A stretch of DNA of 64,000 nucleotides from Kluyveromyces lactis (Eukaryota > Ascomycota > Saccharomycetes > Saccharomycetales > Saccharomycetaceae). Made by a program: the position numbers and the translations under genes. Shown piece by piece: positions 1 to 64,000 of the stretch. The stretch's first letter is position 1. The number at the start of each line of letters is the position of its first letter. A model generated the notes under the pieces. It was given only the letters and a program-made list of their open reading frames with translations, had not been told where the DNA came from and ran no database searches. Location: assembly GCF_000002515.2 (NCBI RefSeq), contig NC_006037.1, forward strand, positions 930,001-994,000. The letters run 5' to 3'.

Positions 1-1715
1 AGCCCTGCACTCCTTTGGCTATTTCCGTATGATGCTGGACCAGTTCCGATGGAGAATTCAGGGTTTGATTGTAATAAGAAATCTGATGCAGACGGACCAG
101 CCGAATACGGAGGTTGTGGTTGTTGTGGTTGTTGTTGCTGTACTGGTAGTGGCGGAGGGTGGTAGTATCCTTGTTGCGGACCTGCTTGGTTAGGAAGTGG
201 AGGGTAATACTGTCCCCCGACAACTGGCGGTTGCGTAGGATGCATACCATTTGGAACCATTCCTTGAGCCATAGCAGGATTTTGTACTTGACCTTGTAAT
301 TGGTTCTGTAGTGGACCATGAGTAGGAGGGATATACTGTACACCACCTCTTCCCTGGTAGTAATTTGGATTGATACCTCTTTGAGAGACCGATGTGAACT
401 GAGAGTCATCGTCGTTGATTCCATCATCATCAAAAGTGTCCATTGCAGGTCTTTCACTAGGATCAACAGTATTTTGTTTCAAGAATTCTTCTTCATCCTC
501 GGATAAGACGCCATTGATAATATCCTGCAATACGTCTTGTTGAGTCTTTGGAGGTTGTGTGAGTTCATCTTGTGACTGTCCTCTATTGTTGCCCTGTTGA
601 AGGTCTGATGCTATTACCCCACTACTACCACCGGCTATGTGTTCAGCATAAACTGATGATGGAGCCAACGAACCAATTTCTCCCATCTGAGAGAAATTCT
701 GCTGGCTGTAATTATTGTTTGGTGCCGTAATTCTACCAGAAGACAAAGCCCTAGAAGAGGAATTCATACTTGAATTGGTACCACTTTGGTTAATAGCGGA
801 GTACGGCTGCTTTGGAACAGCATTATGAAGCAAAGTGGCATCGTTATTGTTACTGTGTCTTTGATAACTATTTGCTGCTGCCATGGTTGCTAGTCCTTGC
901 GGTGGTACTACGGCAGTGTTTGCTGTTGTTGCAGCAACACTGCCGTTGTTCATATATGAAGAGGGCACATCTGAGTCAGTGATAGTATTAGAGTTTAAAG
1001 TGTTGCTGGTGACGATTTTCGAGCCTTTATAATAATCCGGAATGGATGGAGCATCTAAATTAGTCACCTCTGTTTGATTAAACTCTTCTTTATAAAATTT
1101 GTCTCTGATAGACGTTGAAGAACGATCTTCATCTTCTTCATCGACAAGTCCGTTCTTACTATTAGAAGCCGTTTGAGAACGAGCAAAGAAACATAACGGC
1201 AAGCAAACCAAATTCAACACAGCAGAAGCAATTAAAATATACGAGTACCACGTAACGTGAGGATAAAACAAAAGGATCACCACGATGCAGATAAGAGCAG
1301 ACGATAAAAATGCCAAGATGGAGAACAAGAAATTCATAACAAACCAGAAAGTGCTCGAATCAAAGAACCTGAATTGGCATAGGAAACTAGTGACCAATGC
1401 TAAAAACGTTAACCCAGCAGCGATTGGTGTCACGATCAAGATACTACCCAAGGCTTTTCTCGAATCGTTATTCATCTTCCAATTCGAATCATCGTCATCC
1501 AAATTTTCCGGGTGATAATTCGCCTGAGCAGAAGAACATGAACCACCGTCATCTTCACAGTATCCAAACACACCATAATGGATCCCATCGAAACTTGCCA
1601 ATCTGACATTATCGAAAACCGGTGCAGAAACACACGCCAAAATTAGAAAGGCTAATGCCACACACTGCAGGAAAAACAAAAGGGTTGCAAACCCGAACGT
1701 AAACCTCTTGGCCAT
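1..1715 (-). CDS. TOS7: Tos7/Dcv1-like PalI/Sur7-family membrane protein (partial, 3' end outside window)
   Basis: The frame opens at an ATG at 1715 and stays open to the window edge (571 codons seen, no stop). The N-terminal ~180 residues have four hydrophobic segments (about 8-30, 90-112, 122-150, 157-178). The first loop carries two cysteines (53 and 60). This is the Sur7/PalI/Rim9 layout. A long cytoplasmic tail follows, acidic at first, then rich in Asn, Ser, Gln, Pro and Tyr, with two GYYHPPPLP-like blocks near the left edge. In S. cerevisiae the related pair YOL019W (TOS7) and YFR012W (DCV1) sits beside TAT2 and MIC19, which are both next door here, so family and position agree. Family members act at the plasma membrane or in endosomal traffic and pH sensing. 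The exact role here is inferred. The long tail fits Tos7 better than the short Dcv1. Confidence 0.8.
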   Translation of the reverse strand, partial: MAKRFTFGFATLLFFLQCVALAFLILACVSAPVFDNVRLASFDGIHYGVFGYCEDDGGSCSSAQANYHPENLDDDDSNWKMNNDSRKALGSILIVTPIAAGLTFLALVTSFLCQFRFFDSSTFWFVMNFLFSILAFLSSALICIVVILLFYPHVTWYSYILIASAVLNLVCLPLCFFARSQTASNSKNGLVDEEDEDRSSTSIRDKFYKEEFNQTEVTNLDAPSIPDYYKGSKIVTSNTLNSNTITDSDVPSSYMNNGSVAATTANTAVVPPQGLATMAAANSYQRHSNNNDATLLHNAVPKQPYSAINQSGTNSSMNSSSRALSSGRITAPNNNYSQQNFSQMGEIGSLAPSSVYAEHIAGGSSGVIASDLQQGNNRGQSQDELTQPPKTQQDVLQDIINGVLSEDEEEFLKQNTVDPSERPAMDTFDDDGINDDDSQFTSVSQRGINPNYYQGRGGVQYIPPTHGPLQNQLQGQVQNPAMAQGMVPNGMHPTQPPVVGGQYYPPLPNQAGPQQGYYHPPPLPVQQQQPQQPQPPYSAGPSASDFLLQSNPEFSIGTGPASYGNSQRSAG

Positions 1716-2444
1716 TCGTCTTATATCAGTATACTGAGTATAAGGTCAGTATTAGATATTAAACTGGAGCCCTTTTAACTCCTCCAAGTTGAAATCAGCG
1801 GAGAGACACAAAACGTTATCTACAAAATGGGGGAAAAGACAGACACCACTATTTCCACTGAATACCACAATATTAGTTATTATTTGACAATGATTCCAAT
1901 TTTAATTGTAATTAGAGTGCAAAAGGCAACAAGATTCGGCTAACTTCTCGAATGAAACGCGTCTTTAACCAGTCTCTGTCTTTAAACAAACCAGCGAGTG
2001 TTGCTTGAAGAAGACTTCTTTTAATAGTAAATGGAGATTTCGAGTCGAAATCTAAATCTTGAACAAAAGAAAAAAAATGCGATAAAGGCTGCAGAAAGAT
2101 AACGACAGAAAACAGTCGATTGATCCACCCTATGTTGCTATATTGTGTCAACAAGCTCCGTAGGACACTTACGGAGAAACTATACAAGTAAATTACACAC
2201 TCAAAGAAAGCCATCTGTGTCTATCGCACAAATATATATCAGCTTTGCCATATAAACCACATATATGCATCTGCCATGATATGGATAGTACTTGTGGTCG
2301 ATCATACTGCTTAGGGAAAAGACATAATTTTCCCGTTTCGTGGAAAGGCTGGTTTTGCAGCCGATACCGTCCACAGTGAAGGCTGTGTGTGTGGCCTTTC
2401 TTTCTTTCTCTTTGTGGCATAGAAGATTCAAAAAAAAAAATAAG
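1716..2444. other. Intergenic, 5' side of the Tos7-like gene
   Basis: Promoter side of the Tos7-like gene and the downstream flank of tRNA-Tyr. Short open frames exist on both strands (for example 1912-2214 minus) but lack any recognisable motif. I see no gene. Confidence 0.6.
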
Positions 2445-2543
2445 TCTCCCGGGGGCGAGTCGAACGCCCGATCTCCAGATTACAAATTGCTTTGTGTTTT
2501 CAAATTACAGTCTGGCGCCTTAAACCAACTTGGCTACCGAGAG
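2445..2543 (-). tRNA. tY(GUA): tRNA-Tyr (GTA anticodon) with a 24-nt intron
   Basis: The minus strand gives an acceptor stem CTCTCGG pairing with CCGGGAG, a D arm, an anticodon stem CCAGA/TCTGG with anticodon GTA (plus-strand 2507-2509), and a T arm with GTTCGACTC. The mature parts match the yeast tRNA-Tyr pattern. An intron of 24 nt (2482-2505) begins one base after the anticodon, the standard place for nuclear tRNA introns, so splicing by the tRNA endonuclease is expected. The intron is longer than the S. cerevisiae tRNA-Tyr intron as I remember it (14 nt). Confidence 0.96.
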
Positions 2544-3156
2544 GAGTTACTTGGCTTTTGGCATACTACGGAGAGTTACATTAGGAAGTACAAGTCGCAT
2601 GGGGAAGAAAGAATTAGGAAAAGGTAGAATGCAATGCAATGCAATGCAATCAAGCGGTGGGAAACTACGAACAGCTAGTACCGTTCGATGGTATCGCAGG
2701 TGTCTATACCGACAGTTGTTGCGTGAAAAACACTGTTTTTCTGGACAGAAATTCATACAAGGCCCGTGAATAGCTAAATATTAAGTTAGTTAGTATGTGG
2801 ATCCAACGCAAATGGCCTCATATGGCATGAGGCAGAATTCTATGAAGTGAAGAGCACTTGACACCATAGTCAGGTTTGATATCTTCATCTTCATCTTCGT
2901 CTTCTCTCTCTACATATATGTACATGTATTTGTATATCATCTCTTATTCAACTTTTGAGGAAAATACTGAAAAATTTAAACCAATGAAATGTTAAAGAAA
3001 GTTGTACGTTATTGCCAGAATTGTAGAGTTTAGAGTCGTCCTCGAAGCGTATTCAATTACCCCATTCTTATTGCGACAGATCCGTCCTTCTGCGAAAGAA
3101 CTCCAGGTTAACGCCGTTGCACACACCTTTTTTCCAATACAATAGTTCATTAAACC
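2544..3156. other. Intergenic between tRNA-Tyr and MIC19
   Basis: Holds a small pentanucleotide repeat (2631-2650) and a weak 7-bp inverted repeat near 2815-2833. CT-rich sequence and TATA-like stretches near 2880-2945 may belong to the MIC19 promoter. No gene seen. Confidence 0.55.
2631..2650. repeat. (GCAAT)4 pentanucleotide repeat
   Basis: Four perfect tandem copies of GCAAT are read directly in the sequence upstream of tRNA-Tyr. No function is evident. Confidence 0.9.
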
Positions 3157-3618
3157 ATGGGTGCCCAACCTTCAAAACCAGCCGAAACTAAAGTATACGT
3201 TCCGGAAACGCCGGTTAATTTCGAAAGCAAATTGATCGCTCAGATCGATAATTCAACTGAATCGGACTTCATTAGGTCTCAAAAGGCAGAAAGATACTTA
3301 CAGGAAAAGGTCTCTGCGAAATTGTCTGATTTGGAATCGGAGGCCTTAAAAGAATTCGAAACAAAATTGCAGTCTTCTATCCTGCCCGATGATTCCAAGT
3401 CCGCAGGTGATGCACTTTCCACAAAGCTAGTAAATGAAAAGGTAGACCAATTGAAGGTCCGTTTGTCGAAATTACAAGAGGCTCATAAGGCCAAATCTAC
3501 AGATAAAGTTACTGCTACGAAGAAGACTTTAACGGAATGTCTATTGAAGAACAAAGAAAAACCGTTGAACTGTTATGATGAAGTGGATCAGTTCAAGAAG
3601 GCTGTTTTAGAAATCTAA
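3157..3618 (+). CDS. MIC19: Mic19, MICOS complex subunit
   Basis: The 153-residue protein starts MGAQPSK, an N-myristoylation signal. It is rich in charged helices (about 40-120) and ends with a CHCH-type segment whose two cysteines are spaced as CX10C (CLLKNKEKPLNC). This is the build of Mic19 (Aim13, YFR011C), a peripheral inner-membrane subunit of the MICOS complex that shapes crista junctions and docks Mic60. The CHCH cysteines are expected to be oxidised in the intermembrane space. In S. cerevisiae MIC19 neighbours DCV1 and UBP6, the same order as here. The ATG at 3157 gives the myristoyl glycine at position 2, which decides the start. It converges with UBP6. Confidence 0.93.
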   Translation: MGAQPSKPAETKVYVPETPVNFESKLIAQIDNSTESDFIRSQKAERYLQEKVSAKLSDLESEALKEFETKLQSSILPDDSKSAGDALSTKLVNEKVDQLKVRLSKLQEAHKAKSTDKVTATKKTLTECLLKNKEKPLNCYDEVDQFKKAVLEI

Positions 3619-4134
3619 AAATATTCATATGAAAACTGGTTAAACCATTACGAAACTTCTCCTTCTTTATGAAGAATACTTCATCAATTAGGGGACCAGA
3701 TATATATATTCCATTTCCCTACAATAAAGACTCAAAGAAAAAAAAAATCCATAAATTAACTTGAAGTGTTGTGTTCCATTGCATAAAAGCGTTACCTTTC
3801 TTAATCAAGAAATCATTTATGAATTACAGTATTCACTACTTTCTCCCAAGTATTTCATTTATCGGGAAACTTCTTACGCCATTTTTCCTGATAAATTATT
3901 CTCAGCGTTCCCTCTTGCATTTTACTACTCATCATATCACAAATTCTCACATAATGAGAACCATAAAATGTTAAGAAACGGCACCATTTTAGCCATGTAC
4001 ATGTATATTCACTAGCATGAATAGTATTTGTCGGGGAAGAATGAATTACAGTTATAATATTACTATATATGCTCAGGTTAAGTAAATAAGTCGAAAGCAC
4101 ATTCATTTAGGATATACTTATCAACGTATCATTT
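3619..4134. other. Convergent intergenic region MIC19/UBP6
   Basis: AT-rich 3' flanks of two convergent genes. The open frames at 3761-4106 on both strands are low-complexity chance frames. Nothing else is seen. Confidence 0.6.
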
Positions 4135-5733
4135 TCATAACCCAAACCCTTTGTAGATAAGAATTAAAGCACTGTCACTTTCACCACCACCAGCCAATTG
4201 CTCAACCTTTTCCCTTGTAACAACGTATACTTTGTCATCATTATATTTGTACCATTTATTCTCGTCCGCGTCATCCCTGACAAAGGCCTGGTAATGTCCA
4301 CTGTCGGAATTAGCACCTTGATGTGTAACGACACCGATCAAATTGTATACAGAAGATGGATTTTCACCTTGTCTTAGATCTTTAGGGAATTTTTTCGCAA
4401 ATTCTGCTAACCAATGCTCTCTTTTGCTTTCTTCAAGAGCCATTTGTGTCTCGTACCTTTCAGCTGGAGTCAAAGATAGTGGCACATGTTCGAGAATGTT
4501 TTGGTTGAATTCCTTTAAATCATCTTCTCTCTGCTTGTCTACCTCACGCAATTCATCTCTGACTTTAATCTTTGCGGTTGCATATTCTGGGGTTAAAAGA
4601 TCCGCTACATCAAGCTGGAATGGGAATTGAACCTTACGCAAAATCTTGGACTTCTTACCAGTCGATCTTTTCCAATAAAATCTAACAAACTGAACTGTCA
4701 AATATTCCGGTAATTTGGTAATCTTCTTAGAATTCTCAAAGATCGAGTTAGAACCAGTAGCTTCAGATCTTTTCTCCACTTTCTCGACTAAGGATTCAGT
4801 AAGACCATTTTTTAGGAAATTGGTAGTACCTGAAATATGGCATTGCAATTTTTTATCTGATTCTATCTTGGTTTGTACGTCTGTTTCGTTCAGAGTATCC
4901 TTAACTGTAGTTTGGAATTCGATCTCGAACTTAGATGACAAGGATTCACCAAACACAGTGTCAATAGTGTGAAGCAACTGTGTGAACAACTCTTCCGCAT
5001 CCTGTTGCTTGTAAAACCCAGTGCTTGGGTCCTTCTCAGCGAATTGCGGGTAAATCTTTCTCAAGACTGTGAGTAGAATAATTGGGGTGAACTCCTTCTC
5101 TTTCCTTTGAGCAAATGCATTGAAACAATTTCTCAGCTGTATGACTAACTGTCCGTGTAGATCAGGATTTGGCTCGTTATAGGCCAATACCTTCTCTCTC
5201 AAAGGTTTAATCCTGTATAGAGCTTGCAAAGATGCATTGAAATAACATGTATTACCCATATTTCTTAACCCCATTGGAATGGTATCCTCTTGCATCAATC
5301 TTTCCTTGTCAGTTAAATCCTCCAAAAATTTCGTATCATCCGTTGGTTTAAAGACTAAATTAGCATCAGGGGTTCCAAGAACCATTACTGTAGCCTTAGC
5401 TTTGATGACAGATGAAACTAACGTTTCGTTATCCGTTAAACCTCCCTTAACCATGTATTTTTGTCTTTCTTGTGGAACAAGAGTCAGAGCTTCAACTTTA
5501 GCTCTTAGGTCTGCTGCCTTAGCATCGGCATTTATTGTGATTGGGTAAACTTTTCCTGCATGTTTAATATTGACTGAGATTATCGGTTTCAAATTAGGAA
5601 TGATAGTTAGTATACTTTGGTTTCAGCTGTTAATCCCATCGATAGACATTGTCAATCGAATTCAACGTTACATGTACTTTTCAAAAGATCTGCGCCCAGA
5701 TTACACTAATAACATACATTCTAAATCGCTCAT
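4135..5733 (-). CDS. UBP6: Ubp6, proteasome-associated ubiquitin-specific protease (spliced)
   Basis: Exon 2 (5573-4135) encodes nearly all of the protein: an N-terminal ubiquitin-like domain (about 1-75) that docks on proteasome subunit Rpn1, then a USP catalytic domain. The Cys box is MGNTCYFNA (catalytic Cys about 115) and the His box is DSGHYQAF near the C terminus. The exon-2 frame has no ATG at its 5' end, only a TTG. Upstream lie TACTAAC (5612-5606), a 3' splice AG at 5575-5574, and ATGAGCGATTTAGAAT followed by GTATGT at 5717. Joining exon 1 (5733-5718, 16 nt) to exon 2 gives [16 protein letters not shown], matching S. cerevisiae Ubp6 EFNIRHSGKVYP from memory. The intron is 144 nt, phase 1, and the product has 484 residues. 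Ubp6 trims ubiquitin from proteasome substrates. YFR010W is syntenic. Confidence 0.95.
5574..5717 (-). other. Spliceosomal intron of UBP6
   Basis: 5' site GTATGT at 5717-5712, branch box TACTAAC at 5612-5606, and 3' AG at 5575-5574, with the branch about 32 nt from the acceptor. All three signals match the strict yeast consensus, and splicing restores a conserved N terminus. As I recall, S. cerevisiae UBP6 lacks an intron. Confidence 0.93.
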
Positions 5734-6125
5734 TCTGTATCAATTTATGTTTTTGGACGTTGTCTTGACCTTTCCCTTGGAAACGTGCAAGATCTACTTC
5801 ATCTACAAGTGGCAAAATAGGTTAAGAAGCTTATATATTTCACATTTGTTAACCTGATTTGACAATATTGAATTTTCGTTACCCGGATTTGCGACTGGCA
5901 TCTAATTATTTGAAGAGATTCCAAGGTAAGACAAACAACAAGCACTGGTAAAAGTTACTATCTCACAGTCATTAGCTTATTATTATTGATGCAGTATACT
6001 TACGGTTGAGCATAGGATAAAATACAATCTCTATGCAATGCTATATTAAAAAATTGGATGTGTTTTTGTTTTTCGTTTCTTCGAACAATTAATGAGAATG
6101 GAACGATGCGATAATTATCAGGTGC
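5734..6125. other. UBP6 promoter region / 3' flank of TAT2
   Basis: Holds a Reb1-type site (TTACCCGG at 5879-5886) about 150 bp upstream of the UBP6 ATG. No gene is seen. Confidence 0.6.
5879..5886. promoter_or_regulatory. Reb1-type site upstream of UBP6
   Basis: TTACCCGG matches the Reb1 general regulatory factor core TTACCCG. Its location about 150 bp before the UBP6 start suits a nucleosome-clearing promoter element. It could also block read-through between genes. Confidence 0.55.
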
Positions 6126-7880
6126 TCAACACCAGAAGTTGTAGAATCTGATATACCAAGGCTTGCTTGCCAGATACATTTCTCTTTCCCTGACCTCTTG
6201 CTTGACGATTTCGATATCGATATTTTTTCTATCAGTTTCTAAATCGATTTCTGCAAGTGGTTTGAAATCAAACCATTTTCCAGTTGAACATTTGAAATAG
6301 ATCTTATGGGTGACGAAGACAAACACCAAAACCAGGGCACATAAGTAGTTCTTGAAGAATGACTCTGTTCTTTGTTGGCTTGACGTCCAACCACCTACTG
6401 GCCATAAAGAGATGTAGAATTGCGCAATGAGAATTAATATGTTGACGGTAGCTGAGTAAATAGAACCGTATACGCCGACTGAACTTTTGAATTCCAATTC
6501 ATCAAGGGATCTATTTTGTGCCTTCATTGCAAGTCTGAATCTTATGTGGGAAATATTGATACTCAGCCATACGACACATGTAGCCAACCCAGCAATTGCC
6601 ATTAACCAATCGAAAACGACCCCCATCGATGCAGATTTTACTAGGAAAGCTAAGAGACCAAACAAAGAGTTAACGATGATTCCCACAAGTGGTCTTCCTG
6701 CTCTATCAACGTAACCGAACACTCTTGGAATGAGGCCCTGATGAGCCATTGAACAAAGAGTACGACTTGATGCAAAGATACATGAATTACCGACACTTAG
6801 GATACTGATTAAAATGACAGCATTGATGATGGAAGGTAGCACACGGATCCCACTTAGTTTAATGGCAATGACAAATGGGGAATTGTTGACACTGGATCCA
6901 CCTAACAAATTCTCGTTTGTGTATGGAACCAAGAACCCAACCAAAGTTAAAGAGACCAAGAAGAAGAAAACGATTCTCCAAAACACTTGTTTGATAGCAT
7001 GAGGTAATTCCTTTGGATCGGTCTCTGCAGAACATAAGCATACCATTTCAGACCCTCCAAGACTGTATGATGCGGTGACGAAAACACTAGCTACACCTTT
7101 GAATCCATTTGCCAACGCACCAGGATGATGCCAATACTCAGTACCGATGAAACGATGATCAGGTCCCCCACCACAGATGAGAATAATAGAAAGGATGATA
7201 AACCCGATAATCGTGATAACTTTCACCAACGAAAAAGCGAACTCTGCTTCACCAAAGACTTTGACACCGAAAAGGTTTACACTAACGACGATAACGTAGA
7301 ATATTGCTACCCACACCACAGGATCCACTTTGGTAGTCCAAAACTGCACAGTCATGGCACTAGCGATCAATTCAATCGGTAGCACGAAGTACCATTGACA
7401 GATGTATATGGAACTAACCATGAAACTGATACTGGGGTCAAGAAGTCTAGTTGAATAGTTAGCAAACGCACCAACAACAGGAAATCTCATGGTAATTTCA
7501 CCAAGGCCATGAATTGTACCCACCATCTGCGAACCTGCAATCGACCAACCGATGATCATAGCTAAAGGCCCACCAGTGGCCAAAGCTTTACCTGAACCAA
7601 CGAAGAGACCTGTACCAATGGAACCGCCAATGGCAATCATGATCAAATGTCTTGATTTCAACTTCCGTTTCAAATTATCAGAATGGTAAGAACCATCCAA
7701 TGGAGGTTTGAAAGAATCTATCATTCTTCGCACTATATTTTTATTCTTATCCTCTTTCTTATCCAAGTCAATTTCTGTCTCTTTGCTCATAATCCCATCG
7801 CTAAACTTCATCTCTAAATCACCGCTGCTAGGTGACAGAAGGTTGTCCATTTTTGACATGTCATATTCATCTTCCTTCAT
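6126..7880 (-). CDS. TAT2: Tat2-type high-affinity tryptophan/tyrosine permease
   Basis: The 584-residue protein has a charged cytoplasmic N terminus (about 75 residues), then the amino-acid permease core with about 12 membrane segments. It opens with RHLIMIAIGGSIGTGLFVGSG and contains GLGEITMRFPVVGAFANY, and it ends in FYNFWC, the palmitoylated FWC tail of YAT-family permeases. Segments such as SLTLVGFLVPYTN and SCIFASSRTLCSMAHQGLIP are those I recall from S. cerevisiae Tat2 rather than Gap1 or Hip1. Position also agrees: YOL020W (TAT2) lies between TOS7 and DIS3. It imports tryptophan and tyrosine at the plasma membrane. Lysines in the N-terminal tail are likely ubiquitin sites for starvation or stress turnover, as in Tat2. 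It is divergent from DIS3 with an 831-bp shared promoter region. Confidence 0.94.
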   Translation of the reverse strand: MKEDEYDMSKMDNLLSPSSGDLEMKFSDGIMSKETEIDLDKKEDKNKNIVRRMIDSFKPPLDGSYHSDNLKRKLKSRHLIMIAIGGSIGTGLFVGSGKALATGGPLAMIIGWSIAGSQMVGTIHGLGEITMRFPVVGAFANYSTRLLDPSISFMVSSIYICQWYFVLPIELIASAMTVQFWTTKVDPVVWVAIFYVIVVSVNLFGVKVFGEAEFAFSLVKVITIIGFIILSIILICGGGPDHRFIGTEYWHHPGALANGFKGVASVFVTASYSLGGSEMVCLCSAETDPKELPHAIKQVFWRIVFFFLVSLTLVGFLVPYTNENLLGGSSVNNSPFVIAIKLSGIRVLPSIINAVILISILSVGNSCIFASSRTLCSMAHQGLIPRVFGYVDRAGRPLVGIIVNSLFGLLAFLVKSASMGVVFDWLMAIAGLATCVVWLSINISHIRFRLAMKAQNRSLDELEFKSSVGVYGSIYSATVNILILIAQFYISLWPVGGWTSSQQRTESFFKNYLCALVLVFVFVTHKIYFKCSTGKWFDFKPLAEIDLETDRKNIDIEIVKQEVREREMYLASKPWYIRFYNFWC

Positions 7881-8711
7881 GATTGATGAATTAGACTGCT
7901 ATCACTTGTTCTAATCGGTTTTCACAAAGCTAAAGCCTATATTATTCTGAGGGTTGTATTATACAGAAGGTTAAGTATACTACGTTAAAGTATTGATTAT
8001 ACATTTCAATGAAGATGCTAAGAGTTATAGGTTACTGTTATAATTATAATTATTCATTGTGAAGCGATGAGAGAAAGAAAAAAAGTGCAAGAGTCACAGT
8101 CACCATCACGAAACGCTACCAGTACACCTTGAATACCTCCAACGCTAGAAACTCAAGGCTCAACAATTGTCACGAGCTGCTAGTTCATAACATATATTCA
8201 ATTCCCAGTACCAGACTGTGTGCCGTTAAAGAACAAAGTGCCGCATAAGAGGTGATGCTGAAGGGCATGTTGATAAAAAGAAAGTAAAAAAGAAGAATGC
8301 GGGGCCACTCCTGCGGGTATTTCTTTGTGGAATTATCAAAAAGAAATTTAAAGTTTTTGGAAAGTGCCACAAAACCCTCGAATGGTGTTCTAGGTGGCCG
8401 GGTCACGTTCTAGAAGTATTTTGGAACCTTTCTTTTGTGTGTTACCCGGACTTGAATAAATGTATCCGGGTAACTATAATTTATTTTTCATTTCATGATC
8501 TATCAACTCTATCTACACTCTTTTATTCAAAGGCCAACCAAAAAAAAAAGACATACAGCGATGAGGTAGGATTACTGAACTTAATACATACATTTCATCG
8601 GCCGATTACACTTCCTTACAGTCGTTGCGTCATTCTATTCAACCATCGAGTCGAGAATAGTCAAAAGAACAAGACTGGAGAAGTATAAAACGTCATACTC
8701 TTCTGTTTAGC
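7881..8711. promoter_or_regulatory. Divergent promoter region TAT2/DIS3
   Basis: Contains two PAC-type motifs GCGATGAG (8064-8071 and 8558-8565). The second is 147 bp before the DIS3 ATG, the usual position for ribosome-biogenesis and RNA-processing genes. It also holds an inverted pair of Reb1-type sites at 8441-8474. No extra gene is seen. Confidence 0.6.
8441..8474. promoter_or_regulatory. Inverted pair of Reb1-type sites
   Basis: GTTACCCGGA (8441-8450) and its exact reverse complement TCCGGGTAAC (8465-8474) are separated by 14 nt. Both contain the TTACCCGG Reb1 core. They lie about 240 bp upstream of DIS3 between divergent genes. Confidence 0.65.
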
Positions 8712-11700
8712 ATGGCTACTGTTCAGCAGCTAAGAAGGAAGCGGATCAGTGACGGTCTCACTGTGACGCAAAAGGTTTTCGTTCGTTCCAGAAACGGTAG
8801 TGCCCAGAAGGTGGTTCGGGAGCATTATTTGAGAAAAGATATCCCATGTCTTTCTAGGATCTGTGACATTTGTCCTAACATTATTGTGCCTAATGCAGCT
8901 GGAGAATTACCGAAGTTTGTTCTTTCTGAAACCCCACAAGAGTTACAAGGGTTGGGGAAACATTACGTTGTCGTTGATGCCAATATCATTATACAATCTA
9001 TTGACTTGTTAGAGAACCCAAATTGTTTCTTTGACGTTATTGTGCCTCAGATTGTTTTGGATGAAGTAAGAAATAAATCTTATCCAATTTACACAAGAAT
9101 TAGAGCTCTTTGTAGAGATAGCGAGGATGATGTGAAGAGATTTGTTGTTTTCCATAACGAGTTCTCTGAATACACTTTTATTGATAGAACCGGGAACGAA
9201 TCTATCAACGATAGAAACGATAGGGCGATCAGGAAAACTGTGGAATGGTACACTAATCATTTGAAGGGTAAGGGTATTAATATCGTTTTTGTTACCAACG
9301 ATCGTCTAAACAGACAAGCAGCCTTAAAGGATAGTTTGGTGGCGAAATCGTTGGCCGAATATGTGGATATGCTACCAAATAGTGAGGAAATAAAGGATTT
9401 GATCCCTAACTTGGCTCCAATATCAGGTATGTCCAGCAAGATGTTGGAAGATGATCCAGAAGGTCATGGCGCTGCTAAGGCAGAGTTCTCTTTCCCAGAA
9501 TATTATTCTACATCGAGAATTATGGGTGGGTTGAAAAATGGTTCTTTGTACCAGGGTTCCATTCAAATCTCGGAGTATAATTTCTTGGAGGGTACTGTGT
9601 CGTTACCTACTTTTAAGAAACCTGTTCTAGTGTTAGGACAAAAGAATTTGAATAGAGCGTTCAACGGAGATCTTGTTGTAGTGGAGCTTCTTCCCCAATC
9701 TGAATGGAAGGCTCCATCTACAGTGACAATGGACTCTGAACACTTCAACGTCAATGATAATCCCGACAATGATGGTGAAGATGATGAAGGAGAACCATCA
9801 GGTGTACTAGATGACTCTGGTGCTATTATGTCTGATAAAGACCGTAGACTATTAGCTCAATCTGCCATCCTAGCTCAAAAGTCAAACAAAGTTCAGCCAA
9901 CAGCCAGGGTTGTTGGGATTACAAGAAGATCATGGAGGCAGTATGTCGGTCAAATTACCCCAACCTCTGTGGATCCTCAAAGCAGTGGTACTCAAAATGT
10001 CTTTGTAATTTTAATGGATAAATGTTTACCAAAGATTAGAATTCGGACTAGACTTGCCAAACAACTACTGAACAAAAGAATTGTCATTTCAGTTGATTGC
10101 TGGCCAGAGAACTATAGATACCCGTTGGGCCATTTCGTAAGAGATTTAGGTGATATCGAGTCTGCACAAGCAGAAACTGAAGCACTATTATTAGAACATG
10201 ACGTTGAATACAGGCCATTCTCAAAGAAAGTTTTGGATTGTTTACCAAAGGAAGGTCACGATTGGAAAGCACCAGAAGACCTCACCGATCCAGAAGCAAT
10301 CAGAAATGACCCGTTATTACCAAGCAGAAAGGACTTCAGAGATAAATTGATTTGTAGTATTGATCCTCCAGGATGTGTCGATATTGACGATGCCTTGCAC
10401 GCAAAGCAACTTCCAAATGGTAACTGGGAAGTTGGTGTCCATATTGCTGACGTTACTCATTTCGTTAAACCGGGTACCGCATTAGACGCAGAAGGTGCCT
10501 CAAGAGGTACTTCTGTCTACTTAGTCGATAAACGTATCGATATGTTACCTATGCTATTAGGTACTGACCTCTGTTCATTGAAGCCCTATGTTGATAGATT
10601 TGCATTTTCCGTTGTATGGGAGCTTGATAACGATGCTAACATTGTTGGTGTTGATTTCACAAAATCGGTTATTAGATCCAGAGAAGCATTTTCTTACGAA
10701 AAAGCTCAAAACCGTATCGATGATGAAACTGCTAAAGATGAGTTGACACTTGGAATGAGGGCTCTTTTGCAACTTTCCAAGAAACTGAAACAAAAGAGGT
10801 TGGACGCAGGTGCGCTAAATTTGGCTTCCCCTGAAGTTAAAGTTCATATGGATAGTGAAACCTCTGATCCAAACGAAGTTGAAATCAAGAAACTTCTTGA
10901 CACCAACTCTTTGGTTGAAGAATTCATGTTGTTAGCTAACATTTCTGTTGCTAGAAAGATTTACGAAGCATTCCCTCAAACTGCTATGTTGAGAAGGCAT
11001 GCAGCACCTCCATCCACTAACTTTGAACTGTTGAACGAAATGCTTCAAGTCAGAAAGGGCATGTCTATTTCTCTTGAATCGTCAAAGGCATTGGCGGACT
11101 CTTTGGACAGATGTGAAGATCCAAATGATTCTTATCTTAACACTTTGATCCGTATCATGTCTACTCGTTGTATGATGGCCGCGCAATACTTCCATGCAGG
11201 AGCATTCTCCTACGCAGATTTCCGTCATTATGGTTTAGCTGTCGATATCTACACGCACTTCACGTCTCCAATTAGACGTTACTGTGATGTCGTAGCTCAC
11301 AGACAACTAGCAGGTGCAATTGGCTATGAGGCCCTAGATCTTTCCCATAGAGATAAACAAAAAATGGAGATGATTTGTAGAAATATTAACAAGAAACATA
11401 GAAATGCCCAATTTGCCGGTAGAGCAAGTATAGAATATTATGTTGGCCAGGTGATGAGAAATAACGAATCAACGGAGACGGGTTATGTCATCAAAGTTTT
11501 CAACAATGGTATCGCCGTATTAGTACCCAAATTCGGTGTAGAAGGGTTGATCAGATTAGAAAACTTGACTGAAAATCCACAAAGCGCAGAATTCATTGAA
11601 GATCAATTTAGCTTGAGATTTGTTGATAAAAACGGTGTTTCGAAAGAGGTCAGTGTCTTTGATAAGGTAGAAGTTCAACTCAAATCTGTTCTCGATCCTG

Positions 11701-11738
11701 CTACCAGTAAACGTAAGGCACAATTATTATTGAAATGA
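8712..11738 (+). CDS. DIS3: Dis3/Rrp44, catalytic RNase of the RNA exosome
   Basis: The 1008-residue protein has the full Rrp44 layout. An N-terminal CR3 motif (CLSRICDIC, 46-54) is followed by a PIN endonuclease domain with acidic residues at VVVDAN (D89), LDEVR (E118), DRNDRA and VTNDRLN. Two cold-shock domains follow, then the RNB exonuclease domain with the metal-binding cluster DIDD (557-560), and a C-terminal S1 domain ([14 protein letters not shown]). Both nuclease sites look intact. Dis3 is the processive 3'-5' exonuclease and endonuclease of the nuclear and cytoplasmic exosome. The length is close to S. cerevisiae Dis3 (1001). It follows TAT2 as in the YOL020-YOL021 region. Its 3' end is only 45 bp from that of convergent GCN20. 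A PAC motif in the promoter suggests ribosome-biogenesis co-regulation. Confidence 0.98.
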
Positions 11739-11783
11739 ACCCGGTTATAGCTTAATTTATTAATTATGTACATTATATAAAAA

Positions 11784-14042
11784 CTATTGTCTTTTGACGA
11801 AACCAGCTTTCCCTGCATTTGCAATAATGTAATCTCTATAATCGAAAATGGTACCATCAAATCTTTGTACTTTACCACCTTCAGAAACCCAGATTTCATT
11901 ACAGACGCTGTTAATAACGGAAATGTCATGTGAAACCATTAGAACACCACCATTGAAAGATTTCAAAGCATCAACGAGTGCATCCAAACCAGCAGTATCC
12001 AAATGGTTAGAAGGTTCATCTAATACCAAGATATGAGGGTTGTTCAAACATAGAGCTGCAAAAGCGACTCTCGATTTCTGACCACCAGATAATAATTGCA
12101 TTCTCTGTATACCTAACGAACCACTGATACCAAATGCACCTAAATGACGTCTGTATTCTTCATCTGTTTTACCTGGGAACGCAGTGGACATCCAGTCGAC
12201 CGCAGATTGATTCAAATCCATGGAGTCAACATGATGTTGTGTAAAGTAACCAATACGAAGTCTTGGGTTTCTTGATACAAAACCTTTGGTTGGTCTTAGC
12301 TGTTCCATCATCACCTTCAATAGTGTAGTCTTACCACAACCATTAGCACCGACCAATGAAATTCTTGAATCCATTTGAACATCCAAGTTAACGTCTGTTA
12401 ATAGAGGATCACTCTCTTTATAACTGAAGGAGACATCTTGTAATTGAATAATAGGTGGTGAAAGTTTCTCACAATCAGGAAAGTGGAAGTTAACGACTTT
12501 TTCTTCTTCTGGTGGTTCTAATATTGGTAGTTTTTCCAACTTTTTGATTCTTGACTGAGCTTCTTGGGATTTCGCAGCATTATATCTATATTTGTCAATG
12601 AACTCTTGTAAATGCTTTCTGTACGCCATTTGGTTCTCGTATTCTCTTTGAGCGGTCTTACGACGTTCTTCTTTGGTAGCATAGAAAGTATCAAAGTCTT
12701 GACCTCTGTAGTAGTCCAATCTTTCATTGTGCTGATAAATGATATCAGTGGCAACCTCGTTCAAGAATGCCCTGTCATGGGACACCACCAAGACGGTAGC
12801 TGGGTATGTTTTTAAGTATTCGGCCAAGTATGCGATAGATGGGACATCCAACATATTGGAGGGTTCATCTAATAGAAGTAAATCTGGTTGACAGAACAAA
12901 GCTCTTGCCAAGGATAATCTCATTCTCCACCCACCAGAGAAAGAGTTTGTAGGTTGTTGCTGAGCTTCTGTACTGAAACCTAAACCGTATAGGATGGAAG
13001 CCGCCCTGGCTTCAGCTTTGTCAGATTCCATGTCTATCAATTTTTCAGATATCTGTTCCAAATGCTCTTCCAAATCTGTACGTTCGTTATCCAACTTCTT
13101 AACTTCTAAACTCTCCTCATTAAATTCTTTTCTTAAGTTTTCAATTTCTTGTAGTCTTTCATTAATCTTAGATTCTTCTGATAGTAATTGCTTTCTCCAG
13201 ACATCAGCATCCAACACACTTTGTAATGCCTTGGTTTCGTCACCTCTGATTTCTTGTTCGACATGTAAAACCGAAATGTGCTTTGGAACGTTCAATTCTC
13301 TTCTAGAAAGAGCTTTCAATAAAGTAGACTTACCAATACCGTTCTGACCCACAAGACCGTATCTACGACCATAACTCAATGTCAATTGGGCATTGGACAA
13401 AATTCTTTGACCGTCACCAACATACAAATCGAAAGTGTCAATCTTAATGTCCTTTGATTTACCAGCACCGGATCCAAATTCTAATGGGTTAATCTTCAAG
13501 TAGAACGAATCATAATCATCATCTTCCCCTTCATTGATCAATTTAGATGCTTCATACTTAACAAACTTGTTATTTCTCTTTGCAACTTTCTTGGCAATCT
13601 TATCTTCAGCTTTCCTCAACTTCTTCAAATCAACTCTAGTTTCCATCTTTCTACCAGCGTGTTCAATATCACCAGAGACACCTAGCGCAGCCAAAGAATT
13701 ATTCAAGTTATCCTTACTGTTGTGACTCTGTAGGACATTAATATCCAATAATCTCTTACTAGTATCACCAGTTAACTCTAACTTTGCTTGATTTTCCTTC
13801 AATTGACCGGACAGTTTACCTTCCATCTCGTTGATAACTTTAGAAATCTTTTCTGAATTGGCACCAGCATTTAACAACAAGTCTCTTAAAAAGGAGACTT
13901 CTGAATCTAGATCCAATTGTTTACTTTGGACTGCATCATAAGTCGCATTGGATAGATGGTTGAAATAACCAAGTACATAATCGGTGACGATAGAGTCCAC
14001 TTGAGGAGCACTTTGACGTAATTGTAGACCGATATTAGACAT
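11784..14042 (-). CDS. GCN20: Gcn20, ABC-F ATPase of the Gcn2 activation complex
   Basis: The 752-residue soluble protein has no membrane segments. An N-terminal ~190-residue region binds Gcn1 in the family. Two ABC cassettes follow. The first has Walker [10 protein letters not shown], signature [12 protein letters not shown] and Walker [13 protein letters not shown]. The second has [21 protein letters not shown] and [12 protein letters not shown] charged linker with the ABC-F arm (roughly 450-520) sits between them. Gcn20 with Gcn1 senses uncharged tRNA on ribosomes and activates the eIF2alpha kinase Gcn2 under amino-acid starvation. Its length equals the S. cerevisiae protein (752). YFR009W neighbours UBP6 in S. 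cerevisiae. Here DIS3 and TAT2 are inserted between them, as expected for an unduplicated ancestral order. Confidence 0.97.
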
Positions 14043-14430
14043 TTATAATAGTATTTTATCTTTTGTCTAACTTACCGATGCTATTCGAGTTGATTTAATT
14101 GTCTGGAGAGTGGACTAGTACGCTGTTTGTATCCAAATTTTCGATGATGATAGTGAATATATTGAAATCAAATAGATGCTTAAATGATTAAATTTTTCAA
14201 TATTGGGATTTTACTATGGGAGCCAGCCATTCGAGAAACAGACAAAACAGTGCGATGAGCATCAGGAAGTAGAGACATAGTAGTCGATAAGACTCAAATA
14301 ATCGACAATTATACTCTTCGACCACTTTAGCGATTGAAAAGAAGGTGTATCTGCGCTATCAAAGAAGAATCAGTAGCAATTTGACAGCTCCAAATTGAAA
14401 AAAATGATAGTGATTAATTGCAAAAAAGAA
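14043..14430. other. GCN20 promoter region
   Basis: About 390 bp between the GCN20 start and tRNA-Gly. One PAC-type motif GCGATGAG lies at 14252-14259. Nothing else is recognised. Confidence 0.55.
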
Positions 14431-14501
14431 TGCATCGGCCGGGAATCGAACCCGGGGCCCAACGATGGCAACGTTGGATTTTACCACTAAACCACCGATG
14501 C
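14431..14501 (-). tRNA. tG(GCC): tRNA-Gly (GCC anticodon)
   Basis: A 71-nt minus-strand gene. The acceptor stem is GCATCGG paired with CCGATGC, the D arm is TGGTTTAGTGG, the anticodon loop carries GCC, and the T arm is GGTTCGATTCC. The body is nearly identical to the yeast tRNA-Gly(GCC) pattern. There is no intron. Confidence 0.97.
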
Positions 14502-15120
14502 TTAGTAGTTATTGATGTGTGTTTTATTATTTTTAGCTATAAAACCATTTTAAACACGTCATGTGAACAATAATGAAGCTCCAGCTTTGTTTCAAGTATA
14601 ATCTACAATTGCAATTACTCGGACACTAGACGTGTCAAAATCTCATCCATACTGAACTCCCGTACATGGAATCTTATAAGTGATCTTGAAAAAGAACTTT
14701 TCCAACTAAATTGGTACTTTCATTCTAAAAGAAGGTAGTGCAAACGTATTCATGAGTTAAAGGTATCACATATGCTGAAATGTCGAAATTTAAATACCTT
14801 GGTGATCCCAGCGTGTGTTTGTTCCCCAGGTGAAGGAAAGTCCAAAAAGATTCTCAGAATACGAGTATATTTTTGTCGGTAACATCCGGATCTCAGAGTC
14901 GTCTAGTATAGTAAACACACTATCTATGAGTTTCAGGTTTGGCATTTATTTCATACTGTCATCCTTTGACCGCAGTATATGCATAGCTTTTCAATATAAA
15001 AAAAAAAAAATGAATCGAAATACTAACATTGACAGCTCATCGCATGGTATCTCGACCCATATGTAAACAGTTACAACCTGTAGATAGGCCTTAACACACT
15101 GAAATACTGCAGTAAAGAGC
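14502..15120. other. Intergenic between tRNA-Gly and TSR4, TSR4 promoter
   Basis: A perfect PAC motif in reverse (CTCATCGC, 15036-15043) lies about 80 bp upstream of the TSR4 ATG, fitting a ribosome-biogenesis gene. A TACTAAC at 15021 has no GTATGT partner upstream. No gene is seen. Confidence 0.6.
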
Positions 15121-16407
15121 ATGTCGAATATCGAGGAGATACACTCTGCCGGAGAAGAGGATGAATACGACTATAAAACCAAGAAGAAAAGTGACGTTTA
15201 CTTAGGTCTTGTAGATGCTGCTATAAAGGAAGATGATGAAGTTTTAGTAGAAGATACATTCATTGGAGGTGAACCCTGTTGGCTAGCACCTGATTCTCCA
15301 CCATCCGAAGAGATTTTGAGATGTGATAGTTGCAAGAGCGCCGATTTTATGAAGCTTTTGGTGCAGGCTTTTGCGCCAGTTGATTTAGGTATCATTGAAC
15401 CAATTTGTGAGAAGAAGAAGATAAACTTGACTACCAAGAGTTATATCAACCCAGACTATACCAGAGTTTTATATGTGTTCTATTGTACGAAGTGTAAAAG
15501 AAAGAACGGATCTGTGAAATGTATCAGAGGTGTTAAGAAGACAACATCTGTGGATACGCTAGGGCAAAAGATGGAACAGCTACAGACTACAGAGTTTCAA
15601 TTAAATCCATTCTCTGCAAACGAAGTCGACAGTAATAGTAATAAAAATCCATTCGATAAGAATCCATTCGCAGTCACTGGAAGTAAATCTGGAGAAGCCG
15701 CAAATCCATTTGCTGCAGCAGCTTCCAATCCGTTTGCTCAAACAGAAAATATCAAACCCGAACCCAAGACAGGAGCTTCTAATGCTCCAGTGAGCCAAAA
15801 GACGTTAAGAAAATTGCACGATCAAAAGAAGGACAAAGAATTCGATTCATCAAAGGCTTTCCCTGGTTACTTCCTATTTGTTGAAGAAGAGACCTTCAAA
15901 AGCACCCCAGATCATTTGAAATTGCCAAAAAATTTGAAGATTGACAAAACTGCATTAGAACTACCAGATGATGCGTTTGATTCATTAGAAGAGAATCAAA
16001 TGAAACTAGATCCAAGGACTGAAAAAATATCTAAATTTTTAGACGATGACGTTTTCCAAAAGTTCCAAGAAGTTGTCAGTTACAACCCGGGACAAGTTTT
16101 ACGTTACGATTTGGGAGGACTTCCTCTTTACTATGCCAAAACTCCAAAGGAGTTTGAGGATTTGGTTGCTAAACCTGCATATAATCCTTCGTCGAGAAGG
16201 GTGTTTGAAATGCAACTAATGCCTAAGATGATATTAGATCTTGAGGAAGAGGTGTCATTGACTGATGGTATGGATTGGGGCACCATCATGGTGTATACCG
16301 ACATCGAGAATTACATTCCAAAATTCGATGAGAATCAAGTTGGCTACGTACAGGAAGTCGTCAAGGTTCAGTGGGAACCCATTGATTATGACGAAGTCAA
16401 AGGTTGA
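15121..16407 (+). CDS. TSR4: Tsr4, PDCD2-family chaperone for ribosomal protein uS5 (Rps2)
   Basis: The 428-residue protein has an N-terminal zinc-finger-like region of the PDCD2 family, with CDSCKS near residue 67 and CTKCKRKNGSVKC near 122. The conserved C-terminal PDCD2_C domain contains VLRYDLGGLPLYY and ends in VVKVQWEPIDYDEVKG. Between them lies a disordered stretch with five NPF tripeptides between about residues 162 and 206. Tsr4 binds nascent Rps2 cotranslationally and is needed for 20S pre-rRNA processing in S. cerevisiae (YOL022C). Its position between DIS3 and IFM1 matches YOL021-YOL023. It converges with IFM1, the 3' ends being 81 bp apart. Confidence 0.93.
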   Translation: MSNIEEIHSAGEEDEYDYKTKKKSDVYLGLVDAAIKEDDEVLVEDTFIGGEPCWLAPDSPPSEEILRCDSCKSADFMKLLVQAFAPVDLGIIEPICEKKKINLTTKSYINPDYTRVLYVFYCTKCKRKNGSVKCIRGVKKTTSVDTLGQKMEQLQTTEFQLNPFSANEVDSNSNKNPFDKNPFAVTGSKSGEAANPFAAAASNPFAQTENIKPEPKTGASNAPVSQKTLRKLHDQKKDKEFDSSKAFPGYFLFVEEETFKSTPDHLKLPKNLKIDKTALELPDDAFDSLEENQMKLDPRTEKISKFLDDDVFQKFQEVVSYNPGQVLRYDLGGLPLYYAKTPKEFEDLVAKPAYNPSSRRVFEMQLMPKMILDLEEEVSLTDGMDWGTIMVYTDIENYIPKFDENQVGYVQEVVKVQWEPIDYDEVKG

Positions 16408-16488
16408 TAGAATCATTGTATGGAGTAAAACTCATGTTTTTATAGGCTGCATTCATAAATATATACATGGAAATTAGTTTTAATCTAT

Positions 16489-18501
16489 TTACAAGAAACG
16501 GGGAATTTTAACACTCTCGTAAACTATAAGTTTGTCACCAGCCTGGTATCCTTCAAAATCGTTCTCTAACGTAATACCACATTCGTTGCCTTTATTGACA
16601 TCTTGAACAGTTTCTTTACCCTGTTTTATCGTGGAAATTCTACCTTTATAAATAACTTCCTCTTCAGGACCACGGATAACCTTTACTAAGGAGTTTCTGC
16701 TGACTTTACCATTAATAACTTTACAACCGGCAATCTTAATAAAGTTCCTTTTGACCTTGAATTCAAAAATTTCACGGATTTCAACAGCGGCAATCTGCTT
16801 CTCTTCGAATATTGGCTTCAAATTGTCTGTCAACGTCTCTGTGACGTCTTCTATTAGTTTATAAATAACATTGAACTGCTTCACAGGTATTTTATCCTTA
16901 TTGTTAATGATATCATTGGGTACATTATCCAAGTTGAAACATAAAATAGTACTCCCGGTAATCTTTGCCATCTTCAAGTCATTTTCGGCGGGTACTCCGA
17001 CTGATGAACCGACAATATTACATTTCACTTCATCATTACCTAAATGTTCGATACTTTGAACGATGGCTTCCACTGAACCAGAAACATCTGCCTTTATGAT
17101 AAAATTAACATCTTTTGGACCAGATTCTACTTCAGCTTGTTCTTCATCTTCGTCTACTTCATCTATGTCATTTTTCAAAGCCTTTGTTTCACTTTGAGCT
17201 ACTCTCTCATCGTTGAGCTTTTCTACAGTTTCTGCTTCTTTTTCCTCTTGAAGTAAGTGTTGTCTCCTGGCAACATATTTCTTGGCAATCGACTCTGATT
17301 TGGCTTGAATTACCTCATCCCCAGCGTTTGGCAAACTTTTCCACCCTACAATTTCTACAGCTTGTGAAGGTAACGCCTTAGTCACCTGGGCACCATGTTC
17401 GTTCAACATTGCTCTAACTTTACAGATCGAATTACCAGAAATTAAAATGTCACCTTTATTCATCACACCTTTTTTTAATAGCACAGTAGCTACATTCCCA
17501 ACGGCTTTCTTAACTTCACTTTCCAAAACCCATCCTTCACAGACCGTCTTAACATTCTTTTCAGCCTTTAAATCCATAATGTCACTCAATGAAATGATAC
17601 TTTCCTCTAATTGATCCATGTTTTCACCTGTTTTGGCACTGATATGTACAACTTGGACATCGCCTCCAATCTTTTCTAGTTCAATATCATTAACAATCAA
17701 CGAATTTTCCACTTTTTCAATGGCCTCTGCACGCTCTTTTAAATTTGATATTCTATCTATCTTAGTAATTGCTACGATGAGCTCATTTCCGGAGTTCTTC
17801 GCATGTTTGATGGCCTCCAAAGTTTGTGGCATGATAGAATCTTCCACCGATACTACTAAAACGATGATATCTGTGATATTAGCACCACGCTCTCTCATCT
17901 TCAAAAAAGCAGCATGCCCCGGTGTATCAAGGAAAGTGATTAATTTCCTAGAGATTGGAGCGACACATTGGAACGCACCGATATGTTGGGTGATACCACC
18001 GTGTTCCTGCGACACGATGGAAGATTTCCTTAGGTAGTCCAAAATAGTAGTCTTACCGTGATCGACGTGGCCCATGATGGTAACAATAGGAGGTCGAGTT
18101 TCGAGAAACCGGGGATTCATTGGTGATTTTAATTCGTCGTACACATTTGACGAGTTGACTACTTCATTAACCTCGAAATCATAGTTATACTCTTGTAAAA
18201 TCAACTCAATATATCCCTTGGTTAGAATGTAATTCGATGAAGCGTGTGTAAATCCGAGTTTCTTCAAATCTTGGATCAATTTCTCAAGCCTGACGTTTAA
18301 AAGATTCGATAGATTGTTAACAGAAGTATGATTGGGTATATCAAATGTCAACTTCTTCAACTCTTTGGAAGGGAAGCTACGCTTCTTGTGTTTCCCAGCA
18401 AGATTGATACCCGAAATATGAATGCTACGTGTCAACAGTGGCAACCTAGAGGTTAGTCTGCAACACGGTCTTAAAGGAACTGTTGATAACATCGGTTTCA
18501 T
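16489..18501 (-). CDS. IFM1: Ifm1, mitochondrial translation initiation factor IF-2
   Basis: The protein has 670 residues if started at the ATG at 18501. The frame is open 17 codons further, but only to a TTG. The N terminus (MKPMLSTVPLRPCCRLTSRL) is basic and Ser/Leu-rich, a mitochondrial presequence. The G domain has GHVDHGKT (from about 144), DTPGHAAF and TKID, all intact. C-terminal IF2 domains follow, with a charged insert (EVDEDEEQAEVE) between domain 2 and domain 3. IF2 delivers fMet-tRNA to the mitochondrial small subunit and drives subunit joining. Length is close to S. cerevisiae Ifm1 (676). Order TSR4-IFM1 matches YOL022-YOL023. Confidence 0.95.
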   Translation of the reverse strand: MKPMLSTVPLRPCCRLTSRLPLLTRSIHISGINLAGKHKKRSFPSKELKKLTFDIPNHTSVNNLSNLLNVRLEKLIQDLKKLGFTHASSNYILTKGYIELILQEYNYDFEVNEVVNSSNVYDELKSPMNPRFLETRPPIVTIMGHVDHGKTTILDYLRKSSIVSQEHGGITQHIGAFQCVAPISRKLITFLDTPGHAAFLKMRERGANITDIIVLVVSVEDSIMPQTLEAIKHAKNSGNELIVAITKIDRISNLKERAEAIEKVENSLIVNDIELEKIGGDVQVVHISAKTGENMDQLEESIISLSDIMDLKAEKNVKTVCEGWVLESEVKKAVGNVATVLLKKGVMNKGDILISGNSICKVRAMLNEHGAQVTKALPSQAVEIVGWKSLPNAGDEVIQAKSESIAKKYVARRQHLLQEEKEAETVEKLNDERVAQSETKALKNDIDEVDEDEEQAEVESGPKDVNFIIKADVSGSVEAIVQSIEHLGNDEVKCNIVGSSVGVPAENDLKMAKITGSTILCFNLDNVPNDIINNKDKIPVKQFNVIYKLIEDVTETLTDNLKPIFEEKQIAAVEIREIFEFKVKRNFIKIAGCKVINGKVSRNSLVKVIRGPEEEVIYKGRISTIKQGKETVQDVNKGNECGITLENDFEGYQAGDKLIVYESVKIPRFL

Positions 18502-18880
18502 GTGATGAATGCCTTGATTCCTGCAGTAAGGAAACTTATTCAGTAAAAGCAAACGAATATATCCTCAGCCGAATGAAAGATCTAAATACGGATGGAACCT
18601 TAGTGACACTTTAGATATAAGATACATGTTTGCACTTAAATGAACAGCTCATCTCATCTTGTTTATAGAGAAGTAAATGTCTGGATTGAATCATATAATT
18701 TTTCATATAAAATGCTAAAAACGTTAAGAGTATAAAGATGGAAAGTTCCATGTCTTAGATAGTTATCAGATATAACGGTCGTTTTAATAACGGTGGAACT
18801 TTAATGATTCTAAATGATATGAGTACATAAGTGGTGCCATTCAATTCAATTTCGTTAAAAATTTGTTTTATGTGATCTTT
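18502..18880. other. IFM1 promoter region / 3' flank of the dioxygenase gene
   Basis: About 380 bp, AT-rich, without recognisable motifs or genes. Confidence 0.55.
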
Positions 18881-20086
18881 CTAAACTGATTCGAGCCACT
18901 GTTCACGATTGAATAGTAGAGATCTGTATCTGGCAAGGAAATCATCCCTGGTCAAATATGACCCACATAGTCTTCTTTTGCCGTTGAAAGCGGTTCTAGC
19001 GTGTAAAACTCTCCAATTGTCAAAGACTAAAATAGTACCTGGTGCCAGTGGGAATCTGACGTAGTTGTCAGTGTCATTAATTAAGTCGTTAAATCTTGCC
19101 ATAGCTCTGTAAATTTCATTCACCGGATACTTAGTACCCTTTAACATGGACGTCCGGTCACTGGTGTTCCATCTGCATTGGATCAATTCTCCGTCCTTGT
19201 CAACTTGCAAAATTGGGTACCTGTTCTCAATGAACACATTCTCAGATTCCCCTGATTGATGAAACTCGATTGGTTGTTTTGTTAGAATTTCCAAAGTTTC
19301 TTGCCATGATTCATCTTCGTTAGCTTTGTCCTTAATTAGTTTTAAGATGTGTGCAACGTCACAAATTCTAGTTTCACCACCTTGGCCATCATGCAATAGT
19401 AAGTGGAACAATTGTAACCCAGGAGTCTCATACCAGTAGTTACCGTCCGTATGCATATCGATAGCGAGTGAGGTATATGCGGTATCCTTTTTCGATAAAT
19501 CAGAGGTAAAATCCCATACGCCAGTATCATAATGCGTGGGACGGATGATTGAAATCAATTCAGATACCTCCTTAGTAGCATCGAGGGACACAGGAACATT
19601 GTCAATTAACGTGAAGCCGTACTGATAAATCTCATTGAAGATAATTTTTTTTGTAGAATCATCGTTAATATGATTGTAGTCATTCTTAAAGTGATCGCTA
19701 GCTTGTTTCAATTCATTAAATTCTTGCTTGCACCAGGTGATGCGATTGGGCAACTTAACTGCTTTGTTATTGATAACGTTCTTCTCTGGATAATATGCGT
19801 GGTTCAAGAGCCATCTTTCCGTGAATCTTGAAATATGACCGTCGAACCATTTCACAACCAATTCATCACCTTCAACAACGACAGTACCATTCAAATCTTT
19901 CTCCAAATCGATATCGTTGAAGATATCAATCAGTCTCTGATGTGTTTCACCATGGAAGCTTTCTTTGCCGGTACAGTTGTCTCTCAAATAGACTAGATGG
20001 AATAAATACAACGAGTCATTCAACTTAATCGTTACATAGTTGTCGAATGACCTATTTTCAACCGAATCCACTATCTGAATTGTCAT
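18881..20086 (-). CDS. Trimethyllysine dioxygenase (carnitine biosynthesis)
   Basis: The 401-residue Fe(II)/2-oxoglutarate dioxygenase belongs to the TMLH/BBOX family. An N-terminal DUF971-like domain (about 1-110) carries YLRDNC and ETHQR, as in TMLH. In the catalytic domain, VWDFTSDLSKKDTAYTSLAID leads to the metal-binding HTD (H212, D214), and the distal histidine is in WRVLHAR (H362). GSYLTRDDFL near the end is diagnostic for trimethyllysine hydroxylase. The enzyme makes 3-hydroxy-trimethyllysine, the first step toward carnitine. The start ATG at 20086 gives a full-length protein. No clear mitochondrial presequence is seen, so the protein may be cytosolic. Compared with human TMLH from memory, one zinc-ligand cysteine of the N-terminal domain is a Ser. 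S. cerevisiae lacks this pathway. Here the gene sits between IFM1 and the YOL024W-like gene. Confidence 0.85.
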   Translation of the reverse strand: MTIQIVDSVENRSFDNYVTIKLNDSLYLFHLVYLRDNCTGKESFHGETHQRLIDIFNDIDLEKDLNGTVVVEGDELVVKWFDGHISRFTERWLLNHAYYPEKNVINNKAVKLPNRITWCKQEFNELKQASDHFKNDYNHINDDSTKKIIFNEIYQYGFTLIDNVPVSLDATKEVSELISIIRPTHYDTGVWDFTSDLSKKDTAYTSLAIDMHTDGNYWYETPGLQLFHLLLHDGQGGETRICDVAHILKLIKDKANEDESWQETLEILTKQPIEFHQSGESENVFIENRYPILQVDKDGELIQCRWNTSDRTSMLKGTKYPVNEIYRAMARFNDLINDTDNYVRFPLAPGTILVFDNWRVLHARTAFNGKRRLCGSYLTRDDFLARYRSLLFNREQWLESV

Positions 20087-20411
20087 TTCCCTGTCTTAAA
20101 CGAACACTCGCAGTATATGCACCAGGCGCACTTTAAATGGTGTCAAAAGTGCTTTACTTGGCGTCCCCTTTTCCGAACCTGTTGTTAATAGGAAAAAAGG
20201 TCTGATTTTGGTCATTTAAATCTTATGGGGGAATATCTGTCATAGAGAAACGAAATGCAATTGGATATAAAAAGAGATACATACATACATATATCTATGT
20301 TCGATGTGTTTTATCATGTTGTCATAGGGTTGATGGGGCGAGAAGTAAAGTAAAAATAGCATCCACATTGTGGGTTACTGGTTGAAATGTGATACTAAAG
20401 TAAGATCGTAT
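20087..20411. other. Promoter of the dioxygenase gene
   Basis: A 325-bp tandem intergenic stretch. There is a TATA-like run (acatacatatat) near 20281-20292 and no gene. Confidence 0.5.
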
Positions 20412-20942
20412 CTATTTATGCGAATCAAACATATGCGTATCGTGATAATAAGCCTTCTTGAAATCTTCGTAGAGCGATGAGTTTCTCCTTATTGGTGGTG
20501 GTGGTGCAGGAGCCTGTTCCGTTCCATTCAGTGATCCAAGACCTAGCTCACCATTTTTCTTCTTTCCTTCACGGTTAACACGATCTGGTCTTTCCTCTTC
20601 GTTATAACCATTGGAAAACTTGATCTCATCACCGGAATTCGGCGATTCTTCTGCGCTAAGCGGCACAGATTTCTGCTGGAAAATATGTCTCTGTTCTCTA
20701 GTCGAACTGGGATGCTGCTGCTGGTTTTTTAGTTTCTGTGAAACAGAAGACAGCAAAGCATTGACATATGAGTCCTCCTTAGAATCGTTCTTTTCAGCAA
20801 ACGGATTGGGCGTCCTTTTAGGTTCCGGAGGGTTGTCTAACCCGGTAAAGTCTCTGGATTCCATGAACTGTTTATTTTCCGGTGGAAATAAATCATGAGC
20901 GTGCTTATGCTTATGGTGCAAACGATGGCCTGGTGTCGACAT
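20412..20942 (-). CDS. Igd1/YOL024W-like small hydrophilic protein
   Basis: The 176-residue protein is disordered and hydrophilic. It opens with a His-rich start (HRLHHKHKHAHD), has a block TGLDNPPEPKRTPNPFAEKND (about 34-54), a proline run APAPPPP, and a C-terminal block IRRNSSLYEDFKKAYY..HMFD. The RRNSS segment is a likely kinase site. S. cerevisiae YOL024W and its duplicate IGD1 (YFR017C, reported inhibitor of glycogen debranching) lie next to IFM1 and LAG2, exactly this position, and the C-terminal SLYEDFKK-type block is the part I associate with that pair. Function in glycogen storage is an inference from position and weak similarity. There are no membrane segments and no known catalytic motif. 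Confidence 0.65.
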   Translation of the reverse strand: MSTPGHRLHHKHKHAHDLFPPENKQFMESRDFTGLDNPPEPKRTPNPFAEKNDSKEDSYVNALLSSVSQKLKNQQQHPSSTREQRHIFQQKSVPLSAEESPNSGDEIKFSNGYNEEERPDRVNREGKKKNGELGLGSLNGTEQAPAPPPPIRRNSSLYEDFKKAYYHDTHMFDSHK

Positions 20943-21315
20943 CTCTTGCGATTTCTATTTCTGGTGTACAATAATTTTAGGGTCGTATTTTCCGAACAGT
21001 GTTTCCTTGTAATTTGAACCAGTGTAAAACTTGTATTCAAACAATACTTAGAGTCTATATCAATCAGTGCCTCAGTCCTCTGGGAAACGTACGCTGCTTA
21101 AAGTTTAGACGATAGCAAAGATGCTTCAAGAGAATAATCCGTCTTATATATATTCCTATATATAAATAACCAGGTATTCCTGATGATTAAGAATCAGTCT
21201 TAAATCGATTTCATGAGAAAATAAGGAAATGTCCGGGTAACGGATGATGAAAAGTGGTGGTATTATTTACTACTTGGGACATGGATATTTACTACGGTGG
21301 ATTGCTGATGACTGG
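20943..21315. other. Promoter of the Igd1-like gene / 3' flank of the Lag2-like gene
   Basis: A Reb1-type site (CCGGGTAA, 21233-21240) lies about 295 bp before the Igd1-like start and could also separate the two tandem genes. No gene is seen. Confidence 0.5.
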
Positions 21316-22923
21316 CTATAACATCTTGAACTTGATTGAATTTATTGTGGGGATGATCCATGGGTGTTGTTCTTGGTTTAGTTCTTCCAGTGATTGTAAA
21401 AGCGGTTCGTTCGTTATGATTAAAGGGCTGCAATGGTCTTTTAATTTGTCCAAAATGCTCAGTAGAACCGGTTGGAATGTGCTGTCCTTTACACAGTCTT
21501 TGAGCCCATATTGTAGGTACGGTATGATTAGTGTGAGGACAAACACTTGGTCTAGATTTAGCGGGTCATCGAAATTTAGTAGCGAGTCTATTAGGGACCA
21601 GAGTTGCAACCTGAGGTTTAATGCGTCATCCTGTCGTTGCTTCAAGTTCCCCACTTGAATCACTTGGACAAACCGTTTCATTGGTTTGAGGAAGGTGACG
21701 GATCTGGGTAGAAACTGGACTACTGCATCTGTTGGTAGTCTTGATGCCATGGTGATGAGCCATTGCCATTGGAAAAGAGTGAATTCAGATTCCAAGATTT
21801 GGTCAATGATTGATTTTGTAAGATTGAGATCGTAATCCTGATACTCTTTGAGCCATGTTTCCAACAGTTCTTCGGAATCTGCCGGTGTGGAAACGAGTAT
21901 TTCGGAGTACAATCTCGGTGGTTGCGTTATCTGAGAGGATGGTGTAGTGGTTTGATGTTGCTGTGTGAAAGATGATGCAGAGCTGATCAACGATTCGAAC
22001 TGGGAGATCACTTCGTTCACTTCTTCCTGGTTCCCGTTACCTGTTTGCGTTTCCTCATACATTGGTACGCTATCCTCATCTTCAGATAACGAAATATCAA
22101 ACTCATCGGAATCGGACGCGTCGTTCAAATCGCCCTCATCCTTGGTAATGTTCTTGAACCGGTCGAGAAGGTTGAGAATCTCTGTCGGAACACCACCCTG
22201 CGGCGTATACCAGAACCAGAATAAATTGTAGCACATCTTAACTTTCTCTAAGGAAACATCTGAACTCTGATCAACGCATTCCGTAAGTATACTGTTTGCC
22301 TTGTCTCTGGTGAATTTATGAGGGTAAGACTCTGAGATCATAAGTAACTGTTGAGCATCGAAGTTGTTGTAGTTTGAAATTAGGGATCTGGAAAGATGCG
22401 GTACCACTGCTTTGATGACATTATCTGGCGGGTTCAACGGTACCAATTCCTGCAAGAATAGCGAATCCAACGGTTTTAACTCAGAGTAATGGTTGATCAA
22501 CTCGATGAAAACGTCCCAATGGATGGATTGCATCAAGTGTTGATGTTCCACCAAATTAAGACAATATTTCGTAACGTTTTCGAGTGAAACTGACACGGGC
22601 CTGCCCTCAGCACTCGTAGACACGAGTAACGTCTTGAGACCTCTCGTACAGGGAAGCGACATATCGTTCAATAGACTATGGAACAAAGTGTACACCGCAG
22701 CGATATCCTTGCATTTGCAAAACGATTGAATAAGTGACGTCGATGCTAAATCCTGGATAAGTACGCTGGTATCGTGTAAGCCCATGAGAACGACACGTTC
22801 CTCATCACTAGAAGCCGAACTGTTGTCTTCAGTGGGGATTGGTTCGACATTTTGCCAATTGCTGTCGATGTACCCTTTCAAAGCCATGTACCTTAAATCT
22901 TCATCCTTGGCAAGTAGATTCAT
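21316..22923 (-). CDS. LAG2: Lag2-like regulator of SCF/cullin Cdc53
   Basis: The 535-residue, mostly helical protein contains YMALKGYID near the N terminus and a repetitive helical body. A strongly acidic stretch (DLNDASDSDEFDISLSEDED) lies at about 255-280. I cannot point to a single catalytic motif. The main support is position: YOL025W (LAG2) follows YOL024W in S. cerevisiae, and the length and helical build suit Lag2, a Cand1-like factor that binds Cdc53 and restrains Rub1 conjugation and SCF assembly. S. cerevisiae Lag2 is longer as I recall (about 660 residues). Beyond this gene the order jumps to YCR012 (PGK1), so its 5' side is a synteny breakpoint relative to S. cerevisiae. Confidence 0.68.
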   Translation of the reverse strand: MNLLAKDEDLRYMALKGYIDSNWQNVEPIPTEDNSSASSDEERVVLMGLHDTSVLIQDLASTSLIQSFCKCKDIAAVYTLFHSLLNDMSLPCTRGLKTLLVSTSAEGRPVSVSLENVTKYCLNLVEHQHLMQSIHWDVFIELINHYSELKPLDSLFLQELVPLNPPDNVIKAVVPHLSRSLISNYNNFDAQQLLMISESYPHKFTRDKANSILTECVDQSSDVSLEKVKMCYNLFWFWYTPQGGVPTEILNLLDRFKNITKDEGDLNDASDSDEFDISLSEDEDSVPMYEETQTGNGNQEEVNEVISQFESLISSASSFTQQHQTTTPSSQITQPPRLYSEILVSTPADSEELLETWLKEYQDYDLNLTKSIIDQILESEFTLFQWQWLITMASRLPTDAVVQFLPRSVTFLKPMKRFVQVIQVGNLKQRQDDALNLRLQLWSLIDSLLNFDDPLNLDQVFVLTLIIPYLQYGLKDCVKDSTFQPVLLSILDKLKDHCSPLIITNEPLLQSLEELNQEQHPWIIPTINSIKFKML

Positions 22924-23156
22924 CGGGTGTGTTTGAAGTAAGAATATTTGCTTGTTTTTATGGTATCAAAGGTATATGTTGTAGAAGACAATTTCCGGTA
23001 ATCCAATTGTCTGTCTGCTCAGTTTAGCACATGTATAGTACGTTGCACATAGTCTACAATATTCAGCATTCAGCATTCAGTATACAGCATATGGCTAAAT
23101 GATCACAAATGTGATTGATGATTTGACACGACTAGAAAAGAGAACGAAAAAGGGAA

Positions 23157-23192
23157 ATTCCATGTCACGTGCGTTGGCACGTGACATGGAAT
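23157..23192. promoter_or_regulatory. Perfect 16-bp-arm palindrome with paired Cbf1-type CACGTG sites
   Basis: The arm ATTCCATGTCACGTGC (23157-23172) is followed by a 4-nt spacer and its exact reverse complement (23177-23192). Each arm contains GTCACGTG, the Cbf1 consensus, which also suits Tye7 or Pho4-type bHLH factors. It sits about 605 bp upstream of PGK1. Confidence 0.8.
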
Positions 23193-23592
23193 ATCGAAGA
23201 AAGAAAAAAAAAACGATCTCGTCCTAGTGGAAGCCCAGAGTCTGGTCCCCCCGGAGTCTTCCCAAAACAAGAAGCTGACACATGTTGACACAGAACACCC
23301 CACAGCAAATGCACCACGCTACGTAGATCAGGAAGCTTAACTCTAGCGACCTGTCGCTCGCCCCACAGAACCTCACCCGAGAACCACACATTACACGCCG
23401 CCAGCTCCCACTATACTCATCTTGCTTCCCTTAAGCGTTCTCACGATTCGTTCGCTGCCCTTCTTCAAGAGTCTTCTGATTCTAATTCTCATTCGAAATC
23501 CTCTACAGTTAATGAATTGCTTGACATGACATTCATTGTCTCATGGTTTTGGCTTTTTGGCTTTTGTCTTTTAAAGCTATATCAACTTTACA

Positions 23593-23600
23593 TATAAATA
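23593..23600 (+). promoter_or_regulatory. PGK1 TATA box
   Basis: TATAAATA about 197 bp upstream of the PGK1 ATG, followed by a long AT-rich and A-rich leader as in strongly expressed yeast genes. Confidence 0.7.
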
Positions 23601-23796
23601 TACGTCAAAAGGGGATTCATTAATTAGAAAATTCTCTTTTTCAATAGTTGCTATTCATTATCAATCTATTCAACTCAATTGGTTATTATTTTCATCTTTT
23701 TGTCATCCTAAACCATCAACAATATTTAAATATATCTGTTGCTACATTAAGAGTTACTTCAGAAATAACAAAAAAATCGATCAAGAATTAATAAAA

Positions 23797-25047
23797 ATGT
23801 CTTTGAGTTCAAAATTGACTGTCAAGGATTTGGATGTCACTGGTAAAAGAGTGTTCATCAGAGTTGATTTCAACGTCCCATTGGACGGTAAGAAGATCAC
23901 TTCCAACCAAAGAATTGTAGCAGCTCTGCCTACTATTCAATACGTTTTGGAAAAGAAGCCAAAGGCCATTGTCTTGGCCTCTCATTTGGGTAGACCAAAC
24001 GGTGAAGTTAACGACAAATACTCATTGGCTCCAGTTGCCGATGAATTGTCTAGACTATTGCAAAAGCCAGTTACTTTCTTGCATGACTGTGTTGGTGAAG
24101 AAGTCACCAATGCCGTTAACAACGCTAAGGACGGTGAAGTTTTCCTATTGGAAAACTTGAGATTCCACATCGAAGAAGAAGGTTCCAGAAAGGTGGATGG
24201 TAACAAGGTTAAGGCTGACAAGGCTGCTGTTACCAAATTCAGAGAACAATTGAGTTCTTTGGCCGATGTTTACGTTAACGATGCCTTCGGTACCGCTCAC
24301 AGAGCTCACTCTTCCATTGTCGGTTTCGACTTGCCAAACAGAGCTGCCGGTTTCTTGTTGTCCAAGGAATTGCAATACTTTGCTAAGGCTTTGGAAAACC
24401 CAACCAGACCATTCTTGGCTATCTTGGGTGGTGCTAAGGTTGCAGACAAGATTCAATTGATCGACAATTTGTTGGACAAGGTCGATTCTTTGATCATTGG
24501 TGGTGGTATGGCTTTCACCTTCAAGAAGGTCTTGGAAAACACTGAAATCGGTGACTCCATCTACGATGCTGCTGGTGCCGAATTGGTTCCAAAGTTGGTC
24601 GAAAAGGCTAAGAAGAACAACGTCAAGATCGTCTTGCCAACTGACTTCGTCATTGGTGACAAGTTCTCTGCTGATGCTAACACAAAGGTTGTCACCGACA
24701 AGGAAGGTATTCCAAGCGGCTGGCAAGGGTTGGACAACGGTCCAGAATCTAGAAAGGCTTTCGCTGCCACTGTTGCTGAAGCTAAGACTATCGTCTGGAA
24801 CGGTCCACCAGGTGTCTTCGAATTTGCTCCTTTCGCTAAGGGTACCGAAGCTCTATTGGACGCCGTTGTCGCCTCCTCTCAAGCTGGTAACACCGTCATC
24901 ATCGGTGGTGGTGACACCGCTACCGTCGCCAAGAAGTACGGTGTCGTCGACAAGATCTCTCACGTCTCCACTGGTGGTGGTGCTTCTTTGGAATTGTTGG
25001 AAGGTAAAGAATTGCCTGGTGTCACTTTCTTGTCCAACAAGCAATAA
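23797..25047 (+). CDS. PGK1: 3-phosphoglycerate kinase
   Basis: The 416-residue protein has the same length as S. cerevisiae Pgk1. The N-terminal domain carries [10 protein letters not shown] and the substrate loop SHLGRPNG. The C-terminal nucleotide domain has [14 protein letters not shown] and the terminal [11 protein letters not shown] and [15 protein letters not shown]. It transfers the acyl phosphate of 1,3-bisphosphoglycerate to ADP in glycolysis, in the cytosol. Codon use is extremely biased (TTG, AAG, GGT, GTC and GCT preferred), which marks very high expression and produces long spurious open frames on the other frames. Convergent POL4 and then CTO1 follow as in YCR012-YCR015. Confidence 0.99.
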
Positions 25048-25277
25048 ATGTAGGATCCATCATCCCTTCCCTTCTTGTTTCCTACATTTTTCCACTTATG
25101 TAATGAGCATCTTATGATTTAAAAGCTCCACATAAATTTAACTTTTTATGATACATAATTACTTTCTTTAATATCAAGACCAAAAACGTATAGATTCATG
25201 GAATTGTTACAACCCCAAACGCTAGCATGAAAATAAATATGTACTGTATTTATGCTATACGAGAGCAGTGAGGGGCA

Positions 25278-26798
25278 TTACAAATTCCTCTCAGTGGGTT
25301 TGAGTTTATCTACCCCAATCATATCAAGGATTTCATATTCGTCCGCAACAGGTATCAATTGTCCATCCTTGTATATCCCATCGTTACTTAGTACGTATCC
25401 TTTTTGTTTGGCAATTGTCCTACATTTTTTGTTGAAATTGTTATTACCAGTGAAATACACATTAGTGGCACCGAGGCCTTGATATTCAGCTAATAAGAAA
25501 TCTACTCGGCGGCAAGTTTTACCAATATCCATTTTATACTTCTTGTCGTTCCCTTTTAAAGTTAAAGCATCTGCATCTTTGATTCTGTCCGGTTCATATT
25601 TGGTGACAGCAGCACCGCAATAGAACTTGTGCACTGGTTCATCGTAGGCTTTGACGTCAAATGGTTTGTTGAAATGAGAAAATAATTTGTGGAACCATGG
25701 TTGGAACAGACTTTTTAAAGTCTCGTTCAAATTCAAAGGACAGATGATGTATCCTGTTTCAGTCAATTTAATGATGACTTTTTCCAATTCTCGTGATATA
25801 TAGTTCAAATCATTTTGCCCCGGCATATGAACTACAATGTCGATATCGCCACTTCTGGGTTGGCCCCGACGATATGATCCCGTTATCTCCATGCAGAGGT
25901 TCTCATTAACTTCGTTCATTGCTTTCCGTATTATGGCTTCATGTTTCATTGTTTCCTCTCTAGGAATAGACAACTGCCAATCTTCATAGAACGCTAATCC
26001 AGTCAATTGCGTCCAATTCATGTACGGTATAAGATCTTCAAAAGTAGAGTATCCCATATTCACGTATTGTTTCGATTTGAAAGCACCTATCCCGTGACAT
26101 TCTTGAAAATACAGTAAAGTTTGCTCACTGGTATCCATCTTCAACTCAGAGCCAGATTCGCCTAGTTTAAGAAGAAACGGAATCTTTTTCGATAACCCTT
26201 TCGATAACCCATTCTCTATAGCATCTTCCTCAGATTCGATCTTCACCCTAACGTTTTGAAGAATCTTTATCATTTTCATATAACCTAAATATCTAAACGT
26301 ATCGTTTTGTAATTTATACCTTTTCTCTAAACTTTTGAGCACCTTTATAAGTTTGTAATTCGGATTATTCATAGGCATTATTAGATTCGCATCAGAAGAG
26401 TGACTGACATTTGTATCCGCTGTGTCATGGGTTTCGCTCGGACTGGTAACTTGGTGCGTATCCGGGACACCAGTATTGGACTCTTGCGAGTCCGTCTCCA
26501 CTACAACTTCCTCATGCAACTTCAAAGGTTTCGAGAAATCCAAGAACCTATGTTTCAACCATTTGGTCAAATCAGAAAGTTTGAATAGACGCAATTGATC
26601 TAAGGGAACATCGTTCGGATTCATTTCCTTATAGAACAACTTGTGATTAATAATATGGTCACCATGGACAAAACTATCATCAATCAAACCAATCTCTACC
26701 CCATGTTGACCACCATTTTTATCGATCAAAGTACGCATGTACCGACGCCTACTAGTATCTTCATTCGGTAGTACAAGGAACTTATGACCGTTTAACAT
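25278..26798 (-). CDS. POL4: DNA polymerase IV (family X, non-homologous end joining)
   Basis: The 506-residue protein has an N-terminal BRCT-like domain (HKFLVLPNEDTSRRRYMRTL), a linker, a lyase-type helical domain with HGIGAFKSKQYVNMG, and the family X nucleotidyltransferase core. The core has GSYRRGQPRSGDIDIVV, with two metal-binding aspartates in DID, and a third in CRRVDFLLAE. It ends with NVYFTGNNNFNKKCR. Pol4 fills small gaps at broken ends together with Dnl4 and Rad27. The ATG at 26798 is required to keep the start of the BRCT domain and lies inside the CTO1 reading frame, overlapping it by 7 bp in another frame. POL4 transcription must therefore begin within CTO1 or be shared with it. 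YCR014C is syntenic. Confidence 0.95.
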   Translation of the reverse strand: MLNGHKFLVLPNEDTSRRRYMRTLIDKNGGQHGVEIGLIDDSFVHGDHIINHKLFYKEMNPNDVPLDQLRLFKLSDLTKWLKHRFLDFSKPLKLHEEVVVETDSQESNTGVPDTHQVTSPSETHDTADTNVSHSSDANLIMPMNNPNYKLIKVLKSLEKRYKLQNDTFRYLGYMKMIKILQNVRVKIESEEDAIENGLSKGLSKKIPFLLKLGESGSELKMDTSEQTLLYFQECHGIGAFKSKQYVNMGYSTFEDLIPYMNWTQLTGLAFYEDWQLSIPREETMKHEAIIRKAMNEVNENLCMEITGSYRRGQPRSGDIDIVVHMPGQNDLNYISRELEKVIIKLTETGYIICPLNLNETLKSLFQPWFHKLFSHFNKPFDVKAYDEPVHKFYCGAAVTKYEPDRIKDADALTLKGNDKKYKMDIGKTCRRVDFLLAEYQGLGATNVYFTGNNNFNKKCRTIAKQKGYVLSNDGIYKDGQLIPVADEYEILDMIGVDKLKPTERNL

Positions 26799-27493
26799 TT
26801 TACCTCATCGAACCTTTGAATAGTAGGAACATCTATATCCAAATGCTTCAAGCGATCGCCAATAATGTATCCATCTACTTCTTTTGCCAGAATACAAGGC
26901 AAATCGCCAAAACTATCTCCAATATAAGTTATGCTCTGGTCCCCTTGCACTTTGTCTAAATCGCAAATCTCTTTCAACATCTCGTACTTGTCCCAACCGG
27001 TCAATATTTGCTTTGTAAATTGTCCGCTGTAAACTTCCCCATCACGTGATTTTAATTCGTTACAGTAGATATCCGATTTGGAAATACCCGTTAGGTCGTG
27101 TATGAGGTCCTTGGACCAGTTCAACGAAAGCACGTACGTCTTGTTATACTGCTGCATCAGCTCCTGTAATCCAGGTCTGATATCTACTTTTTCCTTAACG
27201 AGCTGCAGGAGATCTTTGATCACCACATCTTTAAAATGATCCTGCAATTCTAGTTCGTTGATTGAACTTAGCTCACACCTTCTGCTTGCACGTTCATAAT
27301 CACAAACCACTTTCCAAGCATCAGGTGCCAAATTCTCTGGTTTTGGAATATAGCATTCCTCGTATATCTTGGTATAATGAGTCCATGCGACAGGTACTGA
27401 TTTCAAATTGTAAACAGATTGCCCAATGATACTGGTGGTATCACTAGTGGTGATAGTGCCATCAAAATCAAGTACAAGAATCCGTTTCAACAT
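26792..27493 (-). CDS. CTO1: Cto1-like HAD-family phosphatase
   Basis: The 233-residue HAD hydrolase has motif I LVLDFDGTIT (nucleophile D9, acid D11), a helical cap, a motif II-like VLSLNWSK, and motif III/IV YIGDSFGDLPC near residue 193. All catalytic aspartates are present, so a small-molecule phosphatase is likely. The substrate is unknown. It corresponds to YCR015C (CTO1, reported cold tolerance gene) by position beside POL4. The stop codon lies 7 bp inside POL4, in tandem. Confidence 0.9.
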   Translation of the reverse strand: MLKRILVLDFDGTITTSDTTSIIGQSVYNLKSVPVAWTHYTKIYEECYIPKPENLAPDAWKVVCDYERASRRCELSSINELELQDHFKDVVIKDLLQLVKEKVDIRPGLQELMQQYNKTYVLSLNWSKDLIHDLTGISKSDIYCNELKSRDGEVYSGQFTKQILTGWDKYEMLKEICDLDKVQGDQSITYIGDSFGDLPCILAKEVDGYIIGDRLKHLDIDVPTIQRFDEVKC

Positions 27494-28238
27494 AATTTTT
27501 TCTTAACACAACTCCGACCAGCCAATGTTTTATCTAGCGTGAAGGAACTGGTCTGCCATACTTGCCGAGTTTCCATTCAAGAGTTCAAGATTTAATGTGA
27601 AAGAACGATTTCATTTTGTTTGGGATTTAAACAAAGGCTATTCCTTAGTGGAGAAAAAAACTATTGAAAGGACAAGAATAGAGAGAGGTCTACATTGGGA
27701 AATTCTAAGAACACATTAAATATAATAAAAAGAATGTAATCAAGCTTCTATATTAAGTCCCCGTAGTAGTATCGTAGGGACCCAACTCAAACTGTTGATT
27801 TTGGTATTTCAGTCTATGCTCAGGCCCAATTATGATTCTCGAGGACAGAAATACTAACCGTTGAATAAAACAAGAGAAGAAAATCCTCTCAAGTCCAACA
27901 CAGTAGTCTGAACCAAACGATGAGACCCAGCCGAGCAATAAGTTTATGATTGGTAGACTAAAAACGAAATCATATGTCAGAAAATATCATTCGAGATGAG
28001 AATATAAAGTGGTACATACGAGTTCAAAGTTCATTGAGTCCATTTGAATCTTTTTTCCCATAGTAAATAAAGTATTTCTTTTTGAAAAACTGAGCTGAAA
28101 ATTTGGTGAAAAGAAGAGCTTTAGATGAGATGAGATGAGATGAGATAGTATACAGAGTATATCTGAACTGTAGAAACTATTACTGGCTCTGTTAATATCA
28201 TAGAAATATAGCAACACAGCAATAAACAATATATTAAG
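27494..28238. promoter_or_regulatory. Divergent intergenic CTO1/YCR016W, possible snoRNA locus
   Basis: A 745-bp stretch. Near the YCR016W side there is an RRPE-type GAAAATTT (28097-28104) and four overlapping GATGAG PAC cores (28124-28144). The central part (about 27740-27910) has short inverted segments and ACA triplets. By memory, S. cerevisiae carries snR33 in this interval, but I cannot fold a convincing H/ACA RNA by eye. Confidence 0.5.
28097..28146. promoter_or_regulatory. RRPE plus tandem PAC motifs of YCR016W
   Basis: GAAAATTT is followed 20 bp later by a (GATGA)n run (28124-28146) that yields four overlapping GATGAG cores. The RRPE-PAC pair is the known signature of yeast ribosome-biogenesis promoters, and the gene lies about 95 bp downstream. 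Confidence 0.7.
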
Positions 28239-29087
28239 ATGTCGGAACACGTACCTGCTTGGAAAAGGTTCCAGATCAAGAAGTCAGAGGAAGGGAATCA
28301 GATCGATGATGAGCTAGACTCACTCATTGTGTCTACACATCTTTCCAACGGTTCACTTTCGAAGAAAGAGAAGAGAAGGATTATTAGAGGTGGCAATGCG
28401 GATAGTAAAAGCACTGGCAACAAAGTTGCAAAAAAGAGTAAAGACAGGAAAAGAGAGAAATTGGCCAAAGAGGATAGACTTAAGAAGAAGGAAACTGTGT
28501 TGAAGGATCAATTGAGGTATTTGATCGATTTCTATACATTGAAGTTGGAAGTGGAGCTGCCGGAAGCCGTGAAAGAGCTTCCTAGTGTAAAGGAAAACGT
28601 ATCAATTATATCACCCTCTGAGGAATTAGCTGACAAAAACGTAGTAAGAGATGTATGGAAGTTCAGTAAACAGAAACAGAATTGGCTCATCAAACATTTC
28701 GTTATCACTGATGAGATCCCATCAGCATTCAACCCGCTATTAGTGAGATATTTCCAGGACTTACAGGGTGGTTCGAAGGCTCAGCTACAAGAAAGTTGTT
28801 TGGATGTTATCGAGAAGCAAAATAAATATCTAGAGCAGCAGAAAGAGGAAATGGCTAAGATTGTGCTGGGAGAAGCTACAGAAGCATCCAAAGATCAAGA
28901 GAAACAGAGCGCCGATGATGAGTCCAAGGATAAAGATGTCAAAACAGAAATGTCCAAAAAGTCTGACGAAAGTGAAGAGGATACAGCTAATAAAATAAAC
29001 GAGATCCTACCACCTAGCCAAGAGCTACTGGAAAGAGTACGTTCCATGCTCGATACCTGGGGTGTTAAATATGAACTAAATAGCTGA
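28239..29087 (+). CDS. YCR016W: YCR016W-like nucleolar protein (predicted ribosome biogenesis)
   Basis: The 282-residue protein starts SEHVPAWKRF, a conserved opening of the family. A very basic segment (about 40-90, KKEKRRI, KKSKDRKREK) is likely a nucleolar signal. The middle is helical with WKFSKQKQNWLIKHF. After an acidic, charged linker the end reads PPSQELLERVRSMLDTWGVKYEL. No enzymatic motif is seen. S. cerevisiae YCR016W is reported nucleolar, and its neighbours CTO1 and POL4 agree. RRPE and PAC elements upstream support ribosome-biogenesis co-expression. The start is the first ATG of the conserved N terminus. Confidence 0.85.
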   Translation: MSEHVPAWKRFQIKKSEEGNQIDDELDSLIVSTHLSNGSLSKKEKRRIIRGGNADSKSTGNKVAKKSKDRKREKLAKEDRLKKKETVLKDQLRYLIDFYTLKLEVELPEAVKELPSVKENVSIISPSEELADKNVVRDVWKFSKQKQNWLIKHFVITDEIPSAFNPLLVRYFQDLQGGSKAQLQESCLDVIEKQNKYLEQQKEEMAKIVLGEATEASKDQEKQSADDESKDKDVKTEMSKKSDESEEDTANKINEILPPSQELLERVRSMLDTWGVKYELNS

Positions 29088-29341
29088 ATAGTGCGTGTAA
29101 CTACTTTTTATCATTCAATAAAAGAAATGGTCACGTGATATTATCATCACTACCGCTCGGCGCCTTTTTCCCATTATCAGAAAAGGTTGAGTGATGGATG
29201 GATACATCTTAGAAGCATCATGACAATAGCAATGATCACGACGAGCGAATGCAGTACTTTCATTGACCTGGAACCAAGCCGGGCCATTGCAATTCCTTAC
29301 AGTATTCATGCAATCAAATTACAGGGATAGTATACATTGTA

Positions 29342-32300
29342 ATGAATCGAAATATCGAGACTGTAAATGAAGAAGGATCTTTTGTGGTTGATCTTCTGCG
29401 AAAGCCCTTTAAACTCCCGTCACGGTACGATGATCTCCCGTGGGAATCAATCGAGGAGTCAAAACTGACTGAAACAGATATATTGGATCGAAAACATGTT
29501 TTTCCGCTGCTCAAAGTAATGCCGATACGTCTCTTCACAACTGACATTGAACGAAGTGAAATGTTCGAATCTTTGAAACAATACTGTCAAACGGAGCGAT
29601 ACAACAAATTTGGTGCTGATTGGCCAAACGAACTTGCAGATTCGATGGGGCTCGATTCTTTGCTTGATTGGGATTTTGATATGGAACAAATTGATGATAC
29701 TGCAAGTATTCCAGAATATAGCCCAAACCACTTATTAATACTAACAGAACGAACCATTCATGTACTAGGATCCGATGCTAAATTTTTAGCGCCAAACAGA
29801 ATAGTAGATGCGTTAGTAATACCTAACCAGAAGTGTTCTGATAAAAATGATACGTGCATTCTATGCCTTGCCTCTGGAGAGATATACTCCATGGATTTCC
29901 ACTACCACCAGACAGCTGAAAAGTATGATATCGAGTTGGTATGTTCATATAAACTTGATAACGTACCCCCAAAGTTTACTGCTAAACTCACTTACTCCAG
30001 TACCAATGATCTTATAGGATTTGTAACGTCAATGCATCTCATGTGCGTGTTATCATTGCATAAGCGCGAGAGGGCTTTTTTCAAGTTAGACTTCAACGTT
30101 CTGTTACAACTAGGTTGCGATATTGACACTATAACATGGCAATCCGGGAAATTACTTTACATTGATTACTTCAAAAAGAACCATGTAAGGGTAGTAGAGC
30201 AAGATGTGCAGGGGTATGGGTTTTTTGAGTGTAACTTTATTATCAATGATGTGAAAGATGAAGATAAAATACTATTACTAGATAGAGACAACGTTTTACT
30301 CGTCGAAGGTTCAATGAAAAAAGCTAATATAGTTTCGGCAGGGACAGAGAAAATTGACGTTGGTTCTTTAGATCTCGTGTTTGCTTCTTCAGCTGACATT
30401 ATCGATTATAGCCTGTTTAAGGTGATCGAGGAGCCTTTTAAAAGTGTCAATTTCTTAATCCTCAACAATTGGGTCATATTATTAAGCTTAGTAACAGATT
30501 CCAACAAGGTGCTTGTATCTGAGCTTACAAGACTTGCAATACCTATTGATGGCTTGATACTAGAACGGGTGGTGGGATATAACGAAATAGCCATACTCGT
30601 TTTGTCTAGGGGAGAAGTAATACGCTATACCGTTGACTTAAATGATATCACTTTTCAAGATACAGGTATAAACAAATTGGCGATAAAACCTACTGTGATG
30701 TTATTGAACAATATACTAGATGAACAATGGGTATTTGAAGGATACGAAAAGATAGACCATATTTATAAATATGAACATTCAACTCTACTTCATTCAAAAA
30801 ATAAGTTGTATGACATCCCCGCTAAATCAGCAGATATTCAAATAACATTTGATCTTATCACATTCATGTCCGAATTCAAAGTGTTCCACGATGTCAGAGT
30901 TATTGATTTAAAATGTGCGGTTTCTGGTAGTTTTCAATTTGGATCCATCTCAATTAGAAGTGATGATCCCGAGGTTCAACAGTATGTGTTAATCGGAATC
31001 TCATCGATTTGCGCACCTGAATCATACTATCTGGAGATTGTTAAAGGTGAGCAGATAAAATTTCAGCTGATAGACGACTTACTACCTGAAACTGAGGACA
31101 CATTCATTGAATTTTTTACAGTCAGAGGAACTTTCTTGTCAATAACTGCAAATAATTTGTACATCAACGATTTAGAGGATATCAAGCAGCTCCCACTTCC
31201 GTTTTCGATAAAAGGTGCCAAATCAATCTGCATTCCAAAGGATATCTTTAGCATTCTAATATGGAATGAGGATGAAATTAGCATAACGGACTGGAAAAGC
31301 GGAACAACTACCAGCATAAACATACCAGAAGGATTTGAAAAGCTGCATGATATTATAGAGATAAATGGGGAACATGTGCTGCGATTTGATCAAAGCATAG
31401 CAAGTATAGATCTTGAAAAGCTCGAAGTTTTAGGCAGCGACTTCAGAAATAGTTTGAATTGTGAAGGAGTATTAAACGAAGTGTGGCTAAAAAATTGCAG
31501 TTCAAAAACGGCATCACTGACATCCGTTAGAAGTTTAGTCGAGGGAAGGCTCGAAATCCTGTCTACTGATGGGAATCGTACGTTTGTAGATGCTGGAACA
31601 CAAATGTGTTTAGAGCCATTCGTGTACCCATGGGTAATAGCCTACAGCACTTCAGAAATAAAAATTGTAAACGTTCAAGATGGACATGTATGCGCAGTAT
31701 TCGAATCAGATTCACTCATACTCAATGTGTACTGTGGTGACAGAAAAGGGAGAAACATATTTGTACTATACGAAGATGGAATGTCAGTAAATGAATTATT
31801 GATTGACGTTACTCGGGGGAAACTCATCGAATTGATAGGTACAGACTCGCTAAACTGGAATGAATACAAGTGGCCACTACAAGTGGCTGGCGGGTCAAGA
31901 ATTATCCTAAATGACAATGCCTTTAAGTTTTTAAAAATTGACACTAATGGAAAGACATTTGTCAAACAAGGCCCAAGAAAAGTACCTGGAAGCATAATTA
32001 CATATGGGATGCTTGATGATAGCAATAAACATATGTGCATATTCAGTTATGACACAATAACGCACACCCTGTGGTGCAATATCTTTACGATACAGAATTC
32101 CGAGCTGACACATTTATCAGAAATAACAGTTTCCAAGGATCTAAACATCATAGGCGCCCCACAGGGTTCAAGTAACACGTCGATCCATGGCCAGTTCTAC
32201 GCTGTGACAACTGAGAACAACCATATTTACGTATGGAGAGTCAGATCTGACGGTAACAGTAACTGGAATGTAACGCTATGGCAGACCATAAACCCGGGTA

Positions 32301-32446
32301 ACAAACCAGAAACTGAATTCAACGATGACACCTTCTATTTCACACAGAACTATATGCTACAATTACCCCAGAATACTGATAAGACGCCTGCCACCATACA
32401 TTGTACAATACCTAGCAGTTATCGCCAGTTATTTCGGGACCCCTAA
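29342..32446 (+). CDS. Uncharacterised 1034-residue beta-rich protein (possible multi-propeller)
   Basis: I do not recognise this gene. The protein is long, soluble, and rich in short hydrophobic beta-like segments alternating with charged turns (LLILTERTIHVLG, CILCLASGEIYSMDF, IAILVLSRGEVIRYTVD, NHIYVWRVRS). That pattern resembles beta-propeller proteins. The spacing loosely recalls the Mms1/Cft1/DDB1-type N-terminal propellers, but I see no decisive motif. No signal peptide or membrane segment is evident. It lies between YCR016W and HGT1, a spot with no S. cerevisiae counterpart that I know of. Its codon use is ordinary and unbiased, suggesting low expression. Alternatives are a fast-evolving scaffold, a nucleoporin-like or tethering protein, or a transcription-factor subunit. 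The frame is intact over 3.1 kb, so it is surely coding. Confidence 0.85.
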   Translation: MNRNIETVNEEGSFVVDLLRKPFKLPSRYDDLPWESIEESKLTETDILDRKHVFPLLKVMPIRLFTTDIERSEMFESLKQYCQTERYNKFGADWPNELADSMGLDSLLDWDFDMEQIDDTASIPEYSPNHLLILTERTIHVLGSDAKFLAPNRIVDALVIPNQKCSDKNDTCILCLASGEIYSMDFHYHQTAEKYDIELVCSYKLDNVPPKFTAKLTYSSTNDLIGFVTSMHLMCVLSLHKRERAFFKLDFNVLLQLGCDIDTITWQSGKLLYIDYFKKNHVRVVEQDVQGYGFFECNFIINDVKDEDKILLLDRDNVLLVEGSMKKANIVSAGTEKIDVGSLDLVFASSADIIDYSLFKVIEEPFKSVNFLILNNWVILLSLVTDSNKVLVSELTRLAIPIDGLILERVVGYNEIAILVLSRGEVIRYTVDLNDITFQDTGINKLAIKPTVMLLNNILDEQWVFEGYEKIDHIYKYEHSTLLHSKNKLYDIPAKSADIQITFDLITFMSEFKVFHDVRVIDLKCAVSGSFQFGSISIRSDDPEVQQYVLIGISSICAPESYYLEIVKGEQIKFQLIDDLLPETEDTFIEFFTVRGTFLSITANNLYINDLEDIKQLPLPFSIKGAKSICIPKDIFSILIWNEDEISITDWKSGTTTSINIPEGFEKLHDIIEINGEHVLRFDQSIASIDLEKLEVLGSDFRNSLNCEGVLNEVWLKNCSSKTASLTSVRSLVEGRLEILSTDGNRTFVDAGTQMCLEPFVYPWVIAYSTSEIKIVNVQDGHVCAVFESDSLILNVYCGDRKGRNIFVLYEDGMSVNELLIDVTRGKLIELIGTDSLNWNEYKWPLQVAGGSRIILNDNAFKFLKIDTNGKTFVKQGPRKVPGSIITYGMLDDSNKHMCIFSYDTITHTLWCNIFTIQNSELTHLSEITVSKDLNIIGAPQGSSNTSIHGQFYAVTTENNHIYVWRVRSDGNSNWNVTLWQTINPGNKPETEFNDDTFYFTQNYMLQLPQNTDKTPATIHCTIPSSYRQLFRDP

Positions 32447-32591
32447 TCCGATTCACATATGACGTGATATCACTGCGTTTGAGTAAAGCCTTTTAGTTGA
32501 AATCCATTGCTATCAAAGTGCTAAGTGTCAATATCAAGTTAAACATTTGTTTTCGGCTAAAAGAAAGAGAAGAAAAAAAAAAGATGATAGC

Positions 32592-32614
32592 GGGCGGACC
32601 ACAGTGGTCCGCCC
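32592..32614. promoter_or_regulatory. Perfect palindrome containing a Gal4/Lac9-type site
   Basis: Arms GGGCGGACCAC and GTGGTCCGCCC flank a single A (11-bp arms). Inside is CGG-ACCAC-A-GTGGT-CCG (32595-32611), fitting the CGG(N5)(A/T)(N5)CCG site of Gal4 and its K. lactis ortholog Lac9. Confidence 0.75.
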
Positions 32615-32717
32615 TCCAGGCACACACATATCACCTTCCTCCGGTTTAATCGACCAATATATGGCCAGGGTAACGACATGGACCACCGTCCGCAGTGCAT
32701 GTACGTGGCACTCTAAT

Positions 32718-32734
32718 CGGAACATAGTGGTCCG
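32718..32734. promoter_or_regulatory. Second Gal4/Lac9-type site
   Basis: CGG-AACAT-A-GTGGT-CCG again fits CGG(N5)(A/T)(N5)CCG. It shares the right half GTGGTCCG with the first site and lies 123 bp from it (start to start). Confidence 0.7.
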
Positions 32735-33916
32735 AAACCGCCATGTTCACGGCATACAATGCTCCGCTACTAATCTTCTGGGCACAGAACCATGAGGGTA
32801 TCATTTGGTGATCGGATTAACAAAGCCCACTTTTTCTAACACATCCCGCAGAGCTCCGGTATGGTCTGCCACAGTAACAGTCGTGGAAGGCACACGATAA
32901 TCTGGGGTTAATCCATCATGAAGGAAAACAAATACACAAAAACGCAAACAAAAATATCTGGAGATACCTACCATTCGTCCTTGACCCTGTCCATTACGGC
33001 CATAACACTGAAGATGTCGCGGACCCCGCACTAAAAAAAAAACTGGAGGAGAAGAAGTGCTGAACTAAACTCAAAAATTTTAGTAAGGAAATATTCCGAC
33101 TGGCTATTTCCTCGGTCCCCATCTGACATGTCACGGAAAAACTGTTCCCCAGAAATTTTTCTTTCCCCGCCAGATTCTTTTAAGACGTAACAAATATGAG
33201 AAAATGACTTTGCACACAGAAACATTTGCAGAGCAGTTTTCCGAAGACATACAGCAAAACCGCCATCTCAGAAATGAAAAAGTAATTTCAGGGAACTGAA
33301 AAAGTTCGACGATTCGTAATTTACATTTCGTATCACTTTCATCAGCAGACCGACAGACAGGCTAGTGATTGTTCCGTATTGCTAATTTGGTGTCATTGTT
33401 GCAACTCGGTTCATTATTACACCTTGAAGGGGTGCTGGTTTCGTTAGTTCATGGAGTATCATACTCCGGTCAGCGGAATGTAACGCCATTTACAAACGAT
33501 ATTATCAATGGTATAGTTGGGCTGGAAGAAAAGTGACAGGACCCAGAATTCCGAGCAGTGAGTGAGAACGGTAATGTTGAGGATTGTAGTGTTTTTCTTT
33601 TATTGATAGAAGATGCTCATCGCATCGTCGTGTTCCGTGAAAGCTCTCCATGTTAGAAAGTCCACCGTTGCCAGTTGGCAGGCTGTATCCTCCCCGCTCT
33701 TCCTTGGTGCCGGATTTTCTTTAGCTCCTTACACAATGACGCTTTGGGACAATGTTTCGTTATTCCATCGACGATGTTGCCCCAGACTAATTAATCAACG
33801 GGCTAAGAAATTAGCGTAACTGATGTAGAATGATCAGAGGGTTTTTTTTTCTTTCTTAGTTCTATTTACACTATTTTCCAGCTTGAATGGTTTAAGATTT
33901 AATCCGTTGTTTCTGA

Positions 33917-33924
33917 TATAAAAG
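33917..33924 (+). promoter_or_regulatory. HGT1 TATA box
   Basis: TATAAAAG about 160 bp upstream of the HGT1 ATG, followed by a T- and A-rich leader. Confidence 0.7.
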
Positions 33925-34083
33925 CCAGGTAATAAACCTTCTAACTTGCCTCTTCTTGGTGTCGATTCGAAAACACTTTTCGGTTGTTTGTTTCTGTTTT
34001 TTTCCCTTTCGATTCAATAACCCAATTAAAAAACGTATTATAACAAACTATAACAAACATCAACTTTAGCTAATAACAACAAA

Positions 34084-35739
34084 ATGTCATTGAAAAATTG
34101 GCTTTTGCTACGTGATATCCAATACGAGGGAACGTTTTATAAAAAGTTCCCCCATGTCTACAACATTTACGTCATCGGTTTCATAGCATGTATCTCCGGT
34201 CTTATGTTCGGTTTTGATATCGCATCGATGTCTTCTATGATTGGTACCGATGTTTACAAGGACTATTTCAGTAATCCTGACTCTTTGACTTACGGTGGTA
34301 TTACTGCTTCTATGGCAGGTGGTTCATTCTTGGGTTCTTTGATCTCTCCAAACTTTTCTGATGCTTTTGGTAGAAAAGTCTCTTTGCATATATGTGCTGC
34401 TCTATGGATTATTGGTGCCATTCTACAATGTGCTGCTCAAGACCAAGCCATGTTGATCGTGGGTCGTGTTATTTCTGGTATGGGTATTGGTTTCGGTTCC
34501 TCTGCTGCCCCTGTGTACTGTTCTGAAATCTCCCCACCAAAGATTAGAGGTACCATTTCTGGTCTTTTCCAATTCTCTGTTACCGTTGGTATCATGGTCC
34601 TATTCTACATCGGTTACGGTTGTCACTTCATTGATGGCGCTGCTGCCTTTAGAATCACTTGGGGGTTGCAAATGGTTCCAGGTTTGATCTTAATGGTCGG
34701 TGTATTCTTTATCCCGGAATCCCCACGTTGGTTGGCTAACCATGATCGTTGGGAAGAAACTTCTCTCATCGTTGCTAACATCGTTGCTAACGGTGACGTT
34801 AACAACGAACAAGTTCGTTTCCAATTGGAAGAAATTAAGGAACAAGTCATCATCGATTCTGCTGCCAAGAACTTCGGTTACAAAGATTTATTCAGAAAGA
34901 AGACTTTACCAAAAACAATCGTTGGTGTTTCTGCTCAAATGTGGCAACAACTATGTGGTATGAATGTTATGATGTACTACATTGTCTACATTTTCAACAT
35001 GGCTGGTTACACTGGTAACACTAACTTGGTTGCCTCGTCCATTCAATATGTGCTAAATGTTGTTATGACTATCCCAGCATTGTTCTTGATTGATAAATTT
35101 GGTAGAAGACCTGTGTTGATCATTGGTGGTATCTTCATGTTCACTTGGTTGTTCTCTGTCGCTGGTATCTTGGCTACTTACTCCGTTCCAGCCCCAGGCG
35201 GTGTCAACGGTGATGATACTGTTACTATTCAAATTCCAAGTGAAAACACTTCCGCTGCTAACGGTGTCATTGCATCCTCATACTTGTTCGTCTGTTTCTT
35301 CGCTCCAACTTGGGGTATTGGTATCTGGATTTACTGTTCTGAAATTTTCAACAACATGGAAAGAGCTAAGGGTTCTGCCCTTTCTGCAGCAACTAACTGG
35401 GCCTTCAACTTTGCCTTGGCTATGTTCGTTCCATCTGCCTTCAAAAACATTTCCTGGAAGACCTACATCATCTTTGGTGTCTTCTCTGTTGCTTTGACTA
35501 TTCAAACTTTCTTCATGTTCCCAGAAACTAAGGGGAAAACTTTAGAAGAAATCGACCAAATGTGGGTTGATAATATTCCAGCATGGAGGACTGCTAATTA
35601 CATTCCACAACTACCTATCGTTAAAGATGAAGAAGGTAACAAGTTGGGCTTGTTGGGTAACCCACAACATTTGGAAGATGTTCATTCTAATGAAAAGGGT
35701 CTACTTGACCGTTCCGACTCAGCAAGCAACTCCAATTAA
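34084..35739 (+). CDS. HGT1: Hgt1, high-affinity glucose (and galactose) transporter
   Basis: The 551-residue member of the major facilitator sugar-porter family has about 12 membrane segments. Motifs are GLMFGFDIASMSSMIG, DAFGRKVS, PESPRWL after segment 6, DKFGRRPV, and PETKGKTLEEIDQMW at the end. The cytoplasmic tail is short. It is not of the S. cerevisiae Hxt type. Length and sequence match what I recall of K. lactis HGT1, a proton-coupled high-affinity glucose carrier that is also a main route for galactose. Codon bias is strong, implying high expression. No S. cerevisiae ortholog lies in YCR016-YCR017, so it is an insertion relative to that genome. The two Lac9-type sites far upstream fit galactose control. 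The start ATG follows an A-rich leader. Confidence 0.95.
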   Translation: MSLKNWLLLRDIQYEGTFYKKFPHVYNIYVIGFIACISGLMFGFDIASMSSMIGTDVYKDYFSNPDSLTYGGITASMAGGSFLGSLISPNFSDAFGRKVSLHICAALWIIGAILQCAAQDQAMLIVGRVISGMGIGFGSSAAPVYCSEISPPKIRGTISGLFQFSVTVGIMVLFYIGYGCHFIDGAAAFRITWGLQMVPGLILMVGVFFIPESPRWLANHDRWEETSLIVANIVANGDVNNEQVRFQLEEIKEQVIIDSAAKNFGYKDLFRKKTLPKTIVGVSAQMWQQLCGMNVMMYYIVYIFNMAGYTGNTNLVASSIQYVLNVVMTIPALFLIDKFGRRPVLIIGGIFMFTWLFSVAGILATYSVPAPGGVNGDDTVTIQIPSENTSAANGVIASSYLFVCFFAPTWGIGIWIYCSEIFNNMERAKGSALSAATNWAFNFALAMFVPSAFKNISWKTYIIFGVFSVALTIQTFFMFPETKGKTLEEIDQMWVDNIPAWRTANYIPQLPIVKDEEGNKLGLLGNPQHLEDVHSNEKGLLDRSDSASNSN

Positions 35740-36571
35740 ACAGTGACCAGCTATGACAAATAAATAAATTTTTCGAACTAATTACTAGCGCATCTTTCTC
35801 TAATGACTTAAGAAATGAAATGAATTATTTCAAACAAATATAACAATATCAATCCATAACATGGTTTTATGCTCTTACTATCTTCTGTCTTTTTTTTCTT
35901 TGTGTGGCAGACGACAAACTCAGTGGCTCTACATGACTATAAATATAGCACGAGGCTCACGTCAAAGCTTCCAACAAATTGAAACTCCCATTACATGAGA
36001 TAGATAATACGAGAACTGGCTGGTTCCTGCTCTGTTATCTTACGGTTTACTTATCTCTCTCTTTTCCTATTATCATCTTCTAACTCATGATATGTTTTGA
36101 TCCAGTACGGACAGGTTCGAGCAAATAATGCTCACCGTACACTTAGTAAGTTTTCTGGCTTTTTCCAGTGTCTTTTAATAATCCAGCTTCTAGAGATTAC
36201 TCTAGATTAGATACAGTTGCTGACACTACTATTCATCTAATTTCTAATTTTCTAATGTAATTTATTTAAACGAATCACGAACACATATATGTATTCATTA
36301 GTTACGTATATATTTAAAAATTTAATGAATTTAAACTCTACACTACTGGTAACTAGACCTTATAATTATCTAATTCGGACGATGCTCCTTTCTTATTTGT
36401 TTTATGAGGACCTTTGTTTTTAAAATGTATCCTCAGTCGCTAACTAAAAAAATCTCAAAAGATTTCACATTAAAGTATCTGAATCTGCCACAGGAGTATC
36501 CCTAGAAGAGGGACTGTAATAACCTACGGGAAAGACTCAAGAAAGCCTAAAGAAGCTGTCAATACCTATAC
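35740..36571. other. HGT1 3' flank and upstream of a small ORF
   Basis: AT-rich, with TATA-like stretches near 36283-36313 that could serve the small reading frame at 36572. No other gene is seen. Confidence 0.5.
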
Positions 36572-36784
36572 ATGCCAACTACTTACTCTAATTTGATTAT
36601 AGAGGAAGTAGACGTTGCTGATTTTGTCACTGAATCTGCCCTAAACCAGGATCCTGATTTTAGAACAGATAAAACAAAGGAATTTGAACAAGATAATTCG
36701 GATCAGGATACTGAATTTGACCCAACAAAACACAGTAATCTGATATTAGAACACGTAGACGTTATAAAAGGGCAAAATATATAG
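36572..36784 (+). CDS. Possible 70-residue acidic protein with an internal repeat
   Basis: An ATG-initiated frame encodes an acidic, hydrophilic peptide. It has a clear internal duplication: YSNLIIEEVDV near the start and HSNLILEHVDV near the end, about 49 residues apart, joined by a Asp/Glu/Gln-rich linker (NSDQDTEFD). The two copies differ mostly at conservative positions at protein level, which suggests selection on the peptide, although chance or an old fragment cannot be excluded. I recognise no family. It lies between HGT1 and CWH43, outside other genes. Confidence 0.4.
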   Translation: MPTTYSNLIIEEVDVADFVTESALNQDPDFRTDKTKEFEQDNSDQDTEFDPTKHSNLILEHVDVIKGQNI

Positions 36785-37048
36785 AATATAGAAGCTTTGC
36801 TTCAAGAATACCAACGAAATCATTACGATTTATAGTGTAAATATAGAATTATTAATACTACGATTAACAATACTACGACAGATACTTTATGTTTGTACAG
36901 ATAATGACGTCGATCGATAAAATCGAGACCGAGTGCCAGATATTAGATTTGTATGTATACATCGGTGTATTGAGAATTTTCTTAGCGTGTGATAAGAGAA
37001 TTTTGATTAAACGCTACGATTCGATTAAGATCAAAGAACAGCATTGCT

Positions 37049-39982
37049 TCAGTTGAAATAACGAGGTTCATCAAAAACGTGATAATGATGGCCTCTTTCA
37101 CCATCACCCATGAATTTCTTTGGGAATTTGAAACTTCTATGCACATTTTTGGTTGGAAGTCTTCTATATCCGTATAGATAATCCTCATCAACTTCATCAA
37201 TATCTGGTAGAACCTGGAATTTAGCAACTTGGAGTTCAGTATCAGTAATCGTGGCACGAGACACTCTTGCATAACCCGCTCTCTTTAATTTTTTGTAAAG
37301 AATATATTCGCACCATCTATCTTCGTCAGTTGGATCGATATCATACATTTGACTTTTGTCACTGACATAAATGTTATAATTATCTTGATGTGGCTTGGTC
37401 ACCAGGTAACTTAGCAATATACTAGGTCTATCAGTGGACCCCATCAATTCAGCCATAGCTTCACTCTGTAACCTTCTGTCTTCTTCATCTTCTTCCTGTC
37501 CACTATGGAAAACAAATACGTCAACCAATTCACCATATGCTTCAATGGTGGCGTGGATAGCAGGAGCCAATTCACCAACTGGGGATGGCAATAGATGATG
37601 TTCACTTTTGATGATTGGGAACTTCGAAAGAAGCACACAACCCCAAGTATGTTTGTTTGGCCCTGGACCGAAATCAGCATACATACCCAAATCATGAGCC
37701 ATCTTCGCAGTTAAATCACGATTACCAGTGGTGATACGCTGAGTATCAGTTTCTAGTAAGCCAACAATATCAAGTTGCATATCCTTGATTAGATGGGTCA
37801 TTCTATCTTCACTCGCCCATAGATCATTATCGAAACCGAAATGAATAGTCCAGATACCTGCAGTAATCAAATTTGCTTCTGGGTGATAAGGTTCTGGTAC
37901 CAAAGTGGGCCTAATTTGATATGTGAAGATTCCGGTTAGAAGCAAGAGACCTACAGCCACAACGCGGATTTTCTTGGTGAAAGATTTTGCAATGCCTTCA
38001 TATGGTTTGAAACTATCAAATTCTATCAATCCGGCTAGGATGAAGGTGGTGGAAAAACATAAAACTTGTGGTAATTTCTCCCTCAATATCCAACCGTATG
38101 GAACAAACGCATAAGCTACAGTCCAAACATGGGCTAGGACAAATAGAATGTAGATGAAAAAGGAATATGACAAAAATCCTGGAGATTGAATATAGTTTAC
38201 CAATTCAAAATACGATGGGATAATCCAAATTATGGATACAACGTATGGTAATACACCGAATACGAATCTGAACCATTCTTTCACTTGAGGTACTGCTAAA
38301 GCAAGCGTAGAGATAGCAAGAGTCATAGAGATTGTACGTGATGATTGTTTACCGGTTAAAGCACCACCAATCATAGCAACGCAAACGAGACCAGCCCAAG
38401 GCCAAGCCAATGGACCTTTATGGCTGTTCCAACCTTCCCAACACCAGTAAATCAAAGTGGAGGCATCAGTCAATGACTGATGAATTGCAAAGACAAGACT
38501 CCCAAAACCGGTCGACACCAATAATTTTCGGAAAAATGGCAATCTGGTCGTGGTTTTACTTCTGTTCCATAAGTGACAAGAGTTCGTGAATGGCGTTATT
38601 AGGGCGAATAAAGTCGATACGACCAATCCTGGAATATTTAGCCCACCATTGTTTTCATTCATGATAGCCCAAAGTGGGTTGTTAGTAAAGAAACCCATTT
38701 TGACCACTACTGAAAGGATTAAACCCATGATCCATGTGAGTGAGAACTTACCAATGGAGGAACTGTTCAACGAGTTCAAGTTTAGGGCAAAAGTCATAAC
38801 AATTAAGGCAGTAGCCAACGCAACGGTTAATAGTCTAGTTTCTGGTGTATCAATGAAGAAGGCACCGATCGAGAACACATTGGCAAGTAGCATACCATAT
38901 TGGTCCACAACAACAGTAACCAATGGGATATACAAAAATACAGGTGACAATGTCGAAAGAATAACTGCCTCATATCCAGAGATACCCATATACCATAGTG
39001 GGAAATGCCATAGCATACAGAACAAAGACGTGACGGTAGTCCAAAACATAAAAGAGTTGAAAGTATTGACAATGACGTACATGAACGAGTCCTGAGAGGG
39101 AGGAACAGGAAGATCGTTTGGATACATGATATCCTCGGTTTCTTTCAACAATATTGTAATTTCGTTATCGTTTGATTCCAATAATCTGGAATGTTCCTGT
39201 TGAATGTTCTCATCATCGGATAGTTCTTCAACAGAAGAGTCATTCAGCTTTTCCTCAACGGTCTCAGTCACGGTAATGTCGACTTGTTCTTCAGTTTCAA
39301 CTATGTATTCAGTTGGAACTACGATGTTTTCATCCTCAGTAGCGGACCAATCAGAGACAGAGATCTTGATTTGCTCGAAATCTTGACAAGCTAGTGCGTC
39401 AAATGCAATGTCTAAAACAATCAGAGACCATTCGAAATACGCGTAAACAGAATAAGCACCAGCTCTTCTATGGACCTGATGTTGGATAAACCAGTAGATC
39501 AATGGGATCAAAGTTCCGAAGAAGGCAGTCATCAAAATTTTCTTCCATTCCTTATATTGAGAGTGTTTGATAATCATATAATCCCATGGGATAGTTAAAA
39601 CTATGTAAGAAATCATAAACACATCATGAGCATCATGATCGTCCGTACTAGTAATGTATACCCAACCACCGCATGTGATCGTTCTCACAATTCCAACCAA
39701 AAGAGTGAATAACGAACGATTCAAATAGTAATGTGTGAATAACAATAAAAACCTCGGTAACGCAGTTAGAGCAATCAAAATTTGGAAAATAGATCTCTCC
39801 GGGTACCTATCACCAATAGTAGCACTCACACTTGGGAACCATTCATCTGGATACCTATACCATGCATTAGCAACGATCTTTTCAAAATGCAATGTGTATC
39901 CAACCACTAAGGCCGCAATAAATGCTGAGGCAGCACAAACAGTGTGCGTCCAAGCAATTACGCTACCTCTGATAGAAACCAT
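37049..39982 (-). CDS. CWH43: Cwh43, GPI-anchor lipid remodelling (ceramide exchange) protein
   Basis: The 977-residue polytopic protein has an N-terminal Frag1/PGAP2-like membrane domain (about 1-230) and an acidic cytoplasmic loop (about 215-280, EEKLNDSSVEELSDDEN). A long multi-pass PGAP2IP-like region follows, and then a C-terminal exonuclease-endonuclease-phosphatase-fold domain (from about 700) with DIVGLLETDTQR, FVFHSGQ and DEDRWCEYILY. Cwh43 puts ceramide into GPI anchors in the ER/Golgi of S. cerevisiae (YCR017C, 953 residues), and its C-terminal domain is needed. The start ATG at 39982 directly precedes the first membrane segment. Position after YCR016W is conserved, apart from the inserted genes. 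Confidence 0.96.
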   Translation of the reverse strand: MVSIRGSVIAWTHTVCAASAFIAALVVGYTLHFEKIVANAWYRYPDEWFPSVSATIGDRYPERSIFQILIALTALPRFLLLFTHYYLNRSLFTLLVGIVRTITCGGWVYITSTDDHDAHDVFMISYIVLTIPWDYMIIKHSQYKEWKKILMTAFFGTLIPLIYWFIQHQVHRRAGAYSVYAYFEWSLIVLDIAFDALACQDFEQIKISVSDWSATEDENIVVPTEYIVETEEQVDITVTETVEEKLNDSSVEELSDDENIQQEHSRLLESNDNEITILLKETEDIMYPNDLPVPPSQDSFMYVIVNTFNSFMFWTTVTSLFCMLWHFPLWYMGISGYEAVILSTLSPVFLYIPLVTVVVDQYGMLLANVFSIGAFFIDTPETRLLTVALATALIVMTFALNLNSLNSSSIGKFSLTWIMGLILSVVVKMGFFTNNPLWAIMNENNGGLNIPGLVVSTLFALITPFTNSCHLWNRSKTTTRLPFFRKLLVSTGFGSLVFAIHQSLTDASTLIYWCWEGWNSHKGPLAWPWAGLVCVAMIGGALTGKQSSRTISMTLAISTLALAVPQVKEWFRFVFGVLPYVVSIIWIIPSYFELVNYIQSPGFLSYSFFIYILFVLAHVWTVAYAFVPYGWILREKLPQVLCFSTTFILAGLIEFDSFKPYEGIAKSFTKKIRVVAVGLLLLTGIFTYQIRPTLVPEPYHPEANLITAGIWTIHFGFDNDLWASEDRMTHLIKDMQLDIVGLLETDTQRITTGNRDLTAKMAHDLGMYADFGPGPNKHTWGCVLLSKFPIIKSEHHLLPSPVGELAPAIHATIEAYGELVDVFVFHSGQEEDEEDRRLQSEAMAELMGSTDRPSILLSYLVTKPHQDNYNIYVSDKSQMYDIDPTDEDRWCEYILYKKLKRAGYARVSRATITDTELQVAKFQVLPDIDEVDEDYLYGYRRLPTKNVHRSFKFPKKFMGDGERGHHYHVFDEPRYFN

Positions 39983-40436
39983 TTCACTATTTGCAGGGAA
40001 ACACCTTAGTCACCACACTTGACAGCTTGAGATGAACTGTACAAATTATCAGAATCAGATATATGATAAATCGACCTTGTGATGTTTATATTTCAAATGT
40101 ACATAAATTTAATGCTTAATTATATTTTCCGATTGTAAACAGGCAAAATCAATGTAGAAATCAAGCAAAAGAGCTGCTTAAAAGGGGCTTGTTTAGGATC
40201 TAGAAGGCGTTGTATCAATGGGGATATTGAAAGCCTCACAGGTATATCTTGCTCCTTTACAAAGTTCGACTTGAATCTGCTTCTGTTTGACTAGAGTTGT
40301 TTCGCTTTTTAACCACTAAACCCGTTCCAACTTTGGTTTCTCGGTGATTCCTTACACAAAACTCACCACTTGCAAATCATATGATTTCAGTTGTCCAACA
40401 TTATCAGTTTATTCATGATCTTAATTCAAGAAACCG
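39983..40436. other. CWH43 promoter region
   Basis: About 450 bp upstream of CWH43 and of tRNA-Lys. No distinct motif or gene is seen. Confidence 0.5.
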
Positions 40437-40509
40437 GCCTTGCTGGCGCAATCGGTAGCGCGTGTGACTCTTAATCACAAGGTTGGGGGTTCGAGCCCCC
40501 CGCAGGGCT
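40437..40509 (+). tRNA. tK(CUU): tRNA-Lys (CTT anticodon)
   Basis: A 73-nt gene with acceptor stem GCCTTGC/GCAGGGC, D arm TGGCGCAATCGGTAGCG, anticodon CTT in GTGACTCTTAATCAC, and T arm GGGGGTTCGAGCCCCC. There is no intron. It closely matches yeast tRNA-Lys(CUU). A T run follows the 3' end and serves as the Pol III terminator. Confidence 0.98.
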
Positions 40510-40973
40510 TTCTTTTTCACATATTTTTTGCTTGGTCAGCATACTAGCTATTCGAATGTCACTAATATACAGTAACATTTTAACCCTACACGTACCTTTT
40601 TGGTACCAGTGAATTTGATTAGATTATCTGTATATAAAATGATTCTATATTACCAGCAATTAATGTGGCCTCACAGTTTTATTGACTCAACATTAGAACT
40701 GAGCTGCATCATGCAATTATAATGAAAACATTAGATTCATATAATAAGTATAGATTGATATTCTGAGACGCCAGGCATTATTGATACATGTTTTGAATTA
40801 GTTTATTTTATCTTTATTATTTTTTTGAGTTGATTGTTATAGTTTGAGGAATGGTTAGCTAGCATATGTGTGGTGTCCTAAGTTTTTTTTTTTTTTTTTG
40901 GAATTGAGATTCTTTCCGTCTATGTCTTTGGTTTAGTTGGTATGAGGTATACAGTTGCTTTTGTATTATTTGG
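40510..40973. other. Intergenic downstream of tRNA-Lys and GLC3 3' flank
   Basis: AT-rich, with an uninterrupted T tract of 18 (about 40883-40900). No gene is seen. Confidence 0.55.
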
Positions 40974-43133
40974 CTAATTTCCATTCCTCACTCTTGAATC
41001 AAGGGCGAGAACTAATGCGGTACGGTTTGGAATGTAAACCTGGATGAAATTGTTTCTTTCGTTCCATTTCAAATCAGTAGTAAAATACTTGGATTGGGAC
41101 TCATCGATACGATCCCAGCCACCGTATTCATGCTTGTCTGAGTTCAATACGATACGGTAGCAACCTGGCTCATTAACTCCAATACGATAATCTGTGAAGG
41201 ATTCTGTCGGATGGAAATTGAAGATGAACAAGAGTCCATTTCTTTCGAATGCGATGACCTTGTCAACTTCGTGTTTCAAAGAGACATACGCTTGTGGTGT
41301 ATTCAACCATTTATAATTCTTTTCAGTAGTTTGCATAGCCTTATCAAACTGATACAAGTATTGGTATCTCAACAAAGGGTCATCCACCAAGTTGAACTGC
41401 CTTCTAGCATAATGGTAACTATCGCCGTTGTTAACGTTAGGGAAATCCAACCATTCAGGGTGACCAAACTCGTTACCTTCAAAGTTCAAATAAGCTTCAC
41501 CACCTAAAGAGTGGGTAATTAGTCTAATAAGCTTGTGCAAAGCAATACCACGGTCAACAACTGGCGTGGACTCTTTCAAAATTGTCATATCGGTATACAT
41601 GGCCGCATCCATCAACCAGAATGCCAAGGTCTTATCACCAACCAAAGCCTGATCATGAGATTCCGTATATGCGACAACCTTTTCACGGTGCCTTCTATTT
41701 ACCAAGGTGTGAACAATATGACCCATTTCCCAGTCCTCGTCTCTGCTTTCTTTCAAAAGTTTGATCCACATATCAGGTAACGCCATTGCTAGACGGTAAT
41801 CAAAACCAGCGCCTCCCAGATGACGTGGCATACAAAGAGTCGGATACCCTGAAACGTCTTCTGCAATGGTGATTCCGTTGTCTGGTAACAATTCTCTGAC
41901 AAGGTCATTAGCTAACATCAAGTATGCCAAGGCCTCATGATCAACAAAAGATCTTTCACTAGATAAGTACTCATTGTAATCACCACTGAAGGCACCACCT
42001 TCACCAACACCATGATGCAAGTATAGCATTGATGTTACACCATCGAATCTGAACCCGTCAAATTGATACACATCAATGTAAAATGCTAGATTAGCAAGTA
42101 GGAATCTTTGTACTTCAAAATGCCCATAGTTAAATAGCCTAGAATCCCATAAAGGATGTTCACCACGAGAAGATGCCAAAGAATGGAAATATTGATGATC
42201 GGATCCGTCGAATTGGTTTAGGCCATCAGTAACATTTTTAGAAGCATGAGAATGAACCACATCCAAGAGCACTAGAATTCCCATTCCATGAGCAGTATCG
42301 ACCAACTCTTTCAACTCGTCAGGCGTACCAAAACGGGAAGAAGCGGCAAAGAAATTGGTCACCTGGTAACCGAAAGAAGCATAGTATGCGTGTTCCATAA
42401 TAGCCATTAATTGAATGGCATCGTACCCTAAATCCTTAATACGAGGTAAAACGTTTTGGGTAAACTCCTTATAAGAACCAACTTTAGGTTCTGGAGTAGA
42501 GATACCTACGTGCGCCTCGTAGATACGCAACGAATCAGTGTCTCTCATGAATCCTGGTCTCTTGTTTTTAAAAGAGTAGTGAACTGGAGGATTCCAGAAC
42601 CTGGCCTCATAGGAGGGGCCCCACTGCTTCGCGGTTTCTTTATCTGGTTGCGTAGCCCTTGTAATCCATGCTGGCAATCTATAGATCCTAGAACCATCAG
42701 CTAACTGGAAGCATACCTTCACCTTAGAATCATGTGGAATTCCATATTGTTTATTCCCACTATCATCAACGACAGGTGGCACAACAGTGGTAAAAATGCC
42801 ATACTCATCTCTTTGCATTTCATTAGCATTTTCATTCCATGAGTTGAATTCACCTATTAAAAAGGCTCGCACGGCGTTGGGAGCCCATTCTTTATAACGA
42901 ATCTCAAGACTACCAGGATCTGCATGCAACCCAAAACTCTTATAAGCATCACGAGCAAATTGAGCCAAAGTGGTATCTCTGCCTTCTGAATTCGTACTGT
43001 GTTCAATCTTATATCTCCACTCATCTGCCAAGTACCTTCTCTCAGAGAGAACCTTAGCAAAAGGAGTTAACCAAGAGTCAATTTCAACAACGCCTCTGAC
43101 ATTCTCAGGAATATCGTTATTATCACCAGTCAT
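40974..43133 (-). CDS. GLC3: Glycogen branching enzyme
   Basis: The 719-residue GH13 enzyme has an N-terminal CBM48 (about 60-170, [12 protein letters not shown]) and a catalytic barrel. The barrel carries [20 protein letters not shown] (nucleophile Asp), TIAEDVSG (acid Glu), and YTESHDQ with the stabilising Asp. All four conserved regions are intact. [12 protein letters not shown] is typical of eukaryotic branching enzymes. It makes alpha-1,6 branches in glycogen. S. cerevisiae Glc3 (YEL011W) has 704 residues and lies next to UBC8 as here. Together with the Igd1-like protein it forms the glycogen theme of the window. Confidence 0.97.
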
Positions 43134-43754
43134 ATTTTACTTACGATCTTAACTTCTGGAGAACCTCTAAAAACCACGTTTAACCTTCTAAAACGAAAAG
43201 GGTCCCTTTAGATTTATCTGAATAACGTCACAGTACAATATAGATGAATATTAGTAGGATAACAATTACTTGTTAAAGGTATTTATTTGGAGAGAGAGCA
43301 ACAAAACTGAATATTTATACATCCTAACAAGATAGGAGTGGTTGGTAGACAGTTTCAAACGTTGTTATCACTTACCTATTTACATACTAATTGGTACCAT
43401 TTTCGCCCCTTCAAAGTTTCAAAAAAATGTCCTGACTATGGGAAAATTGCGGGGAACCACGTGACTCACACGAGTTATTCCATTTGCGGCACACAGTTGC
43501 AACTGGTGATTCCAGCATCCAGACGTTAACCGTATAACTGGAGGATATAGGTCCTCTCTCATGGCTTTAATTTCTCAGTTTTCAGTTGAATATACATGTA
43601 TATATTACTTGAAATGGTATTATGTCCAAGGTTTTGTCCCTCAGTTTCTTTTATTGGAAGTTCAGGTTTAGATATCAATAGTTGGAGTGAATGCAGTATA
43701 TGCTAGTTTTGATGGATGAAGTGGATATGAGCATTAACTTTTAACTTTCAAATT
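43134..43754. other. GLC3 promoter region / UBC8 3' flank
   Basis: About 620 bp. A TATA-like run lies near 43311-43316 and a CACGTG at 43458-43463. No gene is seen. Confidence 0.5.
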
Positions 43755-44529
43755 TCAATCGTCGTCGTCACTGACTTCTATATCACTTAGTTCCATACTA
43801 TCGTTATCGTCATGTGCTTGCTCGTCGTCTGATTCGTCCATATCCGCATCCTCATCCTCATCATCTGTATCATCGGAACTGTTCCATTTCCCAAACTGCT
43901 GTATGTATTTTTCCTTGGTAGCGTATTTGTTGATGTATTCATGTATCTTTTGTTCATACATATCTTTATCCTTCAGTTGCAACGTTGCTGCTTCGTTATT
44001 CAAAGGGTCCGACCCATTTGGCTCCTTCAACAACCCTGGGATCATCCATTCCACGATGTTTAAAAGGTCGTATAGCGGAGACCACGTAGAGTTGATCACG
44101 TCCAAACAGATCGACCCGGATGCAGCATCGATGTTCGGATGGAATATCTTGTTGACAAACCCTATACTGGGCGATTTGTAAGGATAGTTGTCAGGTAACT
44201 CAACGTGTAACCTCCACACCCCCTTTTCATACGGTGTATCCTTGGGACCATGAAATTTTATATGGAACTCTTGCATCTTATCTTCAACCAACTCAACGTC
44301 ATGATCACTCATCAAAAGTTTCATGACGTCCGTTTCGATCCTCCTTTTTGAATTAGAACTGATTTCAAAAATGTAAACTTGTCGTTTATACACAAGTATA
44401 TCGTGTAACGAGCCATTCAAGATTATAGTTAGTATTCTGAACAGATCATTCAAACTTTAGTCATAAAAGATACTGAGACACAGCATCTTAAAAAAAAGAA
44501 AAAACTCCATTTCAACGAACATACCTCAT
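43755..44529 (-). CDS. UBC8: Ubc8, ubiquitin-conjugating enzyme (spliced, 5-nt first exon)
   Basis: Exon 2 (44358-43755) encodes [35 protein letters not shown] (catalytic Cys 86) and a long acidic tail ending in [10 protein letters not shown]. The unspliced frame runs into intron sequence and has no sensible start. Exon 1 is only ATGAG (44529-44525), followed by GTATGT. A perfect TACTAAC lies at 44434-44428 and the acceptor CAG ends at 44359. Splicing gives [12 protein letters not shown], matching S. cerevisiae Ubc8 ([11 protein letters not shown] from memory), whose gene has an intron at the same place. The intron is 166 nt and the product has 202 residues. Ubc8 ubiquitinates gluconeogenic enzymes such as fructose-1,6-bisphosphatase through the GID ligase when glucose returns. 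YEL012W sits beside GLC3. Confidence 0.96.
44359..44524 (-). other. Spliceosomal intron of UBC8
   Basis: 5' GTATGT at 44524-44519, TACTAAC at 44434-44428, and 3' CAG ending at 44359. The first exon is five nucleotides. The position is conserved with S. cerevisiae UBC8. Confidence 0.94.
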
Positions 44530-44830
44530 CTTTAATTAATAAGCTTGACCGTAGCGTGCCTATCGAATACAATAACGCGATATCAGCACCAAACGATTCT
44601 ATTATCGTTGTCTTAACGCCTGGAACAGCAAAAGATGATGAGTGCTTTCCTTGTTGAAGGGGTTAGCAACTTAAAAGGATCTTTTTGAAGTTCACTTTCC
44701 ACAATTTTCAAATTCAATGATGGCAGAAGACAGGAAGTCACGTGACAGGAAGAGCAAAAAAAATAGAATACAATGCACAAAAGAGAACCTCTCGGAATTG
44801 GGCAGCTTGTATCATAGCATCCCCGTCTTA
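44530..44830. other. UBC8 promoter region / HTL1 3' flank
   Basis: About 300 bp. A CACGTGAC element lies near 44739-44745. No gene is seen. Confidence 0.5.
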
Positions 44831-45076
44831 TTAATCTGATTCTGATTTCAAAGTCTCAACTTCTTGTTGTACCGATTGAAGCCTTTTCCTCAGAGAAGCC
44901 AGTTTCTTTTCGCGGTCTTCTGACGAACCAAGAAACAATTCGGTTCTGCTACTGTCGTCCAACAAGTTGAAAAGCTCCACCATATTAGCTCTTCTAGACA
45001 ATAGGTCTTCTGCTGTGATTGTCTTGAGATTGACTTTCAAATCTTGTGGTTGTTCGGTTCCTTGCGTGGTGGTCAT
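44831..45076 (-). CDS. HTL1: Htl1, small subunit of the RSC chromatin remodeller
   Basis: The 81-residue protein contains VNLKTITAEDLLSRRANMVELFNLLDDSSR, which aligns with the S. cerevisiae Htl1 core NLTAFQLLSQRENICELLNLVE from memory. A C-terminal coiled coil follows (KKLASLRKRLQSVQQEVETLKSE). Htl1 (YCR020W-B, 78 residues) binds Rsc8 within RSC and is needed for normal chromosome segregation at high temperature. It is divergent from MAK31, as in YCR020. Its small size makes it easy to miss, but position and motif agree. Confidence 0.88.
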   Translation of the reverse strand: MTTTQGTEQPQDLKVNLKTITAEDLLSRRANMVELFNLLDDSSRTELFLGSSEDREKKLASLRKRLQSVQQEVETLKSESD

Positions 45077-45453
45077 TGCGAAATACGATAATACTTTGAT
45101 AAAACACTGACAAGATGTCGAAAATAACCAGAAGACACAATGGTTGCAGCTAATACGAGTAAAGCTTTCTGAAATGATATCAATTCCAGCGGATACTGAG
45201 TCGTTGATACTGAGTCGTTGATACTGAGTTGCTTAGTGAGAAAGAACGAGGATTTCAACGAGCATCTGAACAGATGTAGATGTTTATATCTGTTTAAAAC
45301 TAGAGATTTCCCATTAAAAAAAAAAAATACGTAAAAGTATATGAAATGAGTTTAGTGCAGAGATTGAAATCTGGCAAACTACCTCAAAGATGAGAAACTG
45401 GGCAACGGCAACGCATCAACCAGTTATCATTATCACTCGCATAATTTACATTA
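45077..45453. promoter_or_regulatory. Divergent promoter region HTL1/MAK31
   Basis: A 377-bp region. It contains a 14-bp tandem repeat (45192-45230) and an A run near 45317-45327. No other gene is seen. Confidence 0.5.
45192..45230. repeat. 14-bp tandem repeat (GATACTGAGTCGTT, 2.8 copies)
   Basis: Two perfect and one partial copy are read directly. They lie in the HTL1 promoter, about 115 bp from the ATG. Each copy brings a TGAGTCG, close to but not identical with a Gcn4 site. Confidence 0.85.
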
Positions 45454-45729
45454 ATGACAGATTTATCTAACGTACACTTACACGATTTACTGAGCGAAAC
45501 TTTGTACATAAACTTGGATCAGAAACGATCTTTGACCGGGAAGCTCATCGCTATTGATTGCAAAGCAAACCTTCTACTGGATGAAGTGGTCGAAAATAAT
45601 GACGGCCATGTACGGAAGATGGGTTTAGTAAGTGTACCATTTGTTTCTGTACGGTCCGTAAAAGTTAGAAGGGAACTGGTCGACACTATCAATGCTCTGA
45701 AATTGAATATTTCTTCCCAATACGTATGA
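45454..45729 (+). CDS. MAK31: Mak31 (Naa38), LSm-like subunit of the NatC acetyltransferase
   Basis: The 91-residue LSm-fold protein has HDLLSETLYINLDQKRSLTGKLIAIDCKANLLLDEVVE (Sm1) and GLVSVPFVSVRSVKV (Sm2-like). It matches S. cerevisiae Mak31 (YCR020C-A, 88 residues), the auxiliary subunit of NatC with Mak3 and Mak10. NatC acetylates N-terminal Met followed by hydrophobic residues and was found through L-A virus maintenance. It converges with MAK32 (56 bp apart), the same arrangement as YCR019-YCR020. Confidence 0.93.
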   Translation: MTDLSNVHLHDLLSETLYINLDQKRSLTGKLIAIDCKANLLLDEVVENNDGHVRKMGLVSVPFVSVRSVKVRRELVDTINALKLNISSQYV

Positions 45730-45785
45730 TAATACAAATTAAAATAAAAAACTGATCTAACTGTTCCCAATAGGTACCTACAGAC

Positions 45786-46844
45786 TTAATATTTCATTGG
45801 TTGAAGAGAGTTCAATATTTCACTGTGGCCCTGCTTCAGTTCATAAGTGGATAAATAATATAATAATCTATCTGCAAAAGTCGTTTTATTCCAGTGCATT
45901 CCATTGTGAGATGGTACACCGATCTGTTCGATGGCACAACCTGCAGCAATATTGCCACATATACTGGCAATTGAAATGTCTTTACACATGGCGTATGCGA
46001 ATGCAAATGCTCCAAGGAAAGTATTTCCGCCTCCTGTTGGATCAATGACACATTCTGGAGTCTTGTAATGGTATGCTGGGAAATGGATAATGTCATCGTT
46101 TGATGGATTTTTATTGCAAATTAAGGCCAATGACCCTTTTTTACCACATCTGAGGACACAAATGTTACCAGGTTTAATCAATGCTGCTAATTTCAATAAT
46201 ATTGTGCTGCAATCCGAAAGTTCAGTTGGCTCTGTTTCACCCAGCATCCTAGCGCCTTCTTCCGCATTTGGCGAAAAGATGAAATGGTATGGTCCGTTGA
46301 GCAACTTCTTAATCCCTTCGAGGTGCTCAACGTTACACAAATCTGGTATTGGTTCCCATATAAACGTTTGACCTGTTTTCAGAGTTCCCTCAAATGACAA
46401 CTCTTCGGCAAGCTTATCCAGAATATCGGCCACTCTATCAGCAGAACATAGCAAATGATAGCATGAAACTCTTTGTACTGCTTTGACACCGAACGACTCG
46501 CACCAGTCAGAAACATCTATTCTTTTCTTTGGCGCTAGATATTTGAATGATCTAAAATCATTCGGACCATATACGTTATAACCTCTTGTAGTTAATCTTT
46601 CATTGTCATCTCGAAACACACAACCCGTGTCCCAAGATTCGATAGTCTCCGTCAGTTGCTTAGGGAAATCCATTCCACGATCAACAATCCATAGCAGTTC
46701 CTTGCGCAGAGATAGGTCAGTACAGCATATTGATGCGCCTAACATGGCATACGTCCCACCTCCACCTAGTACGTCGTAATAGTGCGATGACGCCGTCTCG
46801 ATCTCATCGATGATAAGCATCCCATTGGTAGTAAGAAGACCCAT
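45786..46844 (-). CDS. MAK32: Mak32, PfkB-fold carbohydrate-kinase-like protein
   Basis: The 352-residue protein of the ribokinase/PfkB fold has an N-terminal GGGGTYAMLGASIC (glycine-rich substrate region, about 25-40) and a C-terminal PfkB signature DPTGGGNTFLGAFAFAYA. In active kinases that signature reads DTTGAGD, where the last Asp is the catalytic base. Here it is Asn274, so activity may be absent or altered. S. cerevisiae Mak32 (YCR019W, 363 residues) is reported necessary for stability of L-A toxin-coding particles. Its biochemical role is unknown. Position next to MAK31 is conserved. Confidence 0.92.
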   Translation of the reverse strand: MGLLTTNGMLIIDEIETASSHYYDVLGGGGTYAMLGASICCTDLSLRKELLWIVDRGMDFPKQLTETIESWDTGCVFRDDNERLTTRGYNVYGPNDFRSFKYLAPKKRIDVSDWCESFGVKAVQRVSCYHLLCSADRVADILDKLAEELSFEGTLKTGQTFIWEPIPDLCNVEHLEGIKKLLNGPYHFIFSPNAEEGARMLGETEPTELSDCSTILLKLAALIKPGNICVLRCGKKGSLALICNKNPSNDDIIHFPAYHYKTPECVIDPTGGGNTFLGAFAFAYAMCKDISIASICGNIAAGCAIEQIGVPSHNGMHWNKTTFADRLLYYLSTYELKQGHSEILNSLQPMKY

Positions 46845-47209
46845 ATTGGCAATGACTGCTTAATTCCGTTTACACCTGAAAATTATAGTGATGGGCGGTA
46901 GGTCTCATTATACTGCAGTTGACCATGTATATTTCTTATCAGAGTTCTTTATAACTTCGAAATAAATTCTTTGATAATGTTTCGTTCTTATCTCTGAGCA
47001 TCAACACCTGACTAGTAAGAACCGGGCAATTATTGCATCATTGAAGACGAATCTATGTCTATGGAAAACAGATAGTAACAAAGATAGCATTGGAATATGT
47101 TGTAATGCTGGTAGGGAAGAAGTAGGTTTAAAAAGATGGACCTCTATTGACAACTCTCTACTCAAATATAGATGGAACGAGAATTAATAACAAACATCGT
47201 TAATTTGTT
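46845..47209. other. MAK32 promoter region
   Basis: About 365 bp upstream of MAK32 and of tRNA-iMet. No distinct motif is seen. Confidence 0.5.
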
Positions 47210-47281
47210 AGCGCCGTGGCGCAGTGGAAGCGCGCAGGGCTCATAACCCTGATGTCCTCGGATCGAAACCGAGCGGCGCTA
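47210..47281 (+). tRNA. IMT: Initiator tRNA-Met (CAT anticodon)
   Basis: A 72-nt gene beginning AGCGCCG and ending CGGCGCTA. The first pair A1:T72 is characteristic of eukaryotic initiators. The anticodon stem has three consecutive G:C pairs (GGGCTCATAACCC), and the T loop reads GGATCGAAACC with A54/A60-type initiator bases. It is practically identical to the yeast initiator tRNA. There is no intron. Confidence 0.98.
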
Positions 47282-48094
47282 TTATTACTTTTTAGTTTTT
47301 TATCATCAATCAAACAGATAAAGGTCTTGTATGCCAAAGGAAACTATCAAACGCTACATAAACGACCACACCCTATAACGTGAATTTGTCGTTGTGCGTT
47401 GCCATGTCCCAAAGGAGTTTTCTTATTTGAAACATACATTATTAGATTAAATTATGATTATACAATGCATAAGTGTTACCTTATAATTATTAAATACAGC
47501 GGGATCTTTCTCTCTGAAATATCAATGGATCAGCGAAAAGTACATGTATGCTATCTCTAATTCATTCTTCTAAACTTTCTTTTAAGGGCAGGTCTTGTTA
47601 CGTGTTTGACTTGGAATATGTAGAAGTAGCCTGGGGAATATAAAATAAATGAAAATGATACCAATGGTATTTTGTGGATACAATATGATCAATAAAGTGA
47701 AAGTAGGAAAGAAAAATTACACTTAATATCGTTTCAATAGAGTGAAGACAATAGAGTCAAAGTACCAATAAACTCAGGCGTTAGACATAATATGAGGCGG
47801 GTCTAGCAAACATTAATGTGATAAACAACAATAAAGAAAAAAACAGAAGAGGAATGGACTACAGGATAGTGAACAATGCAAAATGGGGAGGACTTTAAAA
47901 GACAAACAAAACAAAATAGAAAGAAAAGAAATATGGCAGATGGGAAAAGAGAATTGAAAATATTCTTCACTGTCCCAGGTCAAAAGAGCCAGCTTGTAAT
48001 TAATTTTTATAATTTTTAATTTTTTAATATTTTTTTTCTTGTAGAAATAATTTCTTGTGTTTTTAATTTTTGGAGCTGTTAAGAATCTATCATA
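47282..48094. other. Intergenic between tRNA-iMet and VAC8
   Basis: About 810 bp, A-rich (47820-47950) and then T/A-rich next to the VAC8 3' end. No gene or clear repeat is seen. Confidence 0.55.
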
Positions 48095-49834
48095 TCATAC
48101 TAAGAATTGAATAATTTGTTGAGTAATGTTGTACAACTCGAAAGAAGCATCTTCCTTTTCACTAGACTGCTTGTTAGATCTCCCATTGCCTTCTATATTG
48201 TTCGAATTTCCATTGTGATCAATGTTGGTATCTTGTCCATCTTGCATGTATTCCCTAGCCACAGCGTAGTTTTCATCAGCGATTTTCTTGACCCCGTTGA
48301 CGAGTTTTTGATCTTCTTTAATTAACTTGTAAATGGTTTCGTTGTGACATTCAAATAGTTGTAAAATGGTCCATAGAGCAATATGTTCATAGGTAGGGAA
48401 GTCACTAGACAAGAATCTGATCAAGAAACCCTTGATACCATCGTTTGGTTGACCCCAGTACTCCAATATTTTCTCTAAATTGCTGACCCTAGAGATCAAG
48501 TTTGCTACAGCAGCAGCAGAGTTACCAGAGATCTCTTGGTCCTGGGACATTGTCATTGGGATCAAAACTTTTAGTACGTCTTGTTGCAAAAGATCATATT
48601 TAGTATTATCTGAAAGTGCCAAGATAGCAAAGCAAGCACTAATTTCACTTTGAACGCTGATGGGACATGTCAAGGCAAGTTGCTTGAATTTTTCAATTAC
48701 ACCAGATTGGAAGAACTCTGCTCTATTTTTTTCAGATGAAGCAGCCAAGTTTCTTAAAGTTGAAACAGCATGACATTGAATTTCTTCTGATTCTTGGTAA
48801 TCAAGCAATTTTACTAAAGGTGGTAGAAATCCGGCATCTACAATTAGACCTTCGTTTAATGGATGGATGGAAATATTTCTGATACATGCGACGCTGGCCA
48901 AGACTAATGGTAAAGAATCCGACTGAATCAATTGAACCAAGTCTGGTAATCCACCAGCTCTAACAATCTCCAATTGGTAGTTGGTATCTGAAGCTAAGTT
49001 TCTCAAGGCCAAAGTAGCTTGACATTTCACACGAGGTGAAGTAGAGTTCATCAAAGATACAAGCTTGGTGACCAGTTTTGGTGCATGCTTTGAAAGGTAT
49101 CTTCTATTGGACTCATCGACAGCAATGTTTGACAAAGCTGTCGTACAGTAATATTGAACGTCAGCGTCCATGCTGGAGAGTAAAGAGACAAGAACTGGGA
49201 CTGCACCAGCATCGACCAATTCCTTTCTGTTTTCTCCAGAGTGAGTCATATTTAACAAAGCTCCAGTAGCATTTCTTTGAACTCTGATATTTGAAGATCT
49301 AGCCAACTTTGTTAATGGTACCAAGGCACCCGATTGGGCAATTTCAATCTTATTGTCATCTTGAGTGGCCAAGTTGGTAATACACCCGACAGCATTACAC
49401 TGCACTTCCACGTTATCAGATTTCATTTGCTCAATCAAGGGTTCCAATCCACCCATTTCCACAATCAACAACTTATTTTCATTGTTAACAGCCAAATTAC
49501 CCAACGCAGCACACGATGCAATCCTAATTTGTGGATCTGGGTTGGTCAATAGCATTAATATCGGCTCCAAAACGTCTCTGCTTACCGGACTAACATACTT
49601 CTCAGTAATCTCTGCAAACGCCAATGCAGCACTTCTTTGTAAATTCAAATTATCAGAATAAACCAACGTTGTTAAAGCCCGTAACGGTTTCCCCGAATAG
49701 AAATCGTATTGGTCCTTATTTTCTAAAAACTCCAACAACGACGTCACTGCTTCCCTTTCATTTTCTGCAATGGGCAACCCTGTCGAATCCTCGAGAGAAC
49801 TTTCACCTCTCAAACAACTACAGCATAACCCCAT
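48095..49834 (-). CDS. VAC8: Vac8, armadillo-repeat vacuolar membrane protein
   Basis: The 579-residue protein starts [11 protein letters not shown]: Gly2 for myristoylation and Cys4, Cys5 and Cys7 for palmitoylation, which anchor it to the vacuole. About eleven or twelve armadillo repeats fill the rest, with recurrent blocks such as [27 protein letters not shown] and [13 protein letters not shown] short disordered Asn/Ser loop lies near 535-560. Vac8 links vacuoles to Myo2 through Vac17, forms nucleus-vacuole junctions with Nvj1 and serves Atg13 in the Cvt pathway. Length agrees with S. cerevisiae Vac8 (578, YEL013W). Confidence 0.97.
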
Positions 49835-50615
49835 AGCCTTGTATTGTAATATTTATCTTCCTTTTACAGTTATAGTAATTTTCTTTTTTTCTTTTCTCTT
49901 CCCTGTCTCAAACTTTCTTTAATATGTTCGTTTAATTCAGTTTATTAATCCTCGAAACGTTAAGAGACAAAACAAAACAGACTAAACTCTACACTCACGA
50001 AACACAGCTAACTTTAAATGTCACGTTCAACAACCCAACTGCACTTCTTGTCTCTGCTTTATTTATTCGTTTCCTCTTATAATTCCGTTCTCTCAATTTT
50101 GCACACAAAACCGGATACACACAGAACACTCACAAGCGCGCGCGTCTCTCTCTCTCTCTCTCTCTATATCTCAAATCTTTTTCAACCTGACTAACCCTGT
50201 GCAAACACAAAAATAACCAGTACAGAAGCCGCTCGCAATAACACAGCAGTCACTGTATACAGACCTCTGTCTCTCACCTGTCTTATTGTTGTTGTTGTTT
50301 CTGTCTGTTTGTTTTCTGTGTTTCTGTAATTAAAGATTTTTTTCTTTAGTTCCTTTCTTTGGAAAACTGCCTTTTCGCCCCCTTTGCGCGAGTAAAGAGA
50401 AATTCCCATTTCCATTGGAATGCACTGAAAAACGCGGCTCGTAGAGAGTGATGGACGTTGGGATGGACGCTGGCATCGGTATATGCTTGACCAGCTCATG
50501 GCAAGGACCATCCTCCGGATGGTCCTGGCCCATTTCATTGGACTATTAGATCTTGGTATCGTCTCTATTACAATTACTATATATTACACATCTATCTTTA
50601 CAGATATAAGTCAAA
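49835..50615. promoter_or_regulatory. VAC8 promoter region / EDC3 3' flank
   Basis: About 780 bp. Pyrimidine-rich tracts occur, including a CT microsatellite (50144-50166) preceded by GCGCGCGCG, which can be Z-forming. Overlapping open frames on both strands (50191-50683) are chance frames. No gene is recognised. Confidence 0.5.
50144..50166. repeat. (CT)n microsatellite
   Basis: Roughly eleven CT dinucleotides directly follow an alternating GC run. They lie upstream of VAC8. Confidence 0.85.
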
Positions 50616-52022
50616 TCATTTTAGTTCTTGAGTACCCGAGAAACCCGGGTATATGTCCAATTTGTAGAACTTTCTTAGGTTAGGTTTCAAGAGGTACGTT
50701 TGTTGTGGGACACCTGTATCGTAGACGTATGTGTTTCTCCAGTCAGGTAAGATTTGTGTCAATTTAGGTAGACAATGCAATGGCCAGCCAGTGGATAGGA
50801 TGGTAGTTGGATGAACGAAATCGGATTCGATAACGTCACCTGACGATGGGTCTATATGTGCTGGACAATCGAAAGAGATGACTTCAAGGCAAGCAGAGAC
50901 GGTTTCGTGTGAGTTGATCCACTTGATGTATTGCGCGATGTTGTCGTTTGAATCAGGGGAGAAATCGAGGTCTGATACAGTATCGTCGAAACCTTGTAGG
51001 GCGTCAATGATGATGGATGGTGGTTCATTTTGTAAGAGTTCCTTCAATTTAGCCAAAGAGTCAGGGAAATGCACGTTGTTTAAAGTCTTAATTTTGTTTA
51101 TTTGTTCTGTAGAGATGTCATCGTCGAAACTTTCACGTTCGTTGATGAATGGATTCACGATGATGCATCTGATATCCTTGATGTAGAGTAGACATCTCAA
51201 TGCGGAGATACAACGTGATCCACTCCTTCCACCAGATACGAATGCAACAACGGTGGGGACTGCGTCACTATCGGAAGTAGCAGGAGGGGTGTACGATTTC
51301 AACATGTTTCTCAACAACCTTGAAATGTGTATTCCTGAGTGTTCTAATGAAGTCTTCAATGGAAGCATGAATTTTTCGTCTGCGATTTTTTCCATCTCCA
51401 ACAACTGAATTGGTGTTGCCAATGGCACTTTGATCTTGTTTTTACTACCACAAGTGAAAGTCTTACGTTGGTTAGCTAGACTGGCTGCTATCGAGTCGTT
51501 TCTTAACAGATGAGTGATGTTGATGGACTCAGTGATCTTGTCCGAATCACTAGTAGTCTCCTTGACATTCCCCGCGGTGACCATTTCGTTATGTGGGATT
51601 TTAGTCTCGTCCTTTGGAATTTCAACGTTCTGGAAATCCTTGAATGCATCCTTCTTGTTGAACCTTTGCAAATTACCTTGGAAGTCAAAATCTGATGACA
51701 TTTCCGTATCCCAAATCTCATCTGCTTTCTCCGTAAACCTATCTCTTTCTTTACCCTTCTCCTTCTCCTTCTCCTGTTTACCATTACCATTACCATTACC
51801 ATTCCCGTTGTTCATCTTAACATTAGCATTTGGTGGTAACTTCAACACCTTCAAATCATACAATTTATCTGCTTTAATCTTAAAAACTGGCGAAACACCA
51901 CCATCTTGGAAAACAGCATCAGTCAATGTCAAAGACTTGGGGCTCACCTGTTTCAGCGTACCTGTGATACGTTTGCCGTCCTTCAATTCGATCTCAATTT
52001 GATAACCCTTGAAATTCAACAT
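50616..52022 (-). CDS. EDC3: Edc3, enhancer of mRNA decapping
   Basis: The 468-residue protein has an N-terminal divergent LSm domain (about 1-70, FKGYQIEIELKDGKRITGTL) and a Asn/Gly repeat linker (MNNGNGNGNGNGKQ). An FDF motif region follows (SSDFDFQGNLQRFNKKDAFKDF, about 112-134), then a C-terminal YjeF_N dimerisation domain with VVAFVSGGRSGSRCISALR. Edc3 activates Dcp2, binds Dhh1 through FDF, and scaffolds P-bodies. S. cerevisiae Edc3 (YEL015W) is longer (551), mainly in the linker. It is divergent from RHB1. Confidence 0.95.
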   Translation of the reverse strand: MLNFKGYQIEIELKDGKRITGTLKQVSPKSLTLTDAVFQDGGVSPVFKIKADKLYDLKVLKLPPNANVKMNNGNGNGNGNGKQEKEKEKGKERDRFTEKADEIWDTEMSSDFDFQGNLQRFNKKDAFKDFQNVEIPKDETKIPHNEMVTAGNVKETTSDSDKITESINITHLLRNDSIAASLANQRKTFTCGSKNKIKVPLATPIQLLEMEKIADEKFMLPLKTSLEHSGIHISRLLRNMLKSYTPPATSDSDAVPTVVAFVSGGRSGSRCISALRCLLYIKDIRCIIVNPFINERESFDDDISTEQINKIKTLNNVHFPDSLAKLKELLQNEPPSIIIDALQGFDDTVSDLDFSPDSNDNIAQYIKWINSHETVSACLEVISFDCPAHIDPSSGDVIESDFVHPTTILSTGWPLHCLPKLTQILPDWRNTYVYDTGVPQQTYLLKPNLRKFYKLDIYPGFSGTQELK

Positions 52023-52551
52023 AGTGACTTGTTCTATAAACTTATAGCTTCTAAATTTCTATCTCTCTCTCTTTCTTTCAAGCAACCAAAGGTTTTTGGA
52101 CAATCACTAGTATATCGTTCACAAATAAAATTATAGCAACTTTGTATAAGCCTATTGACAGCGAAGAACAGTCGGATCTCTCAGAATTTAGAGCTATATC
52201 TATTAGATGTTTAACGTTTGATTCGACACTTTTCATGCCTTCATACTTTTCAATATTTTTTTTTTACAAAAACTTCAAATTATAAAAAATGTGATACATC
52301 ATCCATCACTTCTGGACAGAACGCTCCGACATAGACATGTATATTTTGATTTCTAGACCTATAAGTATATCAGGGATCATTTGTTTTGGGCAAGGTATAT
52401 CAGTGCTATAACCGTTAAAGCTTTCTTGTTTGGATTTACTGGTTTCGGCTCGTTTTTTCCTCTTTGTTACAACTTTCCATTTAGCTTTTTGAGTGTTTTC
52501 CGATCTGGTAAGCGACTTTTGAATCGATACAGTAGGGATTTTTTAGGAAAT
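52023..52551. promoter_or_regulatory. Divergent promoter region EDC3/RHB1
   Basis: About 530 bp. The RHB1 frame remains open 57 codons upstream of its ATG but without another ATG, so I treat it as leader. A T run is at 52257-52265. No other gene is seen. Confidence 0.5.
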
Positions 52552-53124
52552 ATGTCAGTCAGGGATAGAAAGATTATTGTCTTGGGGTCGCGGAATGTCG
52601 GCAAGACAACTTTATTGGTACAACTTACAGAGTCTCATTTTGTCGAATCGTATTATCCAACGATCGAGAATCAGTTCATACATGAATTCGTATTAAAGAA
52701 ACCCAACGGAACCGAGTTAAAATTTAACCTAGATATCGTGGATACGTCAGGACAAGATGAATTCTCTATGATCAATGCCAAGTCTATGCTTGGTGTTGCA
52801 GGGTGTATCTTGATGTACAGCGTTGCGAATAGACATAGTTTTGAGATAGTTGAGTTGATCAGAGACAAAATGTTAGATATGCTTGGATTATTGGAGCTAC
52901 CCATGGTTCTAGTTGGGAATAAGATCGATCTTGATAGGCAAGTAAGTTATAAAGAGGGTGAAGAGTTGGCTAAACGGTTAAAATGCGGATTTGTGGAAAT
53001 CTGTGTAAAGCAAGGTTCTGGTATCGAGATGCCGTTCAAGACGCTAATACAGAAGATCGAAGGGTATGAAGACGGTAATACTAAGGCTGATCAGGGCCAG
53101 TCAGAGGGCTGCAGTATTATGTAG
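52552..53124 (+). CDS. RHB1: Rhb1, Rheb-family small GTPase
   Basis: The protein has 190 residues from the ATG at 52552. It is a Ras-like GTPase with P-loop LGSRNVGKTT, effector region YYPTIENQF, DTSGQDE (switch II), GNKIDLD, and a C-terminal CAAX box CSIM for farnesylation. SYYPTIEN and the CSIM end match S. cerevisiae Rhb1 (YCR027C), which affects arginine and lysine uptake. In other fungi and animals Rheb activates TORC1. The first ATG preceding the P-loop was chosen. The long in-frame extension upstream starts only at a TTG. Neighbour NPP1 (YCR026C) is also conserved, with one dehydrogenase gene inserted between. Confidence 0.9.
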   Translation: MSVRDRKIIVLGSRNVGKTTLLVQLTESHFVESYYPTIENQFIHEFVLKKPNGTELKFNLDIVDTSGQDEFSMINAKSMLGVAGCILMYSVANRHSFEIVELIRDKMLDMLGLLELPMVLVGNKIDLDRQVSYKEGEELAKRLKCGFVEICVKQGSGIEMPFKTLIQKIEGYEDGNTKADQGQSEGCSIM

Positions 53125-53427
53125 TACGCTAGCATAGCTTCATTAAAGAAATCAGATAAAAAACGACGGAAAACTCATTAAAGGGCTAATGACTTATATT
53201 CTTTTGTATTTCTTTTCATTAAGATTTATCACAACAACGGTGTACCTAAAATTAGGAATACTGACGATTCTTGCTTCGAAGTTGTTAAATACTGTATATG
53301 AGCGTACATGTATATAGTCTGGCAACGGATTTAACTAGAGGATACGGGAACTGTGAATTAGCAAGCGAGTTTATGTAAATGTAAAGATATAATACAGTAG
53401 ATGCGGAGTAAAGTGAACAATGCGCAT
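53125..53427. other. Convergent 3' region RHB1/dehydrogenase
   Basis: About 300 bp, AT-rich 3' flanks. No gene is seen. Confidence 0.55.
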
Positions 53428-54372
53428 TTACCAACACACGTAACCACCATCCACAACCATATTTTCACCAGTAGTGTAACTGGAAGCAGATCTCGATAGT
53501 AGGTAAAGCATGGAACCGATAAATTCCTTTGGTTCAGCCATGCGACCAAGTGGGATTCTGTTAGTCCATTCTTTTTGTAGAGCAGCACCTTCTTGCGATT
53601 GAGAGATGACTTTCTTGGTCAAAGCAGTAGCAATGTAACCTGGAGAAATGGCGTTAACTCTAATACCAAATTTAGCCCATTCTGCTGCTAGTGATTTCAC
53701 TAGGTGAATGACACCAGCCTTAGACATGTTGTAGGCACATTGAGGCTGTGGAGTGTTAACGATTAAACCGGACATGGATCCGATTAGAACGAATGAAGCT
53801 TCAGGGAACTGAGGCATAGCTTCACCAGATTCATCAATGTGCTCAGAGATAGACTTTCTTCTAGTTCTCCTAGCCAATAGTTGTCTAGCCATAGATTGGC
53901 AAATGTATAAAGAACCTAACAAGTTAACATTAACCAATTTTTGAGCCTTTTCAGCATCGTACTCATGAGCATTGATGTTTTGACAAAATCCAGCGGTATG
54001 TACCAATTTTTGTGGTACAATTCCCTTGTGAGAACTTGGAATCGACTTAACCACCATTTCTACTTCATCTGCGTTCGATATATCACAAGCCCATAGGGAA
54101 ATCTTAACTGGAGGTATATTGTTCTGTTTCTGGAAGAGTTCCAATTCAGTTTTAACATTCTCTAAACTAGGCAAAGAAAGATCCATCAATGCTAGTTCTG
54201 ATCCCTGTGACACCAATGCCTGTGACAAAGTGTGAGCCAACCCACCGGCAGCACCAGTGACGATGGTTACGTGTCCATCCAATCTAAAAGAAGGCAGAAC
54301 ATCAGTAATTGATGGGATCGTTGGGTTCAAAGGTGTAGCAGAACGAACTTCTTGAGCCATTGTCTTTTGCAT
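53428..54372 (-). CDS. D-arabinitol 2-dehydrogenase-like short-chain reductase
   Basis: A 314-residue SDR (ATG at 54372; another in-frame ATG at 54360). The cofactor site is VTIVTGAAGGLA and the catalytic residues lie in IGSMSG (Ser) and YNMSKAG (Tyr, Lys). The C-terminal PGYIATALT, RMAEPKEFIGSMLYL and SSYTTGENMVVDGGYVCW are close to fungal D-arabinitol 2-dehydrogenase (ribulose-forming) as I recall it. It would interconvert D-arabinitol and D-ribulose with NAD(H), in the cytosol. Sorbose, xylitol or mannitol reductase specificity cannot be excluded from sequence alone. An insert of about 20 charged residues (RRTRRKSISEHIDESGEAMPQ) lies before the Ser motif. No S. cerevisiae gene occupies this place between RHB1 and NPP1. 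A TATA box lies about 110 bp upstream. Confidence 0.85.
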   Translation of the reverse strand: MQKTMAQEVRSATPLNPTIPSITDVLPSFRLDGHVTIVTGAAGGLAHTLSQALVSQGSELALMDLSLPSLENVKTELELFQKQNNIPPVKISLWACDISNADEVEMVVKSIPSSHKGIVPQKLVHTAGFCQNINAHEYDAEKAQKLVNVNLLGSLYICQSMARQLLARRTRRKSISEHIDESGEAMPQFPEASFVLIGSMSGLIVNTPQPQCAYNMSKAGVIHLVKSLAAEWAKFGIRVNAISPGYIATALTKKVISQSQEGAALQKEWTNRIPLGRMAEPKEFIGSMLYLLSRSASSYTTGENMVVDGGYVCW

Positions 54373-55470
54373 TTTATCTTGTGTTTGCTGTATAGTGTTG
54401 ATAAGATATATATGGGGTAACTTCAAAGTTTAACTATACAGTGCTATGTCGTCGTAACCTCTGTCGTTATTCTTCGTCTTACTTATATACAAAACTGTCG
54501 AGAGTATTAATAGATATCAAACTTTACAATAATTCCGTTCATAAGGTAGCTGCGAATTACGTCGTAGACAAACGGAAGCGTGAAGTCAGGAAGTTACCAG
54601 TAGTTTCCCAATGGATTGTTAGCATTACATAGATCACAGATCAACTGGGAAAAAAGGAAGTTTTCTTCCAACTCTGGTTGGTCCTGTGCAACCACGTCTG
54701 TAACCACCGGAAACAAGAAACGAGGCACACGTTTGATTTGAAATAGAAGTGAAGCTAGGAACAAAAAAGAGAAAAGAAGATCCAGTACCTGCCATGGTAA
54801 CCGGCTTCTTGTCCCCTGCCCCCACTCCAATTACAAACTTTAATTGTATGGACAAGGGCCAAGGGCCAGTTAAGAGCTAGGAAAGAGAGTTCTTTCTCTA
54901 TGCGCAAGTTATGTGTATACAAGTGGTAGTTGAACTAATTAGCCAATATAATGAGCTCAGTCGTTTCTTACTAGCTGTTGGCTGTAGGGCCCGACAGAGT
55001 GTAATACGTGGAGGTTTGCATTATTTGAGCTGTTTCTTTTTTTTAACACCGCCATTTCAAGATATTCCGGCAAGTTGCTCGAGACGGTACACAAGTCTTT
55101 GTATGATTCAGAAGAGTAGACGCGAGTTTGTCGTTACTTTTGCAATCCGGATAGCACAGAATGACCATTGCAGGTGTGTTTGTCTTGTATTTGTTGATGA
55201 CTGGCCTTAGTAATCTACTGAAGTTATGATATAAAGCAACGAACGGAGATCTGTATATGCTATGCTGAAAGATAAAGAAACGACCTTTTGGTTTTCCCGA
55301 ATGCTGAGTTAATCAGTAAAAGCAACGATCAGTGAGATAACCGTCTTAGATATAGGGGACGCTTAGGCTTGGCTTCTATCATATGCCAGAGGGAGATTGT
55401 ATGAGGTAAATAAAAGAAAAGGTGACAATCTGCAGGTATGTTTGTATATTTGTATGTACAGCTAAAAGAC
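54373..55470. promoter_or_regulatory. Intergenic upstream of the dehydrogenase, 3' of NPP1
   Basis: A 1.1-kb stretch without a convincing gene. The dehydrogenase TATA box TATATAAG reads on the minus strand at 54489-54482. The several open frames of 70-100 codons have no family features. Confidence 0.5.
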
Positions 55471-57336
55471 CTAATCATTGCCTTTATCATTGGAAGGCCA
55501 TATCTTGTGTAAAATATCGTTGATGGTGTCTTCCACTTCATCTATAATTTCGCCCAATGATGGATGGCGCTCTGAAGTTGGCGTAGAGTCATGGATAGTA
55601 CTGGAAGTAGGGCTGATAGTGGAGGTTGCAATGCTAGAAGTAGTAGCACTAGGTTTTTCCGATATCGTTTCCTCGATGTAATTGTTCCACAACTTGTTAA
55701 ATTCACTATCTGGATAGTTTTCCCACATACTCTTCGATACTTCTGAGAACTTACCCAATGGAATTAAATGTTTCCAGAACTTTAAATCTGCATCCACATT
55801 GACATCTATGTCGTCTGTTCCACATAATTGCAAAAGTAACGAGAAGATTTGGATGTTATCAAAAGGTTTGATGTATTGATCATTCAAATTCGACCGTAAA
55901 TCAGCGAAAAAGGGTCCTTTCCCCAAGAACAAGGATCTCATATCAGGATGATCTTTGCGGAATCCATGTGTACCGAATCTTTTCGGTAACTTATCGTACT
56001 TGGACTGTCTCACTATTTGATACCCAGGCTCACAAGTGATAAGCAATTGCGGAATGCGCTCATGTATAATTTCGTTAGACACATCTGGGAAAATATCCGT
56101 AGATCGTACAAGTTCACATTGTTCAGGAATGTGAGGATCTAATTGTTTGTATGCCGTTTCCATATCTTCCTGATTAGTATATATCAGAGTATTTGCATCA
56201 TCGTACAATTTAACGATCGCTGGAATTGTGCTCAAATCACCAAATAACGTCTCCCATACGTAAACATTTTCTTTGAGGATGGTACTCATCCCGTGGTCAC
56301 TTATTACCAAGATGTTTACGTTTTCATCCACGTCAGCAAACAGCTGTTCCAAAAAATCATCCACTTCTTTCAATACCTTAGAATGACCGGAATCAATTAA
56401 GTTCCCATATTTGTGCCCCATGGTGTCAACAACAGGTACATAAGCAAATGTTAAAGTAGTAGATTCATTTTGTAATGCTGTTCTGATAGTGTTTAATTTA
56501 TCATTTAAGGGTTCGTCGATATTGAAACTATCCACTATGGTCGGATTTCTCAATGGATCACTGTGTATCTGTTCACTACCGGGCCACATGTGCGTGTGAG
56601 TATTTAAATGAATTTCGTTCGTAAAGAACCATAAAGGATACGATTGATTCCAGAAGGTGTTCATACGCGATGAGATATCGTTTATCTGAAATTCCACATC
56701 ATTCTTACTATCCCAAAACCTGTTTGCGATGATACCATGATGATGGGGAAACTGCCCAGTAATCATTGTCCAATGGTTTGGGAAAGTTTGCGATGGGAAT
56801 GAGGGAATCATATACGGAGCCACTAACGTGTCGTTAATCTGGTTCGAAGGTGTGAATAACTGATTTAAGAAGGGAGTTCTTAACTCACTGATGTACCCCG
56901 GATGGAACCCATCTAAAGAGATGACCAATGTCTTAAAAGATGTTGAGCCTGGTTCCAACTTAGCAGCAGAATGCGTTAATTTCTTCTGTTTATGCTTAAG
57001 CGATGATATAACCAGTATCGAAAGGAGTAACGTAGCTATTATGGAAAGCACAAACGTTATCCATTTCCAAATGTATGTTTTCTTTTTCGCTCTAACAACC
57101 CCGATGTTGTCAAATATATGGTCATTATCATCGTCATCTTGCAGTTCTGTACCATTCCAGGTTTGCAATTCGATGCCAGTATTGAATGGCGTTACGTAGT
57201 ACCATTTCTTCAAATAATTTTTGGAACGATTCACGTATGATTTCAGTCGTTGAGACCAAGTAGGGGAATCCAAGAAATCTAACGGATCTTCCAAATCCGA
57301 AAACTCCAATTCGAATTCAGAATCAGCTGTTGGCAT
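55471..57336 (-). CDS. NPP1: Npp1/Npp2-type nucleotide pyrophosphatase/phosphodiesterase
   Basis: The protein has 621 residues from the ATG at 57336; the frame extends 14 codons further only to a TTG. It is a type II membrane protein with a cytoplasmic tail, one membrane segment (about 85-110, ITFVLSIIATLLLSILVI) and a lumenal or extracellular alkaline-phosphatase-fold domain. Metal and nucleophile motifs are SLDGFHPGY, FPSQTFPNHWT (Thr before FPN is the nucleophile), DTMGHKYG, ISDHGM and FGTHGFRKDHP. A Ser/Thr-rich C-terminal segment follows (SATTSSIATSTISPTSSTIH), probably O-mannosylated. S. cerevisiae has the pair NPP1 (YCR026C) and NPP2 (YEL016C), which release phosphate from extracellular nucleotides. 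This single gene is their unduplicated counterpart. Confidence 0.93.
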   Translation of the reverse strand: MPTADSEFELEFSDLEDPLDFLDSPTWSQRLKSYVNRSKNYLKKWYYVTPFNTGIELQTWNGTELQDDDDNDHIFDNIGVVRAKKKTYIWKWITFVLSIIATLLLSILVISSLKHKQKKLTHSAAKLEPGSTSFKTLVISLDGFHPGYISELRTPFLNQLFTPSNQINDTLVAPYMIPSFPSQTFPNHWTMITGQFPHHHGIIANRFWDSKNDVEFQINDISSRMNTFWNQSYPLWFFTNEIHLNTHTHMWPGSEQIHSDPLRNPTIVDSFNIDEPLNDKLNTIRTALQNESTTLTFAYVPVVDTMGHKYGNLIDSGHSKVLKEVDDFLEQLFADVDENVNILVISDHGMSTILKENVYVWETLFGDLSTIPAIVKLYDDANTLIYTNQEDMETAYKQLDPHIPEQCELVRSTDIFPDVSNEIIHERIPQLLITCEPGYQIVRQSKYDKLPKRFGTHGFRKDHPDMRSLFLGKGPFFADLRSNLNDQYIKPFDNIQIFSLLLQLCGTDDIDVNVDADLKFWKHLIPLGKFSEVSKSMWENYPDSEFNKLWNNYIEETISEKPSATTSSIATSTISPTSSTIHDSTPTSERHPSLGEIIDEVEDTINDILHKIWPSNDKGND

Positions 57337-57909
57337 TTTTGAACAGCGAATAGATCTACAGACAACGCCAGCTATCAAGAGGATATGTTCAGCATCTTCT
57401 AAGTCGCTGGGAAATTTTGTATGGTAAGTTTTAAAAACGGCTTTGCTTGTGTAGAAATAAGATAGTGATACAAAAATAATAAAAGATACTACAGAAAACG
57501 AAAAGAGATGGAAAAGAGTCCGAGATAAAACGATTCTAGTGGGAACACTGGAATGGGGATTGATACAATCATACCATTTAGTTAGCCAATAATCAAACAG
57601 TATCCCTTCATTCTTGTTTCATTTTTTATTATGTATACATATTTGTTTTTTTTTGGATTGAGATGAGGCAGTCGAGGAGAAGGGGGATTAGTTGAAAGCT
57701 TCTGGTACTAGTTTATTAGGTTTCGTTCAAGCCATAACCGGTTTCTCATTAGTATAATGTGTGCAGTAATGGTTTCATGAAGAATCCTGGTCAGAGATTG
57801 TTATAGGAGGAATAATACGAATGGTAGCACAGGGAGGAGCAGTAGGTAGTAGAAATAATAATAGTGATAGTAATAGTAATAGTAATAATAACAATAATAA
57901 TAATAATAA

Positions 57910-57950
<41 letters not shown>

Positions 57951-57997
57951 TCATGACATAAAAAATGGAAGAGAGAAGACAGCTCTCTTCCTCATTT
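57337..57997. other. NPP1 promoter region with trinucleotide repeat
   Basis: 660 bp between NPP1 and the GTT3 3' end. The AGT/AAT microsatellite at 57854-57951 dominates its left-strand 3' side. The open frame of poly-Leu across it is an artefact. Confidence 0.6.
57854..57951. repeat. Trinucleotide microsatellite (AAT/AGT)n
   Basis: About 98 bp of AAT, AGT and a few GAT/AAC triplets, ending with about 14 uninterrupted AGT units (57911-57950). It lies about 50 bp downstream of GTT3, outside coding sequence. Confidence 0.95.
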
Positions 57998-58912
57998 CTA
58001 AGCCAAAACGTACAAGGCAATGATCACGGCAGCGGAGTTAGCGATCAAGGGTAGGTGGCCCAGTTGGAATTTCCAACAGAACAAACCCACGTTATAACCA
58101 TGGGATAACAATTGGCAAATGGAATAATCCGAGGATAACAGCAATTCGATCTCTTTCTTGACGCTAGGGGAGTTGTACAAAAATTGTAAAGAGATCAACA
58201 CTTTTGTCAAATGGTAAACCAATGGATCAAATTCTATAGCGAACAACTCATGACGGACAAAATTGAAATAGTATGAGACGATGGATGGAATCATACGGGA
58301 GAAAATGAACCAGAAAGAGACGGAAAGAATGAAATCCCTTTGACTTGGATAGAAAGTGACGAAATCTGGAGATGGGAAACGGTACCAGTTGAATTGGATC
58401 AAAGATTTAACGAAAACGAACAATTCCACAGCCAATACCAACTGTTTCACAGTGTGCAAAGTAGACAAATAATCCTGTACGGTTTCGTTCCATTCCTGAG
58501 TGGTCCATTGGACGTCATCGACAAATTCATGGAATCTGAAGTAGTAAGGACTGTTTGTGACCTTGTTGACGAATCTCAAATTTGAAAACCACAGACAAGC
58601 TGGGGATTTCGTTGGCAAATCAGAACGATCAAACATTTCCTTAATATCTTGTTCATCCTCCTCTTCCTCATCATCTAGAGACGATTCCTCCTCCTCACTA
58701 TCTTCTTCATCATTATCTTCTGCTAGCGCTTCGTAGTATAGCTGTAACTCTGGATATTCGTTCAAATCGACAGGTTCATCCAGGGATTCCAAATGATCCA
58801 AGATCTTTAGAACCAATGTTGGTTTCGTATTGCTTGTACTAACGGACAAACCAAGTTTATCAGCCAAATCGATCAATTCGACCTTCTTGAATTTTTCCAA
58901 AACGGTGGACAT
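57998..58912 (-). CDS. GTT3: Gtt3-like protein with SAP domain and membrane segments
   Basis: The protein has 304 residues from the ATG at 58912. A SAP-type helix-extension-helix lies at 1-45 (LEKFKKVELIDLADKLGLSV). A very acidic stretch follows (about 65-95, DNDEEDSEEEESS). The C-terminal half has hydrophobic segments (QLVLAVELFVFVKSLIQF, ILSVSFWFIFSRMIP, and the terminal LIANSAAVIIALYVLA), suggesting an integral protein of the nuclear envelope or ER. S. cerevisiae Gtt3 (YEL017W, 337 residues) is nuclear-peripheral with a suggested role in glutathione metabolism, and its neighbours NPP2, PMP2 and EAF5 agree. The molecular function is unknown. Confidence 0.82.
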   Translation of the reverse strand: MSTVLEKFKKVELIDLADKLGLSVSTSNTKPTLVLKILDHLESLDEPVDLNEYPELQLYYEALAEDNDEEDSEEEESSLDDEEEEDEQDIKEMFDRSDLPTKSPACLWFSNLRFVNKVTNSPYYFRFHEFVDDVQWTTQEWNETVQDYLSTLHTVKQLVLAVELFVFVKSLIQFNWYRFPSPDFVTFYPSQRDFILSVSFWFIFSRMIPSIVSYYFNFVRHELFAIEFDPLVYHLTKVLISLQFLYNSPSVKKEIELLLSSDYSICQLLSHGYNVGLFCWKFQLGHLPLIANSAAVIIALYVLA

Positions 58913-59061
58913 ATTGAGCCTTGGGGGGGGATGAGGTGAGTTGGCTATTACCAATATTCAGATAGATAGTTTGTGTATTCACATATACATACAAGTGGTG
59001 CAAGAATATAACATTTGATCCAACGTCTACACAAAAAAAAAAAAAATACTAATAATAATAA

Positions 59062-59090
59062 AAACAACAACAACAACAACAACAACAACG
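59062..59090. repeat. (AAC)n microsatellite
   Basis: About nine AAC triplets between the GTT3 start and the hairpin cluster, read directly. Confidence 0.9.
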
Positions 59091-59361
59091 ACCTGAAAAA
59101 GGACAAAACGACAATATAGTTAAAGGCTATCTATCCTGAGCAGCGGATCCTTCATATCATCAAATGTGACAGAACCAACACATATACTTTTTGTATATAC
59201 AGAGACTGTGTATTTTATAGATGTATATGTAGACGAAGAAAAAAAAGGTAAATATTGGAATTCGGGGTAGACAATGCGCAGAAAAGGGAGCCACCGAGGG
59301 ATACCGAATGGGGAAATATGTAAACACACGGTGCATGGAAGTGCACTTTGTGGATACAAAC

Positions 59362-59402
59362 GTGATTACCCGGAGAGACCCGAGGTCTCTCCGGGTAATC
59401 AC
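59362..59402. repeat. Hairpin A: perfect 19-bp inverted repeat with Reb1-type cores
   Basis: The arm GTGATTACCCGGAGAGACC (59362-59380), a 3-nt spacer, and the exact reverse complement (59384-59402). Each arm carries a TTACCCGG Reb1-type core. Confidence 0.9.
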
Positions 59403-59415
59403 TTATTCCAAAAAC

Positions 59416-59450
59416 ACAGAGGGTAATGCCCGAAGGGCGTTACCCTCTGT
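59416..59450. repeat. Hairpin B: 16-bp inverted repeat
   Basis: Left arm ACAGAGGGTAATGCCC (59416-59431), 3-nt spacer GAA, right arm 59435-59450. One mismatch, which would be a G-U pair in RNA. Confidence 0.9.
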
Positions 59451-59468
59451 TGTGGATACGTGCGTGGA

Positions 59469-59493
59469 TTTAGTGTGCTGCCCACACACTAAA
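59469..59493. repeat. Hairpin C: 9-bp inverted repeat
   Basis: TTTAGTGTG (59469-59477) and CACACTAAA (59485-59493) are separated by 7 nt. Confidence 0.8.
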
Positions 59494-59496
59494 CCC

Positions 59497-59528
59497 ATGT
59501 GTCTCCGCTCTACTGAGCCGAGACACAT
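59497..59528. repeat. Hairpin D: 14-position inverted repeat
   Basis: ATGTGTCTC pairs with GAGACACAT, then one C-C mismatch, then GCTC/GAGC around a TACT loop. Confidence 0.85.
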
Positions 59529-59557
59529 CGAAAAGGAAAAACCTCCCACTGATTGTT

Positions 59558-59586
59558 CCCATACGTTACCCAGGGTAACGCATGGG
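59558..59586. repeat. Hairpin E: 14-bp inverted repeat
   Basis: CCCATACGTTACCC and GGGTAACGCATGGG flank a single A. One mismatch. The core CGTTACCC/GGGTAACG recalls arms of A and B. Confidence 0.85.
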
Positions 59587-59828
59587 ATAAATACCGCACG
59601 CACCGCACGACAGTGGCCAGTACAAACGTCATATCTGTTTCCCACACCACGAGAAATCTCGTTGAGGCATTTTTTTCGTTCAAACTTCCTACCGTTTCCC
59701 AGTTCCAAAGGGGAAAAGGGAATGGACTGGAAATAGGAAATGGGATTTAAGCTATGATAGCGTTACCCTGACCTTTTAAATGGCTCCTGAGGGAAATTTA
59801 AAAAATTTGAAAACTGATTACGGCCAAC

Positions 59829-59836
59829 TATATAAG
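59829..59836 (+). promoter_or_regulatory. TATA box of the PMP1-type gene
   Basis: TATATAAG about 170 bp upstream of the ATG at 60001. The leader is CA-rich (ACACACACAA) just before the start. Confidence 0.65.
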
Positions 59837-60000
59837 GGACAGGAAGTTTTCATTGGATTTTCCCTCTCGAAGAAATTGTACACTGATATGATAATTTATA
59901 TTGGATATATAGGTTTTTCTTGTTTTATAAAGTTTCCTTTCACCACGCACTCACGCACTCGCGCACTAACACAACTCTTTTTTTAAGAACACACACACAA

Positions 60001-60120
60001 ATGTTGCCAGCTGGTGTTATTTTGGTCTTCGTCTTGGTTGGTTTGGCCGCTGTTGCCGTTATCGGTACTATTACTTACAAGCATGTGCAAGCCAAGAAGA
60101 GAGGTTTGCAAAAGTTCTAA
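60001..60120 (+). CDS. PMP1: Pmp1/Pmp2-type proteolipid of the plasma-membrane H+-ATPase
   Basis: A 39-residue protein beginning MLPAGVILVFVLVGLAAVAV and ending in a basic tail HVQAKKRGLQKF. It has one membrane segment (about 3-25). It aligns over its whole length with S. cerevisiae Pmp1 (LPGGVILVFILVGLACIAI..., QRGLQRF), a proteolipid that binds Pma1 and phosphatidylserine and stimulates the proton pump. Codons are strongly biased, so expression is high. S. cerevisiae has the duplicates PMP1 (YCR024C-A) and PMP2 (YEL017C-A). This single gene is their shared ancestor type. The in-frame extension upstream starts only at a weak alternative ATG in the leader and is not conserved. Start is set by the conserved LPxGVILVF block. 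Confidence 0.95.
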   Translation: MLPAGVILVFVLVGLAAVAVIGTITYKHVQAKKRGLQKF

Positions 60121-60778
60121 GCAGAGAAAGTCGTTTTTATAGTAAAACGTTATTCTTCTCTTATTTCTTTCAAACCATCCTTTTCTCCCACTCTTAAATT
60201 TTTCTTTGAAACTCTTCTGAACAGTTGAAATTGTTAATTGGGCTGTTCTGTTTTTTTTTTGTTTCAATCCTGAAGACTTTTATTATCAACCGTGTGTTTT
60301 TATATTGAGTTATGATTTAGTGTGAAGTGTCGTGTCGTGTCGTCGTGTAACTCGTGCTGTGTGTCGTCTCTACCCTCTCTGTTTTCTTTTGAGGGAGAGA
60401 TTCTACCAAAAAAAAATAAAGTTTTTTTTTTGTTATGAGACTTGGGTCTGGTTTAGCAACCTGGGGTTATCTGTTAGTTGCATTGGAGGTCTCTCTTAAT
60501 AAAAGTGTGGTTTAATTCGTGGTTTTTCCATGAATTATTCTTATTTTGTGTGTGTTTCTTTTGGAGAGGTCTACTATGTTTCTTAATATCCTATTGTTTT
60601 GCTGTACTTTGATGTTCCCATTTCTCAATCCTCTTTCTATGCGATTTTTACATGTGTCGATATGTATAAATATGTATATACTTGTATCTGACTTATTATA
60701 TGTATCATGTTTAATCGAAAGAAAACCCTTTTCTGTGTGTGTCATCAGATTATTGTACTAAAACTATTTTATCTTTAA
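60121..60778. other. Convergent 3' region PMP1/EAF5
   Basis: T-rich 660 bp, with GTCGTGTCGTGTCGTC short repeats near 60325-60345. It probably includes the long 3' UTR of the proteolipid mRNA. No gene is seen. Confidence 0.55.
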
Positions 60779-61606
60779 TTAATTGTCCATGGCATTTCTG
60801 ACAAAATTGATTGTCATGTCTAATTCATCTTGTGCTAGTAATACCCGGTTCGTATCCTCGTGTCCCATACTCATTATACCGTTGGTGACACAATTTTGTA
60901 AGTTCCATTGTAAATCTATTAGATTGTTCAAATGGAGCGTCTTTAACTTCTTTAAATCGTTTTCCATCTTGATGACTTCGTTATGGTTCACTTTTTCAAA
61001 CGAACTGAACACTTCTTTGAATTGTTCAAACGATTCAAGCTTTGCTATCACAGTATCTCTGTACATCGCCAAGATCTTGCCACGACGCGATTTCATGTAG
61101 TCTACTTTACTCGAGTTATTAGTGGTTGTGCTAGTAGAGGCTGCAGGTGTGCTGAGAACACTGTGAGTTGTCGCTCCAGCAGCACCAGCACCATTGCTGA
61201 TAGCACTCGTGCTGCTGCTGCTGCTGCTGCTGTTGCTTTTGTTTCCATTGCTCCCTGTATGAGATACTTTCCCCACCTTGCCCCGTTTCAACTCTTTCTC
61301 ATTCTTGGCTAGTTTCCCCACCAAATCCCGTTGGCATCGCTCGTACACGTCCATTATCTTGTTTTGTATCTCGTTGATTTGTAAATGATAAAACGTTATC
61401 TGTCCATCGTTCAAACTTGTCTGGTTCGGGAACATCTCTTTTATCATATCCAGAATTTCGTTGATCTTGATATCTTCCATGCGAGTAAACTTGTGTATCT
61501 TATGATCGTTGAACCCAGTTCGTAATCTAATCAACGATACTTTATTCGTTTGTGAATTCAATAACTCATCGTATAATACATCCAGCAGCAAAAACTCTTT
61601 GAACAT
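60779..61606 (-). CDS. EAF5: Eaf5, subunit of the NuA4 histone acetyltransferase
   Basis: The 275-residue helical protein has TSLNDGQITFYHL (about 75-90), matching the S. cerevisiae Eaf5 block TTLNDGQLSLHGL from memory. A low-complexity linker (NGNKSNSSSSSSSSTSAIS, then Ala/Thr-rich) follows, encoded partly by an AGC repeat. Then comes RGKILAMYRDTVIAKLESFEQF, matching REKLLKLYRDTVLNKLES, and a C-terminal QDELDMTINFVRNAM. Eaf5 forms the TINTIN-like Eaf5/7/3 submodule with Eaf7 and Eaf3. Length agrees with the S. cerevisiae protein (279, YEL018W). It is divergent from MMS21 as in YEL018-YEL019. Confidence 0.92.
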   Translation of the reverse strand: MFKEFLLLDVLYDELLNSQTNKVSLIRLRTGFNDHKIHKFTRMEDIKINEILDMIKEMFPNQTSLNDGQITFYHLQINEIQNKIMDVYERCQRDLVGKLAKNEKELKRGKVGKVSHTGSNGNKSNSSSSSSSTSAISNGAGAAGATTHSVLSTPAASTSTTTNNSSKVDYMKSRRGKILAMYRDTVIAKLESFEQFKEVFSSFEKVNHNEVIKMENDLKKLKTLHLNNLIDLQWNLQNCVTNGIMSMGHEDTNRVLLAQDELDMTINFVRNAMDN

Positions 61607-61844
61607 GGTTTAGTGGTGGCAATCTTTCCAGTGTCTGATGTTGGTAAGTTTTGGTTTCGTCAGTCTCTCTTTTCAGCTCTTACCTTTCCCTTTCACTTCT
61701 TCTAGTCTCATCTCGCCTTGTTTCCTTTCAATTATCAATATCATCATCGTCATCTATAATTTTACCTATATCTTTAATGCGTAATAAGTTGAACAAAGGT
61801 AGAAGGGAGACAAGTTTAGATGTAAGAGCGCCATATCTCAAACT

Positions 61845-62615
61845 ATGACATCAAGACTTGTGCTACCCGATGTGTTACCTATTACTTCTAAAAGACACGA
61901 TATTTTACATCAAATCACACTTCCAGACCTTTCACGGGAAATATCTGCTGCTAAATCATCGATTCAGGATTCTGTAATTGGGTTGCTGTCGTCCTATCCA
62001 AAGTACCCAACAGATAGAGTCGATGAAATAAATGAACTGGAATCAGCATACAAAGATCTTTTGAGAATGGAGTCTCGGCAGAAGTTTCTAAATAGTAAGC
62101 TCACAGAAATGAAGTCTAAATATACACAACAATCCTCCGATGCTCCAAGGTTGAACAGAGAAAATTGGGACAGTTTTCTCAATAACGAGTACAATTTGAT
62201 TAACGTACGAAAGGAGTGGATTAAACTACAGTCAGAAGAAGTGGAAATAGATAAGAAAGATCAATGGCTCCGGGTGTTTTGTGCGCTACCATACATTTGG
62301 TCAGATCCAACAAGAATTATACCGAACGATCCATTCGAAACTGATGCAGCACAAGAAGAAGAAGGGGAAGACATAAAGGTAGAAGGTGGTGTTGTTGAAT
62401 TAACTTGTCCCGTCAGCGTTAAAAAGTTTCAGTCACCAATGATCTCAGTCAAATGTCATCATACCATTGACAACGAATCGTTGCAGTCATTGTTCCAACA
62501 AGGTAAATCCATACAATGCCCTGTTTCAGGCTGTAATAAGACTCTAACATCAAGAGATTTTGTACCAGATAGACTTATGCATATTAGAGTCCTTATCAGT
62601 GAGTTGCGGGAGTAG
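61845..62615 (+). CDS. MMS21: Mms21 (Nse2), SUMO E3 ligase of the Smc5/6 complex
   Basis: The 256-residue protein has an N-terminal helical half that docks on the Smc5 coiled coil. The C-terminal SP-RING (about 185-245) has LTCPVSVKKFQSPMISVKCHHTID and QCPVSGCNKTL. The zinc-ligand Cys and His residues expected for SP-RING are visible. Mms21 sumoylates DNA-repair and cohesion substrates. Length is near S. cerevisiae Mms21 (267, YEL019C). An acidic insert (TDAAQEEEGEDIKVEGG) precedes the RING. The ATG at 61845 gives the conserved helical start. Confidence 0.93.
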   Translation: MTSRLVLPDVLPITSKRHDILHQITLPDLSREISAAKSSIQDSVIGLLSSYPKYPTDRVDEINELESAYKDLLRMESRQKFLNSKLTEMKSKYTQQSSDAPRLNRENWDSFLNNEYNLINVRKEWIKLQSEEVEIDKKDQWLRVFCALPYIWSDPTRIIPNDPFETDAAQEEEGEDIKVEGGVVELTCPVSVKKFQSPMISVKCHHTIDNESLQSLFQQGKSIQCPVSGCNKTLTSRDFVPDRLMHIRVLISELRE

Positions 62616-62733
62616 CATATGGGCCTCAATGTCACCTGTAGCTCTGTGTATCTATCTCTAGTCTTGAATATAATGCTAGCCTTTCGGTAAGAAATATCAG
62701 AAAAATGATTCAAATACTGTAATATCGAAAGAA

Positions 62734-64000
62734 ATGATATCTAAAATAGAAGGCATCTCAGGAGAAACGCTGCGCTGTGGGTCAGTGCGTGTACGCGATC
62801 ATAAATTATATACTGGTCCCCCAGCTATGAGACTTCCAGTAACGTTAAAAAGAGTTTTTGAAACTGCTAGGACCAATGGTGGAACACCTGTCAAGATTGA
62901 CCAAGTATCAGGCTGGGTTAAAAACGTTCGTCCTTTAAAGACAATCACATTCGTTGAAATTCAGGATGGAACTACTTTGCAAGATCTAACAGTTGTGTTG
63001 AAACAAGGCGCTCCATCTTTCAAACCATCTTTGGGCCAATCTGTCACCGTTTTGCATCCGGAGATCGTTCAACGGAAGAATCAACAATTCGAAACCTTGT
63101 GTATGCCGGAAAACTTAAAGCTGATTGGACCTACAGTAGAGTATCCGGTCCAAAACAAACAGACTTCATTACCGACACTAAGAAAATTACCTGAGTTCAA
63201 ACATCGTACCACTTATTTATCTAACCTTTTAAGATTTCGTCATAAGGTAGAGTCACAATTGACAAAGACGTTAGATGGGTTAGATTTTACGATGGTGAGA
63301 CCACCAATTTTAACGTCAATTGACTGTGAGGGTGCTGGAGAAATGTTTAACTTGAAACAAGACCATTGGGACGAAATAGTGAACCTTACAGTCTCTTCGC
63401 AGTTACATTTAGAAGTGCTTATGATGGGGCTTGGAAGAGTGTATTGTTTGCAACCTTGTTTTCGTGCTGAGAAGAGTGATACAAACAGACATCTTTGTGA
63501 ATTCTGGATGTTAGAAGTGGAAGCATCGTTCGTTGATAAAAATGAGTCTCTCATGGACCTTGTTGAACTTATGGTGAAAAGCGTTGTCTTATCATTATCC
63601 GAAACAAAAGATCTTCCCAAATATTTCCCAGTCGGATGTAATATCGATATCACCAGCAGATGGGCGAAATTACTACAAGATTGGAAAAGAATCACTTATA
63701 CTGATGCAGTAGAAGCATTGCTATCGAGTGGTGTGAAATTCGAACATGATTTAGCATGGGGCAAAGATTTAAACAGTGAACATGAAAGATGGCTCTGTGA
63801 TCATTTTGGCGGTCCTGTTTTCGTGACCAATTACCCTCGCGATTGCAAAGCATTTTACATGAAATTAAGGCCTGACGGTACTACTGTTGAATGTTTCGAT
63901 CTCTTGTTCCCAGAGATTGGAGAGATCGTAGGAGGAAGTGTCAGGGAAGATGATTATGACACTTTAAAGCAAGAAATTGAAAGAAGAGATATGGCATCAA
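62734..64000 (+). CDS. SLM5: Slm5, mitochondrial asparaginyl-tRNA synthetase (partial, 3' end outside window)
   Basis: The frame is open to the window edge (422 codons). An N-terminal OB-fold anticodon-binding domain (VSGWVKNVRPLKTITFVEIQDG) is followed by a class II core. The core has a motif 2-like FRAEKSDTNRHLCEFWMLEVE, then VFVTNYPRDCKAFYMK and LLFPEIGEIVGGSVRE. These are hallmarks of AsnRS. S. cerevisiae SLM5 (YCR024C) lies beside PMP1. Two starts are possible: 62734 (adds a basic 31-residue leader, plausible as a mitochondrial presequence) and 62827 (MRLPVTLKRVF, itself basic). I give the longer one. The cytosolic enzyme Ded81 is excluded by position and a shorter N terminus. Confidence 0.9.
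   Translation, partial: MISKIEGISGETLRCGSVRVRDHKLYTGPPAMRLPVTLKRVFETARTNGGTPVKIDQVSGWVKNVRPLKTITFVEIQDGTTLQDLTVVLKQGAPSFKPSLGQSVTVLHPEIVQRKNQQFETLCMPENLKLIGPTVEYPVQNKQTSLPTLRKLPEFKHRTTYLSNLLRFRHKVESQLTKTLDGLDFTMVRPPILTSIDCEGAGEMFNLKQDHWDEIVNLTVSSQLHLEVLMMGLGRVYCLQPCFRAEKSDTNRHLCEFWMLEVEASFVDKNESLMDLVELMVKSVVLSLSETKDLPKYFPVGCNIDITSRWAKLLQDWKRITYTDAVEALLSSGVKFEHDLAWGKDLNSEHERWLCDHFGGPVFVTNYPRDCKAFYMKLRPDGTTVECFDLLFPEIGEIVGGSVREDDYDTLKQEIERRDMAS

Follow-up and report, generated by a model that had tools for sequence, protein, structure and literature searches.

The question raised by this locus is how five near-perfect inverted repeats came to stand one after another in a promoter of the dairy yeast Kluyveromyces lactis. 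They lie on a K. lactis chromosome, in a window (the whole 64,000-nucleotide stretch of DNA analysed here) that is part of a 1,062,590-base contig, and they occupy positions 59362-59587 of that window as hairpins A to E, each with a short spacer and zero or one mismatch. The features on which the argument depends are these:

57998..58912, minus strand: GTT3-like gene, left flank, 304 aa, named from protein relatives
58913..60000, no strand: divergent intergenic region holding the array, from the GTT3-like gene to the PMP1/PMP2 gene
59308..59736, plus strand: open frame across the array, 142 aa, no Pfam match
59362..59402, no strand: hairpin A, arms of 19 bp, spacer of 3 nt, free of mismatches
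59416..59450, no strand: hairpin B, arms of 16 bp, spacer of 3 nt, one T:G mismatch
59465..59497, no strand: hairpin C, arms of 13 bp, spacer of 7 nt, one A:C mismatch
59497..59528, no strand: hairpin D, arms of 14 bp, spacer of 4 nt, one C:C mismatch
59557..59587, no strand: hairpin E, arms of 15 bp, spacer of 1 nt, one A:C mismatch
60001..60120, plus strand: PMP1/PMP2 proteolipid gene, right flank, 39 aa, Pfam PF08114 (PMP1_2), E 9.2e-18

Relatives of the GTT3-like protein were found in K. dobzhanskii (78%) and K. marxianus (74%, named Glutathione transferase 3 in the source), and the PMP1_2 match on the other side was obtained with the frame 60001-60117. EAF5 (PDB match 5y81_H, E 1.5e-18) lies in the neighbourhood, MMS21 and a nucleotide pyrophosphatase-type gene are also near the array, and we take this gene content to be that of S. 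cerevisiae YEL016C-YEL019C. A TATA-like sequence at 59828 lies 241 bp beyond the end of the array, which is therefore probably outside the PMP mRNA. The 142-aa frame that crosses it is probably not a gene: no Pfam family matches, and the sole protein match is an identical sequence that begins at a later ATG. This version, predicted at 133 aa, belongs to a cluster with 3 members that is spread over 33 contigs, the longest of 25,125 bases, which suggests that the array is present in other assemblies too, and the frame itself is probably an accident of GC-rich DNA (GC 0.52 over 59362-59586 versus 0.36 in sampled non-ORF DNA).

The initial annotation had described five consecutive hairpins upstream of a PMP1-type gene, and all five are where it placed them; the start of the array at 59362 also stands, and its end belongs at 59587 instead of 59586. 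The arms of A to E differ in sequence from one another, and TTACCC/GGGTAA is, as had been noticed, common to A, B and E. True Reb1-type cores were correctly assigned to A, which carries two full copies of TTACCCGG (taken as the Reb1 consensus, and presumed to apply here) in a convergent, that is inverted, pair. A is alone among the five in this, TTACCC in B and E being without the following G. Hairpin B has the everted order GGGTAA..TTACCC, E has a convergent TTACCC/GGGTAA at its tip, and the sequences of C and D, which share base 59497, hold neither TTACCC nor CACGTG; in C the inner 9 bp are perfect (59469-59493). Twelve-mers from the arms of B to E have no other occurrence in the DNA examined, one or two from the arms of A recur elsewhere around its TTACCCGG, and a search of the whole genome (10,729,447 bases, 7 contigs) found no second copy of the array region. 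Hairpins A and B are bracketed by a direct repeat of 17 nt, imperfect but with 10 nt exact (59348-59364 and 59450-59466); it could mark a local duplication and is too weak to build on.

That such a density is beyond chance had been proposed together with a shuffled-sequence simulation, set beforehand as its refutation, and the simulation did not reproduce the observed density. When the array was dinucleotide-shuffled 2,000 times, 1,982 shuffles were free of hairpins, 18 had one and none had two, against five observed, and when the whole intergenic region was shuffled (n=500) the corresponding counts were 481 with none and 19 with one, again against five. With hairpins scored as paired positions minus 3 per mismatch, and with 15 hairpins of score at least 9 per 78,190 bp of non-ORF DNA elsewhere as background, the Poisson probability of at least five hairpins in 225 bp is 1.2e-9 per single position, which argues that this promoter was either a hot spot for their formation or a place where the products were kept. 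The array also folds far better than its shuffles, with z -15.54 as RNA and z -14.05 as DNA, and 0/200 shuffles were as good in either case.

The GTT3-PMP promoter is not unique within the K. lactis genome in having such hairpins. We sampled 24 stretches of 10 kb, of which contigs C1 and C2 supplied 20 and C3-C6 one apiece. An ORF mask of 150 aa or more divided them into 78,190 non-ORF and 161,810 coding bases; under this mask small genes count as non-ORF, and some false ORFs may count as coding. The largest spacer considered in the scans was 10 or 12 nt. A low-complexity filter removed simple-sequence hairpins before the sample counts and before the 22-hairpin set described below were made, and was absent from the scan of the window, from the array shuffles and from the scan of stretch L024. 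In non-ORF DNA the numbers at scores of at least 9, 10, 11, 12, 14 and 16 were 15, 10, 5, 5, 4 and 3, where the means of 100 shuffles were 4.81, 1.29, 0.34, 0.09, 0.01 and 0. Coding DNA had a smaller excess, with 17 hairpins at scores of at least 9 (8.15 shuffled), 7 at at least 10 (1.95 shuffled) and 0 at at least 14 (0 shuffled), and the first 20 stretches taken with the window gave a similar picture. The longest hairpin in the sample is a 24-bp perfect palindrome without a spacer, with two CACGTG sites, between divergent ORFs (L005:3811-3858). Four of the five sampled hairpins of score at least 12 lie upstream of at least one ORF and the fifth lies between convergent ORFs, so that long hairpins are not strictly a promoter feature. 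Nor is clustering unique to the array, given stretch L024, a locus chosen for its motif pairs, where two hairpins stand 22 bp apart. The array is the densest spot seen of a wider hairpin pattern in K. lactis.

What the wider pattern has to do with binding sites can be judged from motif pairs. We take TTACCC to be Reb1-like and CACGTG to be Cbf1-like, their use by K. lactis Reb1 and Cbf1 being presumed from the consensus. Convergent TTACCC..GGGTAA pairs number 43, or 41 in nuclear DNA after two on C7 (40,291 bases, taken as mitochondrial) were left out; in 8/41 the arms reach 13-23 bp, a mismatch being present in one, and in 33/41 they stay under 13 bp. Sixteen of these stretches were picked first, mostly for paired arms, and the remaining pairs followed. 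Among 58 TCACGTG..CACGTGA pairs, of which 50 were listed, the flanks were examined for the first 22 in list order, and in five of those 22 the arms measure 16-24 bp, with a mismatch in one case. At least four inner paired positions were present in 9/41 TTACCC pairs, a figure partly inflated by the GGA commonly found after TTACCC, since this can pair through the motif itself, versus 2/27 backward-read control pairs, one of which is itself a TTACCC hairpin. For other factors the searches, with one pattern each, gave 0 Abf1-like and 0 Rap1-like inverted pairs, and the two Gcn4-like pairs, one with 9-bp arms, are too few to use. TTACCC, GGGTAA or CACGTG occurs in 1.2% of 16-base windows (1,193/96,520, the window included), and among the five sampled hairpins of score at least 12 CACGTG is present in two (in one of them in a single arm only) and TTACCC in none. 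A composite protein-binding array had been among the candidates of the initial annotation, and that idea survives in part: A does have two Reb1-type cores and TTACCC and CACGTG pairs are often found in such hairpins. The motifs, however, measure 6-8 bp and the arms 13-24 bp. Paired binding sites alone are therefore insufficient, because the arms run into sequence without motif. Moreover, bound Reb1 or Cbf1 is not required, since three hairpins of the motif-blind sample (L081, L012 and L005:1854), like C and D, carry neither motif. The first of these three (L081:5560-5598) is a 17-bp perfect hairpin with a 5-nt spacer between convergent ORFs.

Orientation adds a further regularity. Strict TTACCCG pairs are convergent in 21 cases and everted in five, and direct pairs number 13 at gaps up to 31, or eight at gaps up to 22, the range of the convergent set. 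The seven strict pairs with arms of at least 13 bp and a full core in both arms are all convergent (7/21), turning on the GG side, and the everted strict pairs have at most two inner pairs in 5/5 (judged from the inner sequence, with outer flanks for 1/5). Everted order with long arms does occur for the looser TTACCC, in hairpin B and in L057, L058 and L059, the three everted stretches having been chosen on purpose only where arms looked long. The direction bias therefore concerns the full core only, and the numbers are small.

From the anatomy of the hairpins and from published rad27 mutants we infer, with moderate confidence, that the five hairpins are scars of template switching, clustered in one promoter. 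A nascent strand would stall while the promoter was copied, perhaps where lagging-strand synthesis met a bound protein; it would fold back or switch strand, copy a dozen or more nucleotides in reverse, and return to its own template. The product would be an inverted repeat whose near-perfect arms are separated by a very short spacer, and one binding site would have become an inverted pair. At the GTT3-PMP promoter this would have happened about five times. Hairpin A, because it is perfect, may be the youngest or recently re-corrected, whereas B to E carry one mismatch each. It seems that Reb1-like and Cbf1-like sites either favour such copying or give its products a value for which they are kept. 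A template-switching footprint had been one of the candidates first listed, and it is favoured by near-perfect arms of unrelated sequence, by very short spacers, by the non-ORF excess elsewhere and by the lack of any repeat family in our searches or of an excess of flanking duplication. Spacers of 0-2 nt, found in 10/22 hairpins of score at least 12 (14 of the 22 from stretches picked for a motif pair), leave too little room for a simple single-strand loop; they fit a switch to the opposite strand better, and either that or later trimming would have to be assumed. Part of the pattern could also come from selection for paired sites.

Several known systems come close to this account. The available part of a study of S. 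cerevisiae rad27-delta reports quasi-palindrome correction and palindrome expansion, in which perfect short-spacer inverted repeats arise by fold-back, at 21 loci, among them a repeat whose 16-bp arms are 1 bp apart (PMC5677150); the process would be the same here, but those are new mutations in a repair mutant, whereas the K. lactis hairpins belong to a standing reference sequence, are clustered and lie partly on Reb1-like and Cbf1-like sites. The same source of perfect stems is proposed for template-switch RNA hairpins in what was available of PMC8794818, where the stems are RNA structures, whereas the K. lactis array shows no indication of an RNA function. Short inverted repeats are likewise genome-wide in S. 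cerevisiae, where their enrichment is near poly(A) sites and immediately downstream of start codons according to the accessible text of PMC6420913; in K. lactis, by contrast, one of the five long hairpins sampled lies between convergent ORFs, the others are upstream of an ORF, and 2/5 are on CACGTG. As to the barrier, Okazaki termini collect at Abf1, Reb1 and Rap1 sites, and in vitro work cited in the same paper found that Reb1 impedes Pol delta (PMC8496332, available in part), which would put stalls at Reb1-like sites; these barriers were mapped in S. cerevisiae by Okazaki ends, and that part of the paper draws no link to hairpin mutations. The Reb1 of S. pombe is a polar fork barrier, but that of S. 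cerevisiae is reported to be no significant obstacle at telomeres (PMC5368702). Joining the fold-back and Reb1-barrier literature into one K. lactis account would be our own step. In the open-licence literature, at the level of titles and abstract starts, we found no report of such hairpins in Kluyveromyces promoters, and the consulted portions of PMC8604942 and PMC13155455 yielded nothing on Kluyveromyces.

Two other readings keep binding sites at the centre. It is possible, if doubtful, that inverted sites came first, by selection or chance, and that these paired sites were homogenised later as a quasi-palindrome seed was extended by template switching. Quasi-palindrome correction makes up 10/21 template-switch loci in rad27-delta yeast (PMC5677150, as far as available), and many convergent TTACCC pairs, 33/41, are without extended arms; yet hairpins without a motif would need another seed, and the everted strict pairs have no more than two inner pairs in any of the five (outer flanks seen for one). 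We think it unlikely that the array is a selected DNA element, in which inverted Reb1-like or other pairs, or extruded cruciforms, would keep the region clear of nucleosomes and insulate the divergent genes. Its position in the divergent GTT3-PMP promoter, the two full cores of A and the order of strict TTACCCG pairs, convergent (21) above direct (13, or 8 at gaps up to 22) above everted (5), would all suit this, as would an observation from S. cerevisiae, where nucleosome occupancy is near 0 at one class of inverted repeats in 3'-UTRs whose units measure at least 9 bp (PMC6420913, from the accessible text). The array adds TTACCC sites in mid-promoter and may exclude nucleosomes, and any effect on transcription would be of the same conjectural kind. 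But the arms run well beyond any motif, C and D lack both TTACCC and CACGTG, and selection would account for the keeping of such arms, not for the making of perfect arms of unrelated sequence.

The remaining readings fare worse. Transcription of the array as a non-coding RNA or long leader with functional stems, also a candidate of the initial annotation, is made improbable by the arm mismatches and by the location before the TATA-like sequence. The RNA fold (z -15.54) speaks for it, but the DNA fold gives a similar z (-14.05), and no single strand reads all four arm mismatches as wobble, since that of B wobbles on the plus strand, those of C and E on the minus strand and that of D on neither. 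No Rfam family lies over the array at gathering scores, and it ends 241 bp before the TATA-like sequence. Neither ARAGORN nor Rfam found a tRNA or RNA family over the array; elsewhere in the window Rfam matched a 99-nt tRNA at 2445-2543, minus strand, which ARAGORN did not report and which perhaps bears an intron. Insertion of a small mobile hairpin element is hardly credible. Five hairpins in succession and the imperfect 17-nt direct repeat (59348, 59450) around A and B might be expected of one, yet the arm sequences differ, the genome held no further copy of the region in a search that could miss very short copies, and words common to the two 30-nt flanks were not longer than between unrelated flanks at 24 hairpins (permutation p 0.82). 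We therefore set this candidate aside as unlikely, with neither dispersed copies nor flanking target duplication found, very short copies being able to escape.

Returning to template switching, a bolder version can be put forward only tentatively: that DNA-bound Reb1 and Cbf1 are hot spots of inverted duplication in K. lactis, Reb1 with a direction, so that single sites keep becoming inverted pairs, promoter architecture arises by replication error and the GTT3-PMP array is an extreme case. If this were right, bound transcription factors would also shape DNA, by causing fold-back copying, and mutation could give rise to paired binding sites and perfect hairpins even where structure was not under selection. 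Fold-back duplication could then be counted, dated and tested in K. lactis as a natural genome, and a perfect palindrome in a promoter should be interpreted as a functional structure only with caution. Two further hairpins of the window deserve mention. A perfect 16-bp hairpin with inverted CACGTG sites lies at 23157-23192, in another divergent intergenic region, and a perfect 11-bp palindrome with a 1-nt spacer (GGGCGGACCAC), intergenic and with neither the Reb1 nor the Cbf1 motif, lies at 32592-32614.
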